Assembly: GCF_000204055.1 (NCBI RefSeq)
Contig: NW_006768780.1
Coordinates: 704,897 to 768,896, forward strand
Reading direction: 5' to 3'
Length of the DNA: 64,000 nt
Source: Melampsora larici-populina 98AG31
Lineage: Eukaryota > Basidiomycota > Pucciniomycetes > Pucciniales > Melampsoraceae
Below the pieces are notes generated by a model, which had not been told where the DNA came from, searched no databases, and worked only from the letters and a program-made list of their open reading frames with translations. Below, piece by piece: positions 1 to 64,000 of this stretch. Numbering within the stretch: the stretch's first letter is position 1; each line of letters opens with the position of its first letter. A program made the position numbers and the translations under genes.

Positions 1-3000
1 TCATTAGTCCAATATCTATATCACACATCAATAAAGTTCCACAACACAATATCAATACATATCTACCCAATATCGACCACAACTACACAATCATCTAGAG
101 AGACGTCTTCATTAAACGACTTACCCTGCAGCCAAGGTACCTCCATCCTTTCTATTTGTTTCATCGACCACAGTCCAGTCAGGTAAATTAAGTCCTGTCC
201 TAAGTGGAAATAACCTGAGGGCGGATTCGATCCCTGTACCGTCTGTTCCCGATATCACAATCGCAGTCTTCTGGTCATATGTTGCGGATGGTTGGGTAGG
301 GTTGGATACTTGAGGATGTGGGATTTGATAAAGAATACCTACAAGTTCAGGCACACATTGATCCCGAGAAAATTATTGGTAAATCAAAGCGACCCGTCTT
401 AGCATTTACTTTCTTGTAAGCATAAACACACTGACGCCAAAAAAGTATGAAAGACACCACAAACCTTGTCCAGGTTTATCAAACTCATGACCAGCCACGC
501 TGAATGAAGCTCGATTGTCAATTCCAGCCTTCCATTCGATTTCAACGCTTTGGCGGTCAACGTGCGGTGCAAAATAACAGTTATCTAGAGTATTCCCAAT
601 GATGATCAGGTTTCCATCGTCTTCACTTTGATCGAATAATGCTTCCCGATCAGATGATGTGATGGTCATCATACGGAAATAAACAAATAGCATGTGAGCC
701 AGACGTTTCGCCACTGACTGCAGATGGCAGCGCGATTCTTTATTTTGGGTCCCGTATATGATTCTCATAGGGCCAGTAGAGTTTAGTATTTGGGTAAGTG
801 GACGTAGTCGCTTTTCATGAGAGAAATTGTGCCAGGAAGACTGTTCTACTGATTTCCAGCGTTTTTCGTCAGATCTCATCATGATTAGTCGACTTGATGT
901 ATACTGGTTCAAATCTAGCTCTAGACCATCAATTGTGGCGCTCATCTGACCGTCTAACATCATCGACAAGACCTTCAAAGGTAATTGGAAAGCGCAAACG
1001 TTTGTCGTTTCAATTTTGAGGTCCCATTTGCTTTGATTCTGAACGCCTGTAACTTTGATCCTACCGAGTCTACAAGTGATGGGATCAAGCCGCACAAATC
1101 AGCAACAGTGGAAAGTATTCCTTGTGAATTTACTCTTCAGGTTAACTTACTTCCATCCTTGAAGTAACATCATGATTTTAAATCCTTGAAAACTTCCTGC
1201 CTCAATGGGGTCACTCACCGTGAGGGTGAATTCAAAAGGGCCTTTCCATCTTTCAAGCTCTTTATCACCTTTATGTATTGATGTTTGTTTGTCTAAAAAG
1301 TTCACCACACTGGGTGACTGGAACACATCCGCGAACCAATGTTTCTCATCCGGAACGCCTTCAAAGCTAAAAAAAGATTCAATGCAAATGAATGTGATAG
1401 CCATTCATTCAAAAAACTCACACTGTGAAGAATCCAGGTGATGTGCCAGACACAAAGTAATGTGGCACGAGCGATTTCAAAAATTGCTCACGTCACGTTT
1501 TTTTGGTTCGCGCCCCACGTATGCAAAAGACCATGCAGTATTTTGGAGTGATATACTGGTACATTATCATCTATCTCGCCATGCTTGATAAGCATCGGCG
1601 TATAGACCAAATTGGAAACATGCAGGTCGTTATCATAGATGGATTGGGCAAGAGACACGATGCCTCCCAAAAACGGATCTATGAGGTGTTTTGTTTGGTG
1701 TGACGTATAGGGTACGTAGTCTTGTATCTTGACACTATCAACATCGTTATAATCAGCATCTTTATATTCTTTTTGATTTCGTCGCATAGGTTGATCAAAT
1801 CACTAACTAAGCGGCCGCTGGGATCACTGCCCGAACTCGATCTGGGTAACGACTAGCGAAGTACCAAGCTCCTATCAGAGACAGTCTAGCCAATCAGCTG
1901 GAATACTCGCATGTCGAAATTACAGATATAAGAGTATGAATGCTTCCTTGAAGAATCCCTCACCTTGACCGCCATTTGAATGTCCCAAGACAATCAGATC
2001 GCTCCCATCAGGCTTAAAGGCTGGTCCATCTTCATGTATCTGAGAACGCCAGATATCCCATACTTTGTCAACAAGACTGCTGATAGCATGCTCAACATTG
2101 CAGAGGCTTGGACCATGCCAATCCCAACCCCAAGATGTTCGACCAGTGGGAAATATGACCCATTCTTGCGCACGCTGTACAATCGAAGAGATCCAAAACT
2201 CATCGCTAGCTTCAACTCCCGCGCCATGCAAGGCTACTAACAGTGGGCGTTCGAGAGGTGGATACGAGAAATCCGGACCACCGGGGTCAGAACGTTGAGA
2301 CACAAGAGTCGAAGATACAGGAGTGGATGGTGGAAGACAGATAGCATATTGAACAGATTTATCTGCGTCCAGAAATGTGAAGCGGAAAGTATCACGAGGA
2401 GATCTAGTAAGGAAGTCGAGTTCAGATCGGATTGGCGCATGATCCGATACATTGATGATAATCTCCATATTCGAAGGTGATTTGGGAGAAGTGAGGCTGT
2501 TAGGAAGTATCAGGCTTAGTGCAGAAATTTGGTTTGGTGCAAGCTTAGTTGGATTCAAAGCCAGTCCAATTGCTTCATATGAGGCATCGTCTTCTCCAGC
2601 CCATCGTCCGTACACTGAGGTGATCTTGTATGTCTCATTTGGATCCCAATTTCGGATAGTCAGACCTATTTGGCTTGAGGCCAACTTAAAAGAAGCTTGC
2701 ATGCGGTTATTGACTAGTACATCGGGAACAAGATTGGGGCTTGAGTAAACTGACAGCATGCGCTGATTCTTCGGGGCGTGCCAGGGTTTCAAGTCTAATC
2801 TGAAGCTTGTGGCGGGATCTGATCTGTTGATTGAGAGCGGGTCTCCTCTAATTCTGATATCGTAGACAGACTTTACAATAATGGTGTATTCTCCGGTTAG
2901 ACTGCGAGGCAGTGCCAATGTCTGGGTGAACGGATGAAGCTCATTGCTGTTTTTGATTATCATGAGGTCAGAGTACGAATACATATCACCTTGATACCAT

Positions 3001-3995
3001 TCCAGATCATGAGGGTCCGAGTTTGAACAGATAGTCCACTCATACCCTTCAATTAGATTTCCAGTGATGAACATTGGCTGATCATTTCTTTCAGGCTTGA
3101 TGGTCAATTTTGTTCGTAGATACGTTATATGCTGAAGACCTGCCCAACCAGAGGTGCTTCGGATATAGTCCCAACTGTTTAATGAGCAAGCATGTGTCAG
3201 GCGCACAAGTACAATAAATTAGGGCTTGAGGAAGACTATAACTGCTTCTCACCGAACATTTGGGTGATCAATGATCATTTTTTCGAAATCTGATCCTGAT
3301 TTGAAAGTTTTCCACGTGGCGTGTCCACCATCGACGAGTGCTGAGGGAACTGACGAATCATCGTTCTCGAACCGCATATTTGTGAAAGACCCTGTGTCAG
3401 AAGCGTTTATTCGTTAACTCACTGTTCTGAATCTACAATCTTATTTCCACGAATGAGTGGCTTGCCAAAGTGCCTCAACGAGAATGGTGAGGGGCATATT
3501 GGCCATTCTCTCGTTCCTCTGGTTTCAGGTAATAAATCACGCGATCGTTAAAATGGTTCGATGATTTCAATGAGTCGCCAGCTTCCTTCAAATATCATGG
3601 CGGAAACTGATTCCGAGCGCTACAAATCAACTCACATTGGAAATGGACCTAATGCCTATATGTGCACCATAATTGAGCTTAGGATGCAGGTGCGGTTTAT
3701 GAGATTTATCACCCCAAAGAGTATTACTAACTTCCCAGTTACCGTCCCATTCGATCGCCATGCCATTGGTACGCCTGTTTCATGAGAGTTTGGATAGTCT
3801 CAGTCTTTCATATTGAAGGCTCATAGAAGGTCTTCATCGACATCGTACTCACTTCAGCTGATCAATTTCAGGGATCAAAGGCCAGATCATCACGAAGACG
3901 TGGGCATGAACGGAAACCGTGGATGTTTTGGCCCAGCGTGGTCGATCTCAGACTGACACTATGAAGAACACGGACCGGATACTGACCGGATACAT
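1..3995 (-). CDS. Alpha/beta-hydrolase (prolyl-oligopeptidase-like), 3' end outside window
   Basis: Twelve exons can be joined with consistent phase: 3995-3853, 3774-3732, 3655-3636, 3518-3451, 3391-3253, 3174-1964, 1871-1808, 1734-1492, 1366-1151, 1069-465, 338-125 and 15-1 (continues off the window), about 990 residues. The N-terminal part carries the motif LGPFPIGTRE, which I recognise from large fungal alpha/beta-hydrolases of the S9-like type. A nucleophile elbow GHSNGGQG lies near 1966-1990, an acid loop HGEIDDNVP in the 1492-1734 exon and a histidine in EKHWFADVF near 1340, giving a plausible Ser-Asp-His triad. The small 20-nt exon and the weak donor at 3451 are inferred from frame and family fit. 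The first exon has an in-frame TGA at 3948-3950 just after a short hydrophobic start (MYPVSIRSVFF), so the 5' end is either mutated or differently spliced. Substrate unknown. The start region lies only 64 bp from a copia insertion. Confidence 0.8.
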
Positions 3996-4059
3996 AGCCA
4001 GAGTTGAACAGTCAGATGAGCCTAATCAGTCAACACAGCAGAATTTGAAACCATGATTC

Positions 4060-4816
4060 TTTCGTATGCTCCTAGATCTGGTAGGAGAAAAAGTGGCAAA
4101 AACCAAAAAGGTCTAAAGCGCTGGTGATAAGTATATGCTTATGTTGGATTTAAATCAACAACAAAGCTGAGGACACACCTAAAGCGCTGGTGATAAGTAT
4201 ATGCTTATGTTGGATTTAAATCAACAACAAAGCTGAGGACACACCTGGAGATGTGGAATTTGATGGAAGAATAAGAAGGTGATGGACGAATTGAGAAAAA
4301 TAGCGAAATATGAGTGAGTGATTTTCATTTATAAGAGAAATTTAATAAAAGAGAAATAAGAGAGATAACAAATATGCAGACCTAAAGCGCTGGTGATAAG
4401 TATATGCTTATGTTGGATTTAAATCAACAACAAAGCTGAGGACACACCTGGAGATGTGGAATTTGATGGAAGAATAAGAAGGTGATGGACGAATTGAGAA
4501 AAATAGCGAAATATGAGTGAGTGAAGAAAACAAATACAAGGCTACAGAAGACACTATTTATACAGCACAAAAGTCTTGCAGGGCCTACAATAGTCACACA
4601 ATCATTCACGCTACAAAAGTCCATTTGTTCCTTATTTCATTATCCATCTATACCAAGCCATCTTGTGTTCCAATACCAAGCCATCTTATCCGGTCTGTTG
4701 TTAGTTATATGGTAAGTTGGTTAGAAACGATGTTAGGGGTTTAGCGCAACGAGAAAAAGTATTAGTCTAGTCTAAAATATACAAATTTAACTAGACTAGA
4801 ATAATTAATTACGAAA
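4060..4816 (-). repeat. 3' LTR of the copia element (left copy)
   Basis: 757 bp. On the element strand it begins TTTCGTAATTAA, supplies the last codons and stop of the polyprotein, and ends ...ATACGAAA at 4060. It matches the right LTR except for 19 extra bases (around 4630-4650) and a block of about 21 nt just inside the TTTCGTAATTAA end (4784-4804). Confidence 0.85.
4113..4523 (-). repeat. Internal tandem and direct repeats in the left copia LTR
   Basis: A 66-bp unit occurs at 4113-4178 and 4179-4244 in tandem and again at 4382-4447. The 142-bp block 4179-4320 recurs at 4382-4523. Read on the element strand the 66-bp unit begins GTGTGT and ends CTTTAG. The same arrangement is present in the right LTR at 9024-9434. 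Confidence 0.9.
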
Positions 4817-7800
4817 CCCCCCCTCGTTAGCTAAACCACCTCCTTCAATTAAACCAAGATCTCGTCGAAATTGTTGTAGTTTTGATTTATCCAGAGATTT
4901 TGTAAGTATATCGGCCACCATATCATTAGTTGAACAATATTTTATGTCAATGCTTTTATCCTGAATTTTCTCTCGGATCCAATGAAATTGTATTTCGATA
5001 TGTTTGGTACGCCCGTGAAAGACTGGATTACGAGACAGAGCTATTGATCCTTGATTGTCACCAAAAAGAGTGGTTGAAACTAATTGATCATACCCAAAAT
5101 CAGCCATAAGTCTTCGAATCCACATGCCTTCTTGTCCGGCATCAAGAAAACCTTTGTATTCTGCTTCAGTTGATGAAAGAGCGACAGTCGGTTGTTTCTT
5201 GCATCGCCAGCTCACAGCGCCTCCATGAAACAGAAAAGTATAACCAGATGTGGATCGGCGAGTGATAGTACAACCAGCCCAATTAGAATCAGAAAAAGCA
5301 ATAGGAGGGCCGGTAAATTCAGGTTGAAATTTAAGTAATGTTTCATTGATAGGTTGAATTCCATACGTAAGACACAAATTAGAGGTTCCTCGTAGGTAAC
5401 GTAAAACACGTTTGAAATGACCCCAATGATCCATGGTTGGCTTTTCAAGGAATTGAGACAGTAGACTGACAGGATGAGATAAGTCCGGACGGGTGCATTG
5501 GGAAAGCCAGTTTAATGATCCAATAGCACGGCAATAGTTGAGTCCACTTGCTTTAAACTCTACCACTTCATTATCCGTACCAGGAAGAATAGGCAAGTTT
5601 GATTGAAGAGGAGTTCCGAGCGATTTGCAGTCTTCCATTCCATACACCTTAAGAAGTTCTTCAATGTATTTAGATTGACTGATAGATAAAATTCTTGCTT
5701 CTTGATTCCTCGTAATTTGCATACCTAGCATGTTTTTCACTGGTCCTAAATCTTTCAAACGATAGTCGTCTTTTAAAGCCTCAAGAACCCAACTGACACC
5801 CTTTCCAACAATCACAATATCATCTACCCACATATAAATCAAGATCCTGTCACCCTTCTTTCCAACGTAGATAAACAAACAAGCATCAGCATCACTGACC
5901 ACGAATCCATGCTTGTAATACCAAGATTTGATTGTAAGATACCAACTCCTCGATGCTTGCTTCAGGCCATATAAAGAACGAAGAAGTTTGAGCCAAACAG
6001 AGCCACATCGAGATAAGAGAGTTGGGAGCCAATCACGAAAAGGAGATAGAAGAGGTAATTGTTTGATCCAATCGATAAAGCCATCGGGTATTTGAATGTA
6101 TACGACTTCACCATCAGCCAAAGGGGAATTAAGAAAAGCTGTGACAAAATCAGCTTGTTGTATTTCGAGATCCTCGACAGCAGCGTGGCCAAAAAGGGCT
6201 CTCAGAGTTGCCAAACGTCCAGTTGGAGAAAAAGTTTCGTCAAAATCTTTTCCTTCCTCTTGAAGAAACCCACGAGCTACACATCTAGCTTTGAATTTGT
6301 TGAGAAAGCCAGAATCGTCAAACTTTCGTGTGTACACGAATCGGGTTGTAATTGGTTTATGATCGGAAGGAATACTGTCAACGATCTCAAAGACGTGATT
6401 AGCAGCAAAGGAATCAAACTCTTCAAAGGTAGCTTGTTGCCATTTGATAGAGTTGCGAGTTAGAAGAGCTTTCGAATAGGTAGGAGGATTTGGTTCAAGA
6501 TCGAGCGTAGATAAATTGGATGATTCGTCAATAGAATTGCCAATGATGGATATAAGCGCAGTTGCACTAATGTTTTCACGTTCTTGTCGAATTTCTTCGG
6601 CAATGACAGGCTGATGAAGACGAATTCAAACAGGTTCTCTTCCCAAGATTTCTTCTTCGGTGAAGGGTACAATGGAAGTAGTCGGATTCTTTGATAGTTC
6701 GACAAAAGGGAACTCAGATTCATTAAATTTGACATCATGAGTGGTATAGATTGTCCCAGTGGCGGGATCGTATAGGCGGTAATTTTTCATTCCTTCAATA
6801 AATCCAACGAGAACAAGCTTTTCAGCACGAGGACCAAACTTCCCATCTCTTCCGTGAGTAAGATGGCGAAATGCAGCACAACCAAAGATTCGAATATGGC
6901 CAACCAAAGGGATTGATCCATGCAAAGATTCAAAAGGAGTAATGCCATCACAAGATCTCGATACTGTACGATTTTCAAGATACACAGCAGTTAAAACTGC
7001 AGCACCCCACATGAAAGCAGGGATAGAAGCGCGGTGTAGCATTGTTCGAGCTTTTTCGACAGTCGTTCTGTTGCCTCGTTCGGAAAAGGGATTTTGCTGA
7101 GGAGTGTGAGACGCCGTAACATCATGAGATATACCTTCACTTTTAAGAAACTCCCTGAAATCGTTGTTCACATACTCTCCACCACCATCACTAACAAGCT
7201 TTCTTACAACACGTCCTGTCATACGTTCAGTCAAAGTCTTCCACTCTTTAAATTTATCGAGTGCTTCATTCTTGAAACGTAATAAGTATATCCATCGGTA
7301 AGAAGAGTGACCATCCGTGATATTCATAAAGTATTCATAGCCTGACGGTGTAGGAGGATTGATTCTTCCAGAGAGGTCAGAGTGAACAACATCGAGAGGT
7401 TTAGAAGGACGGGGTATTTTACCGGAAAAAGGAAGACGGGTAGATCGACTTATAGCGCACGAGTCGCAGAACTCCTTACCAGATACATTCTCAACACCCT
7501 CAGTGTGTGACGCAGTAGAAAGCAAATAATCGTGATTGATATGACCAAGCCGATCATGCCAAAGGTTAAAAGAAAAGGCATGATTTTTATTGACAGGGAG
7601 ACGAGAAATAGTAAGATTGGGAAATAAAAGTCGATCTTTAACAACACCATCGAAAACAACTCAATCATCACGAGTAACAGAAAAAGTAGAATCACCGCGG
7701 TAGAATACTTGAGATCCTTTCTGCCAAAGAAGAGACAGAGGGATAAGGTTGTATGGAAGAGCGGGAACATGAAGAGCGTTTTGAAAGATTATAACACCAC

Positions 7801-8950
7801 CAACACCAGTAACAGCAACAACTCCTTGGCCAATTGCCTGAACAGTTCTCCCCACTTCTCCAATGTTAACATTTGAGATGATTTCGGAATAACTTGAAAA
7901 TGAATCCCTACTAGTGTACATCACATCAGAACACCCTGAATCGAGAAGGGTTGAAGTTGGAGTAAGTGCGACGTTCAGAGCATTTGTTGAAGATGAAAAA
8001 GATGGAGCTAACAAGGGGTCGTCAAGGTCCATTCCAGCGTATAAGGCAGTAGGAACGGCCGCAGGAGCTGGAGTAGTGTCCGAGGCAGCGACAGACGCAT
8101 TATTCTTGCGAGCACAAGAGTAAGTAGGCTTAAGCTCAGGATGAGCAATCCAACATCTCGGTTCCAAGTGACCGGGGCGTTTGCAGTGAGTACACATGTG
8201 ACCAGGATTCTTGTTTCCGGTTGAGATCAACGCAGTTGAAGTGGAAGTGTCGTCCATAGTAGCTTGCTGATGAGCGTCTTGCTCGAGACGATTTAAGATA
8301 AAGTTGACTTCAGTCTTCGAGGTCATAGAATGGGAAACTACTCGAATAAAAGACTCCGTTGATCGGGGAAGGCGTGCAAGAATTAAGACAATAAGAACTC
8401 GTTCCGGGATGTCCAGACCAATGCGAGAAAGGGTAGCAAGTGAAGTTCGAACTTCACTGCAAAATTGGATTGATGTTTGATACTTGATATGAAGAAAAGT
8501 ATGTAAAACATGAGTTTGATGAAATACGTTATTAGGCATATATTTATCCTTGAGATGTTTCCAGAGTCCTGCGCCAGTCTTTGCAGTACCCGCCTTGCTT
8601 GAAAATTGAGTAGCCAAAGCGAGATTATTCTCATCCAAGTGTCTGACAATAAAATTATAAGCTTTGCGTTCAAGTTTTGAATATGTGACAAGTTCATCAG
8701 CTGGCGAGTTTTCACTGAGAACGTAAGAACCATCAACAACACTAAAGATGTTTAAGTTGTCCATCTCACTTTCCATCCAAGTAGTCCATATGTTGTAGTT
8801 TTTATCAGTTAACTGCATTCGAATCGCAGCAGGCGCCGCGGCTAGCGCGGTCGTCGCAGTGGTGAGAGCCGGATTCATGGCAGTGGTGGATGCGTAAGTT
8901 CGTGCGGTTTTTGGTGGTGCGTCGGTTGGTAAGGTCTCCTCAGTTGACAT
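4805..8950 (-). pseudogene. Copia Gag-Pol polyprotein, interrupted by two in-frame TGA codons
   Basis: One frame of 1382 codons runs from ATG at 8950 to the stop at 4805-4807 inside the 3' LTR, broken only by TGA at 7661-7663 and 6626-6628. Order along the protein: copia-type Gag; a CCHC knuckle (CTHCKRPGHLEPRCW, near 8150-8200); an aspartic protease site (LLDSGCSD, near 7930); a GAG-pre-integrase HHCC region beginning LWHDRLGH, just after the first TGA; an integrase core with VVHSDLSG, LVSDGGGEY and QQNPFSERGN; reverse transcriptase with the active-site MWVDDI (near 5830); and RNase H with DSNWAG, STEAEY and a final HIEIQFHWIRE. Both TGA codons sit where CGA (Arg) would keep the frame. The leader between the LTR end (8971) and the ATG is only about 20 nt. 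Confidence 0.9.
4817..4825 (-). other. Polypurine tract of the copia element
   Basis: On the element strand the sequence GA followed by seven G lies directly before the TTTCG start of the 3' LTR. This is the expected site for plus-strand priming and independently supports the unusual LTR boundary. Confidence 0.75.
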
Positions 8951-8970
8951 TGAGTAAAGTACTGATAATG

Positions 8971-9709
8971 TTTCGTATGCTCCTAGATCTGGTAGGAGAA
9001 AAAGTGGCAAAAACCAAAAAGGTCTAAAGCGCTGGTGATAAGTATATGCTTATGTTGGATTTAAATCAACAACAAAGCTGAGGACACACCTAAAGCGCTG
9101 GTGATAAGTATATGCTTATGTTGGATTTAAATCAACAACAAAGCTGAGGACACACCTGGAGATGTGGAATTTGATGGAAGAATAAGAAGGTGATGGACGA
9201 ATTGAGAAAAATAGCGAAATATGAGTGAGTGATTTTCATTTATAAGAGAAATTTAATAAAAGAGAAATAAGAGAGATAACAAATATGCAGACCTAAAGCG
9301 CTGGTGATAAGTATATGCTTATGTTGGATTTAAATCAACAACAAAGCTGAGGACACACCTGGAGATGTGGAATTTGATGGAAGAATAAGAAGGTGATGGA
9401 CGAATTGAGAAAAATAGCGAAATATGAGTGAGTGAAGAAAACAAATACAAGGCTACAGAAGACACTATTTATACAGCACAAAAGTCTTGCAGGGCCTACA
9501 ATAGTCACACAATCATTCACGCTACAAAAGTCCATTTGTCTATACCAAGCCATCTTGTGTTCCAATACCAAGCCATCTTATCCGGTCTGTTGTTAGTTAT
9601 ATGGTAAGTTGGTTAGAAACGATGTTAGGGGTTTAGCGCAACGAGAAAAAGTATTAGTCTAGTCTAAAATATACAGCTCTAAATAGTGGAATCCTAGTTA
9701 ATTACGAAA
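8971..9709 (-). repeat. 5' LTR of the copia element (right copy)
   Basis: 739 bp, followed on the right by the GATTC target duplication. It lacks 19 bases present in the left LTR and differs from it over about 21 nt at 9676-9697. No primer-binding site starting with TGG is seen next to its end; the adjacent sequence on the element strand reads CATTATCAGTAC, so priming by an internal tRNA fragment is possible but unproven. Confidence 0.85.
9024..9434 (-). repeat. Internal tandem and direct repeats in the right copia LTR
   Basis: Same arrangement as in the left LTR: 66-bp units at 9024-9089, 9090-9155 and 9293-9358, and a 142-bp block at 9090-9231 repeated at 9293-9434. Confidence 0.9.
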
Positions 9710-9781
9710 GATTCATCTCGATCAATCTCAACATCAACACGTCCTACATCCCACTTGGTCACCTCACGGATCCTATGCGAA

Positions 9782-11178
9782 ATGGCCCAACAAACTAAAC
9801 CTGAACTGCGCGCTAGTGACTCTACTTCACTACCTACAAACCTCTTCACCCGATCATCTGGTTTCCCATCACGTCGAGGTCAGAAAGACAAAACAGATCA
9901 AGCAGTTCGAGAGACCGATACCGATGCAGCACTCGCCAGACTCTCAGCTGCATCCTTAGGCTACATTGAGGAGTGAGTTCATCCATTCTTCTGTTCATCT
10001 GTTGCGTGAGAATCTGATCATGTATGCGCTTTTTCCAGCCCGTTTGTACCACTTCTTCTGCGCGACTCACCCTCTTCCGTTCGTCGACCGCCATGGGTTA
10101 ACATAGGGACTCATCATCGCACATACATTATGGACCTTCTTATTCTTCATTTTATCAATTCCCCAGCTCCCATCGATCCTCAAACCGGTCTCCCACGTCC
10201 CAAACAAGTCTTATCCCTCGGCGCGGGCTCAGACAGTCGATTCTGGCGCCTCCGCAATCGGTGGTCTGGGACATGGCCAATCAGCATGTGGGTTGAGACA
10301 GATTTTCTAGAGAGCACATCGATCAAGGCGAAGCGGATTGCAAGTAATGAGCGACTCTCGACGCTCTGCGGCGGGAACGTTTCTCCTAGCAATCACACCT
10401 CACACGAGACCTCGCCTCACACAGGTAAAGAGTTCTCGCCCTACTTGCTTTGCTCGCGGAGCTTGTGTTCATACTTTCTCTCTCGTAGCACATAGTCAAG
10501 ACCCCACTGAGCTATACTCAAAGCATTACACACTCCTTTCCAGTGATCTCCGTTCGACCCAAGAACTCGTTCCAAAATTGAAATCCGTCCTCAATCCTGA
10601 TGGCTTCACTCTCATCCTCGCCGAGCTTGTACTCGTCTACCTCTCACCTTCAGACTCCTCGGCGTGTCTCCGCCACATCATTGATGCCCTTGCTCCTGGA
10701 CCAATGATGCTTGTGAGCTATGAGGCTTTAGATCTTGGTGATAACTTCAGCCGGGTCATGGTCCAAAACCTTAAGGTAAGTCCTCTTCTTTTCTCCTTTT
10801 CTTCTCACATACTGCCTCGCACTTATATCTCGTTTCCAGGCGCGTGGTCTCGAATTACTTGGACTGGCGGGAAATCAATCGGCGAAAAGCCTTGCTGATC
10901 GGTTTGAGCAACTCGGATTTCAGTCTTCTGCATCCATTGACATCACTAGCCTACGCTCAACAGATCTATCGGCACCTCAAGCGTTCATTGAAACATGGCA
11001 GGAAGAATTGAATCGAATCAGACGGTTGGAGTCAATAGACGAACTCGAAGAACTTCACCTTGTCCTTGCGCATTACGCTGTCTCTTGGGCTATCATTCGT
11101 CATAAAGGTGCACAGATTGGCAAAAACCATTTGTCAGGCGCTTTTTGTCTCCCGGAGTTGGGAGAACAATCTGGTTAG
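9782..11178 (+). CDS. PPM1: Leucine carboxyl methyltransferase 1 (PP2A methyltransferase)
   Basis: Four exons join in phase: 9782-9972, 10039-10424, 10489-10775 and 10840-11178, giving 400 residues. The introns are 64-66 nt with GT-AG borders. The protein matches the LCMT1/PPM1 family, which uses S-adenosylmethionine to methylate the C-terminal leucine of the protein phosphatase 2A catalytic subunit in the cytosol. Visible signatures are the entry segment GYIEDPFVP (spanning intron 1), the SAM-binding LGAGSDSRFWRL, VETDF after it, LAELVLVYLSP (near 10620-10650), and the C-terminal region ending with LHLVLAHYAVSWA. The ATG at 9782 is chosen because the in-frame sequence upstream has only a TTG. 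The copia LTR ends 72 bp upstream of the ATG, so the native promoter has been displaced or replaced. Confidence 0.92.
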
Positions 11179-11395
11179 AAAATCTGCTGACTGTGGAACT
11201 CTTGGGGTTTCAGGTAAGATCACAAGAATGAAGTGTGCAACCAAGTACAAAAATGTGTAAAATAATAGGACACACTTGCTCATGCTATCAGAAGTGGTTC
11301 AAGGCAATTTTTGTCTAGCTTACTCTCAGCCCTGAGTACATATCATAATAAAAACATCAAAAATAGCAATTAAACTCGAGGCAAAGATTCAAGTA

Positions 11396-11823
11396 GGGCT
11401 GTGACCTGGACCTGGCCCTGGCCTGCCAACTCTGCCTGATGCTATCAGAGATGCTGAGGGTCTGCACAGCATGTGAATCTCAGTTGATCAGACTCACAAG
11501 AGCACTGCGGTGCGCCGCGCAGCTGGTCTGGCTGGGGTGCCAATCCTTTTTCCGCCAAAAAAATGCCTTCATGCTAGTCTCCTGAGCTAATCACAGTTAG
11601 TAGATCTTCAGCTGACAATCATCACCCTTGTGCACCCCTCCAAACTGGATAGTGAATCCAATAATTATCCACTTTCCAAGTGATTTTTGTGCCTAAAAAT
11701 GAGCCTGGCCTTGCCTGGCCTGCCCTGTTTGGCCCTGAGCAATCTTCAGAGGTCATGGGGTTTACTCAAGACAAAATTTGGCCCTGGGGCCAGCCCTGAA
11801 CTCACATAGTCAGGTTACAGCCC
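11396..11823. mobile_element. Small TA-flanked inverted-repeat element (MITE)
   Basis: The ends GGGCTGTGACCTG and CAGGTTACAGCCC are inverted copies with one mismatch and are flanked by TA on both sides, as for Tc1/mariner-type non-autonomous elements. 428 bp, no coding sequence seen. It lies in the 3' flank of the methyltransferase gene. Confidence 0.6.
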
Positions 11824-12331
11824 TAGTTTCAAGTGTCAAGTTACATAGGGAAACAAAATTTGACCGTATATCAGAAGATACTGGCTTTTTGAGGACTGGA
11901 TTGCAAAGGTTTGACTGTATATAAACCCTGAAATCCAACCATTTTGAGAATCATCACATTATCATTCAACAACTTTACAAATTGCTCATTTCATCTACCT
12001 AGAACTTTGAAACTTTGTTGAACATCTACAAAATTTGAAAGCCTAATTTTACAAACCCTGAATCTTCAACCTTGTCTTGTTGGCTATTTTGTGTGCACAG
12101 TCAAACCTTGTTTATTTTTGATTAGACTCCAAAATCAATAATATTTGTAATGTCTATTTGGTGGAATTACATGTAAGGAAGAAGTCCTTGAGTGCTACTT
12201 ATATCAGATTTGGGATTAATCTGATAGAAGAGACTATACATCTACAGACAAATCCCTATTAGTCAGAGTGAAAGGTTCCTGGTGTTATGATAGACTTTAA
12301 CACCACCTTCTTTGACATCTCTTTGAACAAT
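11824..12331. other. Intergenic stretch, no gene recognised
   Basis: AT-rich sequence between the small inverted-repeat element and the Harbinger element. I see no coding signal or RNA gene. It ends with the AAT target duplicate (12329-12331). Confidence 0.5.
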
Positions 12332-12388
12332 AGCGGTTCTCAAACCTAACCCGGTTTGTAAAAATCCCGGTACACCCGGTTGATTTTT
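12332..12388 (+). repeat. Left terminal inverted repeat of the Harbinger element
   Basis: 57 bp matching the reverse complement of 23471-23527 without mismatch by eye. Confidence 0.92.
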
Positions 12389-12560
12389 TGGCGGTAAGTG
12401 GGTGTACCAGGTTGGGGTCTGAGCTTTCAGACCCAATCACCCAGATCAGCCAACTCACAGGCACCATCACAATGCCAACCTCAACTACCCGCAACGACGT
12501 TTTGGCCTACTTGAAGTGCTTCTTTGCACTCCACACCGTGTCTGTGTAGGCTTTGCTAGT

Positions 12561-12617
12561 CGACGAGCGCACACCAACTCCCTTTGAGGCAGAAAGGGAA
12601 GTCGTGCGCGCTCGTCG
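12561..12617. other. GC-rich hairpin upstream of the transposase start
   Basis: Arms 12561-12574 and 12604-12617 (CGACGAGCGCACAC and GTGCGCGCTCGTCG) pair with one mismatch around a loop of 29 nt, about 40 bp before the transposase ATG. It could be a subterminal protein-binding site or an mRNA leader structure; function is not known. Confidence 0.5.
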
Positions 12618-12704
12618 CCCAGCGAACACTACCCGGACACGGTGCCAGGTAGCATCGATGGCCACAACCTATTACCAAACCCATACGAACCCCAGCGACC
12701 TCAC

Positions 12705-13055
12705 TGTAAGGAGTACACATATAGACACATATGTACGGCTGGTATGGGTATTGATGTATGGGGTTATGCGGGTTTCACTATATCTTCTTTGTCATCGCCC
12801 GGCTTCGGAAAGTCTTCACTCCTCAGAGAGCTAATCTTGGACTTTCTGGAGCTAGGTACGTTTATGACCCTTTTTCATCATTTCACTTGGTTCTGTTCTT
12901 TGTATCTTTTCCAGGACTCCTCAGAGAGCTAATCTTGGACTTTCTGGAGCTAGTTTCGTAATCAAAACATAACGAAGTTCCTAGTTAGTGCTCTCTCGAG
13001 AAGTCGAGCCGGAAACTTATCCGGACCCACAGTGAAGGTTCTCACGAACCTTACA
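12705..13055 (+). repeat. 5' LTR of the gypsy element
   Basis: 351 bp, TG...CA ends. It contains a 38-bp direct repeat (12818-12855 and 12916-12953) separated by a 59-nt GT...AG interval (12856-12914, GTACGT at the start and TTTTCCAG at the end) plus one G, which looks like a spliceable intron. Confidence 0.93.
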
Positions 13056-13188
13056 CTTTTTTTAACTAGATCACTTCGAAAAGTTAAAAACATTTTTTTA
13101 CACTACCCCACAACCTTTCAACCCACCTCGTCCTTCGGGATCATCTGTCAACTGGCCCTTTTTCTCTCTGATTCCAGCAACAAATCGA
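13056..13188 (+). other. Gypsy leader with hairpin, no standard primer-binding site
   Basis: Right after the LTR a TTTTTAACT/AGTTAAAAA stem (about 13060-13092) surrounds a 14-nt loop. No TGG-starting tRNA primer site follows the LTR, so self-priming or an unusual primer is possible. This is inference only. Confidence 0.4.
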
Positions 13189-15174
13189 ATGTCACTTAAA
13201 CCTGATAATTTTCTTGACGATCCTGATTCTCTACTACGACAAGCGCGGAAAGAGAAAGCCAAACAACCCGGCCCAGTGGATCTTGAGAGCCCGCCAGCAG
13301 GCAGACCACCGAATTTTTCGTGGAAACCAGAAGCCTCGCCAGCGGCAGTAACCGATCGCATAGTATACGCTTCCTCATTTCAGCAAAGCAAGTCATCAGA
13401 TTCGAAAAAGTTACACTTCTCGCCAATAGAGGTGTCACCATCAGCACCAGAAAAGACCGTTGTCGATTTACATTTCAAGAAGCTTCTCGGGCAAGCCGTT
13501 ACACCACATCCACCGGGTTATCTGCCACAAGACACTCCGGTTGCAAATCAGCCAACTAGTACGACTGGCGCCTTGACTCTTACAACCGATCCTACCAACA
13601 CCATGTCAAGGGAAGAAGATGCGGAAACTCTCAGGCAGCTGCGAAGTCAAGTCGAAACCCTGGAGCAGCGGACTATTCAGCTTGATCAATCTAGACAAGA
13701 AACAGCTGACTTGCAACGGATGGTACGAGAACTCCTAGCTGAACGAAGTCGACCGGCATCGGTGCATAACGTTGCTACAACTTCCAATCTCAACGAGGAG
13801 ACCAGTCAAGGCGAAGGAGGAAACACCTTCAGTCGATATGTCAACACCACTCCAGTATCGCCAACACCACCGCCAAAGAACGCACCTACGCAGCCAAGCA
13901 TTAACCCGCGAGCGTCGATGGCTGCAAGTAGTCATGTCAATCAACCTGAGTTCAGTGAAGCGACTCAGCGACGTGTAGTTTGGGCTGAGGAGGATTTACC
14001 CCCTACGCAATCTACTCCTGCGGTTTTTAATACCACGCCTGCTGTTCCTTCGCCCGCGGCGACCTTGTATTCGCCGGCTCCGCATCAAGTCCAACCTGTA
14101 GCGACCATCAATCGTCCTTACCAACCAGCCACTTACCAGACGCCTATCGGTGAATCTTGCGAGTTGATCACAGCAGATCGAGTCAAACTGAGCGATCTAC
14201 CGAAGTTCAGTGGAAAATATGGAAAGCCTGCCGACTTGTTTCATTGGCAAAGCCTTATCGAGGAGACGTTTGAAATTAAGAATCTTACTGATGATCGTGA
14301 GAAATTGAAATTACTTGGGTCCTTATTAAACAACGAAGAATTGTCGGCTTGGTATCAGGCGAATAAGGATGACTTGAAACAACAATCCTGGGAGGGTGCA
14401 ATGCAGGCAATGGCGATGGGTACCTTACCATACGCGTGGCTAACGGATACGGAAGACTCACTTCGACGATTGGAGATGAAACCCGGCGAGACTTTTGACA
14501 ACTACGTCATTCGTGCCCAAGCATTGCACCGACTGGTCAAACGCTTTGGACAAGTTAATGATCACAATCTGGCTCAGTACATCACTTGGGGAGCGCCTCA
14601 GCTTTTCAGAGACCTCATCAACAAGGAGGGGCACCTACTCAAGCAACCGTTCTCCTTCCCAGTTTTCAAAAATGCAGCGGACGCTAACTGGCGTTTTCTA
14701 GTTCATAGTCGTTTAATCCCGGATCCAACTGTCAAATCCAAGCTTGGTCCGCTACCAACAAACTCTGGCTCTACGAGCGCAGTCAACGGTCGATCAGCTC
14801 CTCAGCCGAGGCAACGATCAGACGAAGAACGTGCTGACAATGCATGGCGATATCATGAATATCTTCGACGAACGGGTATCTGTGCGACTTGCAAAGAGAA
14901 ATGCAATAATCCAAACTGCAATCGAAGAAACCCAAGGTTCCTATCTGTCCCTGCCGACTTCAACCCTGGTCCACGACCCCGCCGTACTCCTTTAGCTACC
15001 ACTATCTGTCCCTGCCGACTTCAACCCTGGTCCACGACCCCGCCGTACTCCTTTAGCTACCACTACAACTGCACCTCCAGGAGCGCCAACTCAAAGGCCA
15101 GCGGGTCGACCACCATCCGCCACCACTGCTCATCGAGTTGCCGCTATGGAGACCTTTCCGGACCTCTTAGCTGA
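13189..15174 (+). CDS. Gypsy Gag protein
   Basis: 661 residues in the present frame. The first 300 residues are Pro/Ser/Thr-rich with a short coiled-coil-like stretch near residues 140-185. A Gag core follows, from LPKFSGKYGKPADLFHWQ (near 14200) to about 14705. A cysteine cluster CATCKEKCNNPNC near 14881-14920 resembles a nucleocapsid knuckle but does not fit CCHC spacing. The last 60 residues are read from a 61-bp tandem duplication and are probably not native: without the duplicate, this frame would continue directly into pol. Confidence 0.85.
   Translation: MSLKPDNFLDDPDSLLRQARKEKAKQPGPVDLESPPAGRPPNFSWKPEASPAAVTDRIVYASSFQQSKSSDSKKLHFSPIEVSPSAPEKTVVDLHFKKLLGQAVTPHPPGYLPQDTPVANQPTSTTGALTLTTDPTNTMSREEDAETLRQLRSQVETLEQRTIQLDQSRQETADLQRMVRELLAERSRPASVHNVATTSNLNEETSQGEGGNTFSRYVNTTPVSPTPPPKNAPTQPSINPRASMAASSHVNQPEFSEATQRRVVWAEEDLPPTQSTPAVFNTTPAVPSPAATLYSPAPHQVQPVATINRPYQPATYQTPIGESCELITADRVKLSDLPKFSGKYGKPADLFHWQSLIEETFEIKNLTDDREKLKLLGSLLNNEELSAWYQANKDDLKQQSWEGAMQAMAMGTLPYAWLTDTEDSLRRLEMKPGETFDNYVIRAQALHRLVKRFGQVNDHNLAQYITWGAPQLFRDLINKEGHLLKQPFSFPVFKNAADANWRFLVHSRLIPDPTVKSKLGPLPTNSGSTSAVNGRSAPQPRQRSDEERADNAWRYHEYLRRTGICATCKEKCNNPNCNRRNPRFLSVPADFNPGPRPRRTPLATTICPCRLQPWSTTPPYSFSYHYNCTSRSANSKASGSTTIRHHCSSSCRYGDLSGPLS
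14941..15062 (+). repeat. 61-bp tandem duplication at the gag-pol junction
   Basis: Bases 14941-15001 are repeated at 15002-15062. The period is not a multiple of three (61 = 3x20 + 1), so the duplication shifts the frame and separates gag from pol. Confidence 0.93.
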
Positions 15175-18100
15175 AGACATTGCGGCTTATGAGGAGGCGG
15201 ACAATGCATTGCACCGGGTTATTGAGGCTGAAGTTGGCATGGAGGCACGGTGCGTACCGAAAGTTCCTGAGTCTCCCATCATATTGGAGCTAATCTGTAA
15301 TGGTAAACCCATTCGTGCTTTGATTGACTCTGGAGCAGGGACCAACCTGTTGTCGGAGAAGGTGGCCAGTAGTTTGCGCATCCCTCGACGTCCATTGGTC
15401 TCCCCGGTTGAGGTACGCTTAGCTATTGCTACTGAGGGGAAGCCTGTAGTCCTGACCGAATTTGCTTTTGCTAATTTGAAGAGTGACCAACCAAACATAC
15501 GATTCGGCGCTGTTTTTTTTAAATTGGCGCCTTTGGGTTCAACTTATGACATGATATTGGGATCTCCTTTCTTGACGAAATTCAAATTAGATATCTCCCT
15601 TCATCGGCGTTGTGTTGTTCATACATCAAGTGGAAAAGTTTTGTTTGAAAAAGGAATGCAATCAGAATTTCAAAGGCTACTATGTGCGGTTGAGAATTTA
15701 GAGAAGTTGAGTGAAGTTCAGCAGTTGAGTGAGAGAGAAGACAAGGTACTTAAAGAGTTTGAAGACATGTTTCCACCGGAACTGCCTCCTGTCGAAGAGG
15801 GAGATGTGCCTGCAGAGGTTTTTCCTGAGGGAATGCCTGATCCTTTTCGGCAAGTAAGACATAAGATTGTACTCACTGACCCTGATGTTGTGATCAATGA
15901 AAAACAATATGGTTATCCTCAACGTTATCGGGATGCATGGCGTAAGTTATTGGATCAACACATCAAGGCAGGACGACTCCGACGATCTCACAGTCAATAC
16001 GGCTCACCTTCAATGATAATACCAAAGAAGGACCCGTCGGAATTACCACGTTGGGTGTGTGACTACAGGAAGCTGAATAAGTACACAGTCAAGGATAGAG
16101 CGCCTTTGCCCAACGTTGATGAAGCAGTGCGACTAGTGGCGACAGGAAGGGTCTGGTCCGTAATCGACCAAATCAGTTCGTTCTATCAAGATCTAATGAG
16201 GGAAGAAGACATACCTCTAACCGCGGTGAAGACGCCATGGGGACTGCACGAGTGGTTAGTGATGCCTATGGGGTTGACTAACGGACCTGCAACACACCAG
16301 GCACGTAACGAAGAAATCTTAGGAGAGCTTGTAGGAAAGATCTGTGTGGTTTATATTGACGACATTGTCATTTTTTCACAAACTGTTAAGGAGCATGAAG
16401 CTCATGTACGGTTGGTTTTAGAACGATTAAGGAAGGCCAAGCTATACTGTTCAATCAAGAAGAGTAAGCTATTCCGACGAAATATCAAATTCTTGGGACA
16501 CAAGATAAGTCAAGCAGGAGTATGTCCAGACGATGAGAAGGTCGAAAAAATCTCCAAATGGTCATCACCCTCAACTTCAAAGCAGCTATTACGATTCTTG
16601 GGCACCGTACAATGGATGAAGAAGTTCATTGATGGACTATCGCATTATGTGGGAACATTGACTCCACTGACAAGTACGAACCTCAAAGGTAAACCATTCT
16701 GTTGGGGAAAAGCTGAAGAAGATGCCTTCAACAATATCAAACGTCTCATCACTACCTTACCAGTCTTACGGAATCTGGATTACGAGTCTGGGGAACCAAT
16801 CTGGCTTTTCACGGACGCAAGTGGAAATGGTTTGGGCGCAGCACTGTTCCAAGGTGCGGAATGGGATACAGCGTCTCCAATAGCTTATGAAAGTCGAACA
16901 ATGAACGCAGCAGAGAAGAATTATCCCGTCCACGAGCAGGAGCTGTTAGCAGTCATCAATGCACTCAATAAATGGAGACTGCTTTTGCTTGGTATGAAGG
17001 TCAACGTAATGTCTGACCATCATTCTCTGACAACCCTTCTAACTCAGAGAAACTTAAGCCGCCGACAAGCCAGGTGGCTTGAAACCTTGTCAGAATTTGA
17101 CTTAGATTTTCGCTATCTGAAAGGGCAGGATAACTCCGTTGCAGATGCACTGTCACGGCGAGAGGACTTAGCCCCTTGCGAAGTCAAAGCAGAACTCGAC
17201 GCCACTGAATTGCAAGAAATTCGTGAAGGGTATAATCAAGATGCTTTCTGCAGCAAACTTCAAAAAGTCTTACCTCTGCGGGACGACTGCATCATCAAAG
17301 ACCAACTATTGTACCTTGACGGACGATTGGTCATTCCCCGATACAAACAGCTGCGCGAGACGTTAATCAGTCAGGCGCACAATGCACTAGGCCATCTCGG
17401 AACACTGAAGACTTTATCGCAATTAAGACAAGCCTTCTTTTGGCCTGGTATGACTAAGGAGGTAGACAATCAGCTGAAGTCGTGTGATTCGTGTCAAAGG
17501 AATAAAGCACGAACCACCACGATTTCGGGCAAACTCCAGGCGAATCCGGTTCCGCGACGACCTATGGAGTCAATAGCTATTGACTTTATCGGACCTTTTC
17601 CAAGGGTTTCTGGTTACGATATGATCTTATCATGCACATGTCGATTAACAGGTTTTGTCCGGTTAATCCCGACCTCCCAGCGTGACACCGCAGAGCGTTC
17701 AGCAACGCGACTGTTCAACTCGTGGTCATCAATCTTCGGCCTGCCTGATTCTATCATTGGTGATAGGGACAAAGCGTGGACTTCGCGCTTCTGGCGACGA
17801 CTGCACGAACTCCTGGGTGTAAGAGTTAATCTTTCTACTTCTTACCACCCGCAAGCAGATGGACGGAGCGAAAGGTCAAACAAGACGATTGGCCAAATTT
17901 TACGGCATTCAGTAACAAACAAGCATGGCAAATGGCTTGAATCCTTACCATGTGCCGAGTTTGCCATTAATTCAGCTGTTAACATTGCAACAGGCGTGTC
18001 CCCGTTCCACTTTGTGTACGGACGCATTCCGCGTTTGTTCCCAATCAATCAACCATTGCAAAACGATGATGAAGATGTGAAATCATGGATTGAACGGCGG

Positions 18101-18814
18101 CAGTCGGAGTGGGCAACTTGGCGAGACCAACTGTGGAACAGCCGAGTAGACCAAGCCTTACATTACAACAAACGGCGTTGTACAGGGGACACCTTGCAGG
18201 TGGGAGACCAAGTCTTGATAGACAGCAGTGACCGACAACAAGTTGTTGGCGGAGCGTCGCGGGGGGTCGGCAAACTTCGTGCTCGTTATGATGGACCATA
18301 TCGAGTTGAAGAGGTGCTGAACGGAGGCCGAGACTATCGACTTAAACTGCATCCCAACGACTTGTCTTACCCAATCTTTCATATTTCAAAAATCAAACTC
18401 TACCACGACGACAAGATCAGCGACGAAGAAGAAGACATTGCGGCCATTACTATGGTCTCGTCACATCCGGAACAAATCCCCGAAGGTCCTACAATGGAGC
18501 CCGTGGGGCACGCTACGAAACGTGACGAGGGGGTGTGCATTGAAATTAATGCATTAGCACCCCCGCAATGTGAGTGCGATACGTTTTTTCATCCCTTTGT
18601 CGAAGATAAAATTGGCAAGCAAGTTCCTCTCCTGAATAACAGCATCGAATTCAACTGCACGACCTTGGGCGCACGGAAACAACGAATGAATTCACTTGCA
18701 GCCATGGGAATGGCTTCGTCCTTGCCGAAAACAACCCCGACAGGTCCTTACTTGGAGCCCTTGGGGCACGCTAGGACAAGTGACGAGGGGGTGTGTATCA
18801 AAATGATACGCTAG
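15146..18814 (+). CDS. Gypsy Pol polyprotein (protease, RT, RNase H, integrase)
   Basis: 1222 residues from the first ATG in frame; the frame is open upstream into the second copy of the duplication. Domains in order: aspartic protease with ALIDSGAGTN (near 15318); reverse transcriptase with VVYIDDIVIF (near 16350); RNase H starting WLFTDASGNGLG (near 16803) with a conserved YPVHEQELLAV; integrase with an HHCC zinc region (HNALGHLG...CDSCQ, 17380-17500) and a D-D-E core (AIDFIGPF near 17580, GDRDKAW near 17762, SERSNKT near 17870). The C-terminal tail after about 18450 holds two copies of a roughly 258-bp repeat, and the stop codon lies in a hairpin. No clear chromodomain was recognised. Confidence 0.93.
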   Translation: METFPDLLAEDIAAYEEADNALHRVIEAEVGMEARCVPKVPESPIILELICNGKPIRALIDSGAGTNLLSEKVASSLRIPRRPLVSPVEVRLAIATEGKPVVLTEFAFANLKSDQPNIRFGAVFFKLAPLGSTYDMILGSPFLTKFKLDISLHRRCVVHTSSGKVLFEKGMQSEFQRLLCAVENLEKLSEVQQLSEREDKVLKEFEDMFPPELPPVEEGDVPAEVFPEGMPDPFRQVRHKIVLTDPDVVINEKQYGYPQRYRDAWRKLLDQHIKAGRLRRSHSQYGSPSMIIPKKDPSELPRWVCDYRKLNKYTVKDRAPLPNVDEAVRLVATGRVWSVIDQISSFYQDLMREEDIPLTAVKTPWGLHEWLVMPMGLTNGPATHQARNEEILGELVGKICVVYIDDIVIFSQTVKEHEAHVRLVLERLRKAKLYCSIKKSKLFRRNIKFLGHKISQAGVCPDDEKVEKISKWSSPSTSKQLLRFLGTVQWMKKFIDGLSHYVGTLTPLTSTNLKGKPFCWGKAEEDAFNNIKRLITTLPVLRNLDYESGEPIWLFTDASGNGLGAALFQGAEWDTASPIAYESRTMNAAEKNYPVHEQELLAVINALNKWRLLLLGMKVNVMSDHHSLTTLLTQRNLSRRQARWLETLSEFDLDFRYLKGQDNSVADALSRREDLAPCEVKAELDATELQEIREGYNQDAFCSKLQKVLPLRDDCIIKDQLLYLDGRLVIPRYKQLRETLISQAHNALGHLGTLKTLSQLRQAFFWPGMTKEVDNQLKSCDSCQRNKARTTTISGKLQANPVPRRPMESIAIDFIGPFPRVSGYDMILSCTCRLTGFVRLIPTSQRDTAERSATRLFNSWSSIFGLPDSIIGDRDKAWTSRFWRRLHELLGVRVNLSTSYHPQADGRSERSNKTIGQILRHSVTNKHGKWLESLPCAEFAINSAVNIATGVSPFHFVYGRIPRLFPINQPLQNDDEDVKSWIERRQSEWATWRDQLWNSRVDQALHYNKRRCTGDTLQVGDQVLIDSSDRQQVVGGASRGVGKLRARYDGPYRVEEVLNGGRDYRLKLHPNDLSYPIFHISKIKLYHDDKISDEEEDIAAITMVSSHPEQIPEGPTMEPVGHATKRDEGVCIEINALAPPQCECDTFFHPFVEDKIGKQVPLLNNSIEFNCTTLGARKQRMNSLAAMGMASSLPKTTPTGPYLEPLGHARTSDEGVCIKMIR

Positions 18815-18905
18815 CACCCCCGCAATGTGAGTGTGCTATATATAATTCATTCCTTCTTGTTCAAGAAATAGCTGGCAAGCAGGATTCTTTTCTAAATAAC
18901 AGGTT
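18485..18905 (+). repeat. Two ~258-bp direct repeats at the pol 3' end, each with a G-rich/C-rich hairpin
   Basis: GGTCCTACA at 18485 and GGTCCTTAC at 18743 start two diverged copies. Each contains GGGGGTGT, a variable stem, and GCACCCCC: 18529-18564 and 18787-18821. The inner stems are GCATT/AATGC in the first copy and GTATC/GATAC in the second, so pairing is kept although the bases changed. The pol stop TAG (18812-18814) is inside the second hairpin. Confidence 0.75.
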
Positions 18906-19356
18906 TTTCACAAACTAAGGAACAAGATCAAATCAACACAAAGCAATTCACATCAAGACATCAAGATTTAACATGATTATTAATTACCTCAAGCCTTCAA
19001 GAATTAACATGATTCAACGAATTCACGTCAAGATTTCCAACGAATTCACGTCAAGATTTCAAGATTTATTAATTCAATTTTAATCACATCAACGATTCAC
19101 AATTCACAATTTTTTTCAATTTAGTTTTATATTATTTAGGAAGGCTACAAATTCTCTTTTTTTTTCTTTCAAATCTGTGGAATTCTGATTTCTTTTATTA
19201 TTCTATTCTATTATATTTTATTTTATCTTCATTTAAATTTTCTCAGGACGCGTCATGGTCACATTTTTAGGGGCGAGTTATGCCGATTTTTTTTTTTCAT
19301 TTCTTTTGGTCATTTTGTTTCAAGGGTTTCACATCAAAGAGGAGGAATTATTTTTT

Positions 19357-19367
19357 AGGAAGGGGGG
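19357..19367 (+). other. Polypurine tract of the gypsy element
   Basis: AGGAAGGGGGG lies directly before the TGTAAGG start of the 3' LTR. Confidence 0.8.
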
Positions 19368-19718
19368 TGTAAGGAGTACACATATAGACACATATGTACG
19401 GCTGGTATGGGTATTGATGTATGGGGTTATGCGGGTTTCACTATATCTTCTTTGTCATCGCCCGGCTTCGGAAAGTCTTCACTCCTCAGAGAGCTAATCT
19501 TGGACTTTCTGGAGCTAGGTACGTTTATGACCCTTTTTCATCATTTCACTTGGTTCTGTTCTTTGTATCTTTTCCAGGACTCCTCAGAGAGCTAATCTTG
19601 GACTTTCTGGAGCTAGTTTCGTAATCAAAACATAACGAAGTTCCTAGTTAGTGCTCTCTCGAGAAGTCGAGCCGGAAACTTATCCGGACCCACAGTGAAG
19701 GTTCTCACGAACCTTACA
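19368..19718 (+). repeat. 3' LTR of the gypsy element
   Basis: 351 bp, matching the 5' LTR at 12705-13055 without a difference seen by eye. Followed by the CTCAC target duplicate. Confidence 0.95.
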
Positions 19719-21667
19719 CTCACCACCATCTTAGCATCCGTGATTGTTTTAGATCAGCTTGACTTACATGAAGACACCGTCGATATCAGCTCACAAAGCA
19801 GCCTCCTCTTGATGGCTTTTCAGTTACTCGTCACTAGTACCTTCAAATCAAATTCATATCAAAGATCTTTCAAACGTAAATACGCAGAAGACGAATCGAA
19901 GCTTGCAATTTTGGCATTTGGGTTAGAACATGCTCATAAGAAGCGATATCTCACTCCTAGACTTACTCGCTTCTCGCGCCGGATCAGAAAGCAGGAGTGC
20001 TTTGATGAATGGTTCAACAAGTGTGATCGCACATGGGTAATAGTGGTATGTCAATTTGGTTCTTGTGCTCTAGCTTCAAGATCAAGATGACTAACGTGAA
20101 ATTCTGCATTCTGCACCCAACAGGCTCGGATGTCAAAGAAGGCCTTTATATCTCTTGTCGATAAGATCTCAGATGATCCAATTTTTCATAACAATTCGAC
20201 GTGCCCTCAAGCTCCAGTTTGTTGGCAGCTGTTGGTTGCCATGGCTAACTTCGGGCTTTCTGGTAATGGTGGACAGTGTGCGATCATAGCTAAGCTATTT
20301 TCGATGGCGGGTAAGCAGCTCTATCTTACATCACCGTCAAGTCAACCTTTCTGAATTAAACTTTCATGCTTTAGAAGGAAGCGTGGATAACTATACCAAC
20401 CGCTGTATTGTTGCGCTCAATCACATCACATCAAATTATGTGAAGTGGCCGACCCCAGAAGAACGACACGTAATCAAGGCTGGAATTGGTTCAAAGTCGT
20501 TTTTTAAAGGATGTGTGGGTTTCATTGATGGAACCCTGATTCCACTAGCATACGCACCTCAGAAAAATAGTGAAGACTATTACTGCCGAAAGTCTGTATA
20601 TGCCATGAATTCGCTTATCATCTGTGATAATAGAAGACGGATCATCTATGCGCACCACGGATGGTGTGGGAGCGCCCATGATCAACGAGTTTTAAAATCG
20701 ACCGAGGTAAGTGAAGTTAGTTAGCTTATATTTTGGGTGTGTTACTGACTGTGTCGCACAGTTTTATAAAAACATAGACCAGTATTTCAGCCCCGGAGAG
20801 TACCTCTTAGCGGACTCAGGCTACAGCGCCTCTCAATTCATCGTTCCTGCGTTCAAGAAGCCCAGAGGTGCAGAATTGGACCGTGCACACCGGCATTTTA
20901 ATTTTGCTTTAAGTATGGCTCGAATAGTATCCGAGCATACTAATGGGATGTGGAAAGGGCGGACTCAATCTTGTAAAGAGTCTAGATTGGTGATCCGCGA
21001 CCGACGCACTGCTGCCCAACTTAATTCATGGCTGGCAGCATGCTGTGTTGTACACAATTTTGTACAAGGAGAAGATGCGTCTTGGGACCTCGGACAATCA
21101 GAAGACTGGGAAAACCACCGAGAGCCCATTCCGACTAGAGAAGAAGAGGCCTTTGCGGCTTTAGGCAATTCACGACTATCTGAACAAAGGCGAGATGCTT
21201 TATTTCAAGAGTTTTTATCTACCATGTCTTGACTCAGGTTTTTGGATTTACTTATTAGATGTATTCCCAATGTTGTTTTTGCTTATGTTGCTTATTTTTT
21301 AAATTATTCTACTCTACCTTATGAAGTGCACAAACATGTTGAAATTTTGAATATCCTCACGAGAACACCCATAAAGATTTTGGTGGACCATAATTTAAAC
21401 ATGTTGTAGATATTTAAAGTAGCCAGACATATTTTCATATAATTGAAATAAACAACTTTTTGAAATTTGAAAAAGAACGAGTTAAAATTTTTTTTTGGTT
21501 TTTTTTGGAGATCTTGAAAAAAGATAAAGAAAACGAGTTCAAATTCAAACATGTGTTTGATGATTTCACAAATAACAAACAAAATTTTGGACAAATTGAG
21601 TTTTTTTTGAGAGTAAAGAAAAACAAGACTAGGTTCGGGTATTTTTGTAATCAAAATGAAGCTTATC

Positions 21668-23393
21668 CTAAGACAAGTGAATATCACTGTCACCTGACGA
21701 TTCTGAAGTTTCATAACCTTCCTCATCATTACTCCTTTCCAAACAAGAACTGCTGGCGCGAGGTGAGTTCACCGGAGCTGATTGAGGTTGCGGGTACATC
21801 ATTGAAGCCTTTTTGAAGGCTTCGTCAAAATTATCGCCCATTCCGATGAATCTCGTAATGGCTTCCCCAGGTAGTTGCTCCCTTTTTAGCTGCACATCTT
21901 CTTTTCGATTTTGTGACATCGCAGAGATGGCGTTTGCTATCTTTGAGTTCAGTTGCAGTTGCTGTTCGTCTTTCTTTCGTTCTTCTCTCGCAATCGCTGC
22001 CCGTTCAGTTTTGGAGGGAAGAAAATTGTTCATGAGAGTTTGAAGGCCAAGAGTATCCCGAGTTCCACTGCCGATCCTAGCTCCTAAAAAGGATTTGAAT
22101 GAATAAGTATTCATTAAGATAGATTCATTAACATAAATGACAAACTTACTTTTATTTTTGTTTTGGGACCCGCGAGGTTTCACCTCCTCTTCCTCCTTGA
22201 AAACCTCCTTCTCCTCTGAATCGGAGAGAACTACATCTTGAGGTGGAGTATTTTCGTGGCCAATGTTGTCCTCATTGTTGATATCCATTTGGCTGTTACT
22301 GAAATTCGAGTTGAAATCAAAACTGGGGTAAGATGTGTTTCCTAAAGTATCAAGAGTCGCTTCGGGTGTGATGTTTGAGCGTTGACGCATCGCGCTTTCT
22401 AACACACAATACCATGGGCAAATCGATATTGCTTTCTCTGCAAACATATGCAAGAAAATCAGCAGAAGTCATCATAAGGCATCAGATCAAACACACACCA
22501 AGCGCAGAAGCATTTGCAGATGCTTTGCGACTACATTTCTTCCTAGTGGAAGAAATTTTTCCGACCACCACATCCTCACCATCACTGTTCACATTAACTG
22601 TAATCAAATCCATCTGTTCAAGCTGATCCTTGTAAGCTGCATCTCCAAGAATACCTTGGCCAGTCGAGTTGAATTCCTTATAAGCATCTTTGAATTTCTC
22701 TTCAAGGTACTTGATCTGGTAATTGAATTCGATCAAAGATATTAATATGTATAGAAAAGCAAAAGATGGAAAGGTGAGGTGGCAGACAAGACTTACTTTC
22801 TTGTCAACCTCTCTCGGTGATCGCTCAGGGTGACCCTTTTGTTTTAGATGAGCAGCCAAAACAGCAGATACCGCTATCTTGCTTGGAGTTGCCGATCTCC
22901 ATCGATCGTAGTTGTCTTCCTCGGAACACCACAAAGCAACCAAGTCGAGGTCGGTGAATCCGTCGGCTCTTTCGACAAACCACGACACCTGAGCACCCTT
23001 TGACTTCTCTTCATCAACCTCAATGTTGGATTTCTTTGGTCTGCCTCGCCCTCGTTTGCCTTGGGCCGAAACGGTGCCCTCTTTGCTTTTTGATTTCATT
23101 GAAAGCACTATTTCTGGCTGAGATCCCAAAGGTGTGAGAGGTGGGGTTTGAGTTGGAACCGAGATAAACGCTGGTGATCCTGAGTTTGCCAAAGCTTGCC
23201 CCAAACGGATGAGGTCGATTTGCGAGAGAGAAGTGGTGGGTGAACCGTGACCAAGTGAAGCAATTGGGACCCCTGATACTGGAGTGAAAGTCGAAAGAGT
23301 TCCGGGAGTTGTATGTGGAGATTTGGTGATTGGAGTTGGGGGATGAGATGATGCGGTATCAGAAGGGGCTGTCTTGCGTTGTTTGCGTGGCAT
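21668..23393 (-). CDS. Harbinger-encoded AT-hook / Myb-SANT-like protein
   Basis: Four exons join in phase: 23393-22797, 22715-22499, 22437-22150 and 22083-21668, giving 505 residues. The N-terminal 110 residues are Ser/Thr/Pro-rich. An AT-hook-like GKRGRGRPKKS follows (near 23040-23070). A Trp-rich helical region (VSWFVERADGFTDLDLVALWCSEEDNYDRW begins here, described in part) resembles Myb/SANT DNA-binding domains. An acidic stretch lies in exon 3 (DSEEKEVFKEEEE) and a Lys/Glu-rich helix in exon 4. In PIF/Harbinger elements such a partner takes the transposase to the nucleus and to the element ends. It is convergent with the transposase and appears intact, so it could still act on other copies. 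Confidence 0.8.
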
Positions 23394-23470
23394 AGCTGCA
23401 GAGGTGTATGGTGGCAGTGAGGGGGGCTAGACTGTTTTTTTTTAATTCACGTACCCAGTCCACCCAGTCC

Positions 23471-23527
23471 AAAAATCAACCGGGTGTACCGGGATTTTTA
23501 CAAACCGGGTTAGGTTTGAGAACCGCT
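23471..23527 (-). repeat. Right terminal inverted repeat of the Harbinger element
   Basis: 57 bp, reverse complement of 12332-12388. Confidence 0.92.
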
Positions 23528-23539
23528 AATGTTGGGCCG

Positions 23540-24185
23540 CTGTGTTGCATTGCGCACAACAGGAGGTTGCTGAGCAAAGCAATGGTTTGGATTTGGCTCC
23601 ATAGGACACAACACAACAGGCAACTTTTTCACCCGTTGTGTTGTGTTGCTGACAGCGGCCGTTGCGCGGCAAAACGCAACGTGGCAACGGGCAAGATGAG
23701 ATTGCAGATTGAGAACGTCTGACTCTCATCAATCTGCGCGTTCATCCGTGGAGCAACACTCAAAACACAATGAGCTAAGCACTGTCTCCAAGTCACACGT
23801 TGGACACGGATTAACAGGATCTTTGACTGGAAATACACCAAAACTTAGCCCAAGCTCTATAAGTGAAGCACCAAGCTCCATTCCAGAACTTTCAGATTGC
23901 AATTCAAAACCAAGTCTTGTTTGGATGTATTGGTTGGCAGATCCTGGCTTACGTACAAAGCTGGAGTCTGCTGGGAGAGAACCAAAACCCCGTGGCGCCG
24001 CTGCACACCCGTTGTGTTGCTTGAAAACCCATCGCCAAAGCAACGCAACCCCCCAAAACTCAGACCAAAATTGGGCAACACAGTGTGTAGTGGTAAAACC
24101 TGCTGCCCAATGTTGTGTTGCCGGGCAAGCCCCTGTGGTGTGTTACCAGTGTGTTGCTCGTTTTTGGCAACAAAGTGGCTCAAAG
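23540..24185. repeat. Region rich in GTTGTGTTGC / GCAACACAAC words
   Basis: Variants of the decamer GTTGTGTTGC and its complement occur in both orientations at least eight times, clustered at the two ends (23541-23690 and 23998-24180) around a central part without them. No convincing gene was found; open frames here are short. It may be an older inverted-repeat element into which the Harbinger element inserted. Confidence 0.4.
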
Positions 24186-26982
24186 TTGATTTGAATAATA
24201 AGAGGATCAAAGTATGATTGGGAACTGCATGTCAGTTGTTTGTATTTCTAATTAATGTAACCAGCAACAATTAACCCAAAATCCCTGGGTGAAATTCTTT
24301 ATTTAAAGGTCACCTAAGTGCAGTCTTCAATTGTTTATGTGAAGCAAAGCTTCCACTCCCCAGCATTTCAACCACTCAAACTGGTGGACAGTAATCCCCA
24401 CATATTTAGTAGAAGTATGTGAACCTTCCACACCCTTTTGATTGACTCTACTAGCCCAACAGAAGATACTTGTCCCAAATTTACCTATACAACACTCACA
24501 GTATCTTGAAATACAAGGCTTGAGGAATAAAATGGCTAAATACAGGTCATCCTCATACAATCTTGTGCTTGATGTTTCCACAAATTATGGCCTTGTTTGA
24601 TTGTGGCTTACTTTTGTACACTAGAGTAAAAGTGTACCACATGAAATGACCAAATTCTACAGTAAAGGTTCACACTCACAAGTTGATTGGAGTACAAAAT
24701 TATACAATAGTTTTTGAACATCATTGTTTGGCAACTCAAAACCAAAGCCAAGTCACAGCACTCGTGAGCACTGTTGTTGTTTTTTACTCCAGAAATTTGT
24801 GATGTCATTATCAATTCTTCATCAGTTGATTCATCATCTTGTTTACTTGCTCAATCTGAATATCAAATTCCTTTGAAAGTCATTAGATCATTAAAATGTT
24901 CATGTAGATACATTTTATTTCCACTTCACCATTCTTGGATTGAGCTCAATCAAAAAGACATTCCTTCTCAACATTCAAGTTTCACTTCCAATTGCTTGTT
25001 GAGTTAAAAAGAGTGATGATATGGGCCCAGTGATGAAATTGATGACTCAATGATATCATTGAGGCAATGGTATCAATAACTTGATGAATTGCTGGAATAA
25101 TGATATTAACAAAGTGATGATATGATGATATCAAGAAGTAATGATTTTTGATGGTTGACCAGGCGGGGCGATTGATGAAGTAACAAGATCAATGAGGCAA
25201 TGATGTTGGTAGTAGGATTTCATCAACTATAATTACAAAGTTGTTGTATTTGGATGAGAAAAGTGAGAAGGGAAAAGGTATGTACATATGTATCAATCAA
25301 TGAGGTATGAGAACTTGGAAGAGGTCAAAAATTAGACAAGTATGTACCCTTCTAAGTTCTTACATACAGCATTACCTCCAATTACTTTGAAATAGTTGGC
25401 AAAAAGGAGTTTGTACAGATGCCTGGAGATTGTGAGATTATCAATCAAACAATGTGGTACAATAATCTGTAAATTTGGGCTACCAAAGACACAGATTCAA
25501 TTTGTGATTATTTTACTGTGATGGCCCAGTTTCCACAGTAAAATGATTGCAACCAAACAGGGTGTAAGAGACAGGTACATATTCACTACAATGTACTAAG
25601 TGGCAAGATCTGAAGATACCAATTTACAGATCTAGAGAATAATATGTTGAAATTGATTTGAAATATATGTTGAAGTTCTTCCTTCAGAATATTCAGCAAT
25701 CTCACAGATTCTCAAATGTCAAGATAGGCCACAAATCACCAATCCTGGGGAATGGTAGCCACCTGAACAGCACTGATGAAGCTCACCAACAAAATGATAT
25801 CTTGAAATTACCATCATGTGACACTGTCAGAATAGCGTCAGACACATGGCAAAAACAAAAATGTGCACAGACATGGACCATGATGCCAGATGGCACATGT
25901 CTGGGAACCCCAGCATTTTTGGTGGCTTCAGATATGTGCAACCAGCAGCTTTTTCCCCAGGCCTGAGGGGTGTTTCCATACTATGTAACTTACATGCAGA
26001 TATATGGGACACTATGCCAGTACATTATTGGAAGTATAATTGATAGCCCTGGGTAAAGCAAACTTCTGCTGCCTGCCAAGCCATCTGAATCTACTGAATT
26101 CAGGTTATCCTTCCACTGTAAGGGCAGGGGTGGTAAGTTACCTTGTTGACATGCTACCTCAAAATTCCCTGGGGCCCTGTATTTTTCTTCCCACCCCTGC
26201 TGGTTTGATACCCCACGTGGCTCAAGAAGTCCCAGATCAGTCCTATGCTTCTCAAGGCTGTCCCACACCTACTTCTACTAAATGCAGGCCTCTTGGGGCT
26301 GAAAGAACCCTCTGACCCCCTTCCCCTGAGGATATTTTGGCTGGATTCAGCTTGGTGTAGAACTTTCAGAGTTCTTTTTATGGCCATTTGAACATTCCTA
26401 TGAGGTTTGCTCTTCTCTGAATTGAGCCATTGCCACTGTAATTTAGATACATCTATCTAATTTAACAGGAGGAAGAACTTTTTCTCCAAAACTTTCAAGA
26501 AGAGGTTTCAACCTAAATTATCTTGACCCATGAAACCAAAAACCAGCTACACTGAAATCAAGTATCATGTTTATAATGGTGACAAGCAAGGCCAGTTGAT
26601 TGGTATATTAGGCGCTTCTGAAGGAAACTAAATTTGTATGTGTCAGATTGACCCGCAAAGGTCTTGATAAAGACATCTATCAGCACCAAGAACCCCTGAT
26701 AGATAATACAAAAGCCCTGGTGATGATAGATGATGACCACAATCTCATGAACCTATTAAAGTTCAGGAATTCCAACATTTAATCCCCACAATCTGGGCCC
26801 AGAATGGCTTAGATGTCAGGCAAAGCATCTTGGCTCTATGATGGATCAGATATACATCCAAAGTGTCCTCTCAAGATTTTGGTGGGGCACAATAGTGTAA
26901 GGACTTGAAGCCCATCACTGAAAAAAAGGTGTGACAAATGGCTGTAAAAGCAGCAGTAGTAGTCCTATAAACAATAAGGGTA
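24186..26982. other. AT-rich intergenic stretch, no gene recognised
   Basis: Only short open frames with no family resemblance. Around 25013-25210 there is a degenerate TGATGAT-rich stretch. Similar words (CCTTGTTTGATTG near 24592 and CAACCAAACAGGG near 25550) face each other and might be ends of an old element, without a target duplicate. Confidence 0.45.
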
Positions 26983-27197
26983 CTCAAAGCAAGTATGTGG
27001 TGCTACATATGTGGTGCCACATCCTTTCAAATTTGTTTTTGACAGGCAAAATGACCTACTGATATTTTCAATCACACAATTTGCCAAATATAATTCAACA
27101 TGTCCTTTTCTTTAACTTGATATGGTACTTTCCGTGTAAAAAATGAAATATGAAAAGTATGTGGCACCACGTATGTAGGCCACATACTTACTTTGAC
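26983..27197. mobile_element. Short TA-flanked inverted-repeat element (MITE)
   Basis: About 50 bp at each end are imperfect inverted copies (CTCAAAGCAAGTATGTGG against GTCAAAGTAAGTATGTGG) and TA flanks both sides (26981-26982 and 27198-27199). 215 bp, non-coding, Tc1/mariner or Stowaway-like by size and target. Confidence 0.6.
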
Positions 27198-27305
27198 TAG
27201 CCTTAATATAGTATCTCAGTATAGTGATAAATTCTACTTAGCACATTGTATGATCTTTTTGTCTCTCACATTCATGTTACAACATCATTACATAACATTT
27301 ATGTA

Positions 27306-28672
27306 CAGCTGATTCTGAAATAACCCATATCCTTGATCAATAGGCCATACTCTACCCTAACCCATAGTTTTTTCATCCATATTTTTATGGGCACAGAAAA
27401 TGGGCCAAAAACCCATGACCCATAGCTTTGTTCAAACAATCAGAGACAAAAAATCCATAGTTTCTCACCAAAAAAATCAAAGACTGCACCATAGAGTCTT
27501 TAGCTGTCTTTAGTCAGGATGAGCCCCGTCTCCGGCAGAGGCAGGGATCTCCAATGCACTGGACCACCAGAAGGGTAGTTGGGCATAAGCTGTAAAGTCC
27601 CCGTCCCCAAGCCGGCTCTGTCGGGTCAGACGCCGGGCTGGGTTAGGAAGATCCCCAAATTTTTTTGGAGAACCAAGCCACCATAGATAGATAGATCTAT
27701 AGGACATATGAACAATGATTGATTAATCCATGGGTTTGGTGTGGCAACCGGGTGATACAAACAACAGACCAAAAACATGATTGTGATGGGCACATTACTT
27801 CACCCAATAATCCAAGCAATGGGGTCCTTTTATGAGCTGGATTTAGGCACACTCCTAGTGAGTGTATACATATATACACTCATGAAGGTGGTACTTAATG
27901 ATCAAATACTGGTAACCGCAAATATCTGAGTAGCAGTTTTTTTTATTCCCGGAAAGGCTCAGCTCAATTGTGAACTTGCGGGGACTTGGCAGAAAAACAG
28001 CATCTTGGTGGGACACTGATTTTGCAAGGTTGAGGGCCAGGCTGAGGGTCTGATTATAGATCCCTGCCAGGGCGGGTGCGGTTCGTCCGGGAGCCGGGCT
28101 GGGCTTCAGCATTTTGCTCGGGGGGTCAGTTTGGGTGGTCTCCAAGCCTGAAAGGCCGGGGCTCATCCTGAGTCTTTAGACACATATGAAAAGCTCTTTG
28201 AAGCTCTCCAACTCTTACAGTTCCACACTCATATCAGAATCTCAACTCAAATGTGACAGCAATGCTGGGCCCCATGGTCCAGATCACTCTGAGGACCAGG
28301 TATCTCCTCCATCATATTCCGATTTACTTAAGTCAGCCATTGTTTTTACCAACTACCTCAGACACAAAGAATCTGATGAAGCCAAAGCCCATGGGGGGCT
28401 CTTTGGCAAGCTCTGTGTGTATTTAGTGCAGCCCACCACAAAACCCTAATTTATCCCAACCTTCTGAATCACCTTTTGTCATAACTCTCTCATTCTTCTA
28501 GAATGATATAGCAATGCAAGAGCTACTGTCTTGCATTCCACAAAAGATCTTTGCAACAACCCTTGAATTAGTTGGCATGGGTTATTGCAGAGGTTTCTGG
28601 TAGCCCATACTCTAAGAGAACCCATAGTTTTTGGATTCCATAAAATGGTATGGGTTATCTCAGAGTCAACTG
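27306..28672. mobile_element. Mariner/pogo-like non-autonomous element with nested hAT-like element
   Basis: Ends CAGCTGATTCTGA and TCAGAGTCAACTG continue as inverted repeats of about 24 bp (through ATAACCCATA) with few mismatches, flanked by TA (27304-27305 and 28673-28674). Without the nested element it would be about 0.7 kb. No transposase frame remains. Confidence 0.65.
27514..28171. mobile_element. hAT-like non-autonomous element (658 bp)
   Basis: Perfect 15-bp inverted ends (TCAGGATGAGCCCCG) are flanked by an exact 8-bp direct repeat GTCTTTAG at 27506-27513 and 28172-28179. An 8-bp target duplication is the mark of hAT elements. It is GC-richer than its surroundings and has no transposase. 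It sits inside the mariner-like element. Confidence 0.8.
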
Positions 28673-28679
28673 TATATAG

Positions 28680-29908
28680 ATGTTCTCTGAATTGAGTGCG
28701 GGTTCACTTGGCAAATTGGTGTATGTCTTAAGTTGGGTTTGTCCACTTCGTTATAAACCATACAAAACTTGATAGCGCCCATCAAACGAGGTCCAGCACT
28801 GTCCGAATCGTGGTTCCAGCGATCGATCAACTTCTTTCAAGACCGAGGGGATTTGTGGAGAATGTAACTCCGCAGTCAGATAAGTCATATAAATTTAATG
28901 ACCAACGCAGAGATACATGGCTCACGTTCATCTTGCTACGCTGGCAGTATTTTGTGAGACTTGTAATGAAGATATTATTAGACTTGAACAGTCCACCTCA
29001 TATCGGAACCGCTCAAACGATCAGAAAATGGATCAAACTCGGTGGACATTATCTGAATATCGACCAATTGCGCTGGCAGCGCAAGCCATATAAACTCGGA
29101 CTTATCGTGGTCTGCCAATGGGATTGTGGGGTTTTGGCTGCCAAGGTTCAGTGCAGTGCCAGCTATGTCTTGATGCTGTAAAGTTTCAAAAAGATTATCT
29201 CCAGCGGAGGCCGATTGATGACCACGATATCCTATCCTGGGTCTTGTTCTGAAGTCTAATTCCATTCATGTTTTGCATTACACTGCTTCTAATTCATGTG
29301 TTGTGTGTATATTTGCGTAGGAGATTTAAACCACTATACTGCCACCGAGATCTTCTTTTACCCAGGTATACCGCACTCGCTTCATAAATGCCCATGTAAA
29401 GGGTGACTACTTCGCAAGCCCAAGTGTAAAGTGTGTATTGGAGTCCGACCGATGAATGGCCGCCGTGTGGGCCGCAAGAAAACCGAAGTCCTCACACGTG
29501 CCGATAAATAAAAGGGTTTGGGTACAATATCAAGATAATCGGCACCGCAGAGCAACAGTGAGATGGAAAAGCTCCACACAATTATGATATGGCGAGCAAG
29601 CTTTTGGGGTCCGCCTGTGGATGAACTGTCGCAGTGGCTGTGCTTCCAGTCAGTTTCTCAAACAAGCCGATAAAGAGAAGGGTTTGAAGACAGTCTCGAG
29701 GCAGATGATGAAAAGATATATAAGGAGCGACCTTCCTGTCTTTCTTCATTTCATTTGTCTTATCCTTGCACATTTGTTTGTCATTTGTCTGATATCGCTG
29801 TGTATACCAGCTTACCGTTACAAACTAAATCATCATCTCTTGAGTTTATTTTTCTGACTATAATCAAAGCGTGCTAAAACTCTCACACTGAACAGTGAAC
29901 GCCATAAG
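28680..29908. other. Intergenic stretch, no convincing gene
   Basis: A 123-codon frame at 28810-29181 shows no family likeness or splice structure and was not accepted. The end of this stretch is the promoter region of the secreted-protein gene; a TATATAAGG word at 29718 is a possible core promoter. Confidence 0.4.
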
Positions 29909-31803
29909 ATGTTTCAAAATTTATTCCACTACGTCCTCATTGCCACTACGTTGAGTACCCTGAAAGTATCTGGAGTCGATGGTGAGTTTTGTCATGAGAT
30001 GCACATCTCTTCAATCAAGCTGACTCGTCATATCTTTTGAAGGGGCCTTGGCGAGAAGGAATATTGCTTTGAATGGGTCAGTCCACTAAACATATAACCT
30101 CGATTTTTCTTGCTGAAAATTGATGATTATTATTGTTTGCTTTCAAAATAAATAGAAAGATCAGTGACATAGGACAACGAATCTTTGAGAAAAGCGGGAT
30201 GAGTGAGATAAGTGAGGAGGAAAAATTGAACATTGCTAACGAAGGCTGGAATAGATTTCAAGCTACGCTCTCCGATTATGATTGGGATCGTTCAAAAGTC
30301 GAAAAAGGCCAAGGATCGGATCATAAAAAGTTAAAAAAAGCTGCACTGAAAAGGAAGAAGGGGTACATAACTTTCGAAGATGGCGAGAACGATGACCATT
30401 TGCACAATATCATGGCGTGTTTATACGATAACCGAATTCCTGAGATGATCGTCATACACGGTGGAAATGGAGAATTACGACATGCAACTTATAAATGGTT
30501 TTGGGATGCCGCACACAAACTTACTGGATGCGATGTTCCAGAACTCTTATTAGGTGAAAAAGGAACCGAGGAGCCATCTGTATTTGATTCAGTCGAAGGT
30601 ATGGGTGGGCTGGAGGAGACCTATAGGCAACAGCTAGTCGCAAACCCCATGGGTGCCGAAAAACGCAAAGCCATAGCGCAACAGACTTATAAAAAGGTTG
30701 CCAACCACATCTCCAAACTTGATCGGGTCCTTATCGGCTTGAAGACGGCGCCAACGGACTTGATGAATGTGATTAATCTGATGAATAAAGTTGATCCAGA
30801 GAAAGCCAAAGAGAAGATGTTTGTTGTCTGGTCTTGCCCAGGTGCCTTTTCACTGAATCATAAGGAGTTCCCACTATTGGCCAGATTCAATTTCTATCGC
30901 AACTCTCAGGCATCTGACAACCTGCTCAAAAGTGGCGTCAACATGGTTTTGACTGGAAATGATTTGTATGCTACCCGCGTAAGAGGATTCGTGGATGCTG
31001 AGTTTGCTGAGAAGATGTCGACTATAGATCCCAAATGGATTGGTATTGAAGGATTTGAAGGCTTGAAGGATCTCTCGGACAAAGCCCCGGAAGGGTCGAT
31101 TTTTGGTCTCTACCGTACAGTTCAGGAAACGTTCCAGGCCAGAAAAGTGGTTTACGGTGAAAGGTATTTGACCTATGTGATCAAACCTGTCAGGGATTGG
31201 TTGGAAAAGCTTAGGCTAAATCCTCAAGAGATAGAGACGGAAAAGATTGAAAGGCCAGGTCCCGACTTGAAAAAATCTGATCTCATGTCTGGCGAAGAGA
31301 TTGAAGACAAGTTGCAACGATACGAGCAAGAATTTGGTGGCAAGTTGAAGTCCATCCTACAAGATAAAAATGGTCACCAAAAATTCACACAAGAGATAGA
31401 AGAGATGAAAAAAGCAATGGATGATCTGGATCACCGTGAAGGACATCTTGTTAGACGATGGAAGCCATTTGCGGACAACAAACATTACCTTGAAGGATGT
31501 ACAGCTGACCCGCACCTAGAATTTATTCTCAATCCTAACATGCGAAAATCTTCAGTCAAAGAGGTCATTCCTGTGGAAGTGCGGCGTGAAAATCCTGATC
31601 GACCTGGCTTGTTGACTATCAAAGTCAAAAAAGGTAGTAATTGCTGGGTTGCATCGGATCTCGATTCAACAGATTTCCGCAACATGTATCAAGGAATGAT
31701 CAATTTGTTTGCTGAGCACAAGGACGGAAAACTCGAGCTTCCTTCGATTGAAATTTATAAAGGTGCACAGTCCAGAAAACAAGGAGAACCTTTCAGCGTG
31801 TAA
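29909..31803 (+). CDS. Secreted nucleoside-hydrolase-like protein (candidate effector)
   Basis: Three exons join in phase: 29909-29981, 30043-30076 and 30156-31803, giving 584 residues. The start MFQNLFHYVLIATTLST is a good signal peptide, with probable cleavage near residue 23. The mature protein resembles the inosine/uridine-preferring nucleoside hydrolase fold: an acidic calcium-site-like FEDGENDD (near 30380), IVIHGGNGELRHATYK as the following strand-loop, VLIGLKTAPTDL (near 30730), and RFNFYRNSQASDNLLKSG (near 30885) resembling the asparagine-containing substrate loop. The classical DxDxGxDD motif is only partly kept, so catalysis is uncertain. The C-terminal 250 residues are Lys/Glu-rich and not recognised. 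Alternatively it is a non-catalytic secreted member. Secretion in a plant-pathogen-like genome makes it an effector candidate (inference). Confidence 0.7.
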
Positions 31804-33439
31804 AGGAGAAGCGTCATGAAAAGGGAATCCATTGGTTCTGATTCAGGGTCTCAGCCGTAGTAAATGCTGCATACTGGATACAAGTTTGTTATTCTTTTGT
31901 GAGGTCACTTTTTGCTCTCAAGTGTCTTATGCATGTAGCAGGATCTAGATCAATTCAAGTGATGTAACTGAAGTTTTGAAATTGTCGGTAACTATTGCAC
32001 ATTGCACCTCTGTCATACAAAATGCTGTTACACAGTTCTTGTCTTGTGACTTGGAATTTGATTCCTTTTTCATTAGTTGTTCATGTGGTTTGTTTGAAAT
32101 ACTACCCGAATCAAAGATTGTCCCAATCGAAAAAATCGTGATTTGATGCAACAAAATGATTTTAGATTGCAAAGTTGTTGAGAAACTAAGACCAGCAGGC
32201 TGCACTGCAGCATCGTTGATAAGAGGAGTTTTATCACGATATGTACTCAACTTTATCTGTTGAGGAAAATGTGGTATTTACTTCCCAGGGTTCCCTACAT
32301 TGCTGTACCTTTTGCAAATGCTTGCCACAGTGAAGTATGTCACTTCTAGACTGGACCTCAAAAGTGTATTGACTTCATACATTTGAAGTTTTCTCCCTCA
32401 TTTTCGCCTGTAACTCATGAAATCCTCTAGCCCTGGGGTGCCTAGCAAACCAACTACATTCGAATTCCAACATCTTGCCCATTGGGATGGTGCGTAATTT
32501 CAGTCTCAGATGTACTTCCCGATGACCCCCATACGAAGGCTGGCTACTTTATGAGGTGGAGCTTCCTATGTGTGTAATCCACAGTCACCTATGCAGCTTC
32601 ATTCGAACGTCAAGACCACTGTCAAATTGAACCATTTATTTGCCATCTACTGTTGGTTGAAAAAGTGTGACGAGACAATTCTCCCGTCATCTGCTGGAGT
32701 ATTGCAGTTAAACTCATCCAAAATCCTCTTATATTTACTGTAGCTTCAATCTCATGCAGTTTCCTCACTTCCGGATATGCGTCATCTTGTGATAACACGG
32801 GTCTTTCCCAAGTTTTTGCCCAACGCAACCATTATATCGGCACCAGGTGTGTTGGTTCTATTAGGTTCTTAAGCTCTGATAAGATTTAATAGGGAACAGA
32901 GAATTCAAATTTTAAGCAGACCCATAAAGATTGCCACATGCAAGCATCCTGGGGGGCTTCGGCTGTGTCGAAGTCCTCTTTGTACATTGAGGGCTGAGAG
33001 CAACTTTCAAGGTGGTCTCTGTAGGTGGCACCTTTTAGGGATTACTCGAGAGACCCAATGTATCAGAAGAAATGATTTTTGGATAGCGTTAGAATTGCTA
33101 TGGAGTAAATTGCACAAGCTTGACATTTTCTATCTCCAACAACGATCGCATCGGTTGGCTCACCCGCTTGAAGAGGATGAGTAGGTGACAGATTTTTGGT
33201 TGTCCCGTCCAAGTCCACCGCTTGACGTTTTTGGATGCGTCATGAGTGCGTTGGTGGATTCAGGAGTTTCAACCTTTCTTATGAGGAGATGGATCCTTGC
33301 TTGTGCAGTCTGTTACGTTGACAACGTTATGTAGTGTCATATGTATGTAGCCGGGCTCGGGAAGAGTAGGGTTACCGAGTCATTTAGAATCCAGTTGAAG
33401 TGGAATTTGACGAAATGATAGATTGCTCACAAAGTTAAG
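31804..33439. other. Intergenic stretch between the secreted-protein gene and the SRP receptor gene
   Basis: No coding region with family likeness or repeat structure was found; open frames are below 105 codons. It holds the 3' flank of one gene and the promoter of the next, both transcribed rightwards. Confidence 0.45.
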
Positions 33440-35769
33440 ATGTTGGACCACTTTCATATCTTCCACCGAGGTAAGTTTCCCTTTTATTAATCAATTTCTT
33501 GACTAGCCTAAGGCATATGCACTAACTCTTCTTTCTTCCTTTCTTACAGGTGGAATCGTACTTTGGTCGAAAGCATTTGTTTCAACACCTTCACCAGTTC
33601 GGCAAATTATCAGTCAAGCTCTCATTGAACCATCTACCAATCACTCGAATCAGCAGGACGCCCAAAGTTTACACTTGGGCGCATACTCGGTCCAATGGCG
33701 TCTTTCAAACGATCTGGGACTTGTCTTTGCTGTTCAGTAGCAATTCTTCTATCTGGTTGTCCACTGTCCTGATCATCTTTAACTACGACCTGACTCCAAA
33801 CCATGATTTGACCTCCTGAAGGTGGCTTACCAGCGGATCCTTCAACTAACATATATTAATGAACTCTTAGAAGCCGTTCAGTCACTTTTTCTCTCGCTTT
33901 ATGCCCCTCTCATCAATAATGTCCTGAACCCATCCAGCTCGATCGCCTTCAGCAAAGGCTTCATGTCTGTCTTCGAAGGCTGGGAGAATCGGTTTATGTG
34001 CCTACTCAAAGAACTCGAAGCAGGGGCCAACTCTCAATCACGGGCCAAGAAGCTTATAAGCGATCATCACCAGAGTGCGATACAACGAGCAGAGGTCGAA
34101 CGCATGTCTGATAACAGCCAACGTAGGTACTCAGATTCTTTGATTGTGGAATCTTCACTCCTTGTATTTCTTTTCAAAATCCCAATCACTGAACGCTTTC
34201 TCGTCTTGTCTTTGATCATAATTTACTTCAGTTCCTGCTACGGCGAGTACCACAGCAACCGATTCAGAGACAATCGCTCGGAACATAGCTGCCCTAAAGG
34301 CACGCCGACGCAAGCCAACCGGTTCCAAAGCTAGCAGTCGTTCCGGAACTGATACAGAGACTGGAGGGCCTAAACCCCAACAAGCCCGTAGAAAATGGGA
34401 TGATGGAACGATGAGCGCACAGGATATATCACAATATGATTATAGTGAAGACGTCGATATCCCTGCAGCATCCAACTCCATAAAAAATTTGATAGACGAT
34501 AACGCTCTTGGGATTCGAAATAAGGAAGGAGTATATGAAGTAGCTGATTATGAAGATAAAAAGGAATTGACTGGGGGGATCTTTGCTCGATTCCTCAACA
34601 ATTTACCCTTTATTGGTCGATCAAACACATCACCAACTCTAACCTCAGCCGAACTCAATCCAATCCTCCAACAAATGCAAACACAATTATTGAAGAAAAA
34701 TGTGGCACGAAGCGTAGCAGAAGAGATTTGTGATAAATTAGGAGTAGAGTTATTAGGAAAAAAGCGGGATGGCACATCATTGCGAGAATTAGTCAGAGAT
34801 GCTCTATCGACTAGTTTAAGACAAATCTTGACTCCAAGGACAAGTGTTGATCTATTGATGGAAGTAAGACGAAGACAGAGCGGAAAACCTTATGTGATTA
34901 CCTTTGTAGGTGTGAATGGTGTTGGAAAATCTACAAATTTGGCAAAGGTGGCCTTTTGGCTTCTTCAGAATCGATTGAGAGTTCTTATTGCAGCTTGCGA
35001 TACATTTCGTTCTGGTGCAGTAGAACAACTAAGAACTCATGTTAGGAACTTGTCATCAATTGATCAACCGAATGGGATGGTGGAATTGTTTGAGAAAGGG
35101 TATGGAAAGGATGCGGCGGGGATCGCGAAGGCAGCCATTGCTCATGGTCAGTTCTTCTTGGATTCTGTAGACGTTCGAGATTGTGTTGGTTCGCCTCTCT
35201 TGCTGACGACTGATTGGTTTGGGTTAGCGGAGACGAACGGATTTGATGTTGTCCTTATTGATACAGCTGGTCGAATGCAAGACAATGAGCCATTGATGAG
35301 AGCACTTGGAAAAGTATGTTGAGTTCTTCATCGATGTGGATGTACCCTTCAACCAATCTCAACTCATTATTTGCTTCCTAAATCCAGTTGATCAGCGTCA
35401 ATGAGCCCGATAAAGTGATCTTCGTAGGAGAAGCATTAGTAGGAAACGAAGCAGTCGATCAACTACAAGGTTTCAATACCTCAATTCAGAAATTTAGTGG
35501 CCCTATCAGTAGATCTCTAGATGGGATGATTCTTACCAAGTTCGTCTCTTATCTCTATCCTTTTACGTACATTCTTTGGTTTCTTTTTCACGAAAACTAA
35601 AAGTGCTAAATAATATAGGTTTGATACGATTGACGATCAGGTTGGGGCTGCTGTGTCAATGACTTTTGTGACTCGTCAACCTATCTGGTTTGTGGGCACC
35701 GGTCAAACATATACGGATCTTAGGGTACTTAGGGTTGGACATGTGGTTGAGGCTTTGATGAGGGAATGA
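33440..35769 (+). CDS. SRPRA: Signal recognition particle receptor subunit alpha
   Basis: Seven exons join in phase: 33440-33470, 33550-33731, 33822-34122, 34232-35146, 35228-35313, 35388-35539 and 35619-35769, giving 605 residues. The N-terminal SRX-like domain (MLDHFHIFHRGGIVLWSK) anchors to the beta subunit at the endoplasmic reticulum. A charged linker follows, then an NG GTPase domain with GVNGVGKST (P-loop, near 34905), DTFRSGAVEQL, DTAGRMQDN (near 35261) and TKFD (spanning the last intron), ending with GTGQTYTDL. It pairs with SRP54 and hydrolyses GTP to hand ribosomes to the translocon. The interval 35147-35227 is an 81-nt intron without stops and in frame; removing it restores the normal spacing before NGFDVVLIDTAGR. 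The yeast orthologue is SRP101. Confidence 0.94.
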
Positions 35770-38033
35770 TGTTAGATAGTCTTGAAAATCAATTGTATAA
35801 GTGCTAGAAATGTTTGATAGAAAGATATGAGATTCACCAAACTTCACAGAGTCCCTCAAACATTCTCACGCCCAAAGTCTTCATTCAGCTGCAAGGTGGA
35901 AGAATTCCAGCCCCAAAATGCTCAATGGGTGTTTGGGCATAGGAATGTGGAAAAGTCAGAGAGCTTGATGACATGTGAGATATTTGGGGTACCTCATGAG
36001 AAGCAAGTCATTTCCCATAATTCATACAGTAAATTCCATCAAGGATGAAATCTCGAACTTTTCAAAATCACCACATGGTCCGTGCGAAGCGCAGCACCGG
36101 AGTCGGATTTTTGGCGTGAGTTCCGCCAGGGTATTTTCACAAAATCCATCATTCCACCTGCTCGAAAAACTCCCTAATCAACACTCTGTGAGCGCATAAT
36201 AAAGAGGGAGTGCTGGCTCCTCCTCTTCAATTTGCCGCCCTCGGCATCTCACAATCTCACAGGCTCAAAAAATTATGTACCATTATCTGGGGCAAACTCG
36301 GGGCCAAATGGTCTCAAATGAATTTCAGATGCTGCCCGTCAGATTGGTTTTGGTTGCCAAAAAACGACCTGAGATTAAAAATCATTTGGTGCTTAGCAAG
36401 CATCTTAAAGAAAATGCATTATATATTGCATTACAAGCCATGACATCACTGCTGCTTCTGTGTGAGGGTGACACTGTCCTACAAACCAGTGTCAGCACAT
36501 GTTATCAATACAGACATGAGTCCACCGGGACAAAAGCTTATGTGAGATTTCTTCCCAAGCCCATTGATCAATCAAAAAGGTGTGCTGTGGATACCCATAG
36601 CGCTCATCTAGAAGTTGTGAGGAGGGTAGCATTTGTCAGCAACTACCCATGCACAAATGTTTGATACCATTTGGAATGGAGAGCACAAACCTGGGCTTGG
36701 ATATACTCCGTCCAAAAGTGGCAACCCATCACATCAGTGTACACCAGCCTTTTGATCCTGTTGAGGACTTTGCCAATGCTAGTTTGGGCATCTCCGCCTG
36801 CACCACGCCATTGTTGATGATGATTTGGGAACTCTTGATTGTTGAGATCAAGAAACATATGTAAGAACTGGAAGACTGTTATCTCTTGAATAGCCATGAA
36901 ATGGAATGTATGATAGGTCTTATCTACAAGTGAAGGAGGTTCTTGGCTGGGTGGATGGGGCTTGTGACCATCTAGCAAGAAATGAAATGAGGTGACCATC
37001 ATCCCTTTGGCTTTGATTGAGCCACCGGTGGATTGCACCTAAGAGATTCACAACGACCTGGTGCTGATTTGGGCTGGGCATATCTGTTTGTTACATATTC
37101 AATGTTAGACAAATTGTACACTGTGACTCAATTATATGTGTATTGGAGCTCCTTGTGAGTGGATATTACATACCAAAATACCTTTTCAATGGTCAGGGGG
37201 TCAATACGCCGGCTGTTCCAGACAAGTATCAGTTGTGTGTTGGCCTTACATGTGATGATGGCCCTGTTGGTATTTTTCACATTGAAAAATCCCAAAAGGT
37301 GTAGTGTGATGTGTATCAGATCTTTCCCAACCCCCCTGTGGATGGGATGGGATGGGATTTCAGGTGACCTTGCTGATGGCCAGCTTGTGGGTCAGGGGTA
37401 GGGAGGGGTTCAGATAGATTAGTTTCAGAACCCCCCACTCACTCAATAATTGGCCTTTGGTAATCAATGGGTGATTGTGACTCCAATAATTTATATCAAA
37501 CAAAAATAATTGAATGAAGTCTTGAGATTTCTTTCTTATATTAGTGAAGGCTATTCATCATGATTGTATATTACATTCTCAACTTTTCATAATCAAATTG
37601 AATTATACTACTGTTTATACCTCCATGTCAACTACCACTGTTCCCATCAGGTGGTTCCCATCACAGTTACTCACATGATCTCAATTTGTGAATTCATGAA
37701 TAAACTTGGTGGTTTTACACCTAAAGAGTTTATGGTGACCTTTCTATCATCAAACCATCCCAACCTGGTCTACCGGAGGTGCCAAATGAAAGTGGGTATG
37801 GGTGGCAAACAAACTTGATCAATTGTTAACAATTTGTGCAAATTGGCAGGGAGGTGTGAAAAAGGCCAAGCGGACTTGGAGGAATTAATCTTAGAGGAGG
37901 TCAACATTTTGTCTGCATAGATGAGTTGTAGGTGAGGTCCCCACGCGGAAATCACCACTTCTCGGCTCTTGATCCCAGGCTTTGACTATATTGATTGGTC
38001 AAGAAGTCCAAAGTGGTGTCTATCCCCGTGGAG
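35770..38033. other. Intergenic stretch with unrecognised coding-like remnants
   Basis: Frames at 36275-36664 (+) and 36643-37038 (-) are about 130 codons each. The minus one (with LNNQEFPNHHQQWRGAGGDAQ) has a protein-like composition and may be a decayed transposon gene, but I cannot assign it. No host gene is supported. Confidence 0.35.
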
Positions 38034-38258
38034 TGTTGGTGTTCAATCAACAATTTGAGCATCAGGTACTCAACACTTGAATATTATGGTTATTATTCAA
38101 ATTGACATATGATTAGAGAAGGAGGATTTACAAGATGATGTGCTAAAAAGAAGGAGAATCTGAATTGAGAATAGTGACATCATAATCAAGATAGTACTTA
38201 TAATAGTCATGTGTTGTTTGCAATGTGTGATCTCTTTCCTCATCTTTGGAAAGAGAAC

Positions 38259-38327
38259 GTACATACATTAATTTTTTTTTCTCATTGCTATGTTTATGAT
38301 ATGTGTATCTGAAATCATGTTTTCCAG
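38259..38327 (+). other. Intron-like interval A in the LTR
   Basis: 69 nt, GTACAT at the start, pyrimidine-rich before TTTTCCAG at the end. Absent from the second copy, where AAGAGAAC is followed directly by TTTCTTCAATC (one base changed). Confidence 0.75.
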
Positions 38328-38411
38328 ATTTCTTCAATCTTCTCCATAGATCAGTTGATAAAACTACTCAACTTTACTTTATTAGCCTTATCCGCTACAC
38401 CTTTATAATAG

Positions 38412-38484
38412 GTATTTCATTGATCAAACTTATATTTCTATTAGAACTTATTTATCTGACTTATCCTGTACGTTGATGTTGTAG
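38412..38484 (+). other. Intron-like interval B in the LTR
   Basis: 73 nt, GTATTT at the start and GTTGTAG at the end. In the second copy TTTATAATAG is joined directly to GTCAGCTTTC. Confidence 0.75.
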
Positions 38485-38637
38485 GTCAGCTTTCTATCTC
38501 ACTAGGACTATAGACTGAAAGTCTTATCACATTGTGTATCACATTATCAGGTAATTTATAGTATCTTTGGAAAGAGAACCTTTCTTCAATCTTCTCCATA
38601 GATCAGTTGAGCAAACTACTCATCTTTACTTTATTAG

Positions 38638-38794
38638 GGGTACACAAACATCTCAACCCGACCTTAAAAGCCCATTCAAAAAACCCGTGCCAACCCGATT
38701 GATTTTGAGTTTTTAGAGCTAAAAAATCCAAAAATCAATCGGGTTGCCATGGGTTTTATTAGGTTGGGTTGAGATGCTTGTGTACAGCTATCAT
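38638..38794. mobile_element. 157-bp inverted-repeat insertion (MITE) in the second LTR copy
   Basis: The outer parts (GTACACAAACATCTCAACCC and its complement with few changes, then AACCCGATTGATTTT) pair across a short centre. The first LTR copy has the uninterrupted site TTATTAG-CCTTATCC, which shows that this is an insertion later than the duplication. No clear target duplicate is seen. Confidence 0.7.
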
Positions 38795-38920
38795 CCTTAT
38801 CCGCTACACCTTTATAATAGGTCAGCTTTCTATCTCACTATGACTAGAGACTATAAATCTTCTCACGTTGGTTACCACATTATCAGGTCAACCGTGTTTG
38901 AATCATTTCAGACATTTTCA

Positions 38921-38932
38921 TGGTAGCAAGAG
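38921..38932 (+). other. Primer-binding site of the old copia element
   Basis: TGGTAGCAAGAG directly follows the LTR end, as expected for priming by a tRNA 3' end of the initiator-Met type. Confidence 0.65.
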
Positions 38933-39980
38933 ATACATATTATTTGATCCATGATCATACTGTTGAATGAGTGATCACGAGCTCCAATCTACTTCCATCA
39001 AAAACTTAGCTCCGTCTGCTCACAAATTTGAAGAAGACAATGACAAAGACAGTGAACAGACCATCCTAAACATATCAGAATCTCTAACTCAAAAGCAACC
39101 ACCTTTATCATCCAAAGAAAACATGTCTCAAAGCATCTCGTCATCACAAATTCCGCCAGTGCAACCTCCATTATCAATGAAAGCAACGGACAGAACTCTT
39201 CAAGCCATCCATGTTAATCAGGGTTTATGACAAATTGTCCCAAGTGAACAGTTGAATGATTAGGGGATACATAGTAGAATCTGGCCACAAGATTTAAATT
39301 TACAGCCCAATGAGATCTGGCCAAAAATCCGTCCACATGGCCAGATTCAACTTTGTATCCCCTAGATGTAACTTTTTCAGTTGGACATCCAACATAATTT
39401 CAAGCTTAGATTCAATCTGGTATGCTGGATATTTAGAATCAGACAACATCAAAGACAAAAAAAGATCTATTATTCACAAAGTAGCAAAGAAGTGTATCAC
39501 TTCTTGGATCCCCAAGCAACTTGATCCCACCAACAGAGCTTGTTTTGAGCCAAAGATCACTGAGTATTCTTCATCCGGTCCAAAGATTGAAAGTCTACCC
39601 TCAAAATTATGGAACACTATTGTCAATCATCACACTGGTAGATCTAATGAATTTTGTCTGCTACTAGAACAATATTTGAACCTAATTGTCCAGTCTCCGT
39701 CTACGCCCCTTTTGGATCATTTGGAACATTTTCAGAAAACTGTAAGTTCAAGTCAGGTGGTGGTAATGTGTTGAAGTGTGCAATCGACATAGAGAGAGTA
39801 ATCAGTTACAAAATTAGAGAAGAGTCGGATATACGAGAAAGGTATTAACTTGAAAATTGCAATCAAGGAAAAGGAGACTTACAGATTAATTAATTGCCCC
39901 AATGAGTTTCAATCAACGAGTTACTTATAACAGTTGTCTCTCTTCAATTTACTTCTCTTTCCCCATCTTTGGGAAGAGAA

Positions 39981-40086
39981 GTGAGTTCATTTTTATCTCT
40001 TTCTCTTTATCTCTTTCTCTTCATTGAATACTTATGTTGGTTTATCTGATGTGTTTCAATTTTCTCTTTATCGAATATGTTATAAG
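39981..40086 (+). other. Intron-like interval A in the solo LTR
   Basis: 106 nt, GTGAGT at the start, T/C-rich body, TTATAAG at the end. In the second copy GGGAAGAGAA joins directly to TCTTATTAT. Confidence 0.85.
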
Positions 40087-40174
40087 TCTTATTATTCCAT
40101 CGAGTAGAACCAAAGATCAGTTATCACCTTGTGATAACTTATAGCTAACATTATAAACCCTGACTTGATAACAG

Positions 40175-40243
40175 GTATTGAATGTCTCCTTATTAATTAT
40201 CTTTCACTTACATTATTTCTGATTAGTTCATTATTGTTATTAG
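40175..40243 (+). other. Intron-like interval B in the solo LTR
   Basis: 69 nt, GTATTG at the start and TGTTATTAG at the end. In the second copy TTGATAACAG joins directly to GTCAGAGTC. Confidence 0.85.
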
Positions 40244-41645
40244 GTCAGAGTCTTTTCTCGTAGAGCATCTTGTAGAAGGTCGTGCTTATCATAGCTTTAG
40301 CTTATGCTATTAGGTGAATACATTTAATCTTTGGGAAGAGAATCTTATTATCTCATCGAGTAGAACCAAAGATCAGTTATCAACTTGTGATAACTTATAG
40401 CTAACATTATAAACCCTGACTTGATAACAGGTCAGAGTCTTTTCTCGTAGAGCATCTTGTAGAAGGTCGTGCTTATCATAGCTTTAGCTTATGCTATTAG
40501 ATCCCATATCCGAAGACTCTCATTCTTTCTCATAATGTTTCCGATGATTACCTGGGGCAGAAGTTACTCATCTCTCTGAATAATGCTCACTTTGAGGATG
40601 CAAAATCCATAGCCAATCAAGGCATCATGAATTACAATAAAGTTGTATTGGCTCTCAAGAAACAAATGATCACCATAACTATTTTACGGGGTGCTAGACC
40701 TGTTCAACATGCTGTTCAACAAGTCAATTGGGTCACTGAAGCCAGTGCTATCTCAAGTAACAACCACTTTGCCAACAAATGCACTAAGAAGAAATGCCTT
40801 GGCATTAATCATTCTCCCAATCTTTGTTTCAAGAAGCCTGGAAATGAGCACATGCAAAAGGAGTGGATAGTTTGTTTGGGGCAATGGAAAGGTGAAGTTC
40901 CTTCAAACTTACCTACTGCCTCAGCTATAGCTGCATCAAACTCCAAACCCTCTATTGAAGAGCTTGAAGCATATTTTAATTGGATGTTGACAAGCCATGT
41001 GTCCGTGGTCCGGATTTCTTCTTCTCACGTAAAGGATGGCACTATCAAGGCTTTGATTGATACTGCAGTGTCACATCACATGTGTATTGACAAGGATGTT
41101 GTTCATACCTACAAAGATATTCCAACCTTGAATCAATCATTAACCTTAGCTGGAGGTTCCGCCTCTCTGCCTATCCCCGGGAGAGGTTTGGTTCACATTA
41201 CTGGTCCGACTGGCAATGTCTTTGAGCTAGTTGACTGCTTACATGTTCCTGAGTTAAAACAAATCTTGATATGTGGTACTATCCTGCTTAAGAATGATTT
41301 TATAACTTTCAAGGATCATGATAAATTCAAGATCTCTCAGAACGGAAACTAGCTTTCATTGGTAACTTTATGAAGGATGTCAACTTGCTTTGTGTGAAAG
41401 TGAGGATTACTTGTGATTCTGATTCACCTTTGGCCTCTTTGAATGACACCAGACTCATTCATTGGCGATTAGGTCATCCCAGCTTACAATATTTGAAAAC
41501 CATGCTGGCTGAGAATAGTGTGTTACGCATAGGGGATTTAAAGTCAATTGCTCTTCCTTTGTTTATTGACTGCAATTCATGTGACCTTTCACAGGGTGAA
41601 AAAGCTTCTCACTCTTCCACTCGAGAAATCATACATTTTCATGGA

Positions 41646-42304
41646 GGCTATGTCAGCTCAAATATGATAACCCCAGATTTTTTAGCAATAGTGCTGAAAA
41701 ACTTTGGTGAGATCAAAAAATCAGTGGCATGCCTTTCTTACACAGCCTTATATCACAAGATCATGGCAGCAGTGTCCACTCACCAAAGTGCTCACAATGA
41801 TGATGCAATATCTTGCTACCAAGAAGTTGGATCACAAACCACATTGCCCAATATGACTCTGTCCAATACAGAAGATGACAATGCCACAGATGAAAGTGCC
41901 CTATTGGCAATGGACAATCTGGTGTATGTCAAAACCATTCAGGTAGACCAAGAAAAGCATAAGCTTTCAAAGGTCAGTGTGGAACATCATGCATGGCCAT
42001 TTCACGCACTAAACAAAAGCTTACGTTTGTTCCACAGGTAGGCACAAACACTTGTGTGCCAAATGAAAGTGGTTGCTTGCAACCGCCGTTGTAACACCAC
42101 CTCCATAGCACTGTCAACAAAGATATGTTGGATTGAAAAATACAAGGTATCCTCGGATGGCAATAACCTCAGACGCAATGTCTGAGTAAATGATTCAAGG
42201 CAATCTTTGAGGGCAGAGAAAGCCTTAGAGTAATTCAGCAGACATGCAGTCCAAGGGAATGTATACGCAAGGATACATCGGATTTTACAATCCAAGGTAT
42301 CTTT
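41646..42304. other. Unassigned coding-like stretch between copia remnant and DUF6589 pseudogene
   Basis: The frame that starts in the copia zinc region stays open to 42041 but has lost copia likeness after about 41645. It may be the N-terminal part of the DUF6589-type gene or simply random. Function not assigned. Confidence 0.3.
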
Positions 42305-43351
42305 GCCGGCAGTGTGGCCAACAGGCTCATGGTGTTAGCTGGGGGGGTTTCATGCCGTGTTAACAAATGGCTCAATGTGATGGGCCTCACCACATCCTGC
42401 GCAAGTGCTGTGCAAGCCATTGACCACCTAAGAATTGTACAAGAAAATCAAATGATGGCAGCATTTGAAGTCAATCACAAACTTCTCCCCTTACTATGCT
42501 ATGACAATATTGACATACAACTGAAGATCCACAATGCTTGAATTGAAACATCTGCATGTTTTTTCCAAGGTACCTGAGGATTTTTCATGGTGATTTGATT
42601 GTGCCTCTTGGCCAAATGTGCCAAAGATTCACTTGGTCTCACGGCGTTCCTGGAGGCCATGAACAAAGCTGACCGCAAATGCATTAACATGTCACTCTTG
42701 TGCCCAAATCCTTCCAAAGTGTTGGCCTGGGTCCTCGTGGTCAAAGCCCAATTAGCCAAGTTCCTTGAGGAATACATACATCACTTGCCTGGAGGCCTGG
42801 AGGCAAAAGACCTACCTGATCTTTGTTTCAGACTACCTTGAGCTAATCCAATTGCTATGCATAAACCCAACATCCATTTTCTGTGGATGATGAATGCCCC
42901 ATATATGTCTGCCAAGGGTGTATCAAGAGTGCTCAATCTGATATCTGGACAAATTGGAATGGAACCCCAAAAGCTTTCCAAAAACGTGTTGATTGCAGCT
43001 GGAGACGTTGTGTCCAACCAACTGCTCAAGAATCTGCAAGTGAAGAGGGTCCCTCCCTGTGACTTGGTTGAAGGTTTTGGACGGGTACTTTCAGTGTTTG
43101 GTGGTGCTCATACTACGTGGAACTTTGCAAAGGCTCATTGGGTCCTTCACTGGGGGAATTTGGCCAAAGAAAATGACACAGGGGTATGGAGCGCGGCTTT
43201 TTTGTTAGGTCTAGAGTACAAGAATCCGCCAGCTACGCAGAATTTCAACACCATCATGTGTTTGTGTCTACTTGGACATAAAGCCAATCTAGTATTTGTT
43301 TTTAGGTCAGTTTTTTGGCTACTAACAATGATTACATCTTGTGTAAAATGA
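42305..43351 (+). pseudogene. DUF6589-family protein, decayed copy
   Basis: One continuous frame of about 350 codons shows the DUF6589 pattern found in transposon-associated proteins of basidiomycetes: NVMGLTTSCASAVQAIDHL, LLCYDNIDIQLKIH, then PNIHFLWMMNAP and, near the end, VFGGAHTTWNFAKAHWVLHWG. It is broken by four in-frame stops, all TGA (42539, 42575, 42596 and 42839), and no frameshift is needed between them. No start region was identified. The biochemical role of the family is unknown. Confidence 0.65.
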
Positions 43352-43860
43352 GGTCATCAAGTTGCTTGATGACCTTGATTTGCCCGACACGGCCAATGTG
43401 GTAATCAATATATAGGGTTAATCAAGAAACATCAAACAATTATATTATTATTAGAAGAATTGAAGTCTTTAGAGCAAGATTGGGTGTTTTTAATATTTCA
43501 TTATTTCATTGTATATTGATTATAAATCAATATTATGTAATCATCACTTGTTTAAATTATAGTTATTCAATTTAAAATAATTTAAACATTATCAGAAAGA
43601 AAAAAAGAAAAAAATCATAAAAAAGTCGAAAATATAGGTATAAGAGTTGGAAAATGGGTTTTAATATATTATTGTGGGATTTCAAGGTTCAAGAAGGCTT
43701 TATTATTAAAGAGGAAGGTCACATAAGTCACCCAAAACTTTAATCATGGGAAATGATAAGGGACAAGTGAAGTTATTTAATATAGAGGGGATTTTGAGGA
43801 TGGTAAACAAGGCCCAAGGGTACTACAGGATTAATTCCTGTGTACATAGTGATGTCATTG
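43352..43860. other. AT-rich intergenic stretch, nothing recognised
   Basis: Very AT-rich, only short frames. It ends with the TTG target duplicate of the next element. Confidence 0.5.
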
Positions 43861-44275
43861 CACAGGGGGGAAAATAAAATCTCACATAGATGTGAGCAGA
43901 GGGTACCTTCCTGATAACTCCAAAAATGTTTCAATTTCCTTCAGATTCTTTCAATTCACCATTTTGGTGGTGCCAACGTGCTCAGCCTGTAATACTTAGG
44001 TATTGCTTAAGTTTGCTAAAGCATGCTCATCTTCATCTTGGATGAGCCTCTCTTGAGCATGGATGAGTGCTCAGGACCCAGCTGACACATCACTGTATAC
44101 TCAGAATCACCTTCAGAAGGGTCCAAAGGATGTCACTGAGTATTGGCTGAGGGGCCGCTCAGCTAGTCCTAAGTGGCATTCCTGGGATTGGAAGTATCCA
44201 AAGGATTTCACTCAGTATTGGCTGAGGGGATGCTCAGTTCAGCACGGCTGCTCAGCAAATCCTCAGTGGTATTCC

Positions 44276-45451
44276 CACAGTGCCCGTTGAGTGCGTCCTC
44301 AACGTTGAGGTCACAGCTAGCGTGTAGTTTTGTTCACATTTCGTTTACACGAAGGAGTTATCTGTAACGCAGTTCTCTGAAAAACACGAAGAAAGGGGAG
44401 ATTTTGCTCAGAGCTGAACAATAGTAACTTCACCGTTACTCAAAGCCGTTCAGCTCCTTTTCCCTTCAATCTGATTCATCACATCTCATCTTTGGTGATC
44501 TGGTGAAGATCAACTCATTGTTGACCTAGAGCTGAATACATACAAACAACTAAACTCAACAAAGTCCCACGCTGCGTCTCGCAGTGGGACTGTGTTGAGT
44601 TTAACAAACAACCAAATTTTTCATTGCACGATCAGTCTAACTATCAATGTACATACATATTTGAATACCTCTCGTTAGGAAGGTTCAAATGAATCCACAG
44701 ATTTTTCATTGGTAACTCGGTCGATTGATGATTCCACTTGATCACAAGGGGCTCACACTGTTCTCAAGAACCTCTACTTATTTCTGATAGATTTTTGTCA
44801 ATTTGGATGAAGGTGTATGTAAGTTGATGTAAGACAGAATTTCCACAACAGTTTCATGGTGATAACCAAGGAGATAAGACCGCCCAAGCCGTCCTGATTA
44901 TATGGAGAGCACAAAGTCATATTTACAATTGATGATGAAATTTATCAGTCCTTAAACCTCAAGGCTAACTGTATCTCTAAGAACGGTCTGCGCTTCTCAT
45001 TCACCTGAATTCTAAAATCTTCTCGTTCGCTTTGTTATCAAAATCTTGAGCTAATGTTATTAATGATGAGTGGTTAGTCTTTATTGATCTGGATCTGAAA
45101 GGAACATTGATGACTAGTTCATGTCAAATATGTCTCGACAATCTACAAGACATCAGGGTTGTCTGGGAGAAAGAAGGAAGAGATCCAACAGTCAATGAGT
45201 TGATCTCCCTTGAATCGAACGGAAGGGAGTGTTTGCCTATGTTGTTTACAACTTCCTGTCCATCGAGACTTTTAACCCCCATATTACTCAGTAGGTGTTG
45301 ATTTTCAGTCAAAGGCTAAGCCTTGACTGTATAAGCCATTATCCTCAGTCGACTAGGTGAATGGGTAATGTTCGGAAACGATTCAATTGCGAGTGAATCT
45401 GTAGATAGCACTGTGACCTCGACGTCGAGGACGCATTCAACGGGCACTGTG
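44276..45451. mobile_element. CACTA-like non-autonomous element (inner)
   Basis: Inverted ends CACAGTGCCCGTTGA continue for about 40 bp with few mismatches. TCC flanks both sides (44273-44275 and 45452-45454). It lies inside a minisatellite unit, whose other copies show the empty site ATTCCTGGG. 1176 bp, no transposase. Confidence 0.8.
44551..44603. other. 53-nt near-perfect hairpin
   Basis: Arms from TAAACTCAACAAAGTCCCAC to its complement pair with one mismatch and a 2-nt bulge around a three-base loop, inside the inner CACTA-like element. Confidence 0.75.
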
Positions 45452-45913
45452 TCCTGGGATCAGGAGGTTCCAAAGGATGTCACTGATTATTGGCTGAGGG
45501 GCTGCTCAGCTAGTCCTCAGTGGCATTCCTGGGATCGGGATCAGAAGTATCCAAAGCTCAGTATTGGCTGAGGGGATGCTCAGTTCAGTGCAGCTGCTCA
45601 GCTAGTCCTCAGTGGTATTCCTGGGATCAGGAGGATCCAAAGGATGTCACTGAGTATTGGCTGAGGGGCTGCTCAGCTAGTCCTCAGTGGCATTCCTGGG
45701 ATCAGAAGTATCCAACAGATTTCACTGAGTATTGGCTGAGGGGCTGCTCAGTTCAGCACAGCTGCTCACCTAGTCCTCCGTGGCATTCCTGGGATCAGAA
45801 TTATCCAAAGGGATGGTTCCCATTGTGTTTTTCACATTTGGTTGGGTCTCTAACCGCTCAATCACATTTGGTCACTTGACTGTGCAGGCTGAGCATTGGA
45901 GGGCCCAACATGA

Positions 45914-45994
45914 CCTGAGCAGATGAGCTAGCCCTCCCTCAGGCTTCTTGGCTAAGGGATAAAGCCTGAGGAAGGCCTAACTCATCTGCTCAGG
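45914..45994. other. 81-nt hairpin with 33-bp arms
   Basis: Arms CCTGAGCAGATGAG...CAGGCTT (45914-45946) and 45962-45994 match at about 29 of 33 positions around a 15-nt loop. It lies in the subterminal part of the outer CACTA-like element. Confidence 0.75.
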
Positions 45995-47065
45995 CCATGC
46001 TGACCATTTGATCAGATGATGAGTTGAAAGAAAACTGGAGGAAAATTAGAAGAAAATTAGAAACAAACTCTTGGAGAAACCTCCAAACTTTCTCTGCTCA
46101 CATCTATGTGAGCTTCGATTTTTCCCCCTGTGTTGTGGGATTTATGGCGCCAAGAGTTTTTCAGATTAATTTTATAGTTATTCTTATGATTGGATTTATT
46201 CAGGATGATCTTTTGATAGAAGAGAAATCAATATTAGATGTGAAGAGAGGTGGAAATGGTCAAAATCCGGTGAAAGTGAAGGTTTTCAGCTAACTACATA
46301 TTTCAATCCCTGTCATATCAGGATGAGTGATAGTTCATTTGATAAAGAATACTTTGTTTCATAATGTACAACCTCCAAATCAATATGTAGTAATTGAGGA
46401 TTAGTGAAAAAGGTATAAGGAAACAAAGAAAATGGTGTGACTTTCGGATTTTGCACTTACATACACACATGTAGCAAAATTTACATGACAAAGAGCTTAT
46501 TTTCTCAATCTCTAAGAGCATCCGCAATTGTCGGGTTAAGTCGCAAGAATAGCTAAGTATTTAACTTACCAATCTTGAAATTTCCACAAGGATCCCACTA
46601 TTTTCCGCCCTCAATTTAGTACCCGGAGCCCTCTATCCGGCCCGAGCAGGGGCTCCACGCGAATAATCGCCCCATCTCTCGAAAAAGGGGCGCCAGCAGG
46701 GGCGACACCTCTCTTGTCTTTTTTCGTAAAAAAAGTGATTTATTTTCTTTTCGAAGTCTCAGTCTAACTCATGCAATCAATTCCAAACTGCTCACTTGTG
46801 CAAAGGTGGCATGGCATAAACATAGGTTGAATTGGCATATAGCATAGGCATAGGAGCAAGCAGAAAGCAAAGGTCATATAGCTTAGTACAACAAGCGAGA
46901 ACTGTGTGGCATACATCATATAGACACAAGAAATAACAACAACAAGACTACTAACGAGCGTGAGATGAGAGATAACAACAAAAAGTAAAAAAAACGAGCG
47001 AAAACAGAAATGAGAAATAACAACAAAAAGTAAAAAGAAACAAGCAAAAAGGAAACCATTTCCAT

Positions 47066-47655
47066 CTAAACATTTACATCAAGCACATCTCGACTAGCCC
47101 ATAAATCCAATTGCACTTTGTACCTGCTCATCCAAGCGGGAATTTCGGTGGTAGTGATGGTAGGTGAGAGGGAGTGGTCGTATAAGCCGTATATCTCAGG
47201 GAATGGAAACATATTTGACCCACAACCCAAAGTAACAAAATGATCACCGTTGACAAAGCCTAGAATGATTGGTTCCTCCTTGTTAGGTGGAGTGCGAAAC
47301 GGAAAAAACGTGTAACAGTTGGATTCCACAGCCTAAGTAAGGCATACGCATCCAATATCCTTCAGTAAATTTGTAACCCTGTGGACTAAGACGTTTCAGC
47401 AAATCATCGACTATTTCGGTTGCATAAGGTGCAGTACGGCGAGTTTTCATTCCATGGGGCTTCATCCCAAAGATTGTTGATATTAGTTGCTTGTGAGTTT
47501 CTCGATGATTGACCAGCTCATCGCGTAAGTGGCTTTGAACTAAAATGTAAAAGTCCTTGTTGTAACATTTAAGTGCTTTCGCAATGGCGTAGTATCCACA
47601 ATTGCCTTTGGCAGGTGGATTAAAGACCGACTTGATGTAAGGAACAAGGAAAGAA
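47066..47655 (-). pseudogene. OTU-like cysteine protease domain remnant
   Basis: Reading from about 47650 leftwards: YIKSVFNPPAKGNCGYYAIA with the OTU-type Cys motif GNCG, then VQSHLRDELV, YWMRMPYLG, and after a frame change near 47320 TFFPFRTPP and LGFVNGDHFVTL (likely His region), ending at 47066. Rust genomes hold many such OTU-like proteins linked to transposons. The frame change and missing residues between YLG and TFFPF indicate a broken copy; the usual Asp before GNC is replaced by Lys. Confidence 0.6.
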
Positions 47656-47776
47656 GAGAAGAAAACAACAAGGACGGAAGGACGGGGAAGAGGAGGGAAT
47701 TACAGTGGGGGTGCAGGCTTTTAGGGTGGAGTCCGAATGGGACTCGGCCCGTTTCCGGGCTCATGAGCTAATAAGA

Positions 47777-48104
47777 GCCCTTTTGGTTGTTTCCAAAAGG
47801 GCGAAGTCAAATTCGACGCCCTATTACTTAATAGGGGGCAAACAATGGTGAAATAGGGGCTCTGACATCAGAAGATGTTCACGTAAAGAGCCCCTGAGGT
47901 CCGACCCAGCCAAAATTTGGCTGAGCCCACTCGGGTTGCTTCGGGTATTGCGGATAATGCCCCAAAACTAAGGGGCGCCGGATCCTTGCCGAGGGGGCGG
48001 AAAATAGTGGGATCCTTTCCACAATGGTGAAAATTCAAGGAATCTTTAGTTAGCTTTGCAACAAAAAATTGGTAGGCTGGGACAAAGTTATCCCAGCCTA
48101 CCAA
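47777..48104. other. Cluster of short perfect inverted repeats
   Basis: Five hairpins within 330 bp: GCCCTTTTGG/CCAAAAGGGC (47777-47802), CCCTATTA/TAATAGGG (47819-47836), AGGGGCTCT/AGAGCCCCT (47855-47895), CAGCCAAA/TTTGGCTG (47907-47923) and TTGGTAGGCTGGGA/TCCCAGCCTACCAA (48069-48104). All arms are perfect. Confidence 0.85.
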
Positions 48105-48653
48105 CGCGGTAGCTAACTCCGTGCCCTTGAATTTTGAAAACACAACACCCACCACACTACTTCCACACATCAAATCACTCACCAACCCTACACAACTTCA
48201 CTGATGTACCTCGATCCCAACTTGAAGGTTCACTAACTCGTCCACGACTCCCACTTCAAGTTTCACCTCCATTTCATTTTTCTTTTTGCATTGATCTCAA
48301 TCAATTAGTTGCATGTTATCAGATAATAATAGAGTTGTCCAACAAGAACATGCTCATGATGGAATTGATTGAGTAATGGATGTGTGGGATCGAAATTAGA
48401 AGATGGTAATTGATCAAAAGTGAAAGATCAAGCTCACATTGATAGATGATAACCAAACACAGGAGCACTTGTAAAGAATGAATATGTGATAAAAAGTTAT
48501 AAAAAGGGGCCTCTGATGAAAACAAAACAGTTGATCAGATTTGAAGTCAAACATTTTTGAGGACGCAGACAATCAAAAAGGAACAATTGGGTTGACTTAA
48601 AAAGTGAGGACAGCTTAGCTTCAAGCTACATAGAGCTGACGACTGTAGGCCCA

Positions 48654-48698
48654 GTCTTTAACTTGGAGTTTACATTTCTTTAACTCCAAGTTAAAGAC
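48654..48698. other. Hairpin near the right end of the inverted-repeat element
   Basis: Arms GTCTTTAACTTGGAGTT (48654-48670) and AACTCCAAGTTAAAGAC (48682-48698) are perfect 17-bp complements around an 11-nt loop. Confidence 0.8.
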
Positions 48699-48799
48699 AG
48701 CCACTGTGGGATTTTGTGTCAGATTACTCAACTCTGGCTAAAGATCTTTAACCTAGAGTTAAGTAACTCCAAATTTAATGCAAACGGTTGCGGATGCTC

Positions 48800-51700
48800 T
48801 AAAGCTCAATATGTTCATTGATAACAAATGGACCCTTGATAAGATCAAAGTCATTAGAATGTTCCAGATTCCATTTCACTTGCTTTTGAGACCGCCCCCC
48901 ATGAGTTGTTTTAAATTGACACTTATCCAGACACTTTTGTTTTTTACACTCCTTCGACAGCTAAAAGAGGGCAGTCAACCCTTTGAAGGGGGTTCTGACT
49001 TTAGTAAAATCCTAGAAAATTAGAATGACAAAAACACCAATTTCAATGGAGTTCTGAATGGTTTAGTCAAATTTGTGTAACAAGAGTTTTTCATAATTGT
49101 CCCTGACTAATCAAATCTTTCAGCATTTTTAATTGTGGGTAAGATGTGATTTGAGTTGATGACTTTGAAGCACACCTGACTATAGAATTGTCTTTGGCCA
49201 GAAGGAAAAATCCCTGGACATTATGCTGCTATTTATGTTCTACAACCATGATTACACAGTTTTTATATTGTTTTGTATCAACATCACTTGTTTGCCTCCC
49301 TGTAAGAATGATTAAATGCTTTTCCTGTTATTATAACATTACAAACTTTGGGGAAACCTTTGGATCCAGTCCAAAGTCCCTAAGGCATGCACATAAGTGA
49401 CTACTGAGGTATTGGGTAGAGGTGATAAGCAACATTGGCTACGTGTTGTTTTGTCATTTTCAACTTAGGTTACTATATCAGGCACTGGCATTATGAGACT
49501 TAAGTTGGTTCACAATTCAACTGTTGCAGGCGGGCCCGCATAGTCTCTAGTAATAAAAATAGATGAGCCAGAGGAAGGATAAATTCAGCATTGTTCAATG
49601 CTACCCATGGCTACACTTTGGCAAGTCGAAAGTGGGAAGCAGAGAGATCCTGGTTGATCACAATCCCAAATTGCTGAAGCCCTGCCATCATGACAGGGCA
49701 CCAAGATTTCCGGGGGGTGAATCCGGATTTAAGAATATTAATGACAAGCTTCTGGATTTGCCCAAAATTTTTCATATTCTTTCTAATTTCATTCTTCAAA
49801 CCAAACATTTTGTTCACTTCAACTCTTATCCACAAGACCACAATCAAGACAAGAAGACGTGTACTCAGAGCAAAAAGTCATGACTCATATTTAAAAATCA
49901 TTTCAAAAAAATACTCAGGTTTCAAAATCATACAAGTTAAGAGCAAACTTGGTTCGCCCAAAACCTGATTAAACCCCCTTATCCCTGCTCAAAAGTGGTG
50001 TAAACCCTAATGATACCATAAGGTAGGGCACACTTAACGCACACCTCTTGCATTCAAGTGTACAATATCTCCAGTCGTCTCCATCTTCTCTCATCATTTT
50101 CATCCAATTTCATCCAATATGGCTTCGTCTTTGCCCTTCTGAAGCTTATTGATGATTTCCAAAGGTATATATTTTCTCATATTGTTAGAATTTGAAGCTT
50201 TTAGTTCGAGAACTGACTGTTGCACCTTTGACTTTTTGGATCTTGACTAGGTGTTTGTTTCAACTTGATTGCTTCATTGACATCACCAACCATCATGTGA
50301 ACCAACAATCAATTGATTGTCTGATTTTGATCCTTTATCCTCAATTCACCGGACTTGGATTGAGCATTTGATTAACTAAAGATTCGGGCAAATTCAAAAG
50401 AACGACAAAACTGAATCGATCACGATGACTAACCATAAATATCTTCAACAACAGTTATAAGATGTAAGTGTATCTTACCATGATTTACTAGAGCATGACT
50501 CTCAGTTTAAACAATTAATGACTCAATCCTTTTCTTAATAGATACCATAGACAGGCAAAAATTGAAAATATCAGATCAGGACAAAAATCATCTAGAATCA
50601 TTTCACATTACAGAATGTTTTCAATGAGGTACAATCTATTCAACCACAGCTTTGTTATATCACACCAGAACAGTTTTATAATGAAAACACATGATATCTC
50701 AAATCAAAGTTTTATCCTTAACTGTAGCCTAAAGATACAATGAGAAACCATGCGAATGAAACCATTGAGATCTTTACCTAAAAGCGAGTTCATAGTTCAA
50801 GTCAGTTTCAAAACGAGCTTTTTTTGAAGGTATTAAGCTTAGGAGAGTGTCTGATAACTGATTCATGTTGGCATTGTTGAAATAAACATTCGAAATCAAG
50901 AATTCTGTCATGATCAGATATCAGGATCATTCAAACCAACAAAGAATGACAAAATCAGCAAGTACAGTTGTATTTGATCATCTCCTTTGTCTTAAATGAG
51001 ATTATTCATCTCAAATTATTAACAAGTTTCAAAATCTTCAGCCCATCCTGTCAACTCAACTTATCAAATTAGGACATCAGTAGCAGTTTGTGATGAATTG
51101 TATCCATCAAAGCCAACTCCAGTTGAGTTAATCTTCCACTTCCACTGACACTCTTTGCTGACATCGATTGCAGGTTTCAGATTCAATGTAACTAATCATC
51201 AATTGACTTTCAGGATGTTCAAAGCCCCTTACTCCCAAACAAACAGACAAGATCAACATCAATCTTTTCATGGAGCAAAGTCGACTTTTTTACCCGATGA
51301 AAATCAACTTTCCACTCGATCAAATTCATGCTCTGTTCTCGACTTGATTCGAGCCTTTCACTTAATCCAAATCACCCTTTTCACTCGATCACAATCAATC
51401 TTTCAAGATCAAGCTTTTCACTTGATTGAAATCAGGCTGTCTCATTGACTCAAATAAAGCTGTTCACTTGATCCAAACCAAGCTATCTACTCTATTACAT
51501 TCAATCTTCTTATACCCTCAAAATTGGGACTTTTACTCAATTGAAATCAAGTCTTGTTATTGACCCACATCACACCTTGCACTCAATTAAAATCGAGCAT
51601 TTTCCTTGATTAAAATCGATCATCTTATTGATCTTGATCAAGCCTTCCATCGATCAGAATTAAAATCAAGCCTTTTCCTTGATTAAAATTGAGCATCTTA

Positions 51701-53865
51701 TTGATATGGATCAAGCCTTCCATCGGTCAAAAAGAAGCCTTTTGCTCGATCAAAATCTATCTGTTTACTCAACAATTGATTTTGACTTCAATTATTATCT
51801 TATCTCAGCAATTATTATTCAACAGTAAGTGTAATTTGAAGTCGATTTACACGGTTGAGTAGACTTTATAATGATCAGATGTTGATTCCATACAATTGAT
51901 TGATTCATTTGCTAAAAGTGTTCTTGAAATCAGGAACAGATTAGCTGTTAAATATCAATCCAAAAATGATGATTACAAGGAACAAACTCTAAATTGGAGA
52001 AATCCCCAGCTTCAAGCTCAGGAGAATACAACTAGATGTAGTCTAATCTTGGTAGTTTATAAGCAGTATGAGATTTAAAGCTAATTCAAATTTGCTTTGT
52101 TGACTGCTATAAGTGTATTATTCATCACCTATTGTATCTTAAAATCAATCAAATCTGACCGTTGATTAGCAATACTATGGCTGATAAAGCATCTCAAAGA
52201 ATCATCACCAAAGGTTAGGTAACCCTTTTTGTTAACTGAATTCAAGAATACAAATGTAATCATAATTTTCTTGCGCATATTCAGACAGCAATCTCAGAAT
52301 TCTCACTGACCGTCTAAACATTTACAACCACATCCAAATTCAATCAACCAACTGAACAGAACTTGATTAGCCAACAATCATCATAAAAAAAGGTTGATAT
52401 ATTCCCAATCTATAATTAAAAAAATCAAATCACGTTGAATCAACACTTTGGGTTGGAACCTACTCCTGAGAATGACAATTTCAAACCCATGATCCCCTTA
52501 TAGTCTACCTTAACCCAAATCACCTATTGATCAAAGGCACACCATTGAACTTCAACTTCAAGTCCAGAATTCCAATACTGATTGCTGAAATCATCGCAAT
52601 TGAACAATCAATTAAGCTATATCCTAATCAACAAATTGTAAAATATGGACTCATTCTAAGAGTGGAAGACATAAAGCCCAGTATCAAAAGCCATCAATGT
52701 CAATCAATTCTTCAATTGAAATATGAAATTTTGGGTATAGGTAAATTTTTAAAATCAACCAAACTCAAAGAAATTGATCAAAGTTAGAGGATGATGCAAG
52801 ATATTATTGAAGCGTGGTTAGATGCACTCATGGAGAACAGGACAACAATTTGAGTAATCCAATTCAAGTTGGCAGTGTATCAATCAAATGAAATGATTTG
52901 AATCAATTTAATCAACAGGTGAATTCAATTGACATATATGAATGTGAAAAGTGGAAAGGTACATGAATGGATATTTATGAAGAAGGATTGGTGCAAACAT
53001 TTAGCATTCTTTCCAGACAAAGAATTATAAAAGAGAGAGAAGTAGTAACACTACACAAAATTTAATGTATTCTGTACAGATTTCAAAAATGATTTTATTA
53101 CAAAAATGTAGATTACAAATTACTGAATTAATTTTATTACACAAATAAGCGTGTAGAGATGAGAAAAAATACCAAGGTAAACTGAGAAGTATTGAGTTAA
53201 TCCACTTGAGTATCAAAGATTCCGGTAACGTATCCAGATTTCATAAGACTTTTCCCAGTCTTCATCCATAAACTATCTGATTACCAGAAGATTTCTGCTG
53301 ATCTTAGGCTACCCGAAGTAAGGCAAACTTGTATGTACTCGCAATCGTTGCAACTCATCAGGTCTGCGGTGTGAACAGATCCATCAATAAGCTACACGAC
53401 AGTGGAATTCAATTCAATTATACGCAAACAATAAGCCACATGAGGCTCTGGTGATTTTCTGTAGTGATCATCAAGCTTCCAGATCTAGCAGTACGTATGT
53501 TTCTTCTCCAGTGTTATACCCCCACCGGCCTGGTTTTGGTTGTCATCACCTGATCCGCTGATCAACTCATCAAATGATGACAAACAATGATCTGTTAATT
53601 TCGCATTCAGAATCACCTTTGAGAAGCTTCTTTTCATTAGAATTTGCAAATTGGATGACAATCGGGCCTTTATAATCAAGCTCTCATGGTTGAAGTTTTT
53701 TTGTACGTACCCTTCCTCTTTGATGATCTGTTCTTAATTCACATCCATCTACTGATTCGTTACCTGATTATAATCCTTACCTCTTCCAGCATTTTTAGTT
53801 TGAAATCAGGTTATCGCTTCGATCTTACTCTTCCCAACACCCTATACATCGTTAATTGCTAAAAT
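48800..53865. other. Long AT-rich stretch without recognised gene
   Basis: Open frames are all at or below 106 codons and show no family likeness or splice pattern. A degenerate repeat lies at 51230-51790. Otherwise I see nothing that can be named. Confidence 0.5.
51230..51790. repeat. Degenerate short repeats of a TCACTTGATTAAAATCAAG-like word
   Basis: Variants such as TTTTCACTTGATTGAAATCA, CTTGATTAAAATCGAGCAT and GATCAAGCCTTCCATCG recur irregularly every 25-60 bp. A longer block near 51600-51660 recurs at 51664-51727. It looks like an old, diverged tandem repeat. Confidence 0.6.
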
Positions 53866-55544
53866 ATGCCTGATATTTTTGACCCCAGCGCTCCCGGTGT
53901 AACCAGACAAATGATGATTGATTGGATGCATATCAATCATCCAATGACTACGGTGAGACCAAGAATCGGTATAGACAAACTTTCGGACATGGTGCGAGGG
54001 GAGCAGCCTGAGTGTGAGCTATCCATCTTGAGACTGATTATTCTCCATCCTTGTTATCAACTCTTATTGATTACTATGACTCTCGTTTTTTGATCTCATT
54101 CTATCAGTCTTTCCAAAGCTGACTAGTCATGTGCCTGCTTTAGCGACACTTGGTACTGCAAGCAAACCCAAGGCTGAGACATCGAAACATGGAAACATCA
54201 CTCAATCACACACCACAAACACGAAGCAGACCGCTCTTGCTCCAATTGAAACCGTCCAATATCACCCCCCAAAAATCAACACCCTTCATGAGAACTTGAT
54301 CAACAAAACGAAACCAGTCTCTTCATCACCATCACCGTCTTTTGTTTGAAAGCGTGCAGTCGCTTTAGACACCGGAAGTGAAAATGGACCAAGTGTGAAG
54401 CAGGTCAAAACAGGAGGTATGTACACTGAAACACAACATACCTGACATTTACTAACCAAGCGTGTATAATTATAGAATCTAAGGTATCTTTAGAATCCAA
54501 GGTTTCACGTGTGCGTAAGAGCAGTACCACACATAAAAAGAAAGTAAGTCACCTTTTTACTTTGGACATTTTCATCATGATTGTTCGTAGTACTCAATGC
54601 TTCGAGTTCTCCTCTCGAATACTTCACAGATTACTTTGAAGCCTTCTGAAATAGACCAAGGTCCATCTGACGCGACTCAAAATGAAATCAGCAAAACTAA
54701 AGCGGTCAAGTTTGAAGAATCAGAAAATACATTGATCACAGTGTCAAATTTGGAACCTGCGATGTCAAGTGCTGCTACAAGTGGCACCATGAAAATCAAA
54801 CACAAAATTTGTATCCCACCTAAGCCTGAACTCACCAGGACCAATGAGGTCATGGACCTCATCGACTTTTCAGACACAGATGTTTTGGACACTGGGAATC
54901 TAGGTGACGACTTTCTGTTTTTAATATACCTCCATTGAGTCTTTTAGTTAGTTAATAAACTTATTCTGTCAGTGATAGGTAAGGATATCCCACCAATCTC
55001 TTTTGACACATCAACAGAGACCTCAACTGCAGTCAAAGGCATCAAAAAGTCCGGAGTCGAAGTATTTCTAGAGGAGAGAAGCCGTGAAGAACGCAGTAAG
55101 TTCCGGATCGATTCTTTTGAACAACGGATTTACGAGTCAAAATTGTATTCTAACGTTACTTCATATCTGTACAGTCTGTGCGCTCGAAAGCTCTAAAGCG
55201 CAGATGGCAGAGAAGGCTGAAATGAATTCAATGACCCTATTTCAACACACCATGCGACTGGAGCAAATTGGTTTGTCAATCCACATTCTCGGATTTCACG
55301 TGACTCAGATTTCTGACTGACTCGTATAGATCATTCGGTTTCCCACCTCAAAACCAATGTAAATCGGCTTGATGGAGAGATTTCTGCCGTTTCTACCCTG
55401 GAAGCCAAGCTTGAGGCTTTACAGAACCAAGTGCTTGATTTGCGTCAACAATTGGATATCGCAAGAGATGATATCTCCACGCACGAGGATGTAATTGCCC
55501 GCATGATGGAGCAGGATGAAACAGAAGGCAGCTCTGACGCCTAG
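53866..55544 (+). pseudogene. Uncharacterised coiled-coil protein gene with one in-frame TGA
   Basis: Seven exons join in phase: 53866-54013, 54108-54416, 54476-54543, 54630-54903, 54979-55095, 55175-55270 and 55330-55544 (409 codons including the stops). Family not recognised. The N-terminus is MPDIFDPSAPGVTRQ; the middle is Ser/Thr/Lys-rich with a basic segment RVRKSSTTHKKK; the last two exons form a convincing coiled coil (LEAKLEALQNQVLDLRQQL). The only obstacle is TGA at 54347-54349 in exon 2, where CGA would read Arg in a basic VRKRA context. If the TGA is real, a protein of about 130 residues is made; otherwise the gene is a recent pseudogene or the base is a sequencing error. Confidence 0.6.
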
Positions 55545-56385
55545 GGCTCTGATGGGTCTGAAAATGTAAAGCCTGCTTCTAAATTGTTATTTATGGCCTT
55601 GAGACTATTGTACAAGATATTATCTGTCATAGAGTACATAGATCTTTGCCTTGTGGATCTTTGTCTCCCAAGTTTCTTCCGGTGTAAGTTTTTTGTGTCC
55701 AAGTTTTTTTAATAATAAGTGGCGCAAATAATCAGAATATCCCTCTAGACTTATAAGTTCCTTTCTTATAACCATCCACCTCCCTATTTTTTTACCTCCA
55801 AATTACTTCTTTACATTAAAAAACTGTTCGTCGAACCAAAATTCTTGTTTCTCTTATTTGTATGGTACATTCGCAATGTATCCAGCGTCTCATAATATAC
55901 CTACCATTGCCTCCTGCCTCTGCTGTGTATTCCCCAGTGTGCAAAGTGGCGTGACCCAAAGGAAAGCAAACACGAGCTCCAGTATTGAGCGCGCTCGCCT
56001 CATGATGCCAACCTAGAGATCAAAAATCGAATATATTGAAACCAAGATACTAATTAATATGTACAACAAATTCAAAATTTGAGCCGATCAAGATCGGGGT
56101 TGATCTTGATTTGGATGACTTGATTGCAAGAAGTCGATTGAAAAAAAAAATTACATTCTGAATTGACTTTAGATATATATATATACAGTGTCTCATTTAT
56201 ATAACCCACTTCACAAAAACATAAGATCACCTGCTATCACCTGACAACCTGCTATCATCAATCCGATTTATTTCCTTTCGTACAAACGAAGCCAGTTTTC
56301 AACCTGCTCGTTCTTGTTACTTTCTTGATCATTATAAATACCAATTATCACCTTCAAACTCCTTATATAACATCAGTCATACATC
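55545..56385. other. Intergenic stretch with promoter of the next gene
   Basis: No coding region seen. A TATAAATA word near 56334 and TATATAAC near 56363 precede the next ATG at 56386 and may be core promoter elements. Confidence 0.45.
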
Positions 56386-57233
56386 ATGTCATACGATCAG
56401 ATCCAATCCTACGTTTTCCTACCCAATTATATCCTTGATTATGTTGTTGGTGACGATAAGCCTAGAATTGATCCCGACCTCTTCATAACCAAAGCCACTC
56501 CCTCCCAAATCGTGGAGGTGATACTAGCATTTTATCCTCATCTCCAATTTACTGACAACGCACGCCACGATCATGAGCTTCTCTTGAAAATTTTCATCGA
56601 AATGGTCGCCCCACGTCTATCTAATTTAGTCTCGTCTTTCAATTGCGAAAAAAGCTATGTTCAAGCATTATTCGAAGCCCCCATTTACATACCTTCGCAA
56701 TCTACCAGATGGGTCAACTCCAGTGCGGATATCGATACCAAACGAATTGGAGACTTCGAAGCATACGTTCTCCAAAACTTCAAGAATGGGAACTACCGTC
56801 TTGCAGCCGAAGAATTAAACTCACACTTTCTCCAGAACTACAAGTTTCTGAAGAAAGAAGAGATTGATGAAATCAGTCACGTTGAAAATGAAGCTGTCGA
56901 GGTCCTTCAAGAGACTTTACACCTTGTTCGAGATTCCCACGAGTTGATCGAAAGTATCCAGTTTCGTCTGCGTCAGCCTCAACTCTCACGAACGGAACGT
57001 GAAGACTTTGAGGAGCAGTTAAAAAGTGCAAATACTTCATTGAAAGCGCGTCAGGAGATTTTTAATACCATGGTCCAAAATGTTGGATTCATCACTGCAT
57101 TTATCAAGCATCATACGTAAGTTCTTCATGACAAACATTGCATGATCATTTCCGATTTACTCGTTACTAACCATATATATATCAATTGCTTAGGGATATC
57201 CTTGTCAAATACCAACTAGCTCCTTCAACCTAG
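56386..57233 (+). CDS. Uncharacterised protein, 256 residues
   Basis: Two exons: 56386-57116 and 57194-57233, joined by a 77-nt GT-AG intron close to the C-terminus. The family was not recognised. The N-terminal half is aromatic-rich and folded-looking (YVFLPNYILDYVV at residues 9-21). The C-terminal half (from about residue 140) is strongly helical and charged, with likely coiled coil around residues 160-230. No signal peptide or membrane segment. The single long frame, the conserved splice borders and TATA words upstream make it a likely expressed gene. Confidence 0.7.
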
Positions 57234-58167
57234 CCCTTCCTGACGCCATATATCAACCCGTGTCAGTTTGAAGGTTGGTCAATTTTCATCAATAAGCATC
57301 AATTTTCGTATTGACATCCTCGATGATTATTGCAGTCACATTCCGAAATATGCGCTTCATTTTTTCTTCTGTAAATTCTGTCCATTTTATTTGGAATTGA
57401 AGGATAAAACAATCTCATTTGTGACACCTCATAGGATTTTCCATATATGATTAAAGCTATCAGATCGATCATGGTTATACAGATTATTTATACGAATATT
57501 CATACACCTTCTTGAGTTATACTAAATGTTTATCTATTTTATTTGTAGTTGGATAACTCCATCTATGGAGTGATTGTGATACCTTCTAATGTTCTCATAC
57601 ACAATTAAAGCCATCAGATCATTATCAGCTTCACAATTATTTATACACCTTATTTAAGTATGTATGTGATATACCAATCCATAAATTCTCCGCTTCGATG
57701 AGGTGTCAAATGCAATAAACAGGACGAGATATCATGAAAAAGGGAGTCGCACATGACATATACAACTCTTGTTGTCAATTCCTGATAGCACCGTTGCATG
57801 AACGATGCTGGTGACTCTGTGATGTCTCAATCTTGCGGGTAATTTTTATCATTCAAAATGGCCATCCTATCCTCTAACACTAATATACACCATTTCTTAA
57901 AAGGAATCCTTATCTATATACATATGAAGAAATGGTGACAAGTTACGATATCATTTGGTTCAACAGCAACAGTAGACTCCATCTACTCAGAGTCAAACGA
58001 TACAATGTAGATGATGACATAGACTAAAAAAAGGCTTCAATACATCGATCAAATTATGGAGTTTCAATGTTACAGTCACATTCTTTTAAGATAAGTACCA
58101 ATTTGAAATTATACGTCCTAAAATTTGCTGGAACGAGCTTGAATGTATCCTTGGACTTTAGGTGATG
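57234..58167. other. AT-rich intergenic stretch, nothing recognised
   Basis: No coding or repeat structure seen apart from short AT runs. Confidence 0.45.
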
Positions 58168-58436
58168 TCAAATTCCTGCTGGGTATCGAGATTCCAATGC
58201 TTCAACCCTGGCATGAAGTGCACGAATTGCTATCATCATCTCGTCCAGGTAGCTGGCTGAGAAGATAGTTAAAGTCAGCTAATGAACAAATCCTATACGC
58301 TCACCATGGCGGTCAAATGTTACGTACTGGTGGTTCTATGTTGAAGTTGTTGCTTTGACATTGAAAGGGGAATGTTCGTGTTATGAAAGGGTGTTTGTGG
58401 ATAGGGTGATCGAATTGAGAGTGCATCCAATATTTG
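58168..58436 (-). CDS. Possible small gene or gene 3' end (two exons)
   Basis: Exon 58436-58328 and exon 58256-58168 join in phase across a 71-nt GT-AG intron. The last exon codes for a short amphipathic helix (SYLDEMMIAIRALHARVE) and stops at 58168-58170. An ATG lies at about 58361; the frame is open further upstream to a possible acceptor. Short, with no family recognised, so it may be the tail of a longer decayed gene. Confidence 0.35.
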
Positions 58437-59022
58437 CTGTTATTGTTGGTGGTTTGTTTGGAATTCAGGAGATGTTTTAAGGGATATTTTGGATTTTAAT
58501 TCAGACCTAATTACAGTAGTTGATTACAGTCCTTTGTATAAAAAAATACGTAGTCAACTGTCTTGATCAAGGTCGGACTTTTGTAATCACTTGATTACAA
58601 AATTCAGATTTCAGATGACCCAAGTCAAAAGTTCATGGCTGCCTTTGTTCACAACAGACCAAGACTCAACGCTTACACTTGTTTGCGCTATTTTCCCCAA
58701 AACCTTGGGATGACTATCTGGGCAAGTTAGTGGGACAAGATCTCAGCAACGGGATTCATTGACGTCAACTCAGTTTCCATGAACGAGACGCAGAACTTAT
58801 CCTAAGTTTACTACCTCTGCTTATATCCCGTTGATGTGATGATTAATCTCTCCTATAAGATAATTGCTAACTTTCTGTTTGTCACCACTTGCGTTTTCGG
58901 TCCTTGTTTGGCTAGCTTTTCAGAAGTTTTAATTCTCTGGAAGTTTGATTTTTGCCTATTCGCATCTGATCATCTACTTTAACTGTCTCTATTTCGATCT
59001 TGTTCGCCTGCATACCATAATC
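58437..59022. other. Intergenic stretch, nothing recognised
   Basis: Contains the 5' flank of the next gene; no other feature seen. Confidence 0.4.
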
Positions 59023-61836
59023 ATGCCAGCAAAGGGATCCCGCGGCCGGTCGGTGCTTCGTTCATCAACAATCAGTGATCCACCTCTGGTAGAGCCACCT
59101 AGCACCAGGTGTAAACGTAAACAAACTAACGTGGCAGAGGGTGAAAATAATAATGATATAGTACCTTCAAGAAAGAAAACGAAACGTACTACAGGTGGGC
59201 TAAGCATGGTAAATCTAGATTCCGTGCGTTCAAAGCTGATTTTGCAAGCTTGTTTTCTGAAGAAGATCATGCAAAAGGTGTCGTTGAAGACGTCAGTGTT
59301 GTTGGACCGAAAACATCTCGGACCCGTCTCCTGGAGCTGCTTGAAAAAAGGATCTCAAAAAAGGAAAGAAGACTCTCGAGTAAAGCGCCTCAAAAAACTC
59401 CCAATCCGAATTCACCAACAGCTCATGTTGAAGGCATTAAAGGTTTCATTTGCTCTCAAAAAACTCCCAGTCCGGATGCACCAATAGCTCATGTTGAAGG
59501 CCGAAGTCTTGATTGTTCAACGTCTGAAGAGGCTGGTACATCGGATCCTCAGGAAATAGACTATCAAATCTATAGCAACAAAGTTCTGGAGAAGATGCTG
59601 CAAGAAGTGGGTTTGGACACGTTTGGAATGGATAAATTGAAACTAGTTGAAAATTGTAAGGTCTATCACGAATTGAGTACGTCTGAAGGATTCCTACCAG
59701 TCAATTAATTCCAAAAACTGAAGTTAGTATTGTGATTTGAGTCATACCCCCCGTAACTTGTGATCTAGAAGATCCGGTGGCATCTACGTCAACAGCTCAA
59801 AAGGAATCAGATGCCACGCAAAGGAGTTTCACCTTTTCAACGACATCAAAGGAAGTGCTTGAATGTAAGTTTTGCTGTTCAAACTTCGCGTACGTCTCTT
59901 GTTGTAACAAATGTAGCAAACATTTGTAGGGGGATCAAGGTACGGAAGAAACGACAAAGAGCCCTCGCCAAAATCTCTACCGAGTTTAGAACACGGGACA
60001 CTTCTGTTCCCTCGACCCCGACCAACGGACTTGTCACGATCCAATTCAATGCAGTCAAAGTCAAAAAAGGGAAAAGAGAAGGAGTGCAGAGAGTCTGACA
60101 GTGACTATATTCCTGAAGATGAAGAATTGTTCAATCATCAAGATCTCGAGTTTGAGCAGACTGAAAATCACAGATCAAAAGTTATGCAACCTGGAATGGT
60201 GTCGGATGACGAGGCACTTCTCAAAGGTGTGTTCATATACTTTATTGCATTGTCCCGGCATTATTGACTTCTGAAGATGAAGAATTGTTCAATCATCAAG
60301 ACCTTGAGTTCGAGCACATCGAAAATCACAGATCAGAAGGTATGCAATCTGGAATGGTGTCGGATGATGAGGCACTTCCAAAAGGTGTGTTTACATATTC
60401 TATTACATTTTCCCGGCATTAGTGACTTATCCTACGTTTCAGAATCCGCGCTGTCTAACAAAGAGCTCACAAGGTTATGGAAAGAAACCAAAGTGTCGCT
60501 GATCAAGGCGAACAAAAGGATTGAAAAACTCGAATGCGAACTGAAGAGCTTGTCAGAGGCTGTAATGACATCTGTTGGTAATCGCAATTCAGGCAATATC
60601 AATGGTCAGGCACGCGGAGGACGCACCGCTGTAAGTTTTGATTGTTTCTATCTGCAATTTTTGGAGTTGAAACCACTTCCTCCTGCGCATACTAGGCACA
60701 AATTCGTTTCCATCTTGAAATGATGTTCGGCCTGAAGTCAGAATCTGAGCCACTCCCACCCCCAGCGACCGACCAAGAGCAGGAAGCATGGAATTGCGAA
60801 ATAGATTTAGACAGCATTCGTATCGACCCAGCACGGCCATCCAAATTTCAGGACCATGGTCCTGGAATAGACCCTTGTTTCCCGTATCCAAACGGACCTG
60901 GACATCAAGAAGCTTCGCCACAACAACTATCCGTCACGTGGGAGCTGATGAAGGCAGCTCAAGTGAAATCCTTTTGCCCAAACTTGAAAGACTCACCAGG
61001 TTCGAGGCAAAATAAACGTATGTGGGATCTTTCGCAGAGGATTTTCTTTAAACTTGTTCATTTGGGAGTGTACACTGGGATTTGTTTGGATAAGGACAAC
61101 ATTCCGTACATAAAAAAGTGTTTCTCATCCCATATACAAACTCTGATGAAAAGGTGTGATATTTAAATCTCTGTGTGATATAAGGAAAGACTAAACACTG
61201 ACACATAGACACCCATTCACACATTGATCGTTCTTCAGATACCGTCAGCAGACGTGGTACGTAGGAGCAAAAGTTATGTGTAGCTATAAATGTCAGACGT
61301 GCTACACGATTATGCCGTGTAAGTATGATCTCACTCAATGTTTTAGATTGCGCGTGGTGTCTTATTGCCATCAAACCTTGACCTTGCAGTTAAGAGCAAT
61401 GCGGTCCAAGATAGCCCTTGAAGAAAAAACGCTCTGGCCACTTCTAACAGTCATCAAGGTAACCTGTAGCAACAATGAAACTGATACCGAAGAGAGGCAG
61501 GATCTCAATCCCAGCAAAGGTTCGATATGTGCTTTTAAACTCCCTTGGCGTAGTACGGCACTTGAAAGGCTCCTGGTTCGCTTGGAGGCGCGAAAGGGAA
61601 CACTGGATCAGAGTATTCCTAAAAACTCGAATTCTCCGCAGCGTGGACGACCATCTCGCCCCCGTATCCGGCGTCATGATGCATCAGAAAGTCTTATTGA
61701 AGCACCCGAAGGACTACCAAGAGACTGTTATTCGCCAAACTTTCTTGAACAGCTTGGCTCTCAAGGTCAAGTGATGTTAGGAATCAAACCTGAGATTGGT
61801 CTAACTCAAATCATGATAGCTTTGGATTCACTTTGA
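59023..61836 (+). pseudogene. Uncharacterised rust/basidiomycete multicopy gene, frameshifted
   Basis: Exons that fit in phase: 59023-59676 (with a frame change near 59194), 59769-59864, 59930-60226, 60277-60384, 60443-60630, 60696-61153, then one or two exons from 61239 to the stop at 61834-61836 whose inner border is unresolved. The N-terminus is basic (RCKRKQTN, RKKTKR: nuclear-localisation-like). Exons 3 and 4 contain a tandem duplication. Exon 5 is a coiled coil (LWKETKVSLIKANKRIEKLE). The C-terminus contains KLPWRSTALERLLVRLE and GLPRDCYS, a pattern I associate with an uncharacterised multicopy family of rusts and other basidiomycetes. A 1-nt change between TKRTT and RWAKHGK breaks the first exon, so this copy may be dead. 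Function unknown. Confidence 0.55.
60111..60427 (+). repeat. Tandem duplication of an exon end plus intron
   Basis: About 160 bp starting CTGAAGATGAAGAATTGTTC at 60111 is repeated from 60271 with scattered changes. Both copies contain the exon part (EELFNHQDLEFE), the donor GTGTGTT and the following intron. The duplicated exon is phase-neutral (108 nt), so the frame is kept. Confidence 0.85.
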
Positions 61837-61938
61837 ACAAGGGTCATATCGGTATCTCATGTTTTGCTTTTCCTTGACTCAAAACTCAATATTTGTAATT
61901 AAACAATATCCTGTGCTACAATGATCTACTTATGAAAT

Positions 61939-64000
61939 CTATCTGGCCATAGAAACTAAACCTACAGTAGCAATGTTTAATTTTGAGTTGATTTCCGCTG
62001 GCCTGAACATCATCCATGAACAATGTGCAACAACTTCATCTAATCTGACAATACAGTCTTCCGTTGGACCCCATGCGCGTAGACAAGTTTGGGTGTGGAA
62101 TCCTTTTGTGTGACGAAAAGGATCGAATTTTTCTAGAGAAGCAGGAATCCCAGGAAACCTTTGAACATGCATCCAGGTATCAAAAATGTTTTCTGATTGT
62201 GTCGGAGACCGACGATGTATAAAGATCGAAAAGATACGCCCATAAGCCAGAGCACCAGTTGAACTCATCTTGAATTGGATGAAACTGTCATTCTGACTGC
62301 TGCTAAAGTTTGAATATGAAACAGAATTGTGCATGATCCTATTATAAAAAAATGCCTGGGGATGAAGTGGTTCGTATCCCAGTGCATCATCCTCTGAAAG
62401 TACACACAACTCCTCTGGAACCATCCATTGGTATTGATTATCTTCACTATTTAAGCGTCTCTCCAACCTTTTGAGTATATCAGCTCTGATGGGTTGCATA
62501 TTCGAGTTCGAAAGGCGCTTCGGAGTAGGTTCCATAGTCTCATACAAAGACCGTAATCGAGGAAGATAGGGCTTGAGTGCAGCTGGCACTTTTTCGTTTT
62601 CCAGAAGCGCAGCAAGATTCCCAGCTCGCGAGAACTGCTTGAGGAATGTTATTGGTAGCTCACCTAATGACATAAGCATTCATGTAATTAGCTGATTATA
62701 ACTCCTCTTTAGCACAAAAAACTCACTGATGTGATTGTTGTGGCAGCCTTTCAAAATGCTCCCCATCAATCTTTCAAAAAAGAAAGACCACCAGGTGCGC
62801 ACAGGGCCAAATTCTTCAAGTAATTCAGTCATATGGAGAGCCATGTGATGGTTTGGTGCCAAGCCACAATGCTGAAATAATTCAACGGATCCTTCAAGGT
62901 AATTTTGAATATGATGTTCATAGCTTTTGATGTGCTTTGATGTCATTTCGCGTTTGAGAGCAACATTGACAAGTGACACTAGGTGTAGAAAGTTCTGCAG
63001 GAGAGACATCTTCACATTCCCTTGATCCGCCCACATTGGTACAAGTATGAGTGGCAATTGGATTGAGAATAGATTTCTCCATTCGTCCGCCTTAAGCTTT
63101 CCAAATGACGCTTTTCCAAGCACAGGAAGAGCACGCTTGATCCACGTAGGGATATGGATATGCTGAAGCCGGCGATTGATCTTTGCAAGCATTGTGGCGT
63201 CAAAAATTATCTCTTCAAAAGGAGGAGCATCCCATTTCCCGTTCCATCCAGAATCGTCCAGAGGGTCGAAGTCTTCATCACTCGGAGATGTACTTTCACC
63301 GAAAGAAGTTTCACCAATGTTACAGCCATCTTCATCCTCATTGTTGTGTTCAGTTTTAGCGCCTTCTGTTTCTTGCACTGGAATTCTTTCTTGAAGCTTC
63401 TGCGCTTCAGCGTGTTCATTGAAAAGATCACGAAGCTCCACATTCGTTATAGGCTCCAGTCCTTCGTTGGTGTTGTCCTCATCTTTCATGGCCCAAAATC
63501 TTCGAACATGCCATGCCAGAAGGCCAAGCAAAAGGTTATGCATAGAATCAACTACATGATAATCTACAATGTTCCAATATTCAAGTTCAACTAATACTGA
63601 GTAACGGACACCGTGGGTCTTGAAGATATTTTGCTGTTCCTTCACAGTTTTTGCATCACAAGCCTGAAATGCCCACACTTTGTGCTGAGCACATGTACGT
63701 ACTGACCATTTGGTTTTGTCTAGATTGTTGATTTCTTTCTTGGTGATGAGACATTTGGAGCAAAAGAACATAGCTGTTGCACTTGGAAATCCCAGTGAGC
63801 GTCTGAGAGCCGGTATATCGGCTATAAATGGAAGAAGCGCAGCTCGAACCAGACGGCCTGATTTGTACCCATGAGTTTGTGAAAGTAAGAGGCCAGGGTT
63901 CCATAATGTTTGAAGCTCATTCACAACTGGGCGTAGAATCCAGTTCATTTGCTCTAAAGAGGGTTCTGAAGGTCCAGGTGCAATACCAACTACAAAGACA
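61939..64000 (-). CDS. Plavaka-type (CACTA superfamily) transposase, 5' end outside window
   Basis: Two exons in this window: from beyond 64000 to 62727 and 62663-61939, joined in phase by a 63-nt intron; more than 660 residues are visible. Recognised by VGIAPGPSEPSLEQMN, GRLVRAALLPFIADIPALRR, a zinc-knuckle-like CSKCLITKKEINNLD, HGVRYSVLVELEYW, VDYHVVDSMHNLLLG and, near the end of exon 1, VRTWWSFFFERLMGSI. These are the Tnp2-like signatures of the fungal Plavaka group. The reading is uninterrupted, so the copy may be functional. Such an enzyme is the expected source of movement for the CACAG-ended elements at 43861-46132 (inference). Confidence 0.85.

What the first reader, a model, noticed from the sequence alone, without database searches (positions are those of the whole stretch)
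39965..40500. A second, diverged LTR shows the same unspliced + spliced tandem structure
In the solo LTR, copy 1 has GT...AG intervals 39981-40086 and 40175-40243, and copy 2 (40327-40500) lacks both exactly. Its last 70-nt segment is identical between copies, whereas the copies at 38241-38886 have diverged, so the two tandems probably arose in separate events. Recurrence argues for a mechanism rather than an accident.
Basis: partly seen in the sequence, partly recalled or inferred. Interest (0 to 1): 0.9.

Follow-up and report, generated by a model that had tools for sequence, protein, structure and literature searches.

The report
LTRs carrying their own spliced leader
A family of retrotransposons in this genome carries, in its terminal repeats, an intron-containing stretch followed by an intron-free copy of the same stretch, and the evidence suggests that the intron-free copy is rebuilt from spliced RNA when the element copies itself.

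Summary
In a 764-bp solo copia-type LTR (39769-40532, target duplication TAATG), copy 1 minus two GT..AG intervals matches copy 2 at 171 of 174 positions.

It is a family-wide design. The 16-nt first exon ATCTTTGGRAAGAGAA occurs 171 times in the genome; 48 of 84 exon-plus-donor sites have a strict second copy 303-369 nt downstream, 36 do not. Of 62 tandems annotated, 49 differ by two GT..AG intervals. In 40 of 44 tandems copy 1 and copy 2 of the same LTR are sisters in the tree. In 7 full-length elements the copies differ by 1.07% and the two LTRs by 0.80%, so the copies were nearly identical at insertion.

Best explanation: the 5' leader RNA is spliced, the 3' LTR RNA stays unspliced, and first-strand transfer through exon 1 rebuilds unspliced + spliced each cycle. 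A hairpin with its loop at the inferred start site, and exon 1 plus the first 5' splice site as its 3' arm, could keep the 3' copy unspliced. Not shown: RNA ends, splicing itself, host identity. Most literature searches failed.

The parts
39764..39768 (.). left target-site duplication TAATG of solo LTR B
   Evidence: same 5 bases at 40533-40537
39769..39964 (+). U3 of LTR B, with TATA at 39926 and hairpin 5' arm at about 39946-39962
39965..39980 (+). E1, 16-nt first exon ATCTTTGGGAAGAGAA; inferred start site and R region; 3' arm of the hairpin
   Evidence: 171 exact 16-mers in the genome, control 0; hairpin z -5.07
39981..40086 (+). intron 1, GTGAGT..AAG, absent from copy 2
40087..40174 (+). 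E2, 88 nt, ends CAG
40175..40243 (+). intron 2, GTATTG..TAG, absent from copy 2
40244..40313 (+). E3, 70 nt, ends TAG
40314..40326 (+). linker GTGAATACATTTA: donor-like GTGAAT and AATACA hexamer just before E1'
   Evidence: linker motif conserved
40327..40500 (+). copy 2: E1'-E2'-E3', intron-free
   Evidence: 171 of 174 positions match spliced copy 1
40501..40532 (+). U5 tail of LTR B
   Evidence: LTR end set by the target duplication
40533..40537 (.). right target-site duplication TAATG
38034..38920 (+). LTR A of the host element of LTR B: E1 38242-38258, intron 1 38259-38327, intron 2 38412-38484, E3 38485-38550, linker 38551-38562, copy 2 from 38563 to 38885 with a 157-nt insertion
   Evidence: PBS-like TGGTAGCAAGAG follows at 38921

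Best explanation
Copy 2 is a reverse-transcribed, spliced 5' leader of the element's own RNA, joined to an unspliced copy 1 at first-strand transfer and re-made at (or close to) each retrotransposition. (1) Transcription starts at the A of ATCTTTGG (inferred). (2) The 5' leader is spliced E1-E2-E3 (the GT..AG difference is shown in DNA; splicing itself is inferred); linker, E1' and E2' of the 5' LTR can be removed as a third intron, which would explain extra E3 units. (3) The RNA 3' end stops near E1' of the 3' LTR, just after the AATAAA-like linker (inferred), so the terminal redundancy R is essentially E1. (4) Minus-strand strong-stop DNA carrying the spliced leader pairs through E1 with E1' and goes on through linker, E3, I2, E2, I1, E1 and U3, giving U3 - unspliced - linker - spliced - U5 (inferred). 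(5) A hairpin joins the end of U3 to E1 plus the intron-1 donor, with the start site in its loop. It can form in 3' LTR RNA but not at the RNA 5' end, which would lack the U3 arm; it could thus hide the donor and E1 at the 3' end only (pairing supported, masking inferred).
For: 49 of 62 tandems differ by two GT..AG intervals (one junction mismatch allowed), with intron lengths that differ between elements. 40 of 44 pairs are sisters. In 7 full-length elements copies differ at 21 of 1963 positions (13 of 14 LTRs) and LTR pairs at 36 of 4516, against a median between-element identity of 72.9%. Homology starts sharply at A of ATCTTTGG: upstream bases agree as composition predicts or less, while the ninth base of E1 agrees in 54 of 54. 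TATA within 75 nt upstream in 46 of 50 sites, mostly at -37 to -46, against 12 of 49 in the control stretch. Hairpin in 50 of 50 distinct sites, and donor-side pairs above every permutation. L051 is a triple, as expected if the third intron is not removed.
Against: No RNA data. 36 of 84 E1+donor sites lack a strict second copy, and several LTRs look complete with one copy. Some elements have a short and a tandem LTR. The E3-array gradient was inconclusive: 8 for, 3 against, 15 ties, p 0.11. The hairpin permutation test ignores kinship; on the tree only 3 independent pairs were available. TATA about 40 nt upstream would also allow a start some 10 nt upstream of E1. The primer tRNA was not found.
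Confidence: 0.75

Rival explanations
1. One ancient capture of a spliced leader, afterwards inherited as DNA; copies in each LTR are kept alike by gene conversion or unequal exchange between the repeats.
For: Exchange between repeats clearly happens: one-copy LTRs, differing numbers of E3 units in the two LTRs of one element.
Against: Copies are as alike as the two LTRs of the same insertion and within-LTR grouping is nearly complete (40 of 44), while the intron difference is kept; conversion would have to act on 70-95-nt exons in nearly every LTR and spare the introns.
Confidence: 0.13
2. The spliced copy enters by recombination of free spliced cDNA with a genomic LTR after integration.
For: Would also give exact intron loss.
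Against: Both LTRs of 7 full-length elements carry the tandem, which two separate repairs would rarely give; the junction always lies at E1 with a conserved linker.
Confidence: 0.06
3. Copy 1 gained two introns after a plain tandem duplication.
For: Presence/absence alone does not give direction.
Against: Introns sit at the same two places in deeply diverged elements, while the copies in each LTR are nearly identical; gain would have to repeat in each element at the same sites.
Confidence: 0.02
4. The tandem is made as proposed, but the hairpin is a promoter palindrome or stem with another role and does not mask the donor in the 3' LTR.
For: The U3 arm is also a pyrimidine-rich stretch next to the inferred start; the 10-bp core hardly varies and so cannot show covariation.
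Against: Pairing extends into intron 1 with changes on both sides (GTAA with TTAC, GTAC with GTAC): 29 of 29 scoreable rows, 5 further rows with a non-pairing base.
Confidence: 0.4

Closest known systems
Ty1/copia LTR retrotransposons with introns (EVADE; also Ogre, as named in PMC12786077, passages seen)
   Same: LTR retrotransposon whose RNA is spliced; copia type in the case of EVADE
   Different: In those passages introns serve subgenomic RNAs; no intron-containing LTR with a spliced tandem copy is described in what I saw
Taeniid ta-TRIM solo LTRs (PMC4558846, passages seen)
   Same: LTR-initiated transcripts spliced from LTR donors
   Different: In the passages seen, donors join downstream sequence; no spliced DNA copy inside the LTR
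Penelope-like elements that keep introns (recalled, no paper seen; searches failed)
   Same: Introns kept in a reverse-transcribed element
   Different: Other reverse transcriptase and insertion route; here copia domains are present
Retroviral LTRs in which a splice donor lowers use of the promoter-proximal poly(A) site, as in HIV-1 (recalled, no paper seen)
   Same: Splicing and polyadenylation treated differently at the two ends of the RNA
   Different: Here a donor and a hexamer overlap in the linker, and the spliced leader is written back into DNA (inferred)

Membership tests
Ty1/copia LTR retrotransposon | copia-type gag, with integrase before reverse transcriptase | tested here: met
   Full-length relative L025, five pieces scanned: Retrotran_gag_2 (2e-7), rve (25.1 bits, below its 32.6 cut-off) and SH3_retrovirus (1.1e-18) in the piece before RVT_2 (6.6e-45)
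Ty1/copia LTR retrotransposon | LTRs bounded by a short target duplication | tested here: met
   TAATG on both sides of LTR B; ATTTT read at L025
Ty1/copia LTR retrotransposon | tRNA primer binding site next to the LTR | tested here: inconclusive
   TGGTAGC-type sequence directly after LTR A and other LTRs; one pattern for a matching tRNA gene gave 0 hits
Spliceosomal introns in a transcribed leader | GT..AG ends and exact absence from a processed copy | tested here: met
   49 of 62 tandems; the rest listed
Spliceosomal introns in a transcribed leader | spliced RNA | not testable with these tools
   no RNA reads available
Penelope-like element | Penelope-type reverse transcriptase (recalled) | tested here: not met
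   RVT_2 and integrase-type domains instead

The most novel reading that the evidence does not exclude
The terminal redundancy of the element is a 16-nt exon. A start site placed in the loop of a hairpin makes the same sequence splice when it is at the RNA 5' end and stay unspliced when it is at the 3' end, and first-strand transfer then writes both forms side by side into each daughter. Each LTR is thus a genomic record of its parent's splicing.
Probability: 0.5. Interest if true: 0.93.

Novelty: new variant of a known kind. Interest (0 to 1): 0.87.

Why it matters
Introns in an RNA that is reverse-transcribed should be lost within a cycle. This family appears to keep them by pairing a spliced 5' end with an unspliced 3' end, and it leaves a DNA copy of the processed leader in its insertions. 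That would be a new way to define R, to keep introns in a retroelement and to use one sequence differently at the two ends of an RNA. Splicing history would be readable from genome sequence alone, and the model can be tested with ordinary RNA reads.

Tried and rejected
E3-array gradient (5' unit newest): inconclusive (a greedy count skipped first units in some loci and is not used for unit numbers). Primer tRNA, one pattern: 0 hits. Rfam at gathering thresholds on 37500-41500: 0 hits. Viral contigs, one exact pattern: 0 hits. A search for E1 followed by a poly(A) run, to find retroposed RNA ends, was sent six times and never answered. Other fungal genomes were not searched: the genome tool says that this genome has no relatives held. 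Considered and rejected: chance; intron gain in copy 1; a single ancestral event inherited as DNA.

Literature: two paper searches were answered (69 papers with 20 listed, and 5 papers); I saw listings and starts of abstracts and noticed no LTR with a spliced tandem copy there. I saw passages, not whole texts, of two papers. I do not claim that the design is absent from print.

Full report
WHAT IS THERE. The window holds a copia-type element whose left LTR (A, 38034-38920) is followed by a PBS-like TGGTAGC (38921). A second LTR (B, 39769-40532) is inserted downstream, in the gag-pol region of that element, with a TAATG target duplication. In LTR B the order is U3, E1 (16 nt), intron 1, E2, intron 2, E3, a 13-nt linker GTGAATACATTTA, then E1-E2-E3 again without introns, then a 32-nt U5 tail. 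Spliced copy 1 and copy 2 agree at 171 of 174 positions. LTR A has the same plan, with more divergence and a 157-nt insertion in its second copy.

HOW WIDESPREAD. A DNA search with 39965-40500 found 51 matches in the genome, a lower bound. The exact 16-mer ATCTTTGGRAAGAGAA occurs 171 times in 98.3 Mb, the reversed control 0 times (100 places listed). E1 plus a 5' splice site occurs 84 times and linker plus E1' 65 times, controls 0. 48 of the 84 have a linker+E1' 303-369 nt downstream, 36 do not. From the loci fetched I annotated 62 tandems. 49 show two differences bounded by GT and AG, one junction mismatch allowed. The other 13 include changed splice sites (for example L078, L102), an element lacking intron 1 in copy 1 of both LTRs (L053/L054), one lacking intron 2 in copy 1 (L039), the second step of a triple (L051) and irregular ones. 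Among 44 clean tandems intron 1 is 57-114 nt and intron 2 60-84 nt long, so each copy 2 lacks its own element's introns.

AGE AND GROUPING. After dropping second LTRs of the same element and tandems without two clean introns, 44 tandems remain. Copy-1 and copy-2 exons are 98.7% alike at the median, range 87.8-100. Different elements are 72.9% alike at the median, the nearest other element 85.5%; own copy 2 is the closest in 42 of 44, with 2 ties. In the tree of 88 copies, 40 of 44 pairs are sisters; L046, L060, L092 and L099 lie with a near-identical element. The copy label needs 43 changes, at least 36 forced by starred branches (quick method, SH-aLRT support). In 7 full-length elements with the tandem in both LTRs, the LTRs differ at 36 of 4516 positions and the copies at 21 of 1963 (13 of 14 LTRs). 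The copies were therefore about as alike at insertion as the two LTRs were. Regeneration at insertion predicts this; inheritance of an old duplicate does not.

BOUNDARIES. In 54 tandems the bases at -1 to -6 before E1 and before E1' agree in 6, 16, 5, 6, 16 and 12 cases, against 6.6, 13.8, 5.0, 12.1, 15.3 and 11.5 expected from composition, while the ninth base of E1 agrees in 54 of 54; the whole 16-mer is identical in 47 of 54. Homology thus starts sharply at the A of ATCTTTGG, where a strong-stop DNA ending at the cap would end (inference). 46 of 50 distinct sites have TATA within 75 nt upstream, mostly at -37 to -46, against 12 of 49 in the stretch before that.

LINKER AND THIRD INTRON. The linker starts GTGAATA in 36 of 44 tandems and GTAAT or GTAAA in the other 8. 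In 41 of 44 it contains an AATAAA-like hexamer, mostly AATACA (18) or AATAAA (13) (the likeness to poly(A) signals is recalled). E2 and E3 end in TAG or CAG in 44 of 44; E1 ends GAA, or one or two bases later, and not in AG in the sites listed. TAG fits a 3' splice site better than the end of a donor exon (recalled), so the ends of E2' and E3' may be acceptors for the linker donor. That would explain spliced copies with several E3 units: of 44, 17 have one, 23 two, 2 three, 1 four, and in 1 the script found none. L051, with the linker kept and a full extra spliced copy, is what results if this third intron is not removed.

HAIRPIN. The end of U3 pairs with E1 and the first bases of intron 1. 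In LTR B the hairpin has -21.8 kcal/mol, z -5.07 against dinucleotide shuffles, in LTR A z -4.60; RNA starting at the A of E1 has z -0.91 and the surroundings of E1' z +0.66. Of 86 sites, 50 are distinct; all 50 have z below -2 against simple letter shuffles, median -20.6 kcal/mol. At the four donor-side pairs 150 of 200 are Watson-Crick, against a mean of 104 and a maximum of 127 in 20,000 permutations, and 23 to 82 when the register is slid by 1 to 3. Permutations ignore kinship. On the tree, donor base 4 and its partner each change 4 times; 19 A-T and 10 C-G rows, none crossed; 3 independent pairs, all concordant, too few for significance. Of 44 rows, 15 were not counted: 9 with a shifted donor, 5 whose partner base cannot pair (L023, L026, L029, L031, L065) and one misread by the script (L046).

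MECHANISM. The leader of the genomic RNA is spliced; the RNA ends near E1' in the 3' LTR; minus-strand strong-stop DNA made from the spliced leader pairs with E1' and copies the unspliced 3' LTR. The daughter LTR is then unspliced + linker + spliced, as observed. The hairpin offers a reason why the 3' LTR stays unspliced and why transfer goes to E1' rather than E1: only RNA that includes U3 can form it. Shown: DNA structure, grouping, likeness at insertion, base-pairing signal. Inferred: start site, splicing, poly(A) site, masking.

AGAINST. 36 of 84 E1+donor sites lack a strict second copy. Of 31 loci with one exact E1 checked for repeated exons, 5 had them. Of the 20 loci printed, 16 carry E1 with a donor and no strict partner: some are cut by other sequence (for example L010, L084, L107), L074 has a damaged E1', and L055, L070, L073, L083, L103, L104, L105 and L106 look like complete one-copy LTRs. 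In three elements the 5' LTR is short and the 3' LTR has the tandem (L055/L032, L062/L034, L073/L074); L108, 5.1 kb from the tandem L035, looks like a fourth (pairing inferred from position). L069/L070 appears to be the opposite. Exchange or template slippage between repeats would explain these, but whether one-copy LTRs are always derived is not shown. The E3 gradient test did not decide. Host identity, RNA evidence and other genomes are missing.

KNOWN OR NEW. Introns in copia-type elements are described for subgenomic RNAs (passages), and LTR donors can splice to downstream sequence (passages). In the two answered literature searches I noticed no LTR that carries its own spliced leader; that is too little to call it unpublished.

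Noticed in passing
window about 38637-38793: 157-nt insertion with inverted ends (GGGTACACAAACATCTCAACCC..) in the second copy of LTR A; looks like a small DNA transposon.
   Followed up: no
window 40087-40174 (E2) and related loci: Stem NNTATC..GATANN found in E2 of 32 of 44 tandems: GT/AC 19, GC/GC 7, six others; the GT/AC to GC/GC change is compensatory, so the leader may hold a second RNA stem.
   Followed up: partly
L055/L032, L062/L034, L073/L074; L069/L070: Elements whose two LTRs differ in structure, one short and one tandem; the short one is the 5' LTR in three and apparently the 3' LTR in one.
   Followed up: partly
L034: After its spliced copy and a U5-like stretch, E2'-E3' and the U5-like stretch are repeated once more.
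   Followed up: no
window about 39255-39370: Inverted-repeat stretch (TAGGGGATACATAGTAGAATCTGGCCA.. and its near complement) in the gag region of element A, seen by eye.
   Followed up: no
window 4113-4246 and 9024-9157: The same perfect 66-bp x 2 tandem at two places 4.9 kb apart; may be an LTR pair of another element.
   Followed up: no
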